IMG/VR virus record: IMGVR_UViG_3300006847_000019 | Coordinates: 1-37,653 of that record | Source: a virus | Strand: one strand, 5' to 3' | DNA: 37,653 nucleotides | In this document: piece after piece, positions 1 through 37,653 of the stretch | Layout: the number at the start of each line of letters is the position of its first letter | Position numbering within the stretch: position 1 is the first letter of the stretch | Program-made: the position numbers and the translations under genes | The notes under the pieces: model-generated | What the model saw: only the letters and a program-made list of their open reading frames with translations | Database searches by the model: none | Told to the model about the DNA's origin: nothing

Positions 1-38
1 TGAACACCCTCAAATTCATAACCGTCAAATTACCCCCG

Positions 39-2273
39 TCATTTTCTAATTCTTATGCCGCGCCAACCCTGATACCCGTGCCGGAGCGAGGCGGGTACGG
101 GACGCTCAAGAGCGGGGACCAAAGTGTGGCCAACAGCCTCATAAAAGCGCATGGACGACATTGCAGAGAACCCATTCTGCGCTGCCCACATTGCATATTC
201 GGCGTAGACGTCATTCCTAGAAATGAATTCGGGTAAGCCAGTCCACTCTATTCTTTCGGCTATGAACGCTCGCAACGGGTCAGCCTCGGCACGGAACCTA
301 TCCGTGGCTTCCTTCACGGTTACCGGCAAGACGAAATGACCGCGCTCAATGACGTTCTTCAGCCGCTCTACCGCCATTCTCAGCAACCCTGGTATCTCGG
401 GTGCCAATCTGTGAATAAGGTGGATGTCGGGATTTGTGAACGTCTTGGGGAAGGGCAGCACCAGCCAGCGTGAGAAGAAAGCGTCTGTGGTGTCCGCCGT
501 GCGAGGCAAGGCATTGAAGGAAGCAATCATGAGGGCACGGCACACAAACGTAAACGGGTCACGGTTTTTATGCTCGACCATCATCCAATCTCCCCCAGTA
601 AGTTGTTTAAAGCGTTCCGTTGACTTGAAGATACGAGGATCGACGTCCCCGGCCAGATTTGCAAGCTTTCCGTGTATCTGGGCAGCAGCGAATCTATTAT
701 CATCGATTGCTTGGGGTGTAACGGCAGACACATTGTTATGTCCGGCAAGCATTGTAGCGAGTTTGAGGAAGGTCGATTTTCCATTTCGTCCAGTGCCGTA
801 AAGCAATATGGCTTTGTGCAAGGGATTAGCGTTGTATAACATGTATCCCAATACTTCGAGAGCAAATTCTGTTGCGTCATAAGCGAATACATCCCTCAGC
901 CAATCTAGGATCAAGGGGCACTCAGCGTCCTCATCCCAAGCAACCGGAATCCTAATGGTGGTAACGATATTGGCGTTGTGTGGCTCAAGTCTCCCTGTGC
1001 GCCAGTCCAATAGACCATTGGGTAGGTTGAGGTAACGGGTGTCCTCTCGCTCATCGGTGATGAACGGTTCCCTATGCTCTACAAAGGTTTTCACCATGGT
1101 CGCGTGGTTAGGTCGAGCACGTTCCTTCAAAAGTTTTTGAACCCTACGGTAAATCTCAGACTCACCGTCCGGTGACCACACACCGTCATAGTGCCGGTAA
1201 ATAGCTTTGCCCGGACCAGGCTCTAGCCTGCCTGTGCGCTCCACTGCCCTTTGCAGCGAAATAGCTTTGATGCCGTGCTTGCCGTCAAAGAATCGGTCAG
1301 GGTCTTTATCTCTTTCCTCTTCCTCGATCAGGCAAGGGTCACCGATCCGTACCCGCTCGATTGCGGTTTTTTCAATGGCACCAACGCATGCCCTACCCCA
1401 CTCAGCCTTTGATTCGTAGCCGGACCTACGGCCGGTTTCGGCAGCCTGCTCTAGGAAGGTTTCCTTGAAGCGCTTGAGAGCTTGGTACCCGCCAAGGTGG
1501 CCATGGGAAATTTCAGCCAGGATTGCCCACACACCGTTTGTCATGGCGTCATGCATTCCGCCCAGTGCAGCATGTTTCCTCAAAAGCCGTTGGTGTTGGG
1601 ACACTACCCGCCTTAGCTCAGGGCACAGCTTCCCCTTACCGTGTTCAGTCAGCCATAACCGGGTATCCAGTTGAGCGCGCTCGTATGGAACGAATTTGCC
1701 CCGTCTGGTTTCCCGTAGGAGACGGTTGCTGACGATGTTTAATTCCTCAAGGGTGGGGATGTGCCAGGCCACGCTTTTACGTGGGCTCAGAAATCGATAC
1801 AGCTTGCCGGAAGGGTGCACGCTAGGCGGTACCACCAGGTAACGATGATGGTGTTGCAGTACATCGACGCCAGCAACAATTTTCCCTGGCCATGTTCGAT
1901 CGTTCGGTGTTTGGTACCAGAGGTGATACCGGTTCTCGCGTCCGCTTGAGCTTGCCCATGTGGTCGGGATGTCACCAAGGTAGTCGGTAAGCCGTTTCTC
2001 TGCCTCAGCCCCATCCACATCGAGTACGACCATGTTGGAAGGAATCACGATCCCGATGTTTCTCGGTTCATCATCCTGTAACCATCCGGCAACCAACTGT
2101 GTATGCTGTTCGAAATTGTGTTCGATACCTCCGGTCACGTTCTTAGGTGGAGGTGACTTCCGCCCAAGGGGCAGGGGAAACGGCATGTATCCAGCAGAAA
2201 GGTAATCCTCAGCGGCTAAGTGCCAAGGCGAGATTTGGTCGTGTTGGCTGCTCGTGCTATTCTGGCCGCCCAC
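39..2273 (-). CDS. Primase-polymerase / SF3 helicase (replicative, D5/P4 type)
   Basis: A 744-residue two-domain replication protein. The N-terminal part looks like an archaeo-eukaryotic primase/prim-pol: a DVDG acidic motif near residue 86, RYHLWYQ near 115, and a third motif around GVDVLQ...VVPPSVHPSG. The C-terminal part is a superfamily 3 helicase as in P4 alpha and poxvirus D5: Walker A GTGRNGKS near 493, Walker B LAGDVD near 540, and motif C LMIASFN near 581. In this family the protein unwinds the template and primes synthesis, so it probably works with the split polymerase upstream. I chose a GTG start because AAAGGA lies 12 nt upstream. The frame opens further, to a TTG at 2336, but that start has no ribosome binding site. 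It is the last complete gene before the window edge. Helicase assignment is very sure, primase domain sure, start less so. Confidence 0.93.
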   Translation of the reverse strand: MGGQNSTSSQHDQISPWHLAAEDYLSAGYMPFPLPLGRKSPPPKNVTGGIEHNFEQHTQLVAGWLQDDEPRNIGIVIPSNMVVLDVDGAEAEKRLTDYLGDIPTTWASSSGRENRYHLWYQTPNDRTWPGKIVAGVDVLQHHHRYLVVPPSVHPSGKLYRFLSPRKSVAWHIPTLEELNIVSNRLLRETRRGKFVPYERAQLDTRLWLTEHGKGKLCPELRRVVSQHQRLLRKHAALGGMHDAMTNGVWAILAEISHGHLGGYQALKRFKETFLEQAAETGRRSGYESKAEWGRACVGAIEKTAIERVRIGDPCLIEEEERDKDPDRFFDGKHGIKAISLQRAVERTGRLEPGPGKAIYRHYDGVWSPDGESEIYRRVQKLLKERARPNHATMVKTFVEHREPFITDEREDTRYLNLPNGLLDWRTGRLEPHNANIVTTIRIPVAWDEDAECPLILDWLRDVFAYDATEFALEVLGYMLYNANPLHKAILLYGTGRNGKSTFLKLATMLAGHNNVSAVTPQAIDDNRFAAAQIHGKLANLAGDVDPRIFKSTERFKQLTGGDWMMVEHKNRDPFTFVCRALMIASFNALPRTADTTDAFFSRWLVLPFPKTFTNPDIHLIHRLAPEIPGLLRMAVERLKNVIERGHFVLPVTVKEATDRFRAEADPLRAFIAERIEWTGLPEFISRNDVYAEYAMWAAQNGFSAMSSMRFYEAVGHTLVPALERPVPASLRHGYQGWRGIRIRK

Positions 2274-2357
2274 GGTGAGAGCACATCCTTTCGAAAAAAC
2301 TGAAGAGCTGTAGAGGAATCCTCCGGACCTAGGCAACCCGGGGGATTTCTTTATGTG

Positions 2358-2618
2358 TCAAGCATTTTTGCCATACTGGTAGCCAGCGAACGGCTTACGC
2401 TTACGTGGCCTACCGACGTTGTTTCCCTTGGGGGGCAAGGGTAGCTCGGCCGGACGATCATTCCACACCCAAGATGATGTCTCGGCGTTGTAACGATAGT
2501 GCCCTTTGAAATAGGTATTAGGACCTCGCTTCAATATCCGGCCATCCCAGTTGCTAGGGCAAGATAATTTAGCTCCGTCCCGTGGTCCGCCAATGGCGAC
2601 ACCCTCAAGTAATGCCAT
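2358..2618 (-). CDS. Small hypothetical phage protein, 86 aa
   Basis: I do not recognise a function. The N-terminus carries a GGPRDG element (near residues 10-15), a pattern I associate with small uncharacterised phage proteins. The middle is aromatic-rich (YFKGHYRYN, SWVWND). The C-terminus is basic, with GRPRKRKP near residue 70, which could contact nucleic acid. The ATG is preferred because GAGG lies 9 nt upstream; a TTG two codons earlier is too close to that site. It is the first gene after a promoter and terminator pair and is followed by the primase-helicase gene, so the two are probably cotranscribed. Confidence 0.75.
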   Translation of the reverse strand: MALLEGVAIGGPRDGAKLSCPSNWDGRILKRGPNTYFKGHYRYNAETSSWVWNDRPAELPLPPKGNNVGRPRKRKPFAGYQYGKNA

Positions 2619-2657
2619 ATGCAAACGCCTCGCTTCCTACCAAACGATGGATCCTTG

Positions 2658-2687
2658 ATCATATCCCCTGCCCAGCCTTGCCGACAA
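2658..2687 (-). promoter_or_regulatory. Sigma70-like promoter upstream of the 86-aa gene and primase-helicase
   Basis: On the minus strand TTGTCG (2687-2682) is followed after 18 nt by TATGAT (2663-2658). The -10 box matches TATAAT at five of six positions and the -35 box at four of six. It lies directly downstream of two stem-loops that could end the preceding transcript and about 40 nt before the 86-aa gene. The position makes functional sense. The boxes are read by eye. Confidence 0.5.
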
Positions 2688-2702
2688 TAGGGTACGAAAG
2701 AA

Positions 2703-2730
2703 GGGGACCTCACCCGCGTGTGAGATCCCC
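2703..2730 (-). terminator. Stem-loop, probable intrinsic terminator
   Basis: Minus strand GGGGATCTCAC and GTGAGGTCCCC pair over 11 positions with a single internal mismatch around a 6-nt loop. The stem is followed by TTCTTTCG, a short U-rich tract. It lies downstream of the 99-aa gene and upstream of a promoter, where a transcription stop would be expected. Confidence 0.6.
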
Positions 2731-2738
2731 TCCCCTAT

Positions 2739-2767
2739 CCCTTGGGTGGCACCCCTGACCCCAAGGG
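2739..2767 (-). terminator. Second stem-loop of the terminator pair
   Basis: CCCTTGGG and CCCAAGGG form a perfect 8-bp stem with a 13-nt loop, starting 9 nt after the stop of the 99-aa gene. There is no U-tract. It is either part of a tandem terminator with the next stem-loop or a 3' end stabiliser. Confidence 0.45.
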
Positions 2768-2776
2768 AAGGTCACA

Positions 2777-3076
2777 TCAGTACTCGACAAGCACCTTGAC
2801 CGACTTCGCACCATGCGGGACGTACAGCTGACCAACGCAACCTGTGCCACTTGGCGGAGAGTATTTCTCATAACCAGACGTTGTGGCCACGTGGTCAAGC
2901 TCAAGTCTGAGCTTGTCAACTGTGACGCCATTCGTAGCGCTCGCCTCGATCAGAGGTCCGTCCTGCTCACCCTTGATAGTTTTCGGAGCCTTGGCAGCCT
3001 TCTTAGGCGCCTTGGTCTCATCCGTCTTGGCCTTGGTGGAGCGCTTCTTCGTCGGGCGTGTCTCTGTGGTCGGCAT
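2777..3076 (-). CDS. Hypothetical basic-tailed protein, 99 aa
   Basis: Function not recognised. Residues 1-37 are low-complexity and very rich in Lys, Thr, Ala and Pro, with repeated KAP/KKA elements like a histone H1 tail. The C-terminal 60 residues look folded (TVDKLRLELDHV near the middle, then GQLYVPHGAK). The phrase YVPHG also occurs near the C-terminus of the putative head protein at 30785-31303, but I see no wider similarity. The ATG was chosen because AGAGG lies 9 nt upstream. The gene stands alone between an upstream CRP/GlxR-like operator and a downstream terminator pair, so it may be its own transcription unit. DNA binding through the tail is only a guess. Confidence 0.75.
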   Translation of the reverse strand: MPTTETRPTKKRSTKAKTDETKAPKKAAKAPKTIKGEQDGPLIEASATNGVTVDKLRLELDHVATTSGYEKYSPPSGTGCVGQLYVPHGAKSVKVLVEY

Positions 3077-3149
3077 TTCCTTCAACCTCTATCCCTTGCT
3101 AGGAAGTCATTCAATTCAAGGGATGAGCCTTCAGGAGCAGCTTATTTTC

Positions 3150-3177
3150 TGTCAAGGTGTGTGTGACCTAGGTCACA
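3150..3177 (-). promoter_or_regulatory. CRP/GlxR-type operator with adjacent -35 box
   Basis: TGTGACCTAGGTCACA (3162-3177) is a perfect 16-bp palindrome that fits the GlxR consensus TGTGANNTANNTCACA. On the minus strand it is followed after 6 nt by a consensus -35 hexamer, TTGACA (3155-3150). I find no convincing TANNNT -10 box at 16-19 nt. The site overlaps the last codons of the 79-aa gene and lies upstream of the 99-aa gene. The early-operon control region has the same arrangement. Confidence 0.6.
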
Positions 3178-3407
3178 TTATCGATGTTGATGCATTTACA
3201 GGAAGGGCACTCCGCATGCTTGGGAGATTTAATTAGGTCTGCTGCGCTCAATACGACTATCTCACCAGTGTTCAGCTTGACAGCGACGAAGTGCTTACCC
3301 TCATACTGAAATGATTCCATACCAAGCTGAACGATCCCGCGTTGGGGCGTGATGTAGCTCGGGAGCTTGACAACCTCATTGTGAGTAAACGTTTGTCCTA
3401 CTGGCAT
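3168..3407 (-). CDS. Hypothetical protein with C-terminal cysteine cluster, 79 aa
   Basis: No family recognised. The sequence alternates charged and hydrophobic residues as in a small beta-rich fold (GIVQLGMESF, FVAVKLNTGEIVVL). It ends in CPSCKC, which could bind a metal. The ATG follows the stop codon of the 56-aa gene by 1 nt and is preceded by GGTGG, so translation is probably coupled. The frame stays open upstream but only over the preceding gene. The stop codon lies inside the CRP/GlxR-like palindrome. Confidence 0.75.
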   Translation of the reverse strand: MPVGQTFTHNEVVKLPSYITPQRGIVQLGMESFQYEGKHFVAVKLNTGEIVVLSAADLIKSPKHAECPSCKCINIDNVT

Positions 3408-3408
3408 G

Positions 3409-3579
3409 TTATCCACCAATCTCGTTGATGAGCCTGAGAACTTCTCTGCCAACCTGCACAGGGTTGCCTAGCTCAATGACAAGCCCTGCATATATGGGAG
3501 TGTCCGTTGCTTCCGTTGGGGCTTCAGTTGCTTTTCTAGTAATGGCCGCTTTTCGTTTAGCTGTATTAGCTTTTCCCAT
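3409..3579 (-). CDS. Hypothetical 56-aa protein overlapping the resolvase gene
   Basis: A short protein with a basic, Ala/Thr-rich N-terminus (KRKAAITRKATEAPTEAT) and a possible amphipathic C-terminal helix (VGREVLRLINEIGG). It begins inside the 3' end of the RuvC-like gene in another frame and overlaps it by about 110 nt. The start is supported by GGACGA upstream and by close spacing to the next gene. Function unknown. The long overlap makes it less certain than its neighbours. Confidence 0.5.
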   Translation of the reverse strand: MGKANTAKRKAAITRKATEAPTEATDTPIYAGLVIELGNPVQVGREVLRLINEIGG

Positions 3580-4100
3580 GTGACTTCGTCCGCCCTCTGT
3601 TTCAGTCGCTTCAGGTAGGTAACACCATGCTGTACCGCTGCATAGGCATCTTTGCCCCGTACCGGCCATAGTTTCATTCGTTTGAGCCTAGGCTTGGTGA
3701 CACCCGTTCGAAGAGCACGATTTTGATAGGCCAACGGTAGTTGAAACCCTACCGCTAATTGATATTCCAGAATTGCGTTCAGTCGAGTCGGTATCAGCAA
3801 ATCCTTACCGCCGATAAGCTGTGTCAGGTCGAAGTCCTCAGTGACTATCTCGTATCTTGCTGTGAACAGCTTCCCGTTCCTGTAGCGGCTTTTACGGATC
3901 ATATCCAGTGCTGCCCTCACCTTGTCATGCTCTGTGCCCTCAAACTCGCCACAGCGCCATCCTAGAAGGTTGCTCAGCACCTTCTCTCGTGGGTGACTGA
4001 ACGCACGGATGTGCACAACAAAGTGAGCCCATCCCATGACTCCACCAGGATCAAAAGCGATTACATGCAACTCATTCTTTCGGCTCGTCACCCTTGCCAT
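3468..4100 (-). CDS. RuvC-like Holliday junction resolvase
   Basis: About 210 residues with an RNase H-fold nuclease pattern. FDPGGVMGW near residue 17 gives the first catalytic Asp. An acidic residue in IVTED (about 88) ends a beta strand. GKDAYAAVQHG near 151-158 gives the C-terminal Asp and His, as in RuvC-type phage resolvases. Such enzymes cut branched DNA before packaging or during recombination. The start is uncertain: an ATG at 4100 has AAAGG 9 nt upstream, while a TTG just before HVIAFDPGG would give the short N-terminus typical of the family. Its 5' end overlaps the 91-aa gene and its 3' end overlaps the 56-aa gene. It belongs to the replication cluster. Confidence 0.85.
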   Translation of the reverse strand: MARVTSRKNELHVIAFDPGGVMGWAHFVVHIRAFSHPREKVLSNLLGWRCGEFEGTEHDKVRAALDMIRKSRYRNGKLFTARYEIVTEDFDLTQLIGGKDLLIPTRLNAILEYQLAVGFQLPLAYQNRALRTGVTKPRLKRMKLWPVRGKDAYAAVQHGVTYLKRLKQRADEVTWEKLIQLNEKRPLLEKQLKPQRKQRTLPYMQGLSLS

Positions 4101-4347
4101 CCTTGATTGCCTTTGAAATGAGGGCAGCGAGGTCGGGTGACATAACCACAAGCTTGTTCAGTGCTTCGCCTAGGACGTAGAACGTTGTCCCGCACTCACA
4201 ATGGTGTATGATCAGTCCTGCAATGGTGGTGTGAAGCCCTGAACACTCGTGGGTCTGAGTCACCGGGTGTAGCAGGGAGACGTTGGGATCCTTAAACACA
4301 ATTCCCATATCACTAGTGACGATTACCGCGATTCGCTTACAGGTCAT
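4072..4347 (-). CDS. Hypothetical 91-aa protein with HHCECG motif
   Basis: Not assignable to a family. It contains HTTIAGLIIHHCECGTTFY around residues 38-57, whose His and Cys residues could bind a metal ion, followed by a helical C-terminus with an acidic end. GGAG stands 9 nt before the ATG. The gene follows the C-terminal polymerase piece by about 35 nt, and the resolvase gene starts inside its 3' end. It is probably part of the same polycistron. Possible zinc binding is inferred from residue pattern only. Confidence 0.75.
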   Translation of the reverse strand: MTCKRIAVIVTSDMGIVFKDPNVSLLHPVTQTHECSGLHTTIAGLIIHHCECGTTFYVLGEALNKLVVMSPDLAALISKAIKDGKGDEPKE

Positions 4348-4382
4348 GCTAATGCTCCATATCCTTTACTGTGCGTTGTCTT

Positions 4383-5231
4383 TCATGCTGCCCTCATGTA
4401 TCCATGTCCCCAAGAGTCGCCGTACACTTTGCCGCTAGCCGTAATCGGCACGCCTCGGAATTGGGTGCTCATAACCTCGCCGTACCGTCTGGCAACGCGC
4501 TTGGCTTTCCACCTTGGAGCCTGGCCTAGCAATTCATCGTGGATGGGAAGTAGAACGGTTGACGCTAGCTCAGGATCGGCCATGACAGCGATCAGCCCAT
4601 CACACATGATATCCCTTGCTGTGGACTGTATTTCGTAGTTCACGACCCTGTAAGCCTTCATCAATTCGACCGGCAACCTACGGCCGTAATCCGTTGTGAT
4701 GTAACCGACTTTCCACTCCATCAGGTTGTTAATGCGGTGCCGCACCTTGGCTATTGCCAACCTGCCTGACGGAGTGTCTTGCCGGTATTCGAACATCTCT
4801 GAACGTAGTGAGCGGTAAAGCCTGTATTCGTTTGGGGTCAGTGCACCGCGAATCAGCTTGTCTTGCTGCTGGCGCTTGTACCTTGTGAGCGCGGGGAATT
4901 CTTCGCGGTATTGCACGATGATTTCTTGAGCCACTTCAAAGGGAATACCCGCCTGCTGTGAGAGCGTGAATGCCCCGCCTCCATAGAGCCAACCGAAGTT
5001 GACATTTTTGGTATAGCGGTACTGGTCTGGCGTGTAATCCTCTCCGAAGAGTTTTACGGCTGCAATCTTGTGAAGAGACTCCCCGCGCTCAGCCGCTTCT
5101 ATAAGTGCTTGCTCCCTTGCCAAAGCGGCTGCCACACGCAATTCAATTTGGTCATAGTCACACGAGATGATGGCGTGACCAACCTCTGCGACGATGGCTC
5201 GCCTGACTGCCGCACTGGAAAGGAGTTTCAT
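4383..5231 (-). CDS. polA: Family A DNA polymerase, C-terminal piece (palm/fingers)
   Basis: 282 residues carrying the catalytic half of a PolI/T7-type polymerase. Motif A is SCDYDQIELR with the metal-binding Asp near residue 25. Motif B (O-helix) is YRYTKNVNFGWLYG near 71-84. Motif C is HDE at 231-233. It lacks the exonuclease, thumb and TGR elements, which are on a separate gene ending at 6831. The first residues, SSAAVRRAIVAE, match the stretch that directly follows the QQLP segment in intact polymerases, so the split falls just before motif A. The ATG overlaps the stop of the 60-aa gene by 4 nt (ATGA), which implies coupled translation. All catalytic motifs are present, so it is probably active together with the N-terminal piece rather than a relic. 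Confidence 0.95.
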   Translation of the reverse strand: MKLLSSAAVRRAIVAEVGHAIISCDYDQIELRVAAALAREQALIEAAERGESLHKIAAVKLFGEDYTPDQYRYTKNVNFGWLYGGGAFTLSQQAGIPFEVAQEIIVQYREEFPALTRYKRQQQDKLIRGALTPNEYRLYRSLRSEMFEYRQDTPSGRLAIAKVRHRINNLMEWKVGYITTDYGRRLPVELMKAYRVVNYEIQSTARDIMCDGLIAVMADPELASTVLLPIHDELLGQAPRWKAKRVARRYGEVMSTQFRGVPITASGKVYGDSWGHGYMRAA

Positions 5232-5410
5232 GATTGCTCACAGCATTGGCATATGTGCTCTCTAGGGTGCTCTTTATAGTCCGAGCAAAGGTGTATGAAC
5301 CCGGTAGTGTCAAACCACAGATGGTTACAGTAGATCAGCAGTGAAGGGTCAGAGGTGACTCTAACGTCACGCCAGTCAACGCCTGCACATAGCTCTAGTT
5401 TCAGCTTCAC
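5228..5410 (-). CDS. Cysteine/histidine-rich 60-aa protein inside the polymerase insertion
   Basis: A small protein with possible zinc ligands: C8, CNH near 28-30, HLC near 40 and HICQCC near the end. No family recognised. It starts at a GTG sharing 4 nt with the stop of the 38-aa gene (GTGA) and ends sharing 4 nt with the start of the polymerase C-terminal piece. The overlaps on both sides make it a real, translated link in the chain. A small metal-binding adaptor is possible but unproven. Confidence 0.75.
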   Translation of the reverse strand: MKLKLELCAGVDWRDVRVTSDPSLLIYCNHLWFDTTGFIHLCSDYKEHPREHICQCCEQS

Positions 5411-5523
5411 TTGTCATACCAACCTTTGTGATCTAGCTCTGGATTCCCGTATCGCATAACGGGGCAGCATCTTTCGCCGCAATCAATGCAGCGAAACAGC
5501 CATCGCCAGATATGCAATCTCAT
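5407..5523 (-). CDS. 38-aa Cys-rich microprotein inside the polymerase insertion
   Basis: The sequence starts MRLHIWRWLF, continues with CIDCGERCC (residues 12-20) and ends GWYDK. The four cysteines form a knuckle-like CxxC...CC pattern. A strong purine-rich site (GGGGGGAAA) lies just upstream of the ATG, and the stop overlaps the GTG of the next gene. Function unknown. The cysteines and the overlap are the evidence that it is a gene. Confidence 0.6.
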   Translation of the reverse strand: MRLHIWRWLFRCIDCGERCCPVMRYGNPELDHKGWYDK

Positions 5524-5536
5524 TTCATTTCCCCCC

Positions 5537-5914
5537 TCAGTTCATGCAAGCGCGGTTGTAGGAATGGAAGAGTGCGATTTGTATTCTGGTGTTTGGGTCC
5601 AGTTGCTGGAAGAAATTCATTCGAGACATCCTGCCCATTGCCAGCATGAGCACTTCAAGATGACGCATTTCATCTACGCGATTCTGGTAACGGCGAAACC
5701 TCTCATAGTAGGAAGTAGGTCGACTCTTGGCGAAGTACCCTGTGTCGGATATCCGTGCGACACGCTCACTGAGGATCCCGTCCAGTGTGAAGCTCGCATC
5801 CTGCAATCCGCCTAGCTTCTCTCTAGCTTCATCACTGTACTTGGGGTCAGTCAATGACCAACTGAACTTACTGAGATCAATTGGCTCACCATCCTCTGGA
5901 ATGAATTCAATCAT
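5537..5914 (-). CDS. Hypothetical 125-aa protein inside the polymerase insertion
   Basis: Function not recognised. The N-terminus is acidic (EFIPEDGEPIDL). The middle, from about residue 35, holds charged helical stretches (EAREKLGGL, YYERFRRYQNRVDEMRHLEVLMLAMGRM in segments), so it is probably all-alpha. GGAGG lies 1 nt before the ATG, and a weaker upstream stretch may also serve. Its ATG overlaps the stop of the 48-aa gene. It is the largest gene of the insertion after the SLOG protein. I see no nuclease (HNH, GIY-YIG, LAGLIDADG) motif, which argues against a homing endonuclease. Confidence 0.8.
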   Translation of the reverse strand: MIEFIPEDGEPIDLSKFSWSLTDPKYSDEAREKLGGLQDASFTLDGILSERVARISDTGYFAKSRPTSYYERFRRYQNRVDEMRHLEVLMLAMGRMSRMNFFQQLDPNTRIQIALFHSYNRACMN

Positions 5915-6053
5915 TCCTCCAAACCTCCATCTTTAGCTTCCAACCGTTGCGCCAGAGGAAGTATTCATGTGTTCGTGTTTTCAAACGCAAACACCATCCA
6001 ACTACTAGTGCAGGATCACGGCACAGTTTGATGTCAATCATCTTCGTCATCAT
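5907..6053 (-). CDS. 48-aa Trp-rich microprotein inside the polymerase insertion
   Basis: The sequence includes MIDIKLCRDPALVVGW near the start and EYFLWRNGWKLKMEVWRND at the end. Four tryptophans and several basic residues suggest a compact beta-type miniprotein. It overlaps the preceding 55-aa gene by 20 nt and the following 125-aa gene by 8 nt. Two adjacent ATGs (6053 and 6050) could start it; the sequence does not decide between them. No function recognised. Confidence 0.6.
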   Translation of the reverse strand: MMTKMIDIKLCRDPALVVGWCLRLKTRTHEYFLWRNGWKLKMEVWRND

Positions 6054-6201
6054 CTTTCACCTTCGTTACTTTCCCGTCGTCGCTCACTTCATACTTGCCT
6101 TCCCTCAGCAAGCGCAAAGCATGGACGTAAGCGATTTCTAGGTGTGCCATGAGGATTCGCGCCAATCGCTTCTCTTTACTAGCTAGAACCATTTCAGTCA
6201 T
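6034..6201 (-). CDS. 55-aa helical microprotein with acidic tail
   Basis: Residues 5-35 form a likely helix (SKEKRLARIL, HLEIAYVHALRLLREG). A short strand and a strongly acidic end (KDDDEDD) follow. The ATG overlaps the stop codon of the SLOG gene by 8 nt; a second ATG three codons later is an alternative start. The 3' end overlaps the 48-aa gene. Function unknown. It is supported mainly by the uninterrupted frame and the coupled arrangement. Confidence 0.55.
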   Translation of the reverse strand: MTEMVLASKEKRLARILMAHLEIAYVHALRLLREGKYEVSDDGKVTKVKDDDEDD

Positions 6202-6682
6202 TCCAATTTAGGCTTGTGATGCCTAGGCTTTGACGATGTTCGGCCATCGGGTAGAACTGTGCTTGTCCCAATGGATTGACAAGCCAGAAAGGTATTCCTT
6301 CCTTCTTCGCGTATCGAACGGTTGCCCACGTGCCGGAACGCATTTGTGCTTGATTTGATGTGAAACCCTGAACTGTTGCAATAAGGATAGTGCTTTCACT
6401 GACGATGATTGTGTTACGTTCCAATGCTGGCAAGGGGACCATGACTAGATCACTTTTAGTCTTGGCAAGCCAACGCTCACTAACGTTTGAGGCGGGGTAA
6501 GCGTATGTAAGGAATCCAAGGGCTTTGGCTATCTTGAAGGCTTCCTCATCGCTTCCCGTACAATCGCCATGGCGTAGTGTGTTGGCACTATTTATTGTCC
6601 AATGGATCATGAACAATGCCTGCACCTTGGCGCGTGCGCTAGCCGACATTCCGTGTCTTGACCCTGTGAAACCTATTTCCAT
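6194..6682 (-). CDS. SLOG-family (DprA/LOG-like) Rossmann protein
   Basis: 162 residues with the look of an SLOG-superfamily nucleotide-binding fold: GFTGSRHGM at residues 3-11, HGDCTGSDEEAFKIAKALG in the middle, a strand ending IVSESTILIAT, and the typical RSGTWATVRYAKKEGIPFWLV near 125-150. SLOG proteins bind or process nucleotides or nucleotide-derived ligands and include DprA and LOG. The exact ligand cannot be read here. The start at MEIGFTGS follows AAAGG with 6-nt spacing and overlaps the stop of the 49-aa gene (TGATG). The frame extends upstream, but only over neighbouring genes. It sits between the two polymerase pieces, so a replication or anti-defence role is conceivable. Confidence 0.85.
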   Translation of the reverse strand: MEIGFTGSRHGMSASARAKVQALFMIHWTINSANTLRHGDCTGSDEEAFKIAKALGFLTYAYPASNVSERWLAKTKSDLVMVPLPALERNTIIVSESTILIATVQGFTSNQAQMRSGTWATVRYAKKEGIPFWLVNPLGQAQFYPMAEHRQSLGITSLNWND

Positions 6683-6831
6683 CACTGGCCTTTCTTCGAT
6701 AGTGCGATTTTCAGTACCATGATGCTCATCTTGATCCCCGTCAGAACGCCTAACTGTCCTCTCGGGTTCTTCCAATGCTCGGCTTTGATTGTCATGAACA
6801 GGGATTCGAGCAGTCTTATAGCTTCCTCCAT
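6682..6831 (-). CDS. 49-aa microprotein directly after the polymerase N-terminal piece
   Basis: A basic, mostly helical protein (EEAIRLLESLFMTIKAEHW, then KNPRGQLGVLTG, IKMSIMVLKIALSKK). Its ATG overlaps the stop of the N-terminal polymerase gene (TGATG), with AAGGA 9 nt upstream. Its stop overlaps the ATG of the SLOG gene in the same way. The position and coupling suggest it could help hold the two polymerase halves, but nothing in the sequence proves that. Confidence 0.65.
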   Translation of the reverse strand: MEEAIRLLESLFMTIKAEHWKNPRGQLGVLTGIKMSIMVLKIALSKKGQ

Positions 6832-8009
6832 CACTCTTGATCCTTAGTCGGTAGTTGCTGGAAAATACCGGCACTCATGCGACCCGTTCTAGCCGCTAGA
6901 GAATTGATTGACGGGTGGACCCTGCCCTGACTATCCCTTGCCCTCAACATCCCCTCTGCGTAAACCTGAGCGCGTTTGTTGAGCCTTCTAGCCGTGAGTA
7001 TGTAGCGGACCAACTTCCGCACTGGACGGTTGCCCGTTTCCGCCAAGCTTTCCAGAACCGTGTTATCCATTTGCCACTTGCCGGATGGGGTTTTTAGTCT
7101 CAGCTTGGCGCCTAGCTCTAAAAGGGTTACGGCAATTTGTTGGCCGGAATTTATGTTATTGCAACCCAAGACAGCTGCCAGCTCTATCAGATGGTCGGCA
7201 CGCCGCGTGAGTGCGGCTTGGTATTGCTGAAGGTACCGCACATCTACGAGCATGCCCCGACGTTGCAACCGGTCACAGAGCAAGTCAATTTGTAAATCCC
7301 TGTCGTACAAACCATTGGCACGACTGTAGGTGGTCCCATTGAAGCGCCAGAGCCGATATGTGAGTATGGGGTCGGCACCAGCGTAGGCAATGTAGGTAGG
7401 GTGCTTGATGTCTTGCATTGCCCAGCCTTCAGATATCAAAGCCTTGCGTACCTTGGGTTGTCCCTTGCGAGGTCCGGATTTGTAATACTCACCTGGCATC
7501 GGCACCGTAAGTTGCTTAAAGCCAAGCTTGAGCGCCACTTCCCACTTACCGGCCGCTGGATCGATATGCGCTGTGCATTGCTCTTTCAGTCCAAGGTCTG
7601 CGCCGCCTTCCTCCGCCTTTCGTGGCTCGCGATGGTGAGCTGTGATGTAAGCCTCGTACTTGCAAACCACGTCGGACTCATAGCCGAGATACGCGTCTAC
7701 ACAACGCACGTCATGCGGTCCGTTGTATCCAATCCAGTCGATGCCGAGTGACCAGATATTTGTAATTGTCTTGCGCCACTTGGCGGGAATGACGAATGCT
7801 CGAATGTCGTTACCAATCTGAAAGGTTCGCAGCCTCCAATGGGGTAGGTAGCAGTCGAGTCCTGTTGATTCTGTGTCCATGCCCAGTTCTTGCCCGACGA
7901 ACCGTTTCGCCCAACGCAGAGCGCGTTTGGCATCGTCTTTGTTCTCCACAAAGTGAAAATAGATTTGGTCACCCTGTAGCGTATCCTTAATGGTTATCAA
8001 GCCACTCAC
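6831..8009 (-). CDS. polA: Family A DNA polymerase, N-terminal piece (3'-5' exonuclease and thumb)
   Basis: 392 residues. The proofreading exonuclease is complete: DTE at 45-47 (Exo I), NGPHD at 96-100 (Exo II) and YAGAD at 209-213 (Exo III). The thumb and start of the palm follow, ending with the conserved SLAARTGRMSAGIFQQLP segment and then TKDQE and a stop. In intact family members this segment runs straight into the motif A strand, which here is on the gene starting at 5231. Together the two pieces give 674 residues, close to full length. The GTG start lies inside the end of the glycosylase gene and has only a weak upstream site, so coupled translation is likely. A TTG three codons later is an alternative. 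Confidence 0.95.
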   Translation of the reverse strand: MSGLITIKDTLQGDQIYFHFVENKDDAKRALRWAKRFVGQELGMDTESTGLDCYLPHWRLRTFQIGNDIRAFVIPAKWRKTITNIWSLGIDWIGYNGPHDVRCVDAYLGYESDVVCKYEAYITAHHREPRKAEEGGADLGLKEQCTAHIDPAAGKWEVALKLGFKQLTVPMPGEYYKSGPRKGQPKVRKALISEGWAMQDIKHPTYIAYAGADPILTYRLWRFNGTTYSRANGLYDRDLQIDLLCDRLQRRGMLVDVRYLQQYQAALTRRADHLIELAAVLGCNNINSGQQIAVTLLELGAKLRLKTPSGKWQMDNTVLESLAETGNRPVRKLVRYILTARRLNKRAQVYAEGMLRARDSQGRVHPSINSLAARTGRMSAGIFQQLPTKDQE

Positions 8010-8583
8010 CTAGCTTCGACCAATGTGTTTCCATGACTGGACGGAGCTTCGGAAATTTGATTCCGTCTTTGGGATGGAACATAGGCCAAACCCACACCCA
8101 ACCAAAGAATGTCATGCGCTTGAATGGAAATCCTGCTGACTTTGATATGTCCCGCCATTCACCCATGCACGCTGAGAATGCCAGCATGCCAACGGGAATG
8201 AGCACCATTGGGTTGTCTACCGCGCACCACTCCTGTCTGAGGTAGGGTCGCCATAGTTCTATTGCCTCCCATGGCATACCGCTTGATCGGTATTTGCTGA
8301 CCAGGGTTAGCCAGCAGTTCGGCCGGTATTGCTTGCCTTCATTGAAATAACTGTGCAGGTTGGCAAGCTCCATGAGCTGGCGGAGGATTGCCCCAATGTC
8401 ATCTGTGAACGGTCTGCCATTCACAACGTCTGTCGCACTTGGTGAGCTGCCCACGATGAAGGCGGAAGCATTAGCTTCAGACCCTTCCCCCGGAACCAAT
8501 TTGGCAGGTTGCCAATGGTAAAACGCTTTGTCCCGTAGGATTCTGTCGTAAACGTCGTCAACGTTAAGCGCTATTCCACCCAT
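7987..8583 (-). CDS. Uracil-DNA glycosylase-superfamily protein
   Basis: 198 residues resembling family 4/5-type uracil-DNA glycosylases. AFIVGSSPSATD at 41-52 followed by NGRPFTDDIGAILRQLM corresponds to the G-E-x-P-G...GxPFxGxxGxLL region. A C-terminal HPKDG after FFGWVWVWPMF resembles the HP-containing motif 2. Such enzymes excise uracil from DNA. The canonical Glu of motif 1 is replaced by Ser (GSSPS), so the activity or base specificity may differ. The gene overlaps the start of the N-terminal polymerase gene, and its own start overlaps the preceding gene, so the proteins are made together. Family assignment is fairly sure, catalytic activity less so. Confidence 0.8.
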   Translation of the reverse strand: MGGIALNVDDVYDRILRDKAFYHWQPAKLVPGEGSEANASAFIVGSSPSATDVVNGRPFTDDIGAILRQLMELANLHSYFNEGKQYRPNCWLTLVSKYRSSGMPWEAIELWRPYLRQEWCAVDNPMVLIPVGMLAFSACMGEWRDISKSAGFPFKRMTFFGWVWVWPMFHPKDGIKFPKLRPVMETHWSKLGEWLDNH

Positions 8584-9125
8584 CGGACACTGGCCTTTCC
8601 TTCCTCAGTCGTGTATTCCTCAATCAACGCTCCTTTCTGCTCAAGCCAGTCTTTCAAAGCACCAGTTCCCTTCCCCTCTATCAGTTTCTTGCCCGAAAAG
8701 GCTTGCCGTACGTGGTCAATGAAACTGAACAGGTATCCCTCTTTGGTGTGCGCCGGACATTGGGGATGCTCGCCAGTGCGTAGCCTTCCCATCCGTCCCG
8801 ATACCATCATGGGTGTCCAAGGGCACCAGCAGACATCGATACCGGTCTCGATGTTGCGAATGTACGTCACCACCAAGTCAACCTCCGCCGGGCGCCGTTC
8901 GATGGTTGGATGCTCACTGGCGTCAGGGTTCTTCTGTGGTGCGTCATCCGGAACCGATGGACCCTCGATCGGCGTTAGCTTGTCCGTGTCACAGGTCAGC
9001 TCACCTGCACCAGGAATCACTACCTTGCACATGTTCGCGGCAAGGCTAACCAGTCGTATGTACCCCTCTGCGTAACCCAACGTTCTAGGTAGGCGGACCC
9101 ATTGTCCCTGCTCGAATGTCGTCAT
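8571..9125 (-). CDS. Hypothetical 184-aa protein with SH3-like N-terminus
   Basis: Function not recognised. Residues 5-55 (GQWVRLPRTL, YIRLVSLA, CKVVIPGAGELTCDTDKLTPI) look like a small beta-barrel of SH3/KOW type. A Pro/Asp-rich linker follows, then a second domain with CWCPWTP and HPQCPAH, possible metal ligands, and a charged helical end (GTGALKDWLEQKGALIEEY). The ATG follows GGAG by 9 nt and overlaps the stop of the upstream gene. Its neighbours are DNA repair and replication genes, so a DNA-related role is plausible. Confidence 0.8.
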   Translation of the reverse strand: MTTFEQGQWVRLPRTLGYAEGYIRLVSLAANMCKVVIPGAGELTCDTDKLTPIEGPSVPDDAPQKNPDASEHPTIERRPAEVDLVVTYIRNIETGIDVCWCPWTPMMVSGRMGRLRTGEHPQCPAHTKEGYLFSFIDHVRQAFSGKKLIEGKGTGALKDWLEQKGALIEEYTTEEGKASVRWVE

Positions 9126-9571
9126 GCTGCCACACTCCAATTCATTTCGTTTGCTCGTGTCGGCAAGTCACTCCCGCCAATCTTGACCGGTAATTCAATT
9201 ACGTGAGCTTGCCTTTCCAACCATGCCTTAGGCCATTCGGCTAAAGGAATGTCCATCCATCGGTAATCCCGCGCTAGCCATGATTTGGCTTCCTCCACCA
9301 ACGCTTCTGCTTTGGCTGCGCTCCTTTCTAAAAGCTCTGGAATGGGCAAGGCTAGGAAGTCAACCTTCCTCAGGCGCGTCATACGAGCATCCCACCAGGC
9401 ACGGTTTTTGACCGGCACAGCTACCCATGCCGAATCACTTGGATGATAGGTCTGTGGCACCGTTGCCACGCGGTTGTAGTGATGCCTGCCCTGGTAAGGG
9501 TGAGTCATCTTGATAAGGAACCAATAAGCGAACAGCAGTGCCAGCACTACCGCGAGCCAGAGGATAAGCAT
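9122..9571 (-). CDS. Single-pass membrane protein, 149 aa
   Basis: The N-terminus has one clear membrane span (LILWLAVVLALLFAYWFLI, residues 2-20). A soluble part follows with Trp-rich and helical regions, including LPIPELLERSAAKAEALVEEAKSWL in segments near 80-105. No family recognised. The ATG at the membrane segment has GGAG 7 nt upstream and fits better than a GTG 63 nt earlier. A membrane protein within a replication operon may anchor replication to the membrane or act on the host envelope, but neither is shown. Confidence 0.75.
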   Translation of the reverse strand: MLILWLAVVLALLFAYWFLIKMTHPYQGRHHYNRVATVPQTYHPSDSAWVAVPVKNRAWWDARMTRLRKVDFLALPIPELLERSAAKAEALVEEAKSWLARDYRWMDIPLAEWPKAWLERQAHVIELPVKIGGSDLPTRANEMNWSVAA

Positions 9572-9693
9572 TCCAATTCTCCATTTCCATTGATGTGTAA
9601 ATATTTTGTGAGAGGGCAACCCACTTCCCCTCACTCGCGTACCCCACTCCTAAGCAGCAACCCCAAGTCAACCGCCGTACGCTTCCCGTTGTG

Positions 9694-10026
9694 TCATGAA
9701 CGCGGATTCTTTATTGCATCTTCAATCTCTTCGAATGTGTGATCAAGTGGCTCTTCCGGAAGTGTCCTCGCCATGAGCTTGAGCCACGCTGCGAAGCGCC
9801 AGGCCTGTTGCCTGGTAGTGAACTCCGGATAGCGAATCGGCCGGATGGTGCCAGCTTGGCCACCCAAACCGAATTCGTTCGTGTTATCGACTTCGATCGG
9901 TTGTGTGTCGATGAGCGCGGCTGTCTCTTCGGCTTGTGCGGCAACGCCGGTCAGCATGTCGCTTGCCAGATCTTCTCCTGTGGTCTTGAGATCGATTTCA
10001 GGCTTTCCCTTGTCTGCCTTGGCCAT
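9694..10026 (-). CDS. Hypothetical 110-aa protein
   Basis: The first half is charged and probably disordered (KADKGKPEIDLKTTGEDL). The second half contains YPEFTTRQQAWRFAAWLKLMA followed by FEEIEDAIKNP, a helical pattern I associate with small actinophage proteins of unknown role. Its ATG overlaps the stop of the ssDNA-binding-like gene (TGATG). About 120 nt without an obvious gene follow it. No enzymatic motif seen. Confidence 0.8.
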   Translation of the reverse strand: MAKADKGKPEIDLKTTGEDLASDMLTGVAAQAEETAALIDTQPIEVDNTNEFGLGGQAGTIRPIRYPEFTTRQQAWRFAAWLKLMARTLPEEPLDHTFEEIEDAIKNPRS

Positions 10027-10577
10027 CAGTCTTCGTCCTCTTCTTCGTCATCGTCTTCGGATTCCTCATCGTCTTCTTCGTAGTCTTCCTCATCATCTTC
10101 TTCGGCATCATCGATCGCTCCGACCCACCCAATTTCCTTGGGGTACTTGTCGGCGTTGTCACCCCGATTGTCTTGGAGCTGACCAAGAATGAGCGTCTGG
10201 CCATCGTTCACCCACGGTCCGATGCGCCTGATGTTACCTTCCTGGTCTGTCTTGGTGCGTTTCTTGAAGTCGGCTTCAGTAACGCCAACGGCGTCAAGGA
10301 AGGGAACATATTGAAAGGGTGTGGTGTCGGCAATGACCATGAACTTCATCATGGTGTATCCGGAAAACTTCTTTTCCGACTTGTCACGCGGGTCAAGGCG
10401 CAGCGACACACGCAATTGAGGGTTCTTCTTCTTTCCACCAGAGACGTAAACCGCCTTGGTGACTTTCCATTGGTAAACGCCGTTGTCAGGAAGCTTGCCA
10501 GTGTAAGGCTTGTACTGGCTTTCCCGGTCGTAATCGTCGATGACTCCTTTAGAGAGTCCCCAGTCCACGGTAGGCAC
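10026..10577 (-). CDS. Putative ssDNA-binding protein with acidic C-terminal tail (DUF669-like)
   Basis: 183 residues. The N-terminal domain (YKPYTGKLPDNGVYQWKVTKA, NPQLRVSLRLDPRD, FSGYTMMKFMVIA) looks like an OB-type beta fold like that of DUF669/ssDNA-binding phage proteins. The last 30 residues are almost only Asp and Glu, as in SSB and T7 gp2.5, where such tails recruit partner proteins. It lies directly downstream of the Sak4-like ATPase gene, a common pairing in phage recombination modules. The GTG start follows AAAGGA by 7 nt. Binding to ssDNA is inferred from tail and neighbours; the fold is not proven. Confidence 0.7.
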   Translation of the reverse strand: MPTVDWGLSKGVIDDYDRESQYKPYTGKLPDNGVYQWKVTKAVYVSGGKKKNPQLRVSLRLDPRDKSEKKFSGYTMMKFMVIADTTPFQYVPFLDAVGVTEADFKKRTKTDQEGNIRRIGPWVNDGQTLILGQLQDNRGDNADKYPKEIGWVGAIDDAEEDDEEDYEEDDEESEDDDEEEDED

Positions 10578-10591
10578 GTGAGCATCCTTTC

Positions 10592-11422
10592 CTAGTCCGA
10601 GCTTGCGCTCTCATCGATCCTGGCGAGGATCGTTGGCATCGTTGGATCGTCCATGTACTGACCTAGACAGTTGAACTTGTCCCCTACCAAGTATTGCACG
10701 TCGGGATCATCAGGCTGTTGCCAGTTGATGCGCCTTATGTGCCTTACCTTTCCGGTCTTTTTGCTCTTGAGCGTCTTCATTTCCAAATAACCGGTTGCGT
10801 CCATCAGACCAACGATGGTCTGTGCTACCTCTGTTTCCTTTCCTTGTATGCCAGGGAATATGTAAGTGCCAACCTCCATTTCGTCCGTCTTCCAAGCATG
10901 CGCAGTGACCAACAGGTTTACTGGCATGTCTACCAACGCGGACATCCAAGACTTGGCAAAGTTCTGAGTATTGAAGTAGTCGGGTTTATCCGGCAGGTTC
11001 CTATGCTGGCGTTTGGTCGAGTCGATGTCGAAAGCCTCAGCCGTGTAACCCAACCGCCAGTGCTCTTGCATCCAAGTAAAGCCATCAACAATGATGAAGT
11101 TGTAACGCTCGTAACGGTTTTTGTGCATGAGCCAGTCAAGTGAAGCCATAGCGGCTGATGTTGACCTAATGCGCCTACCGTGCCCCTTCGCCTTGGCCAC
11201 CCTCGCCGCTGTCTTGTACCCAGGTTCGCCTACCAGCCAGAAATTCTTACCTGGTATAGTGCCTGCCAGTACAGTTTTACCAGCGTTGGAACGTCCGAAC
11301 ACCAATAGGTTTTTCGACTCAGATGAGCTGTCAAGGCGGAATATCTCAGCCTCGAATTCGCCCAAGCTCATTTCAGTCCGTTCGGTTGCCACCCGTCTCG
11401 ATCGCTTACCCGCTGTGCTCAT
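10592..11422 (-). CDS. Sak4-like RecA-fold ATPase (single-strand annealing/recombination)
   Basis: 276 residues. Walker A GRSNAGKT lies at 43-50, Walker B FIIVDGF near 109-115, and LLVTAH near 172 is a sensor-like strand. This is the pattern of phage AAA/RecA-like Sak4 proteins, which assist strand annealing and exchange with an SSB partner. A C-terminal basic strand-rich region (TGKVRHIRRINW) follows. AGAAGG stands 4 nt before the ATG, which overlaps the end of the 127-aa gene. The SSB-like gene is 14 nt downstream and the Cas4-like nuclease two genes upstream, completing a recombination set. Confidence 0.88.
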   Translation of the reverse strand: MSTAGKRSRRVATERTEMSLGEFEAEIFRLDSSSESKNLLVFGRSNAGKTVLAGTIPGKNFWLVGEPGYKTAARVAKAKGHGRRIRSTSAAMASLDWLMHKNRYERYNFIIVDGFTWMQEHWRLGYTAEAFDIDSTKRQHRNLPDKPDYFNTQNFAKSWMSALVDMPVNLLVTAHAWKTDEMEVGTYIFPGIQGKETEVAQTIVGLMDATGYLEMKTLKSKKTGKVRHIRRINWQQPDDPDVQYLVGDKFNCLGQYMDDPTMPTILARIDESASSD

Positions 11423-11789
11423 CGAACCTTCTAGGCTCCATAGTGGAGCGCACTAGCCTGGCACGCCACTCGATGTGATTGATTGGAGTCCCCCACGGCT
11501 GAGGCGAGTAGTGCTTACCGTCCGCTTCAAACTCATCGCGCCAACCATCGGGGTCGATCACACGAACGCTATCAAGCACTTCCCATTCTGCTGAGAGGCG
11601 TAGCGTTTGCTCACGAGAGTCTACAATCGTCTGAAGCATGACTGATACTGCTGAGGCGTTAAGTATGTTTCCTGTGTTTCGACGCAATACCCTGGCTTCA
11701 TTGGCCATCCAAGATGCAACCTTTCTGAGTGAGTCAGTCGGAACATCGAGCAAGACGTCCAATGTGTCTGGTGCTTCGTCAGTAGACAT
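11406..11789 (-). CDS. Hypothetical 127-aa protein
   Basis: No family recognised. Residues 10-60 look helical (DVLLDVPTDSLRKVASWMANEARVL in segments). The C-terminal half contains DPDGWRDEFEADGKHY and WGTPINHIEWRARLV, rich in aromatic and charged residues. The start is well supported by AGGAGGAAGG just before the ATG. The frame opens further upstream, but those residues overlap the 36-aa membrane gene. It lies between the Cas4-like nuclease and the Sak4-like ATPase. Confidence 0.78.
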   Translation of the reverse strand: MSTDEAPDTLDVLLDVPTDSLRKVASWMANEARVLRRNTGNILNASAVSVMLQTIVDSREQTLRLSAEWEVLDSVRVIDPDGWRDEFEADGKHYSPQPWGTPINHIEWRARLVRSTMEPRRFDEHSG

Positions 11790-11799
11790 TGCCTTCCTC

Positions 11800-11910
11800 C
11801 TATAGTGCTGGAATTGGTACTCCTGTTGTGGCGCATACATATGCAACGAATGCAACTATGACTGCGCCCGTGATAAGCAATAGTCTAATGCTTGCGCGCC
11901 TCCATCCCAT
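11800..11910 (-). CDS. 36-aa single-span membrane microprotein
   Basis: Starts MGWRRASIR, then a hydrophobic stretch LLLITGAVIVAFVAYVCA (residues 10-27), and ends VPIPAL. A basic N-terminus before one span predicts an N-in topology. It starts 4 nt after the Cas4-like gene stop, and GGGG lies 7 nt before its ATG. Its end overlaps the ribosome binding site of the next gene, which suggests that its translation affects the neighbour. Function unknown. Confidence 0.6.
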   Translation of the reverse strand: MGWRRASIRLLLITGAVIVAFVAYVCATTGVPIPAL

Positions 11911-11914
11911 GGCA

Positions 11915-12940
11915 TTACCCCATCTCAAAAGTCATTGCCTCATCGGTTGTTTCATAGTCGTAAGGGTTCTGCTTGATGAACGTACCCCGCCTTAGCTGTG
12001 TGATATTCCCGCCCTGTTCCTCAAGCTCGCACATCGTGAAGAAGTCACAGAACTTCGGGCACGACCAGTGAGGGGTTTTTGACAACGTGTCGGCAAATCC
12101 CTTCTGATATATCACTTGCTCGCGTAGGTCTGTGAGGGTCATCACATCACGGCGAATCCGTTTGAGGGCAACTACTTTGGCACGCCTGGTGAGGGTCACC
12201 CGATGGCGGAGGAACATGGCGGATGGTTGGCGCTTGGAGACTGTGCCGTCTTTGTTGAGCGCCAAGCCCTTTGCATCAACATCCCGAATATCAGGCATCG
12301 CCTTCCGAATGAAGTTGTAGAGGATTCCGGAAATGAATTCCTTGCGCTCGATGATCCCCAACCTTTTCATGGCTATCTCTGCCAGCGTTCCGTACGGGCG
12401 TGCCTGACCATCGATCGTGAGGTGATCGGTTCTAATTGCCTTGGCTGTCTTGTGCTCGACGATCCATATTTCGCCCGTTGTACGCTCCCGTACGGCAAGA
12501 TCTAGCTTCATGCGGTACAAACCCTTGGACTCCCCCTGTTCGTCCGTGATTTCGACTTCTAGGGGTATCTCTGCCCCGACCACATCCCAGCCACGATCCC
12601 CCCGATAGTGCTTGCCGTAGGCAGCGAGCATCGCTCTACCCAGTGTGTGAAGCTCGTGAGCTTGTGCGATCACATGGTCAGGGGTAGAGCCGTGCGCCTG
12701 CTTTATTGCCGTCAGGGCAAAATGGTCGAAGCACCATAGCAAGCCTGCCATGGTGCGTTTCTTTCCTGAGGTTGTGTACCAGTGAGCCAGTGCATCATGA
12801 ACCCATGTGCCTAGATCGAGTGCGCCGAATGACTTAGTCTTGGGTACCAAGCCTAGGCGCCATTTCCAATACCATTTTTTGGGGCAACGCTTGAGATCCA
12901 TTATTTCGTGACTGCGAAGAAGCGGGAGTGAGTTGCGCAT
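11915..12940 (-). CDS. Cas4/RecB-like PD-(D/E)XK exonuclease with Fe-S cysteines
   Basis: 341 residues. The nuclease core shows His 49 (TWVHDAL), Asp 147 (MKLDLAV) and the E-x-K motif VEHKTAK at 161-167, typical of PD-(D/E)XK nucleases. Cys 19 (RCPKKW) plus Cys 294, 298 and 304 (SCPKFCDFFTMC) match the four-cysteine iron-sulfur site of Cas4/AddB-type enzymes. Phage proteins of this type resect DNA ends for recombination, here probably with the Sak4-like ATPase and SSB-like protein. The ATG is preceded by GAAGGAAACCCCAAG, a leader shared with the gene at 16762. A probable terminator with six Ts lies just upstream. Confidence 0.9.
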   Translation of the reverse strand: MRNSLPLLRSHEIMDLKRCPKKWYWKWRLGLVPKTKSFGALDLGTWVHDALAHWYTTSGKKRTMAGLLWCFDHFALTAIKQAHGSTPDHVIAQAHELHTLGRAMLAAYGKHYRGDRGWDVVGAEIPLEVEITDEQGESKGLYRMKLDLAVRERTTGEIWIVEHKTAKAIRTDHLTIDGQARPYGTLAEIAMKRLGIIERKEFISGILYNFIRKAMPDIRDVDAKGLALNKDGTVSKRQPSAMFLRHRVTLTRRAKVVALKRIRRDVMTLTDLREQVIYQKGFADTLSKTPHWSCPKFCDFFTMCELEEQGGNITQLRRGTFIKQNPYDYETTDEAMTFEMG

Positions 12941-12967
12941 CTTGGGGTTTCCTTCTACTAAAAAACC

Positions 12968-13021
12968 CTTGGCAGGTAAGCGAGTAGGGGACCTATGCCT
13001 TCCAGCTTGAACCCTGCCAAG
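12968..13021 (-). terminator. Stem with 36-nt loop followed by T6; probable terminator
   Basis: CTTGGCAGG and CCTGCCAAG form a perfect 9-bp stem around 36 nt. On the minus strand the stem is followed by GGTTTTTT. It lies about 110 nt after the stop of the polyacidic protein gene and about 30 nt before the Cas4-like gene. The long loop is unusual for a plain intrinsic terminator and could hold a regulatory structure. Confidence 0.5.
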
Positions 13022-13030
13022 AGTATTTAA

Positions 13031-13088
13031 CCCACGGTTGGAACCAAAGGAAGACGGGGAAGCTTCCGATGATTAATCCAACCGTGGG
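13031..13088. repeat. Inverted repeat, 11-bp arms and 36-nt loop
   Basis: CCCACGGTTGG (13031-13041) and CCAACCGTGGG (13078-13088) are perfect inverted arms separated by 36 nt. The loop itself contains the 10-bp palindrome GGAAGCTTCC. It is adjacent to another stem with a loop of the same length. The 187-nt gap that holds both contains no gene I can support. Confidence 0.7.
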
Positions 13089-13127
13089 AGCTATTGATTT
13101 ACCACATTTGCGAACTTAGATGTTAGC

Positions 13128-13838
13128 TCAGAAAACGAAATCGTCGTCGTCTTCCTTCGGCTTTTTCTTGCCTTTCTTGGCTGTGTCAGCCTTCTTCCCT
13201 TTGGAAGTTGCCTTCTTTGCTGGTGCGGCTTTCTTGACAGGCTTGTCAGCCTTCTTTGCGGGTTTCTTGGCCGGAGCTTTCTTCGCTACAGCCTTCTTTC
13301 CCTTGGATTTCTTAGGCGGGGCAGGCTCTTCGTCGTCCTCTTCCTCGTCATCCTCTTCTTCTTCGTCGTCCTCGTCTTCGTCGTCTTCCTCTTCGTCCTC
13401 TTCCTCGTCATCGTCTTCTGTGTCTTCGTCGTCCTCTTCCTCATCATCCTCTTCGAAGTCTTCGTCCTCATCCTCTTCGAAGTCTTCCTCTTCGTCGTCC
13501 TCATCCTTGGACTTCTTCTTTTTCGACTTCTTCCCCTTGGGTGCGTCGTCCTCATCCTTGGCCTTGGGCTTGGGACCGCGCTTCTGAACGCCGTGCTTCT
13601 CCCGCATTTCCTCAAGGAAATCACTTTCCATGAAGGCCGACCGGCTCGTGAGCGCCAACCGGATACCCGCCAGGAAGGCTGCCTTCTTCGAGTCCGCCGA
13701 AGCTGGATCGTAGCCAACCTCCGTAGTGATCCAGCGGGCAAACCACTTCTGATACTGAGTGGCTTCCTTGTCCGCCAGGGCAGTGAGTTTCGGGTCACGC
13801 TTCGGCTTTTTACTTGCCTTGGGGTTTGTCTTCGCCAT
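13128..13838 (-). CDS. Polyacidic / histone H1-like tail protein, 236 aa
   Basis: Three parts. Residues 1-90 form a compact domain (LTALADKEATQYQKWFARW, AAFLAGIRLALTSRSAFMESDFL in segments). About residues 105-170 are nearly pure Asp and Glu broken by a few Phe and Thr. The C-terminal 65 residues are Lys/Ala/Pro repeats (KKAPAKKPAKKA and similar) like histone H1 tails, ending in DDDDFVF. The start is fixed by AGGAGG 10 nt before the ATG; a longer frame lacks a site. It has its own probable promoter upstream. A DNA-compacting or DNA-mimic role is an inference from charge only. Confidence 0.82.
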   Translation of the reverse strand: MAKTNPKASKKPKRDPKLTALADKEATQYQKWFARWITTEVGYDPASADSKKAAFLAGIRLALTSRSAFMESDFLEEMREKHGVQKRGPKPKAKDEDDAPKGKKSKKKKSKDEDDEEEDFEEDEDEDFEEDDEEEDDEDTEDDDEEEDEEEDDEDEDDEEEEDDEEEDDEEPAPPKKSKGKKAVAKKAPAKKPAKKADKPVKKAAPAKKATSKGKKADTAKKGKKKPKEDDDDFVF

Positions 13839-13882
13839 CGGGGTACATCCTCCTAAAATCGGTTTGGTGCAGGTGGGCAACG

Positions 13883-13911
13883 ACGCTACAGGCTGCCCGA
13901 ATTGCTGTCAA
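13883..13911 (-). promoter_or_regulatory. Sigma70-like promoter upstream of the polyacidic protein gene
   Basis: On the minus strand a consensus TTGACA (13911-13906) is followed after exactly 17 nt by TAGCGT (13888-13883), a TANNNT -10 box. It lies in the 91-nt gap after the SNF2-type gene, about 45 nt before the next ATG, with an AGGAGG site in the leader. Consensus -35, ideal spacing and position make it convincing by eye. Confidence 0.6.
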
Positions 13912-13929
13912 CATGGTGTTTACCTGGTG

Positions 13930-15861
13930 CTATTTACTGTGGTCAATCACATATCGTAGGTACTCGACTCCCCGCCTTTCATCGAGTAATCGAAATGAAT
14001 CGTGCGCCAGTTCCTTGTTAGCTATTGCGGTACCAACGTCAACTGTGCCAAGGGAACGAAGGTAGTAATACATGCATTGCCTTGGGTTGCTGACCCTGTG
14101 GGTCCTATCCTCTGCTTGTATTTGTTGGTCAGGAATCCTTGTCTCACTTAGGAAAATAGTTCGTGAAGCGCTGTCGATTGTAATTGCTGTCCCGCCTGCT
14201 TTCACATTCAGCATCAACAGGTGCTCATGGCCACTGCTGTTGAAGCGTTCAATTATCTTGGCGCGCTTGGTGGAAGAGCCGACCTTGCCCGTGATTGCAG
14301 AACATAGCGGTTTACCTGGTTTGGTCTTGAAATGCTTTTCCAATGCTGCCATGAACATTTCTAGCAGTCCAGTATAGAAACTGACGAACACCACTTTGTC
14401 TATAGGGTCTTTCGGGTACCCCCACTCTTCCAATGTCTCGACCACCCAACGGAATTTATTGGATGGAAGTGTAGGGTAGAACTTCTGTTTGCGCGTGCCG
14501 TCAGCCTTGTCTAGCCATGTGACGTTACCGTATGAGCTTGCAAATTGCTTCAGCCTGGTCAGTTCAGCCAGTGCGGTTGTCGCCATCAACCGGCCGGATT
14601 TAAGCTCTGATACTGAGGTTTCAAACATTTGATTGTATGCCTTGGCTTGCTTCCCTTCCATCTCAAGCCAAATACCTATTGGGCTGTCTTCGTCGTGGGG
14701 GTCGAGTGGCGTGCCTATTTCCATCTTGGGTGGCAAATCTTTTGCAACTTCAAGCTTCGTCCGCCGAAGGGAAATGGAAGCTAAAGAGTCCCATAGCAAA
14801 GGCTCACGTTCCTTGATGAAATCCCCTATAGCCCAACCTGTGTAGCCACCCTTTTTCCAGAACAGTTCCGCCCAACGGTGGAACGCCGGATATGCAATAG
14901 GGTCGAGCCAGTTGAGCGTACCCCACAGGTGATGAGGCATGCTGTTCATGGGCGTGCCGGACATGGCCAGCTTGATACCGTCCGATCGAAGTCTGAGCTT
15001 GTCCATTCCGTTGCGGCGTAATGTCGGGATGCTCCCTCTGTGAATGAGGCTGTCATGGGATTCATCGATAATGACTGCACCCCAATCGATCTCGAACAGC
15101 CGCTTGAAGGTTGGTACGTCAATCTTTTTGGTTTTTCGATCCTTCTTGTGGTTGCATGCCAACTTGCGTTTCGTCTTATTGGTTAGCTGGCAACTCTTAC
15201 CGCAACGATGGCAGATAAGCATGGTCCGGACCATGACCATTTCCGGGTGAACGATTATCCATGTGTGTTCGTCCATCACTGTCCGGCGTAGCTTCCAATC
15301 CCGTTGAGACCATCCGTCAGGGAACGTAACCGGCTTGTGCCACCTAGGAAGTAGCCGACGGATTTCACGCTGCCAGACAGGCTTAGCGGCTGTCTTAGGG
15401 GCAATGACTACGTAGGGTCCGGGTATTTGCGCCTCGATAATTCCGCCGATGGCTATCAACGTCTTGCCCAAACCAGGCTCATCGAAAATACCGGTAGCGG
15501 GATTGTCGGCAACGAAACGCGCGCCAACCTTCTGATACTTGCGTTGCTTCATGAGTCTGAAGAGAACGGGTGCCTCATCCTTTACGTGATCGAGCTTGGC
15601 ATTTTTAGAGGCAGCCAAGGTGGACATGGAGTCCCGAGAGTTGCGGACACCAGTTGCCCAACGGCGTAACTCCATGCCGACACGCAAACGCTTTTTGTAT
15701 TTGGCTTGAAGTAGTTTGCATGTCTCATAGTTCAGGGGCACAGTCCATTGCCCTGTGGCCGACTCATAAGCACCAGGTATCGCGGAGCGAATACCAGGAA
15801 GCGGACCATCCGTTTTGAGGACGATCCGCTTACCTTTTTTCTCGATATGTATTGGAGTCAT
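13930..15861 (-). CDS. SNF2-type (SF2) DNA helicase/translocase
   Basis: 643 residues. Walker A-containing motif DEPGLGKT at 127-134, motif Ia VVIAPKTAAKPVW, DEAH-type box IIDESHD at 264-270 and SGTPMNS (motif III) form the first RecA-like lobe. The C-terminal lobe has the SETRIPDQQIQAEDRTHR motif VI region. Cys 217, 220, 224 and 236 form a small zinc-finger insertion between the motifs of lobe 1. The first 50 residues (IPGAYESATGQWTVPL) are a short accessory domain. SNF2-type proteins translocate on dsDNA to remodel complexes or assist replication restart. The ATG directly follows the stop of the 38-aa membrane protein (TAGATG) with no good site, so translation is probably coupled. Confidence 0.93.
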   Translation of the reverse strand: MTPIHIEKKGKRIVLKTDGPLPGIRSAIPGAYESATGQWTVPLNYETCKLLQAKYKKRLRVGMELRRWATGVRNSRDSMSTLAASKNAKLDHVKDEAPVLFRLMKQRKYQKVGARFVADNPATGIFDEPGLGKTLIAIGGIIEAQIPGPYVVIAPKTAAKPVWQREIRRLLPRWHKPVTFPDGWSQRDWKLRRTVMDEHTWIIVHPEMVMVRTMLICHRCGKSCQLTNKTKRKLACNHKKDRKTKKIDVPTFKRLFEIDWGAVIIDESHDSLIHRGSIPTLRRNGMDKLRLRSDGIKLAMSGTPMNSMPHHLWGTLNWLDPIAYPAFHRWAELFWKKGGYTGWAIGDFIKEREPLLWDSLASISLRRTKLEVAKDLPPKMEIGTPLDPHDEDSPIGIWLEMEGKQAKAYNQMFETSVSELKSGRLMATTALAELTRLKQFASSYGNVTWLDKADGTRKQKFYPTLPSNKFRWVVETLEEWGYPKDPIDKVVFVSFYTGLLEMFMAALEKHFKTKPGKPLCSAITGKVGSSTKRAKIIERFNSSGHEHLLMLNVKAGGTAITIDSASRTIFLSETRIPDQQIQAEDRTHRVSNPRQCMYYYLRSLGTVDVGTAIANKELAHDSFRLLDERRGVEYLRYVIDHSK

Positions 15862-15978
15862 CTAGAAATCGACCTGTGCCGGAAGGGTGGCAATGATCGC
15901 GTAAAGCAGGCCAGTCAGCAGGACGGTGTTCAGCACGTACCGCGCTGCCTTCACGTTGGCGTTAATCAGCTTCCACAT
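15862..15978 (-). CDS. 38-aa single-span membrane microprotein
   Basis: Begins MWKLINANVKAARY, followed by the hydrophobic segment VLNTVLLTGLLYAIIATL, and ends PAQVDF. One membrane span with a basic N-terminus is likely. GGAAAG stands 4 nt before the ATG and overlaps the previous stop; its own stop abuts the ATG of the SNF2-type gene. The chain of contacts argues for a real gene. No function recognised. Confidence 0.65.
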   Translation of the reverse strand: MWKLINANVKAARYVLNTVLLTGLLYAIIATLPAQVDF

Positions 15979-15979
15979 G

Positions 15980-16762
15980 TCACTTTCCAATCTTGAGAAG
16001 TTGGCCTAGCTGCACCAGGCGCATATTTCCCGTACCGTCCATGTTGAATTTAATCAGCCGCTCAGAGGGGATCTCATGTCCGGCACCATCGAAGCGATGC
16101 TCTATGGCAACGGTATCTTTTCCACAGGTTCCATGCTCTTCTTTGCCGGAAATCCGATTCCACCAAGTGATTTTGTTGCCGACGATATGAGCGGCAAGCT
16201 CTCTGTCGGAAACCCATTCAGGATCAAACGGCAGGCTGTGAGGCGGGACCATGCCGTTACGGGAAGCCTTGTCAACGGACCAGAGGGAATATTCCTGGCT
16301 GACCAACACCCCTTCACGCCAGGTCAGGCAAATCAATTCCTCACCACGATGGCCGGTAACGGTGACCGTGTCCCCCTTCGCTTCACCCTTGACCTCCCAG
16401 CCTTGCTCGACAAGCTGAGCTTTGGCCTTCTGCGCCTGCTGTAGTGAAAGCTGACGGCCGTTCATGCCTTCCTGAGGGGTAGGGGCACCCTTCACCTTCT
16501 GCTCAGTCCTAGAGGCGTTATCCTTGGCTTCCAGAAGGGCGCGCTCAGCGGCTAAATCCTTTTTAGTTGGCTTGGCCTGCCGTTTCCTAGCTTTCTCATT
16601 CGCTGCAAGCACCTTGGCGGAAACCTCTTCGCGGGTCGGCTTGCGTGCGCCTGAAGCTGTGCAAGGGTTTTCCTCAGTACAACGAACTGGTGGCCTGCCA
16701 CGCTTGGCAGTAACCGTGAACACTCCGCCGTGGTGGGTACGGCATGAAATCCTTTTACTCAT
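15980..16762 (-). CDS. Hypothetical protein with AT-hook-like motif, 260 aa
   Basis: First gene of the early operon after the tRNA-like gene. The N-terminus has CRTHHGG and KRGRPPVRC (residues 20-28), the latter matching the AT-hook core K-R-G-R-P. A long charged helical region (residues 42-115, rich in Lys, Ala and Glu) follows. The C-terminal domain contains TVTVTGHRGEELICLTW and KITWWNRISGKEEHG. The cysteines flanking the hook could bind a metal. A DNA-binding role, perhaps regulatory given its position, is plausible but not shown. AGGA lies 11 nt upstream of the ATG within the shared AAACCCCAAG leader. Confidence 0.8.
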   Translation of the reverse strand: MSKRISCRTHHGGVFTVTAKRGRPPVRCTEENPCTASGARKPTREEVSAKVLAANEKARKRQAKPTKKDLAAERALLEAKDNASRTEQKVKGAPTPQEGMNGRQLSLQQAQKAKAQLVEQGWEVKGEAKGDTVTVTGHRGEELICLTWREGVLVSQEYSLWSVDKASRNGMVPPHSLPFDPEWVSDRELAAHIVGNKITWWNRISGKEEHGTCGKDTVAIEHRFDGAGHEIPSERLIKFNMDGTGNMRLVQLGQLLKIGK

Positions 16763-16795
16763 CTTGGGGTTTATCCTCTCGAATCAATTAATGAG

Positions 16796-16895
16796 TGGGG
16801 AAGCTAGGAATCGAACCTAGCTCAAGGTCCCTTCCCAAAAACCTTGACGATATGGGCACCAGGTCATATCTGCTCTACCACTGAGCTACTTCCCC
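16796..16895 (-). tRNA. Aberrant tRNA-like gene with enlarged anticodon loop and hairpin variable region
   Basis: A perfect 7-bp acceptor stem (GGGGAAG/CTTCCCC), a D-arm GCTC-AGTGGTA-GAGC and a T-arm CTAGG-TTCGATT-CCTAG are all canonical, with discriminator A and no encoded CCA. The middle is abnormal. The anticodon arm is GATATG/CATATC (6 bp) around a 10-nt loop ACCTGGTGCC instead of 5 bp and 7 nt. The variable region forms a 7-bp stem TCAAGGT/ACCTTGA with a 12-nt loop. If T of CTGGTG is position 33, the anticodon would be GGT (Thr), but this is uncertain. The length is 100 nt. It is the first element of the early transcript after the CRP/GlxR-controlled promoter. Confidence 0.75.
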
Positions 16896-16902
16896 AAGCT
16901 GA

Positions 16903-16929
16903 GGGACCACGTACCGGGTACATGATCCC
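16903..16929 (-). promoter_or_regulatory. Hairpin in the leader of the early transcript
   Basis: Minus strand GGGATCATGTAC and GTACGTGGTCCC pair over 12 positions (two G-U wobbles) around a CCG loop. It lies between the predicted transcription start (about 16951) and the 5' end of the tRNA-like gene, 7 nt upstream of it. It may be an RNA structure for processing or attenuation, or a near-palindromic protein site on DNA. Confidence 0.6.
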
Positions 16930-16957
16930 CCTTCTAAGCTATGCAGTTTTGCCCCTG

Positions 16958-16987
16958 AGGGTATGCCTTGGCCGAAAAACTTGTCAA
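16958..16987 (-). promoter_or_regulatory. Main early promoter
   Basis: On the minus strand a consensus TTGACA (16987-16982) is followed after 18 nt by TACCCT (16963-16958), a TANNNT -10 box. It is the only good promoter between the lysis genes and the replication operon and sits 4 nt downstream of a CRP/GlxR-type palindrome. It would transcribe the hairpin, the tRNA-like gene and the early genes. Confidence 0.65.
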
Positions 16988-16991
16988 GATC

Positions 16992-17007
16992 TGTGACGTA
17001 CGTCACA
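16992..17007. promoter_or_regulatory. Perfect CRP/GlxR-type operator
   Basis: TGTGACGTACGTCACA is a perfect 16-bp palindrome that satisfies both the general CRP pattern TGTGA-N6-TCACA and the stricter corynebacterial GlxR pattern TGTGANNTANNTCACA. It abuts the early promoter (4 nt from its -35 box). The same type of site recurs at 3162-3177, also next to TTGACA. Recognition by a host cAMP-responsive regulator or a phage protein of that family is inferred. Confidence 0.7.
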
Positions 17008-17021
17008 CTTGACGTAAATAG

Positions 17022-17061
17022 ATTACTGCCTGACCAGCAGAAACTATGATCAGGCAGCAAT
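17022..17061 (-). terminator. 12-bp stem-loop after the lysis genes
   Basis: Minus strand ATTGCTGCCTGA and TCAGGCAGTAAT pair over 12 positions with one G-U wobble around a 16-nt loop, 14 nt after the stop of the last lysis gene. A real U-tract is missing (CTATTTACG follows), as is common for actinobacterial terminators. It separates late from early transcription. Confidence 0.6.
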
Positions 17062-17074
17062 TTATGCTCTTCAA

Positions 17075-17281
17075 TTAATGTACGTGATGCTCACCCTTGC
17101 GCGGGTCGGCGTACTCCGGAGCGTTGCCCACGGTGTAAACCAAGAGAGCACCAACCACGGGTGCAGCGGCATATAGCCAGTCCGGGCCGTTCGTCCAAAC
17201 ATTGGCAATCTCCACTGCTGCAACGGCAGCCGCGATAAGGAATTTCCTAGCGCGACTCAACCAAGGATTTTTCACCACCAT
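17075..17281 (-). CDS. Probable holin, 68 aa
   Basis: A small protein with two hydrophobic segments (ARKFLIAAAVAAVEIANVW at about 10-28 and LYAAAPVVGALLVYTVG at about 35-52), a short Asn/Gly-Pro turn between them and a charged His-containing C-terminus. This is the size and layout of class II holins, which open the membrane for the endolysin. It overlaps the 120-aa gene upstream, with GGAAGGGG 6 nt before the ATG. The endolysin gene lies two genes upstream. No membership in a named holin family could be confirmed. Confidence 0.7.
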   Translation of the reverse strand: MVVKNPWLSRARKFLIAAAVAAVEIANVWTNGPDWLYAAAPVVGALLVYTVGNAPEYADPRKGEHHVH

Positions 17282-17609
17282 CAATAGCCCCTTCCGTGGC
17301 AGTTGTGGTTGTTGTCGTAACGGTTCCGTCGAGCACGGTAGGTGCTGGCGTCATGCCAGCAACCAATTTTAGGATCTCACCGTCACGTCTATTGCGATCC
17401 TCTATTACCTGAATCAGTTTTTCTTGCCCACCGTTGGTTTGCTTCTGTACCGCCTCGACTTTTCCGATCACAAAACCGAGCCCTGCAAGCACAAGCAAAC
17501 CCACCGTGACAAAGCTTTCTGTCTGCTTGCCCAATGCCTGCAAGAGAGCGATGGTGCCTAGGAAGAAGACAGCAATCACTGTTTTGTGTATTGCCTTTAA
17601 ATCATTCAA
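17247..17609 (-). CDS. Membrane protein of the lysis cassette, 120 aa (holin-like)
   Basis: Two membrane segments in the first 50 residues (TVIAVFFLGTIALLQAL and FVTVGLLVLAGLGFVIG). A helical, possibly coiled-coil part (KVEAVQKQTNGGQEKLIQVIEDRNRR) and a Thr-rich linker (TVTTTTTTATEG) follow. The start is a TTG with AAAGGA 8 nt upstream. It lies between the endolysin and the 68-aa holin candidate, so it could be a second holin, an antiholin or another lysis factor. The sequence does not decide which. Confidence 0.72.
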   Translation of the reverse strand: MNDLKAIHKTVIAVFFLGTIALLQALGKQTESFVTVGLLVLAGLGFVIGKVEAVQKQTNGGQEKLIQVIEDRNRRDGEILKLVAGMTPAPTVLDGTVTTTTTTATEGAIDGGEKSLVESR

Positions 17610-17625
17610 TTGTCATCACATCCTT

Positions 17626-18462
17626 TTAAATGATAGTTGCTATAACGGTCTGTGCGGGAATCGTGTATGACTGTTCGGGAATCGTTAGCTCGACGGTAGC
17701 GGGTAGCTCCCCTCCGCCATGCTCAGTGTTCGTCAGGTGCGCGGCCATGGCATCGCGGGTAGTGCGGTCGGTAGCCATCGCCATGAATTTACCGAACCAA
17801 TCACCATCCACGATGTCACCATTTCCGCCAGGACCCTGAACCGAAACCCAATAGGCGGTATTTCCGCCGTAGTTACCGTCAACCGTCAAAGGATGATATG
17901 CAGGATGGGTAGTGTCAGTCAGGCGAGGATCACCCGCGACGATAATGTTCAGCAGTCGCTGCAATAGCTTTGTGTTGTCACTCGGCGGGGCACCGTTTTG
18001 ACCCATGCCGCGTGTTGCCCTCAGTTCCACTTCCGTACCTCCTGTAAGCCATGGTGCGCCATCTTCATCTTTTGATGCCTTGCCGGAGAAATGAGCGTGT
18101 GTCGGGTGCGGATCGTCGCTGTTGTCGTGCCCACTGCCCCAACCGGTTGATGCCGACCATTGCCAGTTTTTGTAATTGATGTAAATCAATCTCGCCAAGT
18201 CGTACGGGTCGGCAAGGATTTCATCAATGATGGCCTGCATTTCAGTATCAGTGATGTATGTTCCGTCTACCTTCACATCAATTGCACGATGTTCCGGCAC
18301 GCTGTCTGAGTCCGACTGTGCTGCCTTGCTTCCGGCCGTATCGTCTTCGTTGTGGTCGGACGGGTGTGTCTTGTGGGCATCGTCTCCGATCCCCCAAATG
18401 GTCACCCCGGGGTGCCGTGCCTCGATGTCGTTTGTCAAGGATTGCATTGCCGCTGAACGCAT
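17626..18462 (-). CDS. Endolysin, M15-type peptidase with peptidoglycan-binding region
   Basis: 278 residues. The catalytic part has the zinc ligands and acid of M15/VanY-like peptidases: H33/H37 in THPSDHN, D62 in HRAIDVKV and the HAH of PTHAHFSG at 122-124. Residues about 160-210 (LLQRLLNIIVAGD...HPLTVDGNYGGNTAYWV) resemble a peptidoglycan-binding type 1 domain. Such enzymes cut the peptide of peptidoglycan to release phage. No signal peptide is present, so it depends on the membrane proteins downstream. A textbook AGGAGG lies 7 nt before the ATG. The last 30 residues form a Thr/Pro-rich tail. Confidence 0.85.
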   Translation of the reverse strand: MRSAAMQSLTNDIEARHPGVTIWGIGDDAHKTHPSDHNEDDTAGSKAAQSDSDSVPEHRAIDVKVDGTYITDTEMQAIIDEILADPYDLARLIYINYKNWQWSASTGWGSGHDNSDDPHPTHAHFSGKASKDEDGAPWLTGGTEVELRATRGMGQNGAPPSDNTKLLQRLLNIIVAGDPRLTDTTHPAYHPLTVDGNYGGNTAYWVSVQGPGGNGDIVDGDWFGKFMAMATDRTTRDAMAAHLTNTEHGGGELPATVELTIPEQSYTIPAQTVIATII

Positions 18463-18473
18463 TTGGTCACCTC

Positions 18474-18797
18474 CTAACTTATATTGTCGTTACCGTTGCC
18501 GTTCCTTCGCCTGTTCCGTGTGACCCTTGGATCATCGAACACCCTTGGATCATCCGGAACGCTTACCACCGTCACGGCGGTTGCGCCTTCATAGTCTTCC
18601 TGAACAAAGCCAGCTTCTTCATCCCACCAAGCCAGCGCAACCTTGGGAGGATGATTGTCGATTATCGCGCCTTCAGCCTCAATAGGATGGATTCCTTTCT
18701 CTTCAAGTAGTTCACGGACCCTGTCCAGCACCATCCTTCGTGTAAAGTTGGTGCCCTCAAACAGGACTTGACCGGGTGCGAGTCGGTAGATATTCAT
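18474..18797 (-). CDS. Hypothetical 107-aa protein after the tail genes
   Basis: No family recognised. The N-terminal 50 residues look like a small alpha/beta fold (VLDRVRELLEEKGIHPIEAEGAI). A Trp- and acid-rich segment (LAWWDEEAGFVQEDYEG) and an Arg/Asn-rich basic end (RNRRRNGNGND) follow. The ATG overlaps the stop of the 152-aa gene (TAATG). It lies between minor tail genes and the endolysin and may be a minor virion protein. Confidence 0.7.
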   Translation of the reverse strand: MNIYRLAPGQVLFEGTNFTRRMVLDRVRELLEEKGIHPIEAEGAIIDNHPPKVALAWWDEEAGFVQEDYEGATAVTVVSVPDDPRVFDDPRVTRNRRRNGNGNDNIS

Positions 18798-19255
18798 TAC
18801 GTCACCTCAAACATGACTATTCCAGCGAGTCTGTCAGAGACAGCCCAAGTGTGCGGAACTGTTGCCGCTATTGTGGTATCGGCAGAGGACACGCCGATCA
18901 CATCGGTTGATGGTGAACCAAACCCAGCCAGGATGCCTGACTTATTGGTGCCAGCACTGAAGTCCGCCATATACATCGCACCTATGGGCAGCTGTCCCGA
19001 CTTGGCAGTTTGTGACAGCGAGAAAAAATACGTACCAGAACCAAATGTGGTTGTCGAACCCATGGCCGCATCTATGTAATTGTAAACTGTCTTTCCGACA
19101 GTGAGTTTCTTTCCGGTAAGTACGCCATTTCCAATCACTGGAGCGACACCATCGGATGTCCACTCCAAATCGTATGTCTCCCAAGCCTCGGTCAGCCTCT
19201 GCAAGTCGATGAGATCAGCGACTCTGAGACGTTGCAATGTGCGAAAAACGGCCAT
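18797..19255 (-). CDS. Minor tail-associated protein, 152 aa
   Basis: A short N-terminal helix (LQRLRVADLIDLQRLTEAWETY) is followed by a beta-rich, Gly/Thr/Ser-rich domain (GSGTYFFSLSQTA, GAMYMADFSAGTN, PHTWAVSDRLAGIVMFEV). This is the style of small fibre-tip or attachment proteins. It follows the large minor tail protein by 1 nt. No enzymatic motif. A tail-tip role is inferred from position and composition. Confidence 0.7.
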   Translation of the reverse strand: MAVFRTLQRLRVADLIDLQRLTEAWETYDLEWTSDGVAPVIGNGVLTGKKLTVGKTVYNYIDAAMGSTTTFGSGTYFFSLSQTAKSGQLPIGAMYMADFSAGTNKSGILAGFGSPSTDVIGVSSADTTIAATVPHTWAVSDRLAGIVMFEVT

Positions 19256-19256
19256 G

Positions 19257-22200
19257 TCACAGTCCTAGAATGAAAGGATCGTAAGCGGTTACTTGCCTGC
19301 CCTTAGGATGAGCGCGTTCGACATCATTGATATGCCTATGCACCGCAAGCCTTTGCGGATTTATGATGTGCAGGTTATCCCATTCGACGGTGGGGTTTAT
19401 GTTGGTGTTACCAGGTTCCAATCTGGACTGTAGCGCGAAATCAGACCCGATAGGGTGTGCCAGTCCCTCGCTCAGTGAGGGATCGCCACTCACTTGGTAC
19501 TCTGATGGCTCAACCATCGTGCTTACTTCCCACCCTTTGCCACTGATAAGGTTTCCCATGACTCGCATTTGCATGCGCCAGAACTGCCCTACAGTGAAGT
19601 TTCCTATGCCGGTCTGAAGACCGTTACCTGACAACAATGTGTGGGTTCCACCTGCACGAATACCAGCAACCATGTTGACACTGAGGTCAGTGTTGAACAG
19701 CAGAGCGATATCGTAGTAGTTATCGACATCTATGAACCGGTGAGTCAACCAACATGAGATTGCATTTCCCGTTGGGGTAACGGAAATCTTCACATCAACG
19801 TAAAACTCTATGTTATGGTACGCGGTGGGTTCAAGACCGGATTGAAGCGCATAAACGCTGTGGCGCATGACGTTTACAGAAGTGAGCAACTGTTTTCCAG
19901 TACCGCCATTCACATCGTAGTCTGTTCCTGCCCCGCCTAGGCTGACGATGGCAATACCGCTGTCCGAAGTACTCCATGTGTCAACGGCTGTACGACCGAA
20001 CAAGTCGAAACCTATTTCACCCACTGACACGGCGGTTATCTGCTCACCCAAGATGTTTATGTCTACGGGGAAGTCGTCAGCATCGGTTGTCACGCGCTCA
20101 TGTGCATCGGTCGAGATGACTTCAAGCGTTCCAGGCTCATATACGTTATCCCAGTTTATGATCGTGGGATATGGACCTGTGAACCCTCCGCCTAGCAATT
20201 CCTCCAGATGTGTTGCGCCTGCTGTCAAATGCGTGGTGACCATCTGAACAGTCCAGGTGGAAGGCTCTATAGCGGTATCACGATTCCAGGCCTTTGCGGC
20301 AAAGAAACTGCCTTGCGCAACAACTAGAATGCGTATCCAATCCGTTGCCGCGACCCCTGCCACTACAGGAAAGGCGGACACTGTTTCCACACCTGCAACG
20401 ATTTGCCGGATAGCGATAGTGCAATCATTGGAGGAGCGCGCAAACACCCGAGCATCGATTAGGTTGTTTGCATCCACAAACCGTAGTATCACTTTGCATT
20501 CAACGTTATTCACGTTGGGCAGTACCGTACATCGGAAGTCAGCCAGGATACTGGAATTAAGCTGCGAGTTAGCTAGCACGCTTGTCATGGAACCTGTACC
20601 GGATGTAATCGATTGCACCCCAACACCATCAGTGACACTGATACTGCCTGTTCCTGAGCCTGTCTGTGACCATGACGGACCTATATCAGGATCATTCCAG
20701 GCGCCTACGATGTTGTCTCGATCGAAAGTTTCCTTGAGCCTTACCGTTTCATCCAACGCAGCGTTTAGGAAAAGGCTATTGGAATCAAGGGATTGGTCGC
20801 CTTCGACTTCACCTATTCTGTGAATGGTTGCATCAGATGAGTTGAGCGTCACCTGGTATTGCTTGGAGTTGAAGAAGACAACCTTGCCTTCTACGATCAA
20901 ATCCAGGGCTATCACACCCCAACGGGTTTTCATGTTGTCCACTGTGACACGTGCCCCATATGGCATTGCTTGATAAGTAAGGATCAACTCTGGGTTCTTC
21001 TCCAAGAGGATTTTCACGGATGGCCAGCGATCAGCCTCAGAGGCGTCCCTATTCGCACGGTAGGAAGCCAGCCAGGCTGTTTGCACATCGTTTTCAAGGT
21101 TCAGTGTCTCTTGGTTTGCAAATGTCTCTTCGTTGGCGGATATACCACCGTCCTTCTGTTGAGTCGAGCTTGAACCACCAGACCTGGATATCGTCCATTG
21201 GTTGTAGAACTTGGTGGTGTCGTCAACGGGTGCCAACTCGCCTACAATGTGGCCTTCCGCTATATCGAGCGGTAGTGAAACAGGTTGCCGGTAGTACTCA
21301 TTCAGCGATTTATACGCCAGACCAAACTCCTTTTCGTATACCGTACCTTCAATCTTCTCAGCATCGCGAATGATGTTGATGGGTGTGTCAATCGGTTGCG
21401 GTCCAAGGGCCTGACTTACTCCCGCTGAGGTATAGAACGTGATGTTCTTTTGTCGGCACACTCGTCTGATACGCTCATGAATCATTTCCCCCGTGTGACC
21501 CGTAAGCGCAGCAATAATTTCATCCGCGTTTGGTACCTCATCCACGTTCCTCAAGTAGTCTCCATCATCAAAATAATCAAGATGATGCACCATAAAGAAC
21601 CCAAGCGGTAAGGCCTCTGAGGCACTGGAAGCGGTCAGCCTGCCGGTCATCAGGTTACCGGTATATTGAACAAGCGACACGGTTGCCACTTCCACGTTGT
21701 TAACCAAGATGCGAAACTCAGCGTCTCCTGTGGTGTGGTCGATAAGCTCGCCAGTCATTGATATGAGCTTTGGTTCTGTGAAGATGCCATCTATCACGGC
21801 GGAGGTCAGTTGCGTTGTCGGCACTGGGATAGCACTGTAGTCATATGAAATCAGTTGCAGGGTGCCAGTGTTGGTAACGTTCAGGTCCCATCCGGAAATT
21901 GAGTTTTGATTCTCAGTGCCTATATGGAACAGTGTTGCCGACCCCGAAGCGAAATCTTCCGGATTGGTGACCACACTCACGATGTAGTTGTGGTCGAACG
22001 CATATCCAGGTGCCCCGCCTGGAATCCCTTGGTCCAATGCACCTGTCAGTGTGCCAGAACCGGAACGTAAGTTAGGCAACGGTTTTGCTCCGACTATCGT
22101 CGATGACGCTGCCCAATCGATCGTGCCTGACTGAGTCATTGCCACACCATCAGTCAGCGCTGATGCGGCTTGGTCGGCAGAAGCTTCCTCTTCAAGAGTC

Positions 22201-22775
22201 CACAGATGCGTTGGCGCGGCAGCAATACACGCCGTCCGTAGTGGACTCTCAACTTCCTTGCTCCTGAAGATGTGATCTAGCGGACCCTTGCACACCATAT
22301 TGATTCGTCCGTCAGTGCCTGACCGGTCAGAGCGTTTCGGTAGCTCTTGAGTGAACCCAAAGAACTCATCAAAGTCCCCGTTACCTGCGTCAACCGTCAG
22401 CCAGATAGGGTTGTGCTTGAACAGCAAGCCGTACAACGTGCTATACACATTCTGTCTGGACAACTCTCCGTCTATGTTCTCCACGGTGAATGTAGCTGTG
22501 GAGGCGGGGACGTTGGGGTCACGATCCCGCTTGCCGGAGACGACCGTGACACCATCCTGCCAACGGACACGATCGCTGATGTCAAGCCAGTTCCATGACC
22601 GCCAGTCTTCAGACAGGTTGGCACTCAACGCAATACGGCATTTGGTGCCTAGTCCGGTCGTTGGAAACGTTACAGTTCTATGTGATCCGACAAGCACAGG
22701 TACGAACGTATGTAGTGTGTCAGTGTAGCCGTAGGCTGCCCTCCACATTTCTTCCGCTGCTGGTTTGCTGACCAT
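19257..22775 (-). CDS. Large minor tail protein with tandem lectin-like domains, 1172 aa
   Basis: The largest gene of the window. The N-terminal 170 residues contain a tail-tip-like region (WRSWNWLDISDRVRW, TATFTVENIDGELSRQ). A LamG/concanavalin-like domain starts at THLWTLEEEASADQ near 190-400. A central tail-protein domain follows (about 410-690). The last 480 residues hold two similar beta domains that share RF(V/I)D-x-NN and K(A/G)W...EPS elements, so they are an internal duplication of a carbohydrate-binding-type domain. Such proteins bind the cell surface. The ATG at 22775 overlaps the previous stop (TGATG); an ATG four codons earlier is possible. Confidence 0.85.
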   Translation of the reverse strand: MVSKPAAEEMWRAAYGYTDTLHTFVPVLVGSHRTVTFPTTGLGTKCRIALSANLSEDWRSWNWLDISDRVRWQDGVTVVSGKRDRDPNVPASTATFTVENIDGELSRQNVYSTLYGLLFKHNPIWLTVDAGNGDFDEFFGFTQELPKRSDRSGTDGRINMVCKGPLDHIFRSKEVESPLRTACIAAAPTHLWTLEEEASADQAASALTDGVAMTQSGTIDWAASSTIVGAKPLPNLRSGSGTLTGALDQGIPGGAPGYAFDHNYIVSVVTNPEDFASGSATLFHIGTENQNSISGWDLNVTNTGTLQLISYDYSAIPVPTTQLTSAVIDGIFTEPKLISMTGELIDHTTGDAEFRILVNNVEVATVSLVQYTGNLMTGRLTASSASEALPLGFFMVHHLDYFDDGDYLRNVDEVPNADEIIAALTGHTGEMIHERIRRVCRQKNITFYTSAGVSQALGPQPIDTPINIIRDAEKIEGTVYEKEFGLAYKSLNEYYRQPVSLPLDIAEGHIVGELAPVDDTTKFYNQWTISRSGGSSSTQQKDGGISANEETFANQETLNLENDVQTAWLASYRANRDASEADRWPSVKILLEKNPELILTYQAMPYGARVTVDNMKTRWGVIALDLIVEGKVVFFNSKQYQVTLNSSDATIHRIGEVEGDQSLDSNSLFLNAALDETVRLKETFDRDNIVGAWNDPDIGPSWSQTGSGTGSISVTDGVGVQSITSGTGSMTSVLANSQLNSSILADFRCTVLPNVNNVECKVILRFVDANNLIDARVFARSSNDCTIAIRQIVAGVETVSAFPVVAGVAATDWIRILVVAQGSFFAAKAWNRDTAIEPSTWTVQMVTTHLTAGATHLEELLGGGFTGPYPTIINWDNVYEPGTLEVISTDAHERVTTDADDFPVDINILGEQITAVSVGEIGFDLFGRTAVDTWSTSDSGIAIVSLGGAGTDYDVNGGTGKQLLTSVNVMRHSVYALQSGLEPTAYHNIEFYVDVKISVTPTGNAISCWLTHRFIDVDNYYDIALLFNTDLSVNMVAGIRAGGTHTLLSGNGLQTGIGNFTVGQFWRMQMRVMGNLISGKGWEVSTMVEPSEYQVSGDPSLSEGLAHPIGSDFALQSRLEPGNTNINPTVEWDNLHIINPQRLAVHRHINDVERAHPKGRQVTAYDPFILGL

Positions 22776-23293
22776 CACTCGCCCCATTTAACCCAGCAAA
22801 TACCATTGACAGCTGAACCCATGTGCGTGCGGACCCTTAGGAATCGTCCTGTGTCCACCACAGGCGCAGTGTGTGGAAGCCATGTCTCCTTATATGTGGT
22901 ACCACCAAACGCCGTGGTGCAGTTGGCAGGCAGCTCGATCTCATCATGGCTACGTGAGGCGGTTGTGGCGCCTTCGGCGGTAAACGTGTAGCCGGTAGCG
23001 CCAGTGCCGAGCGTCACAAGGGAGGCAGGCAAATCAGGGTCAAGTGGCTGCACTCCTGACGCAATGTGGGCCGTGCCGGTTGTTGCAGCCACATCAGTGT
23101 CAAGCAATTCAATTTTAGAAGCCGCACTAGGAGCGGCGTCCAGCCTGTATCCCCATTCAAGGATGTACAGCTTACGCGTTGAAGGCACAGCGATTTGCAG
23201 TTGCGTCCTGAGGTTGGTTGTGAATGCCACAGGAACGAATGCCGCTGTTGTCACCATCCCGTGATTGTATGCGACGTAACGATGTCCGAACAT
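22775..23293 (-). CDS. Minor tail protein, 172 aa
   Basis: Located directly after the tape measure, where distal tail proteins normally lie. The sequence is beta-rich and Thr/Ala-rich (AAFVPVAFTTNLRTQLQIAV in segments, LYILEWGYRL, DTGRFLRVRTHMGSAVNG), as in jelly-roll tail or decoration proteins. No named family could be assigned. The start has GAGGG 5 nt before the ATG, just after the tape measure stop. The role is inferred from position. Confidence 0.75.
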   Translation of the reverse strand: MFGHRYVAYNHGMVTTAAFVPVAFTTNLRTQLQIAVPSTRKLYILEWGYRLDAAPSAASKIELLDTDVAATTGTAHIASGVQPLDPDLPASLVTLGTGATGYTFTAEGATTASRSHDEIELPANCTTAFGGTTYKETWLPHTAPVVDTGRFLRVRTHMGSAVNGICWVKWGE

Positions 23294-23304
23294 GATTGCC
23301 CTCA

Positions 23305-25512
23305 CTAGTTGGTGTTCAAGTTGGTAACGTCCCCGCCACCTTCTGTGTCAATGATTTTCTTGAAGAACGACACGAACTCTCGTTCAGCCCCTTGGATATT
23401 CAAGTTCACATCCACTTGCAGGGGACCTGACATCCCCATCCCCATACCGGTTCCCTGTGCCAGCTCAGCGGCTTTACCGCGTGATTCAACGCTGTTGTAA
23501 ACACGTCCCGAGGCACCAAGGTTGACCAGTTCCGGTTGCCCATGCTCACCTGCCACAACCCAACCTGAGCCGTAACCGCCTGACTGTCTTCCACCTACAC
23601 CTGATTGGAATTCATCACTAATGGCAATAGCGCGACCCTTCTCCCGATAGGTCACAGTCACTGTTGCGCTGTAATTCTTGGCGAACGCGTCTCCTGCTGC
23701 CGTAGCATTTCTGAAACCTGTTTCCAGTTCGGCTATTTGCCTCTCAGTCAATCCTGCTGCTGTCAGCGCTGCTTTCATGGCGGGAGTAAGCTTCCCATCA
23801 AACTTCCCTTGTGCGTCAGACACAGCACCTGACAATTCAATGCCTGCCTTGGCTAGTTCAATCGTGGCATCCTTCACCTCTTGGGAAGTCTTACCATGTT
23901 TCTCGGTTGCCTCTTTAAGCTCTTTTTGTTTCTCAGCAAGGTTTTGTTGAGCATCGATCAATGCAAACAATGGATCACTCTGCGCGCGCAACGCATCGTG
24001 CAAATCCTTGAGGGCAATTACCTGACCCTGAATCTGTGTCTTGGCTTCCGATGTCTTACGGTTGGCTTTCTCTTGTGCAGCCGCGTATTGTGGTAGACCA
24101 GCTATCAAATCCTCTGTAGTGACACCAGATTCCTTGCCCATCTCAGCTAACAGCTTGAATGCAGCGGCAGCCTCTTGGGTCTTGCCGTCCTCAACCAATT
24201 TCGCCATGGCAGCATCAACAGCGGCAATACGTTCACGAGCATGGCCAAAGCTGCTGTCTCCCAAGGCATCAGATAGCCCTAGGAACCCTTCGATAGCCTC
24301 GGCGGTATCGTCGGGGATGTCGGCAAATCCGTCATCATGCAGCAGTACCAGAGCGCGCTTAAGTTGCTCGGCATCCTTGCCAAGCACGCGTGCGGCTTCC
24401 CCCGTCAGCTCTCCATCCTTGCCCAACTTCTCAAGGTTGGCAGCCAGTTCCTCAACTTGAGGGTTCAATTGGGTGCCGAATACCGCGCTTGCTATCTGTC
24501 CGGCTATCGCCAACGCTCCTATGACCCCTGCCGTTTTTCCTGCTGTGGCAGCCATCTTGCCCATTTTGCTGTCGGCATCAGGGAGGCTGGTGCGGATTTC
24601 TCGGAACGCATCAACAGCGGCAACCAATTTGGGTGCAAGGAATATGAAGGCTGCGCCTAGCCCAAGCACAACCGCCGTGGTTGTCTGAACGGGACCAGGC
24701 AAACCGCTGAAGACATCAGCCACCCTGCCCCCAACCTGAGCGACTTCCGCCAGTAGAGGGAGGAACGCTTGCCCAATCTTTGCTTGCGCCTCTTCGATTT
24801 GTGCGTTAGCCACTCGCTGAGCATTTGCATATTGATCCGTTGTGTCTTTGAAATCGCCTGCTGAGTCGGCAGTTTGCTTTATCAGCAAGTTGACTCGTGC
24901 GAGCATCTTGTCTTGGTTGGTCAGTTGGGAAACTGATTCCTTGCCTGACTCGGCCAACGCCTGTTGCTCAACAGCGGCAGCCTGAAGGCCAACGCCGTAT
25001 TTCTCGATGGGGTCAGCCTCACCACGCAAAGCAGCCTGTATGTCCTGTAAAACCGTTGCTACGTCTTGATTGAACACTGACCCCATGTCAGCCGCACGTT
25101 CTGTTAGCAACAGCGTGAGGCGAGCTACCTCGTTCATTTCCAGGCCAACGTTTTTCAAGCTGGCACCAATAGGCACGGCCATTTGATTGAATGCTCGCTG
25201 GCTCAAACCATATGCATTAGCCTGTTCGTCCCCCCATTCGTTGATAACGTCGGCACTGTCTCCAAAGATTTTGTTGACAGCGTTCATGGATTCGCCTAGG
25301 TCGGTTGCGGCAACCCTGGCGGATACAAAGCTGTTCCTGGCGACATCACCAATTTGACCGATGATGTCGGCAGAGAGAATCCCGCGTGCTGTAGTGCCAA
25401 TGCCGTTGATACTGTCAGCCGCTTTGGTGCCCTCTTTTTGAACGCTCTTAAGGGCCGTATTGGCCTTTTCTTCGCCACTGGTTACAACTGTGATTTCAAC
25501 CTCATTGGACAT
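23305..25512 (-). CDS. Tape measure protein, 735 aa
   Basis: The long alpha-helical protein that sets tail length. The N-terminus shows the phage tape-measure pattern (a strand SNEVEITVV, then helices through VARNSFVSARVAATDLGESMNAVNKIFG and so on). A hydrophobic segment (VVLGLGAAFIFLAPKLVAAV, about 285-305) is the usual membrane-interacting part. Long Ala/Lys/Glu/Gln-rich coiled regions follow (residues 430-590). By the usual rule of about 1.5 angstrom per residue the tail would be near 110 nm. It follows the chaperone gene by 20 nt with GGAGG upstream. Confidence 0.93.
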   Translation of the reverse strand: MSNEVEITVVTSGEEKANTALKSVQKEGTKAADSINGIGTTARGILSADIIGQIGDVARNSFVSARVAATDLGESMNAVNKIFGDSADVINEWGDEQANAYGLSQRAFNQMAVPIGASLKNVGLEMNEVARLTLLLTERAADMGSVFNQDVATVLQDIQAALRGEADPIEKYGVGLQAAAVEQQALAESGKESVSQLTNQDKMLARVNLLIKQTADSAGDFKDTTDQYANAQRVANAQIEEAQAKIGQAFLPLLAEVAQVGGRVADVFSGLPGPVQTTTAVVLGLGAAFIFLAPKLVAAVDAFREIRTSLPDADSKMGKMAATAGKTAGVIGALAIAGQIASAVFGTQLNPQVEELAANLEKLGKDGELTGEAARVLGKDAEQLKRALVLLHDDGFADIPDDTAEAIEGFLGLSDALGDSSFGHARERIAAVDAAMAKLVEDGKTQEAAAAFKLLAEMGKESGVTTEDLIAGLPQYAAAQEKANRKTSEAKTQIQGQVIALKDLHDALRAQSDPLFALIDAQQNLAEKQKELKEATEKHGKTSQEVKDATIELAKAGIELSGAVSDAQGKFDGKLTPAMKAALTAAGLTERQIAELETGFRNATAAGDAFAKNYSATVTVTYREKGRAIAISDEFQSGVGGRQSGGYGSGWVVAGEHGQPELVNLGASGRVYNSVESRGKAAELAQGTGMGMGMSGPLQVDVNLNIQGAEREFVSFFKKIIDTEGGGDVTNLNTN

Positions 25513-25531
25513 CTCTCTGCCGACCTCCCTT

Positions 25532-25945
25532 CTAGTTTCCGTCGTTGGTAATCATCGGAATGTCTTTGGTATCTTTGATTTTCCATGACAGACCGGTTAC
25601 AGTCTCTATCCAACCGAGTATCACCAGTAGCATGAAATTCCCATCCAGTGAACGGATTCCCTCCGCCGTTGCTGGTACGGGTATCTTTTCCCCTGTGGGT
25701 ACGCCGTGCTCATCCAACACTTGGACTTCGGCGTTCCATCGCTTTAGGCAGAGAGCGAATGCATTGAATACGCGGACCAGTCGTTTGACATCGTCCTCAG
25801 TCATGCTGCCCGAATCTATTCCACCCATGAGCATCATGTCGCCAATTGCCTCTATGGGTGGCCTTCCCATCCAAACCTCAAAACCTTCTAGAGATGGATG
25901 GGAGAAGGAAAGCGGGACAACATCTGTAGGTACCAGGAAACCCAT
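25532..25945 (-). CDS. Tail assembly chaperone, 137 aa
   Basis: It occupies the place of the gpG-type tail chaperone, between the tail tube genes and the tape measure. The sequence is acidic and helical (SHPSLEGFEVWMGRP, EDDVKRLVRVFNAFALCLKRWN in segments, FMLLVILGWIETVTGLSW). It starts at an ATG 5 nt after the previous stop with GGACG upstream; the frame opens much further but only over the tail gene. Only 20 nt separate it from the tape measure, so the usual frameshifted second chaperone (gpGT) seems absent. Confidence 0.75.
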   Translation of the reverse strand: MGFLVPTDVVPLSFSHPSLEGFEVWMGRPPIEAIGDMMLMGGIDSGSMTEDDVKRLVRVFNAFALCLKRWNAEVQVLDEHGVPTGEKIPVPATAEGIRSLDGNFMLLVILGWIETVTGLSWKIKDTKDIPMITNDGN

Positions 25946-25949
25946 CTCA

Positions 25950-26369
25950 TCACGTCCAGGTGGGCACGATGCCGTTGGCGAGTACGCCAGGCACAGACCA
26001 AGTGAATTCGCCTGTCTGTGGACGCGCCAGGGAGTAATCCGTGAGCAGCACCGAAGTTTGAGGGGTAACTCCCAACGTCTGGCCGGACACCACCAAAGCA
26101 ATCTCACGCGCCACAGAAGTTGACGAAACGGTCCTGAATACGGTGTGCGATGCGTTGGCAGCATCGTTGAAAACGCCGTTCCACGTAAAGCTCATGTCCG
26201 CCAGCAGAAGCAACCGCTCCATGGCTGACCGGTCGATTCCCGTTGTGTCCTGCACACCCCTGGGAGTGGCGAAGTTCATGTTGGTGATGTCATTCCGAAT
26301 GTCCCGTAGGGTTCCGGTAGCGTCGTCGATGTCCATCGTGGTCCATGCAAGACCAGACTCTTTTGCCAT
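25950..26369 (-). CDS. Tail tube-type protein 2 (short paralog), 139 aa
   Basis: The start MAKESGL is identical to that of the 253-aa tail protein gene, and the body aligns with it (LTW...FN...H...T, then a strand TDYSLARPQTGEFTWSVPGVLANGIVPTW that matches its SNYDGTREANGNFPFAIQVLGN). It lacks the C-terminal 100-residue extension of the larger copy. Tail tube proteins polymerise into the tail shaft. AAGGAG lies 9 nt before the ATG. Which of the two copies is the main tube protein cannot be decided. Confidence 0.8.
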   Translation of the reverse strand: MAKESGLAWTTMDIDDATGTLRDIRNDITNMNFATPRGVQDTTGIDRSAMERLLLLADMSFTWNGVFNDAANASHTVFRTVSSTSVAREIALVVSGQTLGVTPQTSVLLTDYSLARPQTGEFTWSVPGVLANGIVPTWT

Positions 26370-26374
26370 TGTGG

Positions 26375-26590
26375 TTACTCCTTTTCCTTGACAGTTACCG
26401 TGACGCTGGAAAGCGCTTTCACAACATCAATTACCTCTGTCCCGCTGTAGTGTTCTACGTAGATCTCAGGAAGCCCTGCCTTGGCCATATCAATATCGAT
26501 GACCACACGCTTGATGCTGTGCGGATCACCGATGTTTAACGCTCGCAAGGCATCGGCCAACTCCTGACCTACGGCTGAATTCTTCGCCAT
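26375..26590 (-). CDS. Hypothetical 71-aa protein between tail genes
   Basis: A small alpha/beta protein (VGQELADALRALNIG, IKRVVIDIDMA, EVIDVVKALSSVTVTVKEKE) with no family recognised. It starts 1 nt after the previous stop, and GGGG lies 5 nt before the ATG. It sits between the 160-aa tail gene and the second tail-tube gene, so it is probably a tail accessory or assembly factor. Confidence 0.72.
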   Translation of the reverse strand: MAKNSAVGQELADALRALNIGDPHSIKRVVIDIDMAKAGLPEIYVEHYSGTEVIDVVKALSSVTVTVKEKE

Positions 26591-26591
26591 C

Positions 26592-27074
26592 TCATCCCCT
26601 GTTGAATATTTTCGCGACCATGTCTTGATGGGTCGAGCAATCGTCAACCCAATCTTCTGCCCGAACATGCTTGTACGTTTGAATACCCTGAGGGTTGCCT
26701 CTCCAATCCCCGCCTCTGACAATGAAATTCTCGGGACGTTGCAGTGAAACCTGATGGGGTATAAAGCATTTCTGCCCTGGTGGGAAATGGAATGTCACAA
26801 TAGGACCAGCCTGCACGAATGTGAACGAGCGTCCCGACTTCATCCGAATCCATTCCGCCGTGCTGGCGCCCTTGACCGTGCTCACGTCTAGTGGAGTGGA
26901 CCAACCCTTCAGATAGTTGGGACACTCGGCCTGATGGCACGTGACACGCTTAAAGTGTGTCGTGATCGGAGACTCGATGCCATACGTCTTGTAGAAGTGT
27001 GCTGGCGCGGCAGGCTCCACACGACTGATCGGTCGTTGTCCTGTAATTTGTTGTAGCACCATTCTTTGCGCCAT
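26592..27074 (-). CDS. Hypothetical 160-aa tail-region protein with cysteines
   Basis: Contains HFKRVTCHQAECPNYLKGW near the middle (two Cys plus His, possibly metal-binding), a beta-rich part (SFTFVQAGPIVTFHFPPGQKC) and a C-terminal half with GGDWRGNP and WVDDCSTHQDMVAKIFN. I associate this pattern with actinophage tail-region genes but cannot name a function. Its ATG overlaps the stop of the major tail gene (TGATG). Confidence 0.78.
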   Translation of the reverse strand: MAQRMVLQQITGQRPISRVEPAAPAHFYKTYGIESPITTHFKRVTCHQAECPNYLKGWSTPLDVSTVKGASTAEWIRMKSGRSFTFVQAGPIVTFHFPPGQKCFIPHQVSLQRPENFIVRGGDWRGNPQGIQTYKHVRAEDWVDDCSTHQDMVAKIFNRG

Positions 27075-27835
27075 CACGGCACCACCGTAGCGACAAGGTT
27101 CTTCAAGACAAACACAGCTATTGTCAAGCTGCTGAACGTGCCGGTTATGTTGATGCGCAACCACCTTTCAATGGATTCAGTACGTGACGTCTGAATACGC
27201 TGTGATCCTGGCGCGGTTGTGATCTGAGCGAATGCCCCACCTGTCACATTGGTGTATGCATCGCCTGCTCCGTTGTCCTGTGAGTGTTGAATGGTCACGG
27301 TGGCATTGGCTCCGGTGAACGCGTTCACCTGAAGATAGGCCTGTAGGCCAAAAGCCGTTGTCCCGATTGCTGCGCCGTAATCGAGCCCAGTACCGGCACC
27401 AGTACCGCTGAAGACATCCAATCCGGCCGTCAATTGGTCCGTCCATTCAAGGCCAAATTGGTTTCCCAGCACCTGAATAGCGAAAGGAAAGTTGCCGTTA
27501 GCCTCTCGGGTACCGTCATAATTCGATTGCTTGCCGACAATGCAAGCGGCTGACCCTCCAAGCACTGGACGGTGGACCCACGACCCGACACGGTCGGTAT
27601 ACGGAAGCGTTGACAATGTCTTGTGCGACTGTCCCAAGGCAGGGTTGAACCATGACTGCCAGGTGAGTGATCCGTCTCTACCTCCGCCTATCCTTTCATG
27701 TGCAAGGCGGTTGATGCCTGCCACAGGTAGGACTGTGGTCAACCCGCCTTTGATGCTTTGCGCCGAACCGGTGTCCCCTGACAGGTCTACTCCGTCGAAG
27801 TAAAACTCTTGTCCTAGACCGGATTCCTTCGCCAT
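27074..27835 (-). CDS. Major tail protein-like protein 1, 253 aa
   Basis: Tail tube candidate: N-terminus MAKESGLGQEFYFDGVDL, a beta-rich core (GSLTWQSWFNPALGQSHKTL, NGNFPFAIQVLGNQFGLEW) and a C-terminal 100-residue Gly/Thr-rich extension (FSGTGAGTGL...ERWLRINITGTFS) that resembles an immunoglobulin-like or decoration domain. It follows the tail terminator gene with a strong AGGAGG site. The shorter gene at 25950-26369 begins with the same seven residues and aligns over the core, so the two are paralogs. Confidence 0.8.
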   Translation of the reverse strand: MAKESGLGQEFYFDGVDLSGDTGSAQSIKGGLTTVLPVAGINRLAHERIGGGRDGSLTWQSWFNPALGQSHKTLSTLPYTDRVGSWVHRPVLGGSAACIVGKQSNYDGTREANGNFPFAIQVLGNQFGLEWTDQLTAGLDVFSGTGAGTGLDYGAAIGTTAFGLQAYLQVNAFTGANATVTIQHSQDNGAGDAYTNVTGGAFAQITTAPGSQRIQTSRTESIERWLRINITGTFSSLTIAVFVLKNLVATVVP

Positions 27836-27848
27836 TAGCTTTCACCTC

Positions 27849-28325
27849 CTACGGAGCTTGCTCGAACAAATCATTTATGACGCATGGAACCGTAATCGTC
27901 ATGGTGCGGTATATCGTATTGTTAAGAGTCACATATCCAGCCAGTGATTCGAGTGCAAACCCATGCGCACCAAGCAAATCCACGTTCGATATCAAACCAT
28001 CCAATGTGAAATCACTTGAGTAGGCAGCCATCAAGGCACTGGTAGCTTTGGTTATATTTGGGTCTATCATGTCCAGTGGTTCTGAAAGCATGCTCGTGTA
28101 AATGCGTACGTTCATCACCACCAAACCGCTTGTCTTGTTCAGTCCACTTCTAGCTGGTACCGGTCGAATGCGTTGCTGCCATACGGCAGCGGTTATACGG
28201 TGCCCTGGTGGGTTCTTTGGTTCATGCCCATTGACAGCGTCAAAATATCCGCTTGCCAGAGCATGGCTCAACACAGCGTCTATGAGCGTGTCAATGATTG
28301 TTTCAAGATGGCTTGGTTGCGTCAT
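27849..28325 (-). CDS. Tail terminator-like protein, 158 aa
   Basis: Position between the neck protein and the tail tube suits a tail terminator. The sequence has an N-terminal helix (TIIDTLIDAVLSHALASGYF), a strand-rich middle (GHRITAAVWQQRIRPV, GLVVMNVRIYTSML) and a helix with the DPNITKATSALMAAYSSDF pattern followed by strands (YVTLNNTIYRTMTITVPCVI). Its fold fits the lambda gpU-type terminator layout. The ATG overlaps the previous stop (ATGA). Assigned from layout and order. Confidence 0.7.
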   Translation of the reverse strand: MTQPSHLETIIDTLIDAVLSHALASGYFDAVNGHEPKNPPGHRITAAVWQQRIRPVPARSGLNKTSGLVVMNVRIYTSMLSEPLDMIDPNITKATSALMAAYSSDFTLDGLISNVDLLGAHGFALESLAGYVTLNNTIYRTMTITVPCVINDLFEQAP

Positions 28326-28711
28326 CGGTTCAGCCTGTCTACGTGTTGTGAGAACACTTTCGCTGCAATGTCTATTGCGACTTTTCGAATGTCCTGAAGC
28401 ACCAACCGAAACGAGTGGTACCCCTTGAACCTGGTGGACTGATTTCTACTTGACACACCCTCAAGCCATCCACCGTAAACAACATTGTCATCATGCACAT
28501 GCCAATCCTTGCCCTGGCGTTCTTTTTGGATATGTGACCTGTAGTACCCCGTAGGATTCTTCAGCACTCGATCCAATTGGATGTGCATGAGGTCAACTGC
28601 CTCTTGAGCTACCGCCTCCTTAGCGTCCTGCGCGGCAGCATCCATCCACGCGTTTAGGTTGGCACCAAAGAACGGTCCCTTCAGCTTCGCGGTAACATTG
28701 ATGTTAGGCAT
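28322..28711 (-). CDS. HK97 gp10-like neck protein, 129 aa
   Basis: A helical N-terminus (WMDAAAQDAKEAVAQEAVDLMHIQL) is followed by the strand pattern GYYRSHIQKE...VVYGGWLEGVSSRN and a C-terminal helix, resembling the HK97 gp10/Neck1 family that joins head and tail. The ATG overlaps the stop of the adaptor gene (TGATG), so they are translationally coupled. Order in the genome (adaptor, neck, terminator, tail tube) supports the call. Confidence 0.78.
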   Translation of the reverse strand: MPNINVTAKLKGPFFGANLNAWMDAAAQDAKEAVAQEAVDLMHIQLDRVLKNPTGYYRSHIQKERQGKDWHVHDDNVVYGGWLEGVSSRNQSTRFKGYHSFRLVLQDIRKVAIDIAAKVFSQHVDRLNR

Positions 28712-29748
28712 CAGATAGCTCCCGTCCGGAGCTTACGACCATAAGCGCTGTAAGCCTTCTCACACAGATCTCTCAAGGCTTTGTTGTCGAACGTCTCCGG
28801 TACGTAACTAGCCGACCCTAAGCGCGTATCCGCTAGGGCAAGCGCCAAAGAATATTCCGTGACCAATCCAGGAAAGGATTGACACACGATCGCCGTTGCG
28901 CTGCTGTGTGATGCCGCTGTAGTGCCCAGAAAAGCCCTGACGATGGTCAGGGTACGGGGAGCGTAGATATCCGCCGTAGGGGCTGTGTGAGCGGCTAGCG
29001 TGGTGCCATCCCAAGCGCGCTTAACGATGAGAGTGTTACCCGCGATATCAACGATTTTCATACGCTCAGCGTCGATGAGAATTATTTCATCCACGAAGAA
29101 GGCTGCGCCGTTCTGCACCACGACGGACTCACTGTTTTGGCGAGCGTCAAGGGATGTTTGAAGGTTCTGTGTGGTGTCCAGCATGCTTTTATTGGTGACC
29201 AAGATTCGCTCATTGTCGATTTTCATGATCGCACCAACGCCGACGCTGCCAGAGTCGGTAACCTGAAGCGAGGTCACAGAGCCGTTGATGAGCTGAGCTG
29301 TAGCACCAGCGGGAGTTGTCGTGTTCTGGTACCCGTATAGTGCCTCAACTTCTATTGCCTGCTGGAATGTCGAGCCAGACGAAAAAGCCGAAGAGGTCGA
29401 TAGGTCGATTTCAATTCGGTTGTAGGGTGGCTCTGACTTGTCGTCACCACGCCGAAGCTTGATATCAGCAACGGGTATCGTGTTACCACCTGCCGTAAGG
29501 GACACGACTTCAATCACTTCGTTGTCCCCTAGGTCAAGCTCCCACGTAGCGCTGAGTGAGTAGTTAGGCCAATCGAACTTACGCGTGGCTACCTCGGGGT
29601 AGAAGCGTCGCTTCAAATCCCCTTCCACAGTGCGTGCTGATGCCTCTAGAGCACGGTCTATCCTGGCGTTGGAAAACAAGGCATCCTTGAAATCGACAGC
29701 CTCTCTGACCGCTTCACGGGTAGCGTAAACGGGAGTGGAAATCGTCAT
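28711..29748 (-). CDS. Head-tail adaptor with extra beta repeats, 345 aa
   Basis: The N-terminal 60 residues (REAVREAVDFKDALFSNARIDRALEASARTVEGDLKR in segments) are the helical start of gp6/gp15-type connectors that sit below the portal. The central part is unusual: two related beta motifs of the form MKIDNERILVTN and ILIDAERMKIVD, each followed by Asp/Trp-Gly loops. The C-terminus (LRDLCEKAYSAYGRKL) returns to helix. At 345 residues it is much longer than the usual 100-130. A copy of a 24-bp repeat lies just upstream of the gene. Only a weak ribosome site is seen. Confidence 0.78.
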   Translation of the reverse strand: MTISTPVYATREAVREAVDFKDALFSNARIDRALEASARTVEGDLKRRFYPEVATRKFDWPNYSLSATWELDLGDNEVIEVVSLTAGGNTIPVADIKLRRGDDKSEPPYNRIEIDLSTSSAFSSGSTFQQAIEVEALYGYQNTTTPAGATAQLINGSVTSLQVTDSGSVGVGAIMKIDNERILVTNKSMLDTTQNLQTSLDARQNSESVVVQNGAAFFVDEIILIDAERMKIVDIAGNTLIVKRAWDGTTLAAHTAPTADIYAPRTLTIVRAFLGTTAASHSSATAIVCQSFPGLVTEYSLALALADTRLGSASYVPETFDNKALRDLCEKAYSAYGRKLRTGAI

Positions 29749-29781
29749 TTCTTAGTCTGCTTTCTGACTAGACGGATATTT

Positions 29782-29805
29782 AATTGTAAAGAAAGTTTTG
29801 TTTAC
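29782..29805. repeat. 24-bp intergenic repeat, copy B
   Basis: GTAAAGAAAGTTTTGTTTAC plus flanking AATT is an imperfect palindrome (8 of 10 half-site positions match). An almost identical copy (1 difference) lies at 37047-37070. This copy overlaps the stop of the DUF4082-like gene and the gap before the adaptor gene. Role unknown; operator or processing site possible. Confidence 0.75.
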
Positions 29806-30482
29806 TTAATGCCGTCGCCATCTCTAGGCCACTGCCAGCCATCGAAGGGGCAATGAAGCACAGAGCCTATACGCTGCAACGGCTCACCGTCGTTCGGACA
29901 CGCTTGAGGGGGTGTTGCCTGGTTCTGCCTTATGATCTCCTGCTGCTCCCTCCTGATGGAAAGCAGTTGGTACCAGCCACCTACAGTAGGGGCAGCCTCG
30001 CCCGTGAAAGTGAATTCCACACCTACGGGACAGGCCAGCAAAGCAAGCGTCTGAGTGGGATAATCCCCAAGTGTCACAGCGGAATTCTTGAAGCGGCCTA
30101 TGTCCCCAATGTTTATCGACAGTCCCTCAGTCGAGCGCTCGCCTACGCCGGTAGCGAACGAGAAACCGCCTAGTGGCCAATACACACTAACGGTCAGAAC
30201 TTCGTCCGGCGTTGCGTACTCCACAGCCTGATCAAGGGTTATGAGATTGTAGGCATCGTTTGCCATGGCAACGGTGGAACTTGTTTTCTGACTTAGCAAT
30301 TGATGATTTGACTCGCGATGCACCAGGGCTGTTACCGAAGAGGGTTCGTTGTCGCTCTCATGGTAGTACCACACTCCGGTCAACAACCCTGGTGCGTTGG
30401 CACTGAAGTCGTTTCCGAACACAGCGGGACCACCATTGAAGTCTGTGTTGGTTGGCGCATCAAAGGCTTGAATGGTGGTCAT
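29802..30482 (-). CDS. DUF4082-like protein with C-terminal zinc ribbon, 226 aa
   Basis: The first 130 residues look like a DUF4082-type beta sandwich (GLLTGVWYYHESDNEPSSV, EVLTVSVYW, STEGLSINIGD). This domain is otherwise mostly found in secreted or surface proteins. A linker with RREQQEIIRQNQ follows, then a zinc-ribbon-like C-terminus (ACPNDGEPLQ...LHCPFDGW) with two CPxDG knuckles. A virion role between head and connector genes is inferred. Its function is unknown. Confidence 0.75.
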   Translation of the reverse strand: MTTIQAFDAPTNTDFNGGPAVFGNDFSANAPGLLTGVWYYHESDNEPSSVTALVHRESNHQLLSQKTSSTVAMANDAYNLITLDQAVEYATPDEVLTVSVYWPLGGFSFATGVGERSTEGLSINIGDIGRFKNSAVTLGDYPTQTLALLACPVGVEFTFTGEAAPTVGGWYQLLSIRREQQEIIRQNQATPPQACPNDGEPLQRIGSVLHCPFDGWQWPRDGDGIK

Positions 30483-30488
30483 GGCTGC

Positions 30489-30779
30489 TCACTTCTTCTT
30501 GGTAGCGGACTTCTTCACTGCTGTTGTCTTCGGCTTTTCGTCGAAGTCGGCAAACTCGTCCTTCTCTTCCTTCTTGCCGTTCTCAGGTTCCGAATCCAGT
30601 TCAGTGGAAACGATTTCGACGGACTCAGCTTCACGGACGAACTTGTCAAACGCTTCCGGAGAAACGGTTTCGACCTTCTCAGGCACCACGCCGAGCATCG
30701 GCCGGTTGATGGGTACCCGTTTGGGTTCCTCAGGTTCGGGATCGTAGGAGGGTCCGCCAGCCTTGGTAATTTTCGCCAT
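30489..30779 (-). CDS. Hypothetical charged protein, 96 aa
   Basis: A low-complexity protein: Pro/Glu-rich N-terminus (YDPEPEEPKRVP), acidic middle (VREAESVEIVSTELDSEPENG) and Lys/Ala/Thr-rich tail (AVKKSATKKK). The central MLGVVPEKVETVSPEAFDKF may form a short fold. The start at MAKITKAGG follows the preceding stop closely; a longer frame overlaps that gene. No function recognised. Position suggests a head or connector accessory. Confidence 0.68.
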   Translation of the reverse strand: MAKITKAGGPSYDPEPEEPKRVPINRPMLGVVPEKVETVSPEAFDKFVREAESVEIVSTELDSEPENGKKEEKDEFADFDEKPKTTAVKKSATKKK

Positions 30780-30784
30780 GGCAC

Positions 30785-31303
30785 TCACGCATTCGGCTGT
30801 GCTAGCAGGTCTGGCCGACGCTGAATCTTCAGACCGTGCGGAACGTATATAGCACCACCCAGAATTGTTCCACCAACGCCAGGATCGGCAATGTTGATGG
30901 AAAGCCATTCGAAGGTTGCGCTCATCGATGCTGCCTCGATCTCGAAGAAGACAAGCATCTGATGCGTTGCGAACGTGGCACCAGCCAACGTCAGAGTCGC
31001 GCCTGCCGCTTGCGTGGTCTCAGTCCATGTTTCAGTACCCAGCAATGGGGAAGCCACATTCTTGCGGTACCACTTGGTGATAGCCGCAAGGTTCTGTGAC
31101 GTACCCGCTGTGTTGGCGTTGTGCTCTTGCAGAGTGATAACGACATCATCGGCACCCGCTGAAGCGGCGTTCTTCATGAACAGAATGCCAAGGGTTTCGT
31201 AGTTTCGCATGTGGATACGCTTGCCAGTGTTGGCACCAGCCGCTAGATCTGCGACATTGTTGATGCCAACGCTGATGTCAAGCAACCTGCCAAGTGCTCT
31301 CAT
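30785..31303 (-). CDS. Putative head decoration/minor capsid protein, 172 aa
   Basis: Located two genes after the major capsid protein, where decoration proteins often lie. It is a beta-rich, Ala/Thr-rich sequence (YETLGILFMKNAASAG, ADDVVITLQEHNANTAG, ATFEWLSINIADPGVGG) ending in GAIYVPHGLKIQRRP. The ATG overlaps the stop of the 27-aa peptide. Decoration is only the best guess from position and composition. Confidence 0.68.
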   Translation of the reverse strand: MRALGRLLDISVGINNVADLAAGANTGKRIHMRNYETLGILFMKNAASAGADDVVITLQEHNANTAGTSQNLAAITKWYRKNVASPLLGTETWTETTQAAGATLTLAGATFATHQMLVFFEIEAASMSATFEWLSINIADPGVGGTILGGAIYVPHGLKIQRRPDLLAQPNA

Positions 31304-31383
31304 TCTCGCCTACCAATCTTGATCCCGTAAAGGAGCGACGATCCAATTAGAAGATGGAGTGTCAGGAATACCATTCCGAGCAT
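31300..31383 (-). CDS. 27-aa single-span membrane peptide after the capsid gene
   Basis: The sequence starts MLGMVFLTLHLLIGSSLLYG and ends IKIGRRE, i.e. one short membrane span with a basic end. AAGGA lies 7 nt before the ATG, 10 nt after the capsid stop, and its stop overlaps the start of the next gene (ATGA). A longer frame exists but would overlap the capsid gene. Function unknown. The site and overlap support translation. Confidence 0.5.
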   Translation of the reverse strand: MLGMVFLTLHLLIGSSLLYGIKIGRRE

Positions 31384-31393
31384 GAAAGAATCC

Positions 31394-32728
31394 TTATGCG
31401 GCAAGGCGAACGAACGGGGAAAGCGTCGCGCCACCGTTTTGCGGAGTGATGGGAGCCTGAAGCCAGGGACGGCCGTCAAGCCTTTCGATGACACGAATTG
31501 CAGTCACGTCCTGATTGAAGCGGAAATCCTCACTCTGCCGCGCGGACATGGCCTGACGGTCACCGATCAGGTAGTGCCCGAAATCAACAAAGTTGATGTC
31601 ACCAGCGGTGCCCAGTGCACGCGCCTTTTCAGACACGATCAAAGGTGCGCCGAGCATCGACATTGGAGGCGCCATGGACGCGTTGGGGAAACCGCCTCCA
31701 CCAATCCAGATTGGCGAAGTGCCGCCGGAAATAACCATGGTAAGAAGTTCCGGAAGCACGTCTGGAGAAACCACCCATACGGCACGCCCAAGTGACTGAG
31801 GCAGCATGCGCGCGTATATGGATACAACTTCCTCCCAATCGACGGTAGAAGCACCTGTGCGGGTCGTTGAGATCGCGGCAGGCGCGTTCAGGAAGCCCAA
31901 CGGCTCACCGACACCACCACCTACGAAAAACGCCACATCCTCAAACCAAGCAATCGCCTCGGGGAACATGGTGTCAATGAAAGTGGTGTACGCCGGACGT
32001 GAATCCCGCATCAGTTCATTGGGAACTTCCACGTACAACGTGAGTTTGTGCGCCTCAAGCACAATCCGACCGAAGCGAGGCTTGGACTCAGTGAGCGTTG
32101 CGCCTTCCTCCGTCCAGAAACCGATTATTCCGCCAAAGACCGAAGACACGTTGGACGTAGAGTCCACTGAGGGAATCGGGACGCGAAGCGAATCCATGGG
32201 GATGACCCGCGCACGCGAACGAACGATTGCTGTCTCAAGCGCGATTTGAAGCACCATCGCGCGCAAGTCTTCCGGAATCAGGAACCCACCGTCAGAAGGT
32301 TCAAGTGAGCTTGCCACGTTCTGCAAGCCGATGAGCTTCTGAGACAGTTCGGGTGTCCTCAGACTGTGATTACTGAGATCAAAGGTGAACTGAGCCAATG
32401 AATCAAATGTCTTGTCGAACTTCGCACCAGTAGCGCCTTTGTTGTAGAGCGTGTTTGTCTTCACAGGACGACGCGAGTTCGGATCGAAGTTCAGTGGGTT
32501 ATGCTCAGTTGCGCCATTGTCCCGCAACCACTCCACCATGAATTTCTCGTGCGCTTCCTTGTTCTGGTCCAGCAGCGAAGGGTCGTACTTGAGCCGAAGG
32601 TTGATGTGATCCTCGATGAAGTCGGCGTGCGCCTCGGGATCGGCCATCAATTCCTTCATTGCCTTAGGGTCCATGAGAACTTCGCGAAGTTCCTCACCCG
32701 TGGTCGGCATAGCAACTCGTTTTGCCAT
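31394..32728 (-). CDS. Major capsid protein, HK97 fold, 444 aa
   Basis: The N-terminal 120 residues are charged and helical (the likely scaffold/delta domain removed by the protease upstream). The HK97 core then begins with SLEPSDGGFLIPEDLRAMVL and continues with the E-loop/P-domain signature (IPSVDSTS, FWTEEGATLTESKPRFG, KLTLYVEVPNELMRDS) and the A-domain (FVGGGVGEPLGFLNAP, AVWVVSPDVLPELL). The ATG has AAAGG 11 nt upstream. The gene follows the prohead protease as in HK97 and many actinophages. Highly confident. Confidence 0.95.
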   Translation of the reverse strand: MAKRVAMPTTGEELREVLMDPKAMKELMADPEAHADFIEDHINLRLKYDPSLLDQNKEAHEKFMVEWLRDNGATEHNPLNFDPNSRRPVKTNTLYNKGATGAKFDKTFDSLAQFTFDLSNHSLRTPELSQKLIGLQNVASSLEPSDGGFLIPEDLRAMVLQIALETAIVRSRARVIPMDSLRVPIPSVDSTSNVSSVFGGIIGFWTEEGATLTESKPRFGRIVLEAHKLTLYVEVPNELMRDSRPAYTTFIDTMFPEAIAWFEDVAFFVGGGVGEPLGFLNAPAAISTTRTGASTVDWEEVVSIYARMLPQSLGRAVWVVSPDVLPELLTMVISGGTSPIWIGGGGFPNASMAPPMSMLGAPLIVSEKARALGTAGDINFVDFGHYLIGDRQAMSARQSEDFRFNQDVTAIRVIERLDGRPWLQAPITPQNGGATLSPFVRLAA

Positions 32729-32736
32729 GATGTGTT

Positions 32737-33588
32737 TTACCTTTCTTTCCAAGTGGCCACTAGGGCACGAACTTCATTCCATGGATCTGATGAGTTGACA
32801 GGGGATGGGGCATCCTCACGACCCGCGTACTTGAACCCACGATTGTCAACACGATGCGGTCGGATGATGAGCGCTGAGATATCCAATTCCTCAGATACCG
32901 TGTTCTCGACCTCCGTAACGATTTCTTCTTCACCGTCATCGGGTGGGGCAGGCTTCACGTACACCTTGTCAGCCAATCCAAGTTCAATTGCTTCATCGGC
33001 AAACATCCACGTTTCCGCCAGCATGCGAGAGCGCCATTCCTCACGTGTCCCGCCTGCCCTTGCCTTGTACATATCGGCAATGTTGTCTGATTGCAAGTTC
33101 AGGAACCTTGCCATGGCCTCGAAAGCAGCGGCGTTACCAAGCTCAAAACCCAACGCGTCATGAATCATGAGCTGTGAGCCGTTCATCATCTCGACTTCAT
33201 CACCGGCCATAGCAATGATTGACGCTCCCGAGGCTGCCAGCGCATCTATGCGAGTAATGATTTTCGCCTTGTGCTGCACCAATGCGTTGTGAATTGCGAT
33301 GCTGTCAAACAGGCTTCCGCCTGGTGAATTGATGCGAACCGTGATTTCCTTCACGTCCAGGGCCTTAAGCTCCGTAACGAATTCGGTTGCGTCCACACCG
33401 AACGATCCGCCGATTTCATCATAGATGAAGACCTCTGCCTTTTCCTCATCCTCTGCCACGTTGGAAATTCGGTACCAGTCAAGGCGAATATCCCTCAACG
33501 CGTGTGCCAGGTCAGCATTACGCAACTGGACTCGGTCAAACAACTTGGATTTGAAATCCAGCAATGCCCGTGTGTGCTTGTTTATCAT
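32737..33588 (-). CDS. Prohead protease, ClpP-like serine protease, 283 aa
   Basis: A ClpP/SppA-type fold. NSPGGSLFDSIAI near 88-100 is the oxyanion loop, the catalytic Ser is in LAASGASIIAMAGD (about 123), and the His is in QLMIHDALG (about 143). In phages this protease cleaves capsid and scaffold N-termini during maturation. The C-terminal 80 residues are acidic and probably flexible, perhaps with scaffold function. The ATG has GGAGGGG upstream just after the portal stop. A GTG one codon earlier is less likely. The function follows the genome order portal-protease-capsid. Confidence 0.92.
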   Translation of the reverse strand: MINKHTRALLDFKSKLFDRVQLRNADLAHALRDIRLDWYRISNVAEDEEKAEVFIYDEIGGSFGVDATEFVTELKALDVKEITVRINSPGGSLFDSIAIHNALVQHKAKIITRIDALAASGASIIAMAGDEVEMMNGSQLMIHDALGFELGNAAAFEAMARFLNLQSDNIADMYKARAGGTREEWRSRMLAETWMFADEAIELGLADKVYVKPAPPDDGEEEIVTEVENTVSEELDISALIIRPHRVDNRGFKYAGREDAPSPVNSSDPWNEVRALVATWKER

Positions 33589-33600
33589 CACTCTCCCCTC

Positions 33601-34899
33601 CTAATGTGTTCCGGCGTGCGCGATCACAGCACGGGCACCAGCATCACTGTCCTCACTGGACGGACTTGGTTTTGGTGCTGTTGGTGGTGCCTTAACTAGT
33701 TTCTCCCAACGCATTTCAGGAAGTCCCATAGCTTCAGCAGCATCAGACCCATTGAATCCTGCGTTAACGAGATTGAGCGCTCCCTTGGTCTTGCTGTCGC
33801 GCTCTCTGTCCTTTGCTTCATGATTGACCGGCGTAGGATCATCCGGTTCGAACACCAAATTGGGACCATTGCTAAACAGCGGAAGCAACTCCGCGTTAAT
33901 CATGTCCGACCAACGTTCCAAGCGCGGGATCGTGTGGTTCTCCGCCATCACTTCTTTGCCAGCATCGGCATTCGCGCGGTTGACATCATCCACAGTGCCA
34001 AGCATTGGCTTAGGGAACGCATACGCTTCCCGAATCAGTTCCCTTGGTAGATTACGCAACTCGACAAACTGCATGTCTGCCATGGAGAAATTGGTATCAT
34101 GCCACTTGGCGTTTTCTAGCACTGCCACACGATGAGCATTGGCAACCCCTTGATGTTGCTGGCGCCAACGCCGGAGGAAGTCATTGAATTCGGTATCGTT
34201 CATTTTATAATCAACTTCGATGATGCCACCTGGCCTGGCACCATTGATGAAGAAATTACGATTCCAAGCGGCTGAGAACCTTGCAGCGTCAATGTCCGCC
34301 AACACAGCTTGCACCGGACCCATGCCCCTGTAGGGGTCACGTGGATTCGGGAGCTTGATGTGAATCACTTGGTCTAGCGTGAGTGGCACTTCCTCACCAT
34401 CGTCAGCACGATAGATGTACCCAGTGAGGAATTTGGTTGGGTGCTTCACAGGATGGATACGGTCAGGTCTAACCGGCCACATCTCAACCACAAGGTTACC
34501 AATCATCGTCAGCACGATCACACCCTCGCCCACCAAATCGATGTGCTGCTGAACGGTTTCCCTGAAAAGCCTTCCCGTGTAGAACCTATTCGGTCGGTTC
34601 CAAACGGTGACTAGCGCGTGGTCGGTGACTTCCTTACGGCGTGCCAGATCTCGCACAGAGCTTTTCCGATACAAGTGCCATTGCGTACTGGCAAAAGCGT
34701 TTCCCAACTGGCTGACGATGGCGAAAAGTGTTCCCACGGAACCATAAGCGTCGTAAGCACGCTCCATGATTCCCGTGTCCCCACCGTCCAACATGCTTGA
34801 AAAGCCTTGCCTTCTACCGCTGAACGGTACCGGGGGACCAGCTAGGTTTCTGAGCGCACGCAACCCCCCATCAATCACACGGTCTGCGAAACTTCGCAT
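33601..34899 (-). CDS. Portal protein, HK97 family, 432 aa
   Basis: A 12-subunit portal forms the DNA channel at the capsid vertex. Typical elements: the N-terminal FSSMLDGGDTG, AYGSVGTLFAIVSQLGNAFAS, HALVTVWNRPNRFYTGRLF, the strand-rich EMWPVRPDRIHPV, QVIHIKLPNPRDPYRGMGPV and FFINGARPGGIIEV of the portal core, and LPRELIREAYAFPKPMLG in the clip/stem region. AAAGGGG lies 5 nt before the ATG. The Pro/Ser-rich C-terminus is probably disordered. Order terminase-portal-protease-capsid confirms it. Confidence 0.95.
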   Translation of the reverse strand: MRSFADRVIDGGLRALRNLAGPPVPFSGRRQGFSSMLDGGDTGIMERAYDAYGSVGTLFAIVSQLGNAFASTQWHLYRKSSVRDLARRKEVTDHALVTVWNRPNRFYTGRLFRETVQQHIDLVGEGVIVLTMIGNLVVEMWPVRPDRIHPVKHPTKFLTGYIYRADDGEEVPLTLDQVIHIKLPNPRDPYRGMGPVQAVLADIDAARFSAAWNRNFFINGARPGGIIEVDYKMNDTEFNDFLRRWRQQHQGVANAHRVAVLENAKWHDTNFSMADMQFVELRNLPRELIREAYAFPKPMLGTVDDVNRANADAGKEVMAENHTIPRLERWSDMINAELLPLFSNGPNLVFEPDDPTPVNHEAKDRERDSKTKGALNLVNAGFNGSDAAEAMGLPEMRWEKLVKAPPTAPKPSPSSEDSDAGARAVIAHAGTH

Positions 34900-34909
34900 G
34901 ATCACCCCT

Positions 34910-35194
34910 TTAGGTACGTCTCATCAATGGATCTACATCTGTTGCTTTTTCCTTGGTGGTCAGGTGCCGTGCCAGCAGAAAGCACGAAAGACCAGCCACG
35001 ATGAAGCCTGCCAGGGAGGATACGGTAAAACCCGCTATGGTCAAGAGGGCAAATCCAGCGAGGTCAAACAGGATGCGCACTATATTCCTTAGAAGGCTTG
35101 CACCCGTGGTTGCTTGGGAATTGTCGGCGTACTCCATAAGGAGTTTGGCCAAGTTCATTAACGCGACTCTATGCATACTGGGTCGTTTGTGCAT
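34910..35194 (-). CDS. Small membrane protein between terminase and portal, 94 aa
   Basis: Two hydrophobic segments (IVRILFDLAGFALLTIAGFT and LAGFIVAGLSCFLLA, about 38-73) are flanked by a His/Arg-containing N-terminus and a charged C-terminus. No family recognised. AGGAG lies 10 nt before the ATG, directly after the large terminase stop. A membrane protein in this position is unusual. It might be a superinfection-exclusion or membrane-tethering factor, but no evidence decides. Confidence 0.75.
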   Translation of the reverse strand: MHKRPSMHRVALMNLAKLLMEYADNSQATTGASLLRNIVRILFDLAGFALLTIAGFTVSSLAGFIVAGLSCFLLARHLTTKEKATDVDPLMRRT

Positions 35195-35207
35195 CGTCGA
35201 TCTTCTC

Positions 35208-36689
35208 CTAGTCGAGTACGGTAAACCTTGCTTTGCCTTTGAAGTCTATGTGCATGGTGAAATATCGATCTGTGTCCATACCGTGATCGTTTTCCTTCAC
35301 CGGTTCGTCTTTTATCTTGCCATCATTGGTTTTCTTCCAAACATAGGAAGAGACCTCTTCCATTGAACACGTCGGCAACACCTTGTCCACCAACTCGGGA
35401 TCACGCTCTACCAACGTGTCTTCCATGTAATACAACTTGGATTCGCTTTCAGCATTCAGTTTCCACCGTTGCTTTGTGAGGTCTATTCCCTCTGCAACGT
35501 CTTTCACAGCGGCTGTTGTGCCCAAACCCGTTGCGCGCTCAAAGGTCCGCCTGGCCTGCAAGTCATGATCGCAGATTATGGCGGTTGGTTTCGGTTCTGT
35601 CCAAACGGTTTCCACCCGCTTACGTGTGACCCTGTTGAAATGGTCGTACCACTCAACCGCCACCTGTTTTGTGACTTGCTCCATGATGGTCACTGCGTGC
35701 TCAGCGATAGTGCGGTTGGTCATGTATATTTCTCGATACATGTAGGCAACGCCGTCTTCATCGAGCGCATACCACTTGCAGACAAACGGATGTGCCATAC
35801 CGAAATCTATTACCCAGTAGCGTTCCCATGACTCAGGAAGAGGAAGGCGGTTGCCGTCTTCGTCATAGCTCCACTCAAGCACGTGGTATGCGGGATCGAA
35901 CTCTTCGTATATCTGCCCTTCGGCGGAAACCCATTTGCCATAACGCAATCTTTGCTTGCGAACGCCGGTCAGGTTGTCCAGCTTGGAGATGTAAGTTGTA
36001 CCCTTGTCCGTGAGCTTGTATGTGACACCATCAGGTGTGGTGGTTTCGTCGAAGAGAACAGGATTGTCCTCATGGCGGGACTCGATGAGTGTTGTCTTGC
36101 CCTCGTTACAACGGAGCTTGAGCCAGTGCGTTGCGCCAGCAGGGTTACAGTCCATGATGAGCTGCTGGAAACCTATCTGCCAGTTACGCAAACGGGTATT
36201 GAGAGCTTCCAAGTCATCCACCAAAAGCTCTGTTGCTTCCTGGACATAGATAATGTCGTATTCGGAAGACATGATGCGGTCGGCATGGTTCATGCCGCCA
36301 ATGGTGATGGAAGACCCATTCTTGAAGCGGTACTGTGGCGCCTCTTCCCTTGAGCCACCGTAGTAATGAACATCCCCAACGGCTATGGCTTCTTTGGCCA
36401 CGTATTTTCGCCAGGTGACCAAGGCTGTTGAAGCAAGTGAGGAAAGCGTTTTCCGGACTATGAGCGCACGCACTCCTGCTGTTGCCAGGCACACCATGAG
36501 CATCTTTTCCAAACAGGCACGGCTTTTACCCGTACCAGCCGGACCAGAGATCAGAAGCTCAGCATCCTTGATGTGAAATATCTCTTTACAGGCGCCACGC
36601 GGTGAATACCTGTGTTGAATGATTTTCCGGCGTGCGTCACGCTCTCTTCGTTGCTGGTGTCTGGATTTCGGCACCGTTGGCGCGCTCAT
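35208..36689 (-). CDS. terL: Terminase large subunit, 493 aa
   Basis: The packaging motor. ATPase domain: Walker A SGPAGTGKS at 48-56 and Walker B YDIIYVQEATE at 144-154 with the catalytic Glu. The C-terminal RNase H-like nuclease has YWVIDFGMAHPF (Asp about 295) and AIICDHDLQAR (Asp about 374 and 376). An AGGAGGGG site precedes the ATG. The C-terminal acidic/basic end (DTDRYFTMHIDFKG) fits TerL. It follows the small-terminase gene and one hypothetical gene. Certain. Confidence 0.96.
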   Translation of the reverse strand: MSAPTVPKSRHQQRRERDARRKIIQHRYSPRGACKEIFHIKDAELLISGPAGTGKSRACLEKMLMVCLATAGVRALIVRKTLSSLASTALVTWRKYVAKEAIAVGDVHYYGGSREEAPQYRFKNGSSITIGGMNHADRIMSSEYDIIYVQEATELLVDDLEALNTRLRNWQIGFQQLIMDCNPAGATHWLKLRCNEGKTTLIESRHEDNPVLFDETTTPDGVTYKLTDKGTTYISKLDNLTGVRKQRLRYGKWVSAEGQIYEEFDPAYHVLEWSYDEDGNRLPLPESWERYWVIDFGMAHPFVCKWYALDEDGVAYMYREIYMTNRTIAEHAVTIMEQVTKQVAVEWYDHFNRVTRKRVETVWTEPKPTAIICDHDLQARRTFERATGLGTTAAVKDVAEGIDLTKQRWKLNAESESKLYYMEDTLVERDPELVDKVLPTCSMEEVSSYVWKKTNDGKIKDEPVKENDHGMDTDRYFTMHIDFKGKARFTVLD

Positions 36690-36701
36690 TGTCTTCCCCT
36701 C

Positions 36702-37031
36702 CTACTTCGTTGCCCCTCTAGGTGAGGGTGGTGCTTCCGGCAATTTATCGGGTCGTGTAGGAGGTTGAACTTTTTTAGGCTGTGAGTCGTTAGTGTGCTC
36801 AGTATCCTCCCCTTCCGTGAACGTGCCGACATGCTCACGTACTTGGGTGTCCCTAACGTTGGTCAGTTCAAGCGTGACTATCTGAGCGGGACCAGCCTCG
36901 ACTTTAATGCGGAAATACGTGCCTTCCTCAGCGGTAATGATTTCCACCCTGGCTGGTAAGTTGATCCGTAAGTGCATGAATGCGTTGAAACGTGACTTGG
37001 CGTCAGGGTTTCTGTTAATTCTCTTTACCAT
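36702..37031 (-). CDS. Hypothetical 109-aa protein between terminase subunits
   Basis: The first 65 residues look like a compact beta-rich fold (HLRINLPARVEIITAEEG, FRIKVEAGPAQIVTLELTNV). The rest is Pro/Thr/Asp-rich and probably disordered (QPPTRPDKLPEAPPSPRG). No family recognised. GGAG lies 8 nt before the ATG; an ATG three codons earlier lacks spacing. Its place between small and large terminase suggests a packaging accessory role. Confidence 0.72.
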   Translation of the reverse strand: MVKRINRNPDAKSRFNAFMHLRINLPARVEIITAEEGTYFRIKVEAGPAQIVTLELTNVRDTQVREHVGTFTEGEDTEHTNDSQPKKVQPPTRPDKLPEAPPSPRGATK

Positions 37032-37046
37032 TAGGTCCACTCCGGA

Positions 37047-37070
37047 AATTGTAAAGAAAGTTTTATTTAC
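37047..37070. repeat. 24-bp intergenic repeat, copy A
   Basis: GTAAAGAAAGTTTTATTTAC plus flanking AATT differs at one position from the copy at 29782-29805. Here it lies between the small-terminase stop and the next gene, within an AT-rich stretch that stands out from the surrounding composition. It may be a regulator site or a transcript processing signal. Confidence 0.75.
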
Positions 37071-37078
37071 AGTTAATT

Positions 37079-37531
37079 TTATTTAAGATCCGCGTTCACG
37101 TCCACACCATCGATCAAGTAATTTGCTACCGCGCCATCGGCGTTTTCGCCGGACCCTCTGTGCATCAGTTGGCCAAGCTCATTGGAGGCGAGCGCTAGAT
37201 AGCTTCTAAGCTCCCTGAGGATCGTAGCGTCGTATGTCCTTATGGCACCCTCGTAAAGTACCTCTGCGACGCTCTGAAGCCTTCTCAGACGCTCTAGCTT
37301 CTGCGCTATCCATAGCTCGCCGATGTCGGCAGGCGCCTCAGCCTCAAGCGCATCGTAAACCTCCCTGGCTTCCTCAATTCGATCAAGATGTGCTTCAACG
37401 AATACCTTTAGCTCCGGCACGCTCATATTGAAAATCTTTGATAGTTCCTTGGCGGTCCATTGACGACTGGCAATAGCAGTAATCAACTCAAGATTTGCCG
37501 CACTCGCACCCTTGGCTTTCTTCTTCGGCAT
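37079..37531 (-). CDS. terS: Putative terminase small subunit, 150 aa
   Basis: The N-terminus is basic (MPKKKAKGA). Residues about 28-48 (WTAKELSKIFNMSVPELKVFVEAHL) form a helix-turn-helix, and a long helical region (ELWIAQKLERLRRLQSVAEVLYEGA) could oligomerise, as in small terminases that recognise the packaging site. It lies first in the late operon, upstream of the large terminase. The ATG at 37531 lies 7 nt after a -10 box, so translation is probably leaderless. An ATG seven codons earlier would lie upstream of that transcription start. Assignment by domain layout and position; sequence similarity not checked. Confidence 0.75.
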   Translation of the reverse strand: MPKKKAKGASAANLELITAIASRQWTAKELSKIFNMSVPELKVFVEAHLDRIEEAREVYDALEAEAPADIGELWIAQKLERLRRLQSVAEVLYEGAIRTYDATILRELRSYLALASNELGQLMHRGSGENADGAVANYLIDGVDVNADLK

Positions 37532-37538
37532 GGCGGGG

Positions 37539-37568
37539 AGTGTACAGGCCATTTCAGACCAACATCAA
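37539..37568 (-). promoter_or_regulatory. Late promoter for a leaderless terminase transcript
   Basis: On the minus strand TTGATG (37568-37563, four of six matches) is followed after 18 nt by TACACT (37544-37539, TANNNT form). The small-terminase ATG begins 8 nt downstream of the -10 box, where transcription itself should start. Leaderless mRNAs of this geometry are common in actinobacteria. Confidence 0.5.
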
Positions 37569-37609
37569 TTGTCGATCGTCCTCTTGGAAGCCTTGATTAG
37601 GGCAAGCCA

Positions 37610-37623
37610 TGGGAGCGCTCCCA
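37610..37623. repeat. 14-bp perfect palindrome near the window end
   Basis: TGGGAGCGCTCCCA is a perfect palindrome about 30 nt from the window end and about 40 nt upstream of the late promoter. It could be a binding site of the packaging enzyme or a regulator. The final 30 nt (minus strand CCGGGGGGTTTTTC) have the G/T-rich look of a phage genome end or of a terminator, but no stem accompanies them. Confidence 0.5.
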
Positions 37624-37653
37624 GATGAGGGCAAAGAAAAACCCCCCGGACGA

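What the first reader, a model, noticed from the sequence alone, without database searches (positions are those of the whole stretch)
4383..8009. Family A DNA polymerase split in front of motif A by seven small genes
Seen: an N-terminal piece (392 aa, all three exonuclease motifs, TGRM...QQLP) and a C-terminal piece (282 aa, motifs A, B and C) whose sequences are contiguous in intact family members. About 1.6 kb separate them, filled with ORFs of 49, 162, 55, 48, 125, 38 and 60 aa. Almost every junction overlaps (TGATG, ATGA, GTGA). Family knowledge: splits of PolA genes are usually caused by introns, inteins or homing endonucleases. None is visible: no nuclease motifs, no intein residues at the ends, and no non-coding space for a ribozyme. 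Inference: the enzyme is reassembled from two polypeptides, and the insertion is a stable cassette, perhaps containing assembly factors. I do not recall this exact arrangement.
Basis: partly seen in the sequence, partly recalled or inferred. Interest (0 to 1): 0.88.

Follow-up and report, generated by a model that had tools for sequence, protein, structure and literature searches.

The report
Phage DNA polymerase in two pieces
A group of uncultured phages makes its DNA-copying enzyme as two separate proteins cut just before the catalytic core, an ancient and stable arrangement with one to seven unrelated small genes lodged between the halves.

Summary
PF00476 matches the window twice: profile positions 3-137 (N-piece) and 137-380 (C-piece), complementary, with no other PolA on the contig. 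It is not an assembly artefact. IMG/VR scans found 13 further contigs with the break at the same residue, all forming one clade with the window (100/100 support; 42 intact PolAs fall outside). Another 246 PolA loci are unbroken. Exo motifs I-III and the TGRM/TARM arginine lie in the N-piece, and motifs A, B and C in the C-piece. Both halves are under purifying selection (pN/pS about 0.2). No intron, intein or nuclease was found, and the gaps are about 96% coding. Best reading: one old gene fission, with two chains that re-associate. The insert is not a stable cassette: it ranges from 266 to 1599 nt with changing genes. One small gene family ('MSRDEL') sits in 10 of 12 gaps but is absent from the window. 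The C-piece has a roughly 40-residue extra helical pair seen in no intact homologue. Published precedents exist: split PolA in OM43 phages (PMC10580990) and an active split PolB in Aeromonas phage 25 (PMC2988022).

The parts
6831..8009 (-). PolA N-piece (392 aa, GTG start): DEDD 3'-5' exonuclease, thumb and first palm part, ending TGRMSAGIFQQLPTKDQE*
4383..5231 (-). PolA C-piece (282 aa, ATG overlapping the preceding stop): palm and fingers, motifs A, B and C
4713..4853 (-). approximate place of the clade-specific two-helix insertion inside the C-piece (about residues 127-173), absent from intact PolAs
6682..6831 (-). insert ORF 1, 49 aa, small helical 'GVLTGIKM' family; homologues in the gaps of L003, L019, L018 and L272
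6194..6682 (-). insert ORF 2, 162 aa, weak SLOG/Rossmann-type (phrog_289 E=5e-6); homologue in the L003 gap; L020 gap carries a YspA-type SLOG protein hitting the same phrog
6034..6201 (-). insert ORF 3, 55 aa, no family; the NUMOD4 hit (E=0.015) is below Pfam's cut-off and covers 17 residues
5907..6053 (-). insert ORF 4, 48 aa, no family
5537..5914 (-). insert ORF 5, 125 aa, no family
5407..5523 (-). insert ORF 6, 38 aa, four Cys (CIDCGERCC)
5228..5410 (-). insert ORF 7, 60 aa, Cys/His-rich C-terminus; weak similarity to the last gap ORF of L019 (E=0.013); stop overlaps the C-piece start (ATGA)
7987..8583 (-). uracil-DNA glycosylase superfamily gene upstream of the N-piece, conserved neighbour across the clade
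3468..4151 (-). 227-aa gene downstream of the C-piece, conserved neighbour in 10 clade loci, no Pfam match

Best explanation
This is a family A DNA polymerase whose gene was cut once, in the common ancestor of this phage lineage, in the surface loop between ...QQLP and the strand leading into motif A. The phage makes two polypeptides from one operon: exonuclease + thumb + first palm segment, and the rest of the palm + fingers. They fold separately and then associate. Neither half holds a complete polymerase site: the TGRM/TARM arginine is in the first chain, and the metal-binding aspartates of motifs A and C are in the second. The free junction between the halves then became an ordinary place for small phage genes to come and go. 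Shown: break, clade, single origin, conserved motifs, selection. Inferred: association and activity of the two chains.
For: Complementary PF00476 halves and no other PolA in the window or in the 11 other clade records holding both halves. Fourteen contigs in all show the N-piece stop at the same residue; 12 also hold the C-piece, always starting at the same residue. 246 other PolA loci are fused. The split rows form one clade, 100/100. Exo and pol motifs are intact throughout. pN/pS is about 0.2 in both halves. Models: N-piece pLDDT 92.5, but its last 22 residues, the palm strand that needs the other half, fall to 42-66; C-piece 94.2. Foldseek gives phage G20c Pol I/Klenow for N, Taq/Bst for C. 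Aeromonas phage 25 gp43A and gp43B co-purify and polymerise (PMC2988022).
Against: No experiment and no two-chain model (the tool folds single chains). All contigs are metagenomic and may be incomplete, so a further polymerase elsewhere in these genomes is not excluded. A primase-polymerase (Prim-Pol/D5) is also present.
Confidence: 0.87

Rival explanations
1. The gap is an intron (group I or II) or other spliced element carrying genes, and a continuous polymerase mRNA is made.
For: Phage polymerase genes are classic intron hosts; in Kayvirus (L014) an intron with an HNH gene interrupts PolA just upstream of motif A. The OM43 authors also raised an intron (PMC10580990).
Against: No Rfam match in the window even at E<=10 and none but tRNAs in 11 relatives. 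The gap is about 96% coding, only 266 nt in L021, and differs in sequence between members. The N-piece always ends in a proper stop, and the C-piece start overlaps the preceding gene in nearly all members, in changing frames.
Confidence: 0.04
2. Sequencing or assembly error, or chimeric contig.
For: All members are metagenome contigs.
Against: Same break in 14 contigs from many samples at 44-76% identity; single clade.
Confidence: 0.01
3. The halves no longer cooperate: the N-piece works as a free 3'-5' exonuclease and the C-piece is decaying or has another role, while the host or Prim-Pol replicates the phage.
For: The N-piece exonuclease domain is complete and folds well by itself; the contig also codes for a Prim-Pol/D5 protein.
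Against: The C-piece is better conserved (54-63%) than the N-piece (44-51%) against the members with both halves, keeps motifs A, B and C, and has pN/pS about 0.2. The N-piece keeps thumb and TGRM/TARM, useless to a free exonuclease.
Confidence: 0.07
4. Trans-splicing through a split intein joins the two chains.
For: Split polymerase genes elsewhere use split inteins, e.g. PolB of jumbo phage MIJ3 (PMC6892783).
Against: The N-piece ends within about 20 residues after QQLP and the C-piece starts 8 residues before the conserved VRR/IRR: no room for intein halves.
Confidence: 0.01

Closest known systems
Split PolA of OM43 phages MEP401/MEP402 (gp13-gp14-gp15; PMC10580990)
   Same: Family A polymerase in two ORFs, exonuclease + N-terminal Pol part and C-terminal Pol part, with a small ORF of unknown function between; seen in most related genomes.
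   Different: Broken about 15 residues further downstream, on a very long separate tree branch, so most likely an independent fission; one 77-aa intervening gene (236-nt gap) against 1 to 7 here; no clear homology of gp14 to the gap genes (shuffle control).
Split PolB gp43A/gp43B of Aeromonas phage 25 (reviewed in PMC2988022)
   Same: Replicative phage polymerase made of two polypeptides; there the two were shown to co-purify with polymerase activity.
   Different: Family B, with a seg-type homing endonuclease or an untranslated spacer in the gap; here family A and no nuclease.
Split B-type polymerase of Methanothermobacter thermautotrophicus (Kelman et al. 1999, cited in PMC3984812)
   Same: Two-polypeptide DNA polymerase without intein (my knowledge).
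   Different: Archaeal chromosome, family B.
Intact PolA of Arthrobacter, Microbacterium, Mycobacterium and Rhodococcus phages
   Same: Same enzyme type, 32-38% identity to the halves.
   Different: One gene; no two-helix insertion between motifs B and C.

Membership tests
Family A DNA polymerase (PolA) | PF00476 domain with motifs A, B and C | tested here: met
   met only by the two polypeptides together
[quoted passage not shown]
   DTES, NGPHD, YAGADP conserved; PF01612 itself sub-threshold (E=0.006)
Family A DNA polymerase (PolA) | polymerase activity | not testable with these tools
   no experiment
Two-polypeptide (split) DNA polymerase | halves encoded separately, complementary, no intact copy | tested here: met
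   limited by possibly incomplete contigs
Two-polypeptide (split) DNA polymerase | split conserved across a lineage | tested here: met
   14 contigs, one clade 100/100
Two-polypeptide (split) DNA polymerase | halves bind and are active together | not testable with these tools
   single-chain models only
Split PolA lineage of OM43 phages (MEP401) | same break position and common origin of the split | tested here: not met
   break about 15 residues apart; MEP401 branch far outside the window's clade
Intron-interrupted polymerase gene | recognisable ribozyme in the gap | tested here: not met
Homing-endonuclease-split gene | HNH, GIY-YIG or LAGLIDADG nuclease gene in the gap | tested here: not met
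   no such Pfam/PHROG match in the window inserts or in the ten relatives' proteins scanned
Split intein | intein halves at the ends of the pieces | tested here: not met
   ends are flush with the family

The most novel reading that the evidence does not exclude
The lineage uses a three-part polymerase: the two PolA halves plus the small helical 'MSRDEL' protein encoded between them in 10 of 12 members, with the C-piece's extra helical pair as the new docking surface. The window's lineage would have replaced or lost the third part.
Probability: 0.15. Interest if true: 0.78.

Novelty: new variant of a known kind. Interest (0 to 1): 0.62.

Why it matters
It shows that a family A polymerase can be permanently broken beside its catalytic core and kept that way over deep divergence, with other genes moving into the break. 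That gives a natural split site for engineering two-part polymerases and a testable case of how a monomeric enzyme becomes a multi-subunit one. It also warns annotators: each half alone can look like a truncated or dead polymerase. A second split PolA lineage, cut at a nearby but different site, suggests this region tolerates fission repeatedly.

Tried and rejected
Single-sequence scans of IMG/VR found only L003; alignments were needed. GTDB genomes gave no host: best match 30%. Phage megablast: no match. Apparent similarity of MEP401 gp14 and of window ORF 3 to the 'MSRDEL' family did not beat shuffled sequences, rejected. L183 (a MAG) looked like another split but appears to be a deletion/frameshift in one contig, not counted. 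'MSRDEL' protein: no match in cultured phages; in IMG/VR only in clade members. Surveys of phage PolA (PMC11348598, PMC9069017, PMC6302109) do not discuss split PolA. The automatic gene tiling joins window ORFs 1 and 2; the seven-ORF reading is.

Full report
OBSERVATION. The window is a whole IMG/VR virus record of 37,653 bases, a tailed phage by its terminase-, portal-, capsid- and tape-measure-like ORFs (my reading). The N-piece (6831-8009, minus strand) and C-piece (4383-5231) are real ORFs. PF00476 matches profile 3-137 in the first and 137-380 in the second, and nothing else on the record. In intact phage PolAs the corresponding residues follow each other directly (QQLPSGD-WKVRRA). The seven small ORFs and their overlaps are as described; only one junction leaves a 13-nt spacer.

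IT IS NOT UNIQUE. A single-sequence scan of IMG/VR brought one relative (L003, N-piece 76% identical, stop at the same residue, contig ending before the C-piece). Alignment-based scans brought more. With the window there are now 12 contigs holding both halves (window, L018, L019, L020, L021, L097, L272, L273, L274, L275, L277, L203), and two with the N-piece end only (L003, and L278, which gives the same values as L277 and is probably the same virus). L022 is cut before the break. In every one the N-piece ends within about 20 residues after the conserved QQLP. The C-piece aligns from its first residue (typically MKLLSSxxIRR) in all 12. A gap in similarity sets this group apart: 44% or more N-piece identity inside, 36% or less outside. 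Of the other loci, 246 carry both halves in one ORF and one (L183) is a likely frameshifted MAG contig.

ONE ORIGIN. A tree of the joined halves puts the 13 split rows in one clade (100/100), with 42 intact rows outside. Records of the 11 relatives with both halves hold the two pieces and no other PF00476 protein.

BOTH HALVES ARE KEPT. Exo I-III and the T(G/A/T)R motif are in all N-pieces; motifs A, B and C are in the C-pieces, with small variation where my search strings failed to match. pN/pS is about 0.2 for both halves in close pairs, with synonymous sites near saturation. By established knowledge of Klenow and Bst, the arginine of the TGR motif contacts the primer terminus, and the aspartates of motifs A and C bind the metals. 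The polymerase site is therefore shared between the chains (inference from homology).

STRUCTURE. AlphaFold2 gives the N-piece 92.5 mean pLDDT, but its last 22 residues (TGRM...QQLP and tail) only 42-66. That is what one expects of a palm strand whose partner is on the other chain. The C-piece reaches 94.2. Foldseek's best matches are phage G20c Pol I and Klenow for N, and Taq/Bst large fragments for C. The C-piece has an extra pair of helices (about residues 133-171): the motif B to motif C distance is 152 residues in all 14 clade hits measured (some from the same contig), against 105-129 in 228 intact proteins. So the clade has a second derived trait; a role in docking is speculation.

THE INSERT. 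Gaps run from 266 nt (one gene) to 1599 nt (the window, seven genes) and are about 96% coding overall. The C-piece start overlaps the preceding ORF in 10 of 12 loci by the automatic tiling, and in L019 and L203 by an alternative ORF; this suggests translational coupling (inference). Gene content changes. The window shares ORFs 1 and 2 with L003, ORF 1 with L272 and, weakly, L018/L019. The L020 gap carries a YspA-type SLOG protein (PF10686) matching the same phrog as window ORF 2; L273 and L274 carry a VapB-like gene. One 75-aa helical family, here called 'MSRDEL', is in 10 of 12 gaps, usually first after the N-piece. It was found nowhere else in the loci held, the phage collection (one member as query) or IMG/VR (one pattern), but is missing from the window and L274. 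So the split is stable and the insert is not.

MECHANISM. No ribozyme, intein ends or nuclease gene was found. The best explanation is gene fission followed by gene accretion, the enzyme being reassembled from two chains. How the fission happened is unknown. A lost intron or homing element is possible: in Kayvirus an intron with an HNH gene interrupts PolA just upstream of motif A.

WHAT IS KNOWN. OM43 phages have a PolA in two ORFs around one small ORF (PMC10580990), cut about 15 residues downstream of the site here and most likely an independent event. Split gp43 of Aeromonas phage 25 co-purifies and is active (PMC2988022). Three surveys of phage PolA checked do not discuss splits. Hence: a new variant of a known kind, with the two-chain activity still to be proven.

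Noticed in passing
window 4713-4853 (-), about C-piece residues 127-173: Extra helical pair between motifs B and C, in all split-clade C-pieces measured and in none of 228 intact PolAs.
   Followed up: partly
L018 7762-7986, L019 7386-7619, L020 7185-7430, L021 7207-7464, L097 5051-5434, L272 7191-7562, L273 7194-7421, L275 7430-7672, L277 7182-7436, L203 5503-5865: Small helical 'MSRDEL' gene family lying only between the PolA halves of this clade; no known family.
   Followed up: partly
L014 (Staphylococcus phage IME-SA118) 3861-5070: A gap with an HNH gene interrupts PolA just upstream of motif A, near the position of the split seen here.
   Followed up: no
L273 7418-7807, L274 7184-7525: VapB-like (PF23719) gene lodged between the polymerase halves.
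   Followed up: no
window 13128-13880 and 10026-10577 (-): Two ORFs with long Asp/Glu-rich low-complexity runs in the replication region.
   Followed up: no
L183 about 898-1006: PolA in a MAG contig broken near the same place with overlapping frames and missing residues; probably a deletion or assembly error.
   Followed up: partly
window 39-2336 (-): Prim-Pol + D5-type primase/helicase (765 aa) at the contig end; a second nucleotide-polymerising enzyme on this phage.
   Followed up: no

Follow-up and report, generated by a model that had tools for sequence, protein, structure and literature searches.

An actinophage-like contig, as judged from its genes, carries an RNA gene in which the acceptor, D and T arms of a tRNA are intact and two perfect hairpins stand in place of the anticodon arm and the variable loop. 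We consider it fairly probable that its product is a non-decoding RNA, processed like a tRNA and acting in trans on a tRNA body. Phage tRNAs are usually seen either as a codon supply or as a replacement for tRNAs destroyed by host defence. If this reading is true, it would add a third use, in which the tRNA frame serves as a stable, processed and ready-made carrier of other RNA loops.

Architecture of the RNA

The window, by which we mean the whole stretch of DNA analyzed here, is an unannotated IMG/VR virus record of 37,653 bases. For its tRNA-like gene (Table 1), a first-pass annotation had described perfect acceptor, D and T arms, a class I-like D arm, an anticodon-position arm of 6 bp and 10 nt, and a variable hairpin of 7 bp and 12 nt; the sequence bears out each of these features, and coordinates and strand are exact. 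Read from the sequence, the frame comprises an acceptor stem with 7/7 pairs, U8, a D stem (4/4) closing the loop AGUGGUA, a T stem (5/5) closing UUCGAUU, and A73. The 51-nt middle consists of an A, the first hairpin, a G, the second hairpin and a further G. As RNA, the first hairpin pairs GAUAUG with CAUAUC (6/6) around the 10-nt loop ACCUGGUGCC, and the second pairs UCAAGGU with ACCUUGA (7/7) around the 12-nt loop UUUUGGGAAGGG. Together the five stems contain 29 pairs, every one of them Watson-Crick.

Table 1. Features in and around the RNA gene of the window, and the two-hairpin RNAs of two related phages
Feature	Position	Strand	Basis or remark
tRNA-scaffold RNA gene	16796..16895	(-)	Rfam RF00005 47.0 bits, fold; one copy only in the record
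Acceptor stem; discriminator A at 16796	16889-16895 with 16797-16803	(-)	GGGGAAG/CUUCCCC, 7/7
D arm, class I type	16872..16886	(-)	GCTC-AGTGGTA-GAGC; sequence and Rfam alignment; stem 4/4
Hairpin 1, anticodon-arm position	16849..16870	(-)	6-bp stem GATATG/CATATC, 10-nt loop ACCTGGTGCC
Hairpin 2, variable region	16822..16847	(-)	7-bp stem TCAAGGT/ACCTTGA, 12-nt loop TTTTGGGAAGGG
T arm	16804..16820	(-)	CTAGG-TTCGATT-CCTAG; sequence and Rfam alignment; stem 5/5
Strong leader hairpin, 31 nt, 14 predicted pairs	16901..16931	(-)	Leader fold; just upstream of the RNA 5' end
Promoter-like TTGACA-N18-TACCCT	16958..16987	(-)	Sole exact TTGACA-N18-TANNCT match in the window
Palindromic operator-like site TGTGACGTACGTCACA	16992..17007	(-)	Adjoins the -35
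First ORF downstream of the RNA, 260 aa	15980..16762	(-)	No Pfam family; weak phrog_5307
DNA helicase, next gene in the same transcription unit	13930..15861	(-)	Query for finding relatives
Two-hairpin tRNA-framed RNA of L130	12823-12915		IMG/VR 3300004481_000147
Two-hairpin tRNA-framed RNA of L133	12963-13054		IMG/VR 3300025164_000338

A covariance-model score, which the first-pass annotation had called for, supports the scaffold: the Rfam tRNA model (RF00005) aligns end to end (model positions 1-71) with positions 16895-16796 of the minus strand and exceeds its gathering score of 29; the segments for the D and T arms lie 46 nt apart, compared with 17 in the model. The MFE fold of the RNA has the same arms at -41.4 kcal/mol (z -3.1; 1 of 200 shuffles was equally low). 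It lengthens the variable stem via G-U pairs, leaving a 4-nt loop, and shifts one acceptor pair into the T stem, giving an acceptor/T partition of 6/6 rather than 7/5. Two perfect hairpins side by side, one with 6 bp or more and the other with 7 bp or more, arose in none of 5000 shuffles of the middle, and a complete tRNA scaffold in none of 20 shuffled windows, against one in the real window. Folded by itself, the middle is merely modestly low in MFE (z -2.0; 186 of 5000 shuffles were equally low). Position 48, directly before the T stem, is a G. A G15-C48 (Levitt) pair is the usual core pair of tRNAs; its partner is thus missing here, and the core is unlike that of a normal tRNA. The earlier claim that tertiary folding is probably kept therefore holds as far as the Rfam score, the fold and the scaffold statistics go, but not for this core pair.

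Comparison with ordinary and unusual tRNAs

When all alternatives for a canonical anticodon arm (5 bp, 7 nt) in the 51-nt middle were enumerated, no good one emerged: the candidates have at most three Watson-Crick pairs, are offset by at least 10 and overlap the strong hairpins. An alignment with a standard 17-nt anticodon arm, which the first-pass annotation had named as evidence that would count against it, was thus sought and not found. Likewise, no single contiguous excision produced a canonical anticodon arm in the window RNA or in the RNAs of three related phages, L130, L133 and L134. Since it lacks both a standard arm and a single-excision join, the window RNA can be classed neither as an ordinary tRNA nor as one split by an intron, and an RNA of this sequence, being devoid of a usable anticodon, should not decode. 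The first-pass view that it does not fit a normal decoding tRNA is strengthened by these two results together with the Rfam, fold and scaffold statistics.

We also compared the RNA with known types of tRNA. A decoding elongator tRNA has a 5-bp stem, a 7-nt loop and U33, where the window RNA has 6 bp and 10 nt and is not reported as a tRNA by ARAGORN; genes like this one are therefore probably under-annotated. Class II tRNAs (Ser, Leu, Tyr) resemble it in their long base-paired variable arm, here the 7-bp hairpin at 16822-16847, but have a standard anticodon arm and a class II D arm. By the general distinction between the two classes, the D arm of the window RNA, AGCUCAGUGGUAGAGC, is of class I, and it is combined with the 10-nt loop at the anticodon position, no G15-C48 pair, and A73 where Ser needs G73. 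Frameshift-suppressor tRNAs usually have anticodon loops of 8-9 nt; with 10 nt on 6 bp, the window RNA lies outside this range, and the frameshift suppressor raised as a possibility in the first-pass annotation is unlikely. Finally, the available part of PMC7609411 describes allo-tRNAs and irregular tRNAs from soil metagenomes and metatranscriptomes (Mukai 2017) as tRNA-like sequences with a long variable arm, as here, some with a five-stem junction and some unchargeable in vitro. As portrayed there, however, allo-tRNAs have an acceptor/T partition of 8/4 or 9/3, compared with 7/5 by sequence and 6/6 in the MFE fold, and an extra stem between the acceptor and D arms, which the window RNA lacks.

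Some features nevertheless recall a decoding tRNA of odd shape, for instance a tRNA-Thr(GGU) that is class II-like and has a larger loop, or else a frameshift or bypass tRNA. The variable arm is long, as in class II, CU-GGU-GC occupies the middle of the 10-nt loop, and GGU is central in both 7-nt loops of the L130 and L133 RNAs; the same element as these, at L123:7823, is called Thr(ggt) by ARAGORN. We regard this reading as improbable in view of the 10-nt loop (12 nt if the stem is taken as 5 bp), the absent G15-C48 pair, the class I D arm, the rejection of the window copy by ARAGORN, and G33 instead of U33 in the first loop of the L130 and L133 RNAs. A GGU near the center of a 10-nt loop is, by our estimate, a coincidence of about 1 in 20, noticed post hoc and hence not counted as evidence.

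More improbable by far is an intron-containing tRNA, in which part of the middle would be excised to leave a normal anticodon arm. Such genes do seem to exist elsewhere in phage contigs: a pattern combining a class I D arm with an overlong middle matched at least 120 stretches of viral contigs, and a single excision renders 40 of the 105 distinct overlong elements among them canonical (1.1 expected by shuffling), some of the 40 joins being weak or one of several possible. Yet the same procedure joins none of the window, L130, L133 and L134 RNAs, and the extra length is split between two separate places.

Related RNAs in the phage lineage

Searches with the window RNA itself yielded no homolog. 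BLAST of the RNA region against phages returned short matches only, most of them to ordinary tRNAs in the D or T arm; a megablast with 20 kb had no match. An exact 39-mer of the RNA was absent from viral_contigs, and loop-based patterns were absent from viral_contigs and genome_contigs; a pattern scan for UGGUG at the anticodon position found only two members of family A, described below (L069 and L235). Conservation of the window RNA's own loops can therefore not be shown.

Helicase searches yielded 4 loci and then 77, of which 19 form, together with the window, a close set of 20 records. The nearest relatives, L127 and L128, have helicases 76-77% identical to that of the window and a small ORF at the site of the RNA; a loose frame scan found no tRNA frame at the syntenic site, and Rfam found no tRNA on the whole records (G001, G002). 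The 20 records were further scanned with a script that requires an acceptor stem of 7/7, a T stem of 5/5 and a full D stem and ignores the 3' tail when picking. It returned 28 hits, 22 of them distinct, and labelled 11 as odd. Three of these, L131:1297, L137:8608 and L130:7909, are near standard, with middles of 23-25 nt; the loop of L130:7909 has 4 nt. Middles of 29-72 nt occur in the remaining eight, which comprise the window RNA, four elements in L129 and one each in L130, L133 and L134. With L140, which has the same four oversized RNAs as L129, tRNA-framed RNAs with a middle of at least 29 nt occur in six of the 20 records. An intact frame with two adjacent perfect hairpins between the D and T arms is found in the window, L130 and L133 RNAs and in the L129/L140:5974-type element. 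The strict script and Rfam disagree in part: the L133 element is missing from the Rfam results, and L134:6616 and an element of the L137 record (G011:18327-18413) from those of the script.

All 22 distinct RNAs have C74, including that of the window and the other odd-labelled elements (11/11), and at most one has a full CCA tail (ACCA in the script's test). As the script is blind to the 3' tail, the constancy of C74 is independent evidence that odd and ordinary elements share their 3'-end processing. Separately, most relatives of the window (L129, L130, L132, L133, L135, L137, L138, L139, L141, L142, L145 and L146) have a tRNA whose anticodon, UAA or UAG, is that of Leu. Its body is of class I and its variable loop has 5 nt, which sets it apart from ordinary bacterial Leu tRNAs.

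The RNAs of L130 and L133 belong to the phage lineage of the window (helicase 58-61% identical) and resemble the window RNA in the acceptor/D/T frame, the class I D arm, the two perfect hairpins and A73-C74. They differ from it in their 7-nt loops, an 8-bp second stem, their sequence and their location. Both occupy the same locus, where a terminator-like hairpin is followed by the RNA and then by an exonuclease-like gene (gene type judged by eye). Within viral_contigs, their loop pattern occurs in these two contigs only; a match in a Methylomonas MAG, around which no tRNA frame was seen by eye, was dismissed as chance.

Between the two RNAs, stem 1 differs on both sides in four of six pairs, and stem 2 on both sides in four of eight and on one side in another; thus, of the 14 pairs in the odd stems, eight have both partners altered and one a single partner, and none is broken in either RNA. 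By contrast, the loops, UGGGUGA and CUGGUCA, are identical in all 14 nt. The differences affect 17 of 28 stem nt and 0 of 14 loop nt (P 8e-5 for unequal change, in a small sample of two sequences), and the D and T stems have likewise changed in compensation. Compensated stems around frozen loops imply that an RNA of such architecture is maintained for its loops. To judge from these sequences, RNAs of this kind are under selection and their loops matter, as demonstrated for this pair only; the pair moreover supplies a concrete, testable loop sequence. Its RNAs do not align with the window RNA outside the frame, so that common descent is not demonstrable, and they may be related to it by architecture rather than by descent. 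The comparison with related phages suggested in the first-pass annotation thus had a divided outcome, with no ortholog at the same site and compensatory stem changes in an architectural match.

These results bear on the possibility, also raised at first pass, of a decaying tRNA gene with random insertions in its anticodon and variable regions, which is now less likely and in our view quite unlikely. A single copy with no ortholog that is absent from the nearest relatives would fit decay, as would the modestly low MFE of the middle. Random insertions would hardly account, however, for 29 Watson-Crick pairs out of 29, adjacent perfect hairpins of a kind that shuffling did not produce (0/5000), the retained C74, and relatives of the same architecture that evolve by compensation with frozen loops.

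Genomic context

The genes of the window include a phage primase, polymerase, helicase, exonuclease, terminase, portal and tape-measure, and its helicase and terminase have their best matches in actinobacterial phages, at 34-48% identity among the matches listed. A Pfam search of 20 window ORFs gave no RNA ligase, integrase or tRNA enzyme; the RNA ligase family PF09511 was found in none of the 20 lineage records, a search in which the control genomes gave none either. As a side observation, the gene for DNA polymerase I consists of two minus-strand pieces (4383-5231 and 6831-8009), about 1.6 kb apart, which match consecutive parts of phrog_17 (652-988 and 994-1234); two ORFs between them (5537-5914 and 6194-6874) belong to no Pfam family. 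An intron, a mobile insert or a split gene are possible explanations, and Rfam gave no intron here at gathering level.

A scan of the RNA region for TATAAT-type promoters found none, and no terminator-like site was detected between the RNA and the 260-aa ORF. The unit of palindrome and TTGACA has a second copy in the window at 3177 (-) and is present in L127, L128, L129, L131 and L146 (five of the 19 related loci), in L127 and L128 at the syntenic place. On the evidence of these motifs, the RNA heads an operon behind a promoter-like site and a palindrome that is conserved in the two nearest relatives. In several relatives, a TGTGA-N6-YCACA palindrome lies 1-6 nt upstream of TTGACA (window 16992-17007 and 3162-3177; L127:8408, L128:8530, L129:244, L131:15274, L146:6224). 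We take this phage regulatory unit to resemble a CRP/GlxR site, GlxR/CRP being only a candidate regulator.

The location suggests the main rival to a trans-acting product, a leader role for the downstream gene. As a cis element (tRNA punctuation), the RNA would be cut by RNase P or the 3' enzyme to set the mRNA 5' end or amount for the 260-aa protein and the helicase, and its inner hairpins would be filler. Consistent with this, the RNA lies between the promoter-like site and the first ORF, behind a strong leader hairpin, and the L133 RNA ends 2 nt before an ATG of the next gene. Yet L127 and L128, which lack the RNA, use the same operon, the L130/L133 RNA is placed differently, before an exonuclease gene, and its frozen loops and compensated stems imply that the loops themselves matter. 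On balance, we consider such a cis role unlikely.

Proposed function

A non-decoding, trans-acting RNA is suggested by the intact acceptor/D/T framework, by the two perfect hairpins that replace the anticodon arm and variable loop, by the place at the head of an operon, by the 3' context, N73-C74 with no encoded CCA, which it shares with ordinary tRNA genes in this lineage, and by the purifying selection on loops, with compensated stems, seen in the L130/L133 pair. Judging by its frame, its 3' context and its location in the operon, the RNA would be transcribed with the operon, excised by host RNase P and the 3' tRNA-processing enzyme, and stable; CCA would then be added. Acting in trans, it might present both loops to some host factor involved in the handling of tRNA.

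Of the possibilities raised at first pass, a decoy and an RNA regulator processed by tRNA enzymes are the remaining candidates. The likeliest single function in our assessment, put forward tentatively, would be to act as a decoy for, or to trap, a defence nuclease or toxin of the host that is directed at tRNA. We favour it because the anticodon and variable loops, the two places where such enzymes are known to cut, are the ones altered, and because the RNA is accessory, being absent from the closest relatives, and varies between relatives. To trap a tRNA-cutting enzyme, an RNA would need just such a tRNA body whose loops are changed, and it would be gained and lost among related phages, as is observed here. 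According to the available parts of the respective sources, VapC, PrrC, Colicin D and Colicin E5 cut tRNA in the anticodon loop, and anticodon-loop changes in phage tRNAs are predicted to evade anticodon nucleases (PMC10264068), while Septu and retron-Eco7 cut the variable loop (PMC13096335). Published phage tRNAs that counter defence seem to act as functional tRNAs. In the one well-studied case, as described in the accessible text of PMC11555353, a phage tRNA-Tyr no longer rescues from defence once its anticodon or stem-loops are altered, a result that counts against a pure decoy there.

Anti-defence phage tRNAs as outlined in these excerpts (PMC10264068, PMC11555353, PMC13096335) are like the window RNA in being phage-borne with a changed anticodon or variable loop. 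They keep a 7-nt loop and decode, whereas the window RNA cannot decode by any fold found. GGU is central in its first loop and in both loops of the L130 and L133 RNAs, and a more specific version of the decoy, though rather unlikely, would be a fast-evolving class of five-armed, tRNA-bodied decoys with GGU anticodon-like loops (tRNA-Thr type) at the anticodon and variable positions, which would tie up tRNA-cutting or tRNA-binding enzymes of the host. No phage tRNA-framed RNA with two extra hairpins was found in the literature as judged by titles and abstract openings, a range outside which most subscription papers lie. The nearest description, within the available text of PMC7609411, concerns irregular allo-tRNA-like sequences from soil metatranscriptomes, some of which cannot be charged.

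Other overlong tRNA-framed elements in viral contigs

Several other groups were observed among the overlong elements. Family A (L003, L011, L037, L049, L051, L052, L056, L061, L069, L070, L074, L077, L079, L085, L090, L096 and L235) is a recurring tRNA-framed RNA with the conserved inner motif UCAUGGUGAAGGACC...CGC...GGG; none of its members was made canonical by a single excision, and the L096 copy had no BLAST match in cultured phages.

Family B (L032, L045, L047, L058, L073, L098, L111, L112, L113, L118, L005, L014, L039, L042 and L064), with the common motif UA...short hairpin...ACAGCAA, and family C (L040, L046 and L094) are phage tRNA genes that are interrupted by some 40-46 nt. In most of them the insert follows ACG/GCG on the 5' side of the anticodon stem, and its excision restores a canonical anticodon arm with perfect pairing (Lys UUU, Asn GUU, Ile UAU, Thr UGU and others). 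Rfam found only tRNA across the insert-bearing elements of the 20 loci scanned, and no description of such phage tRNA inserts was found in the literature. Among 40 records (20 with inserts, 20 mostly without), RNA ligase PF09511 is present in two and RtcB in one. The inserts resemble short introns of tRNA genes in phages, possibly an unrecognised class of mini-introns.

Lastly, tRNAs also occur nested within each other. In L007 (~5015-5110), one tRNA, whose acceptor, D and T arms are perfect, contains a complete tRNA-Phe in its anticodon loop, and what looks by eye like a tRNA preceded or followed by half of another occurs in L009, L025/L053, L033, L044, L048, L054, L059:1875, L076, L078, L084 and L101. 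Excision of such nested tRNAs by RNase P and RNase Z would leave ligatable ends.
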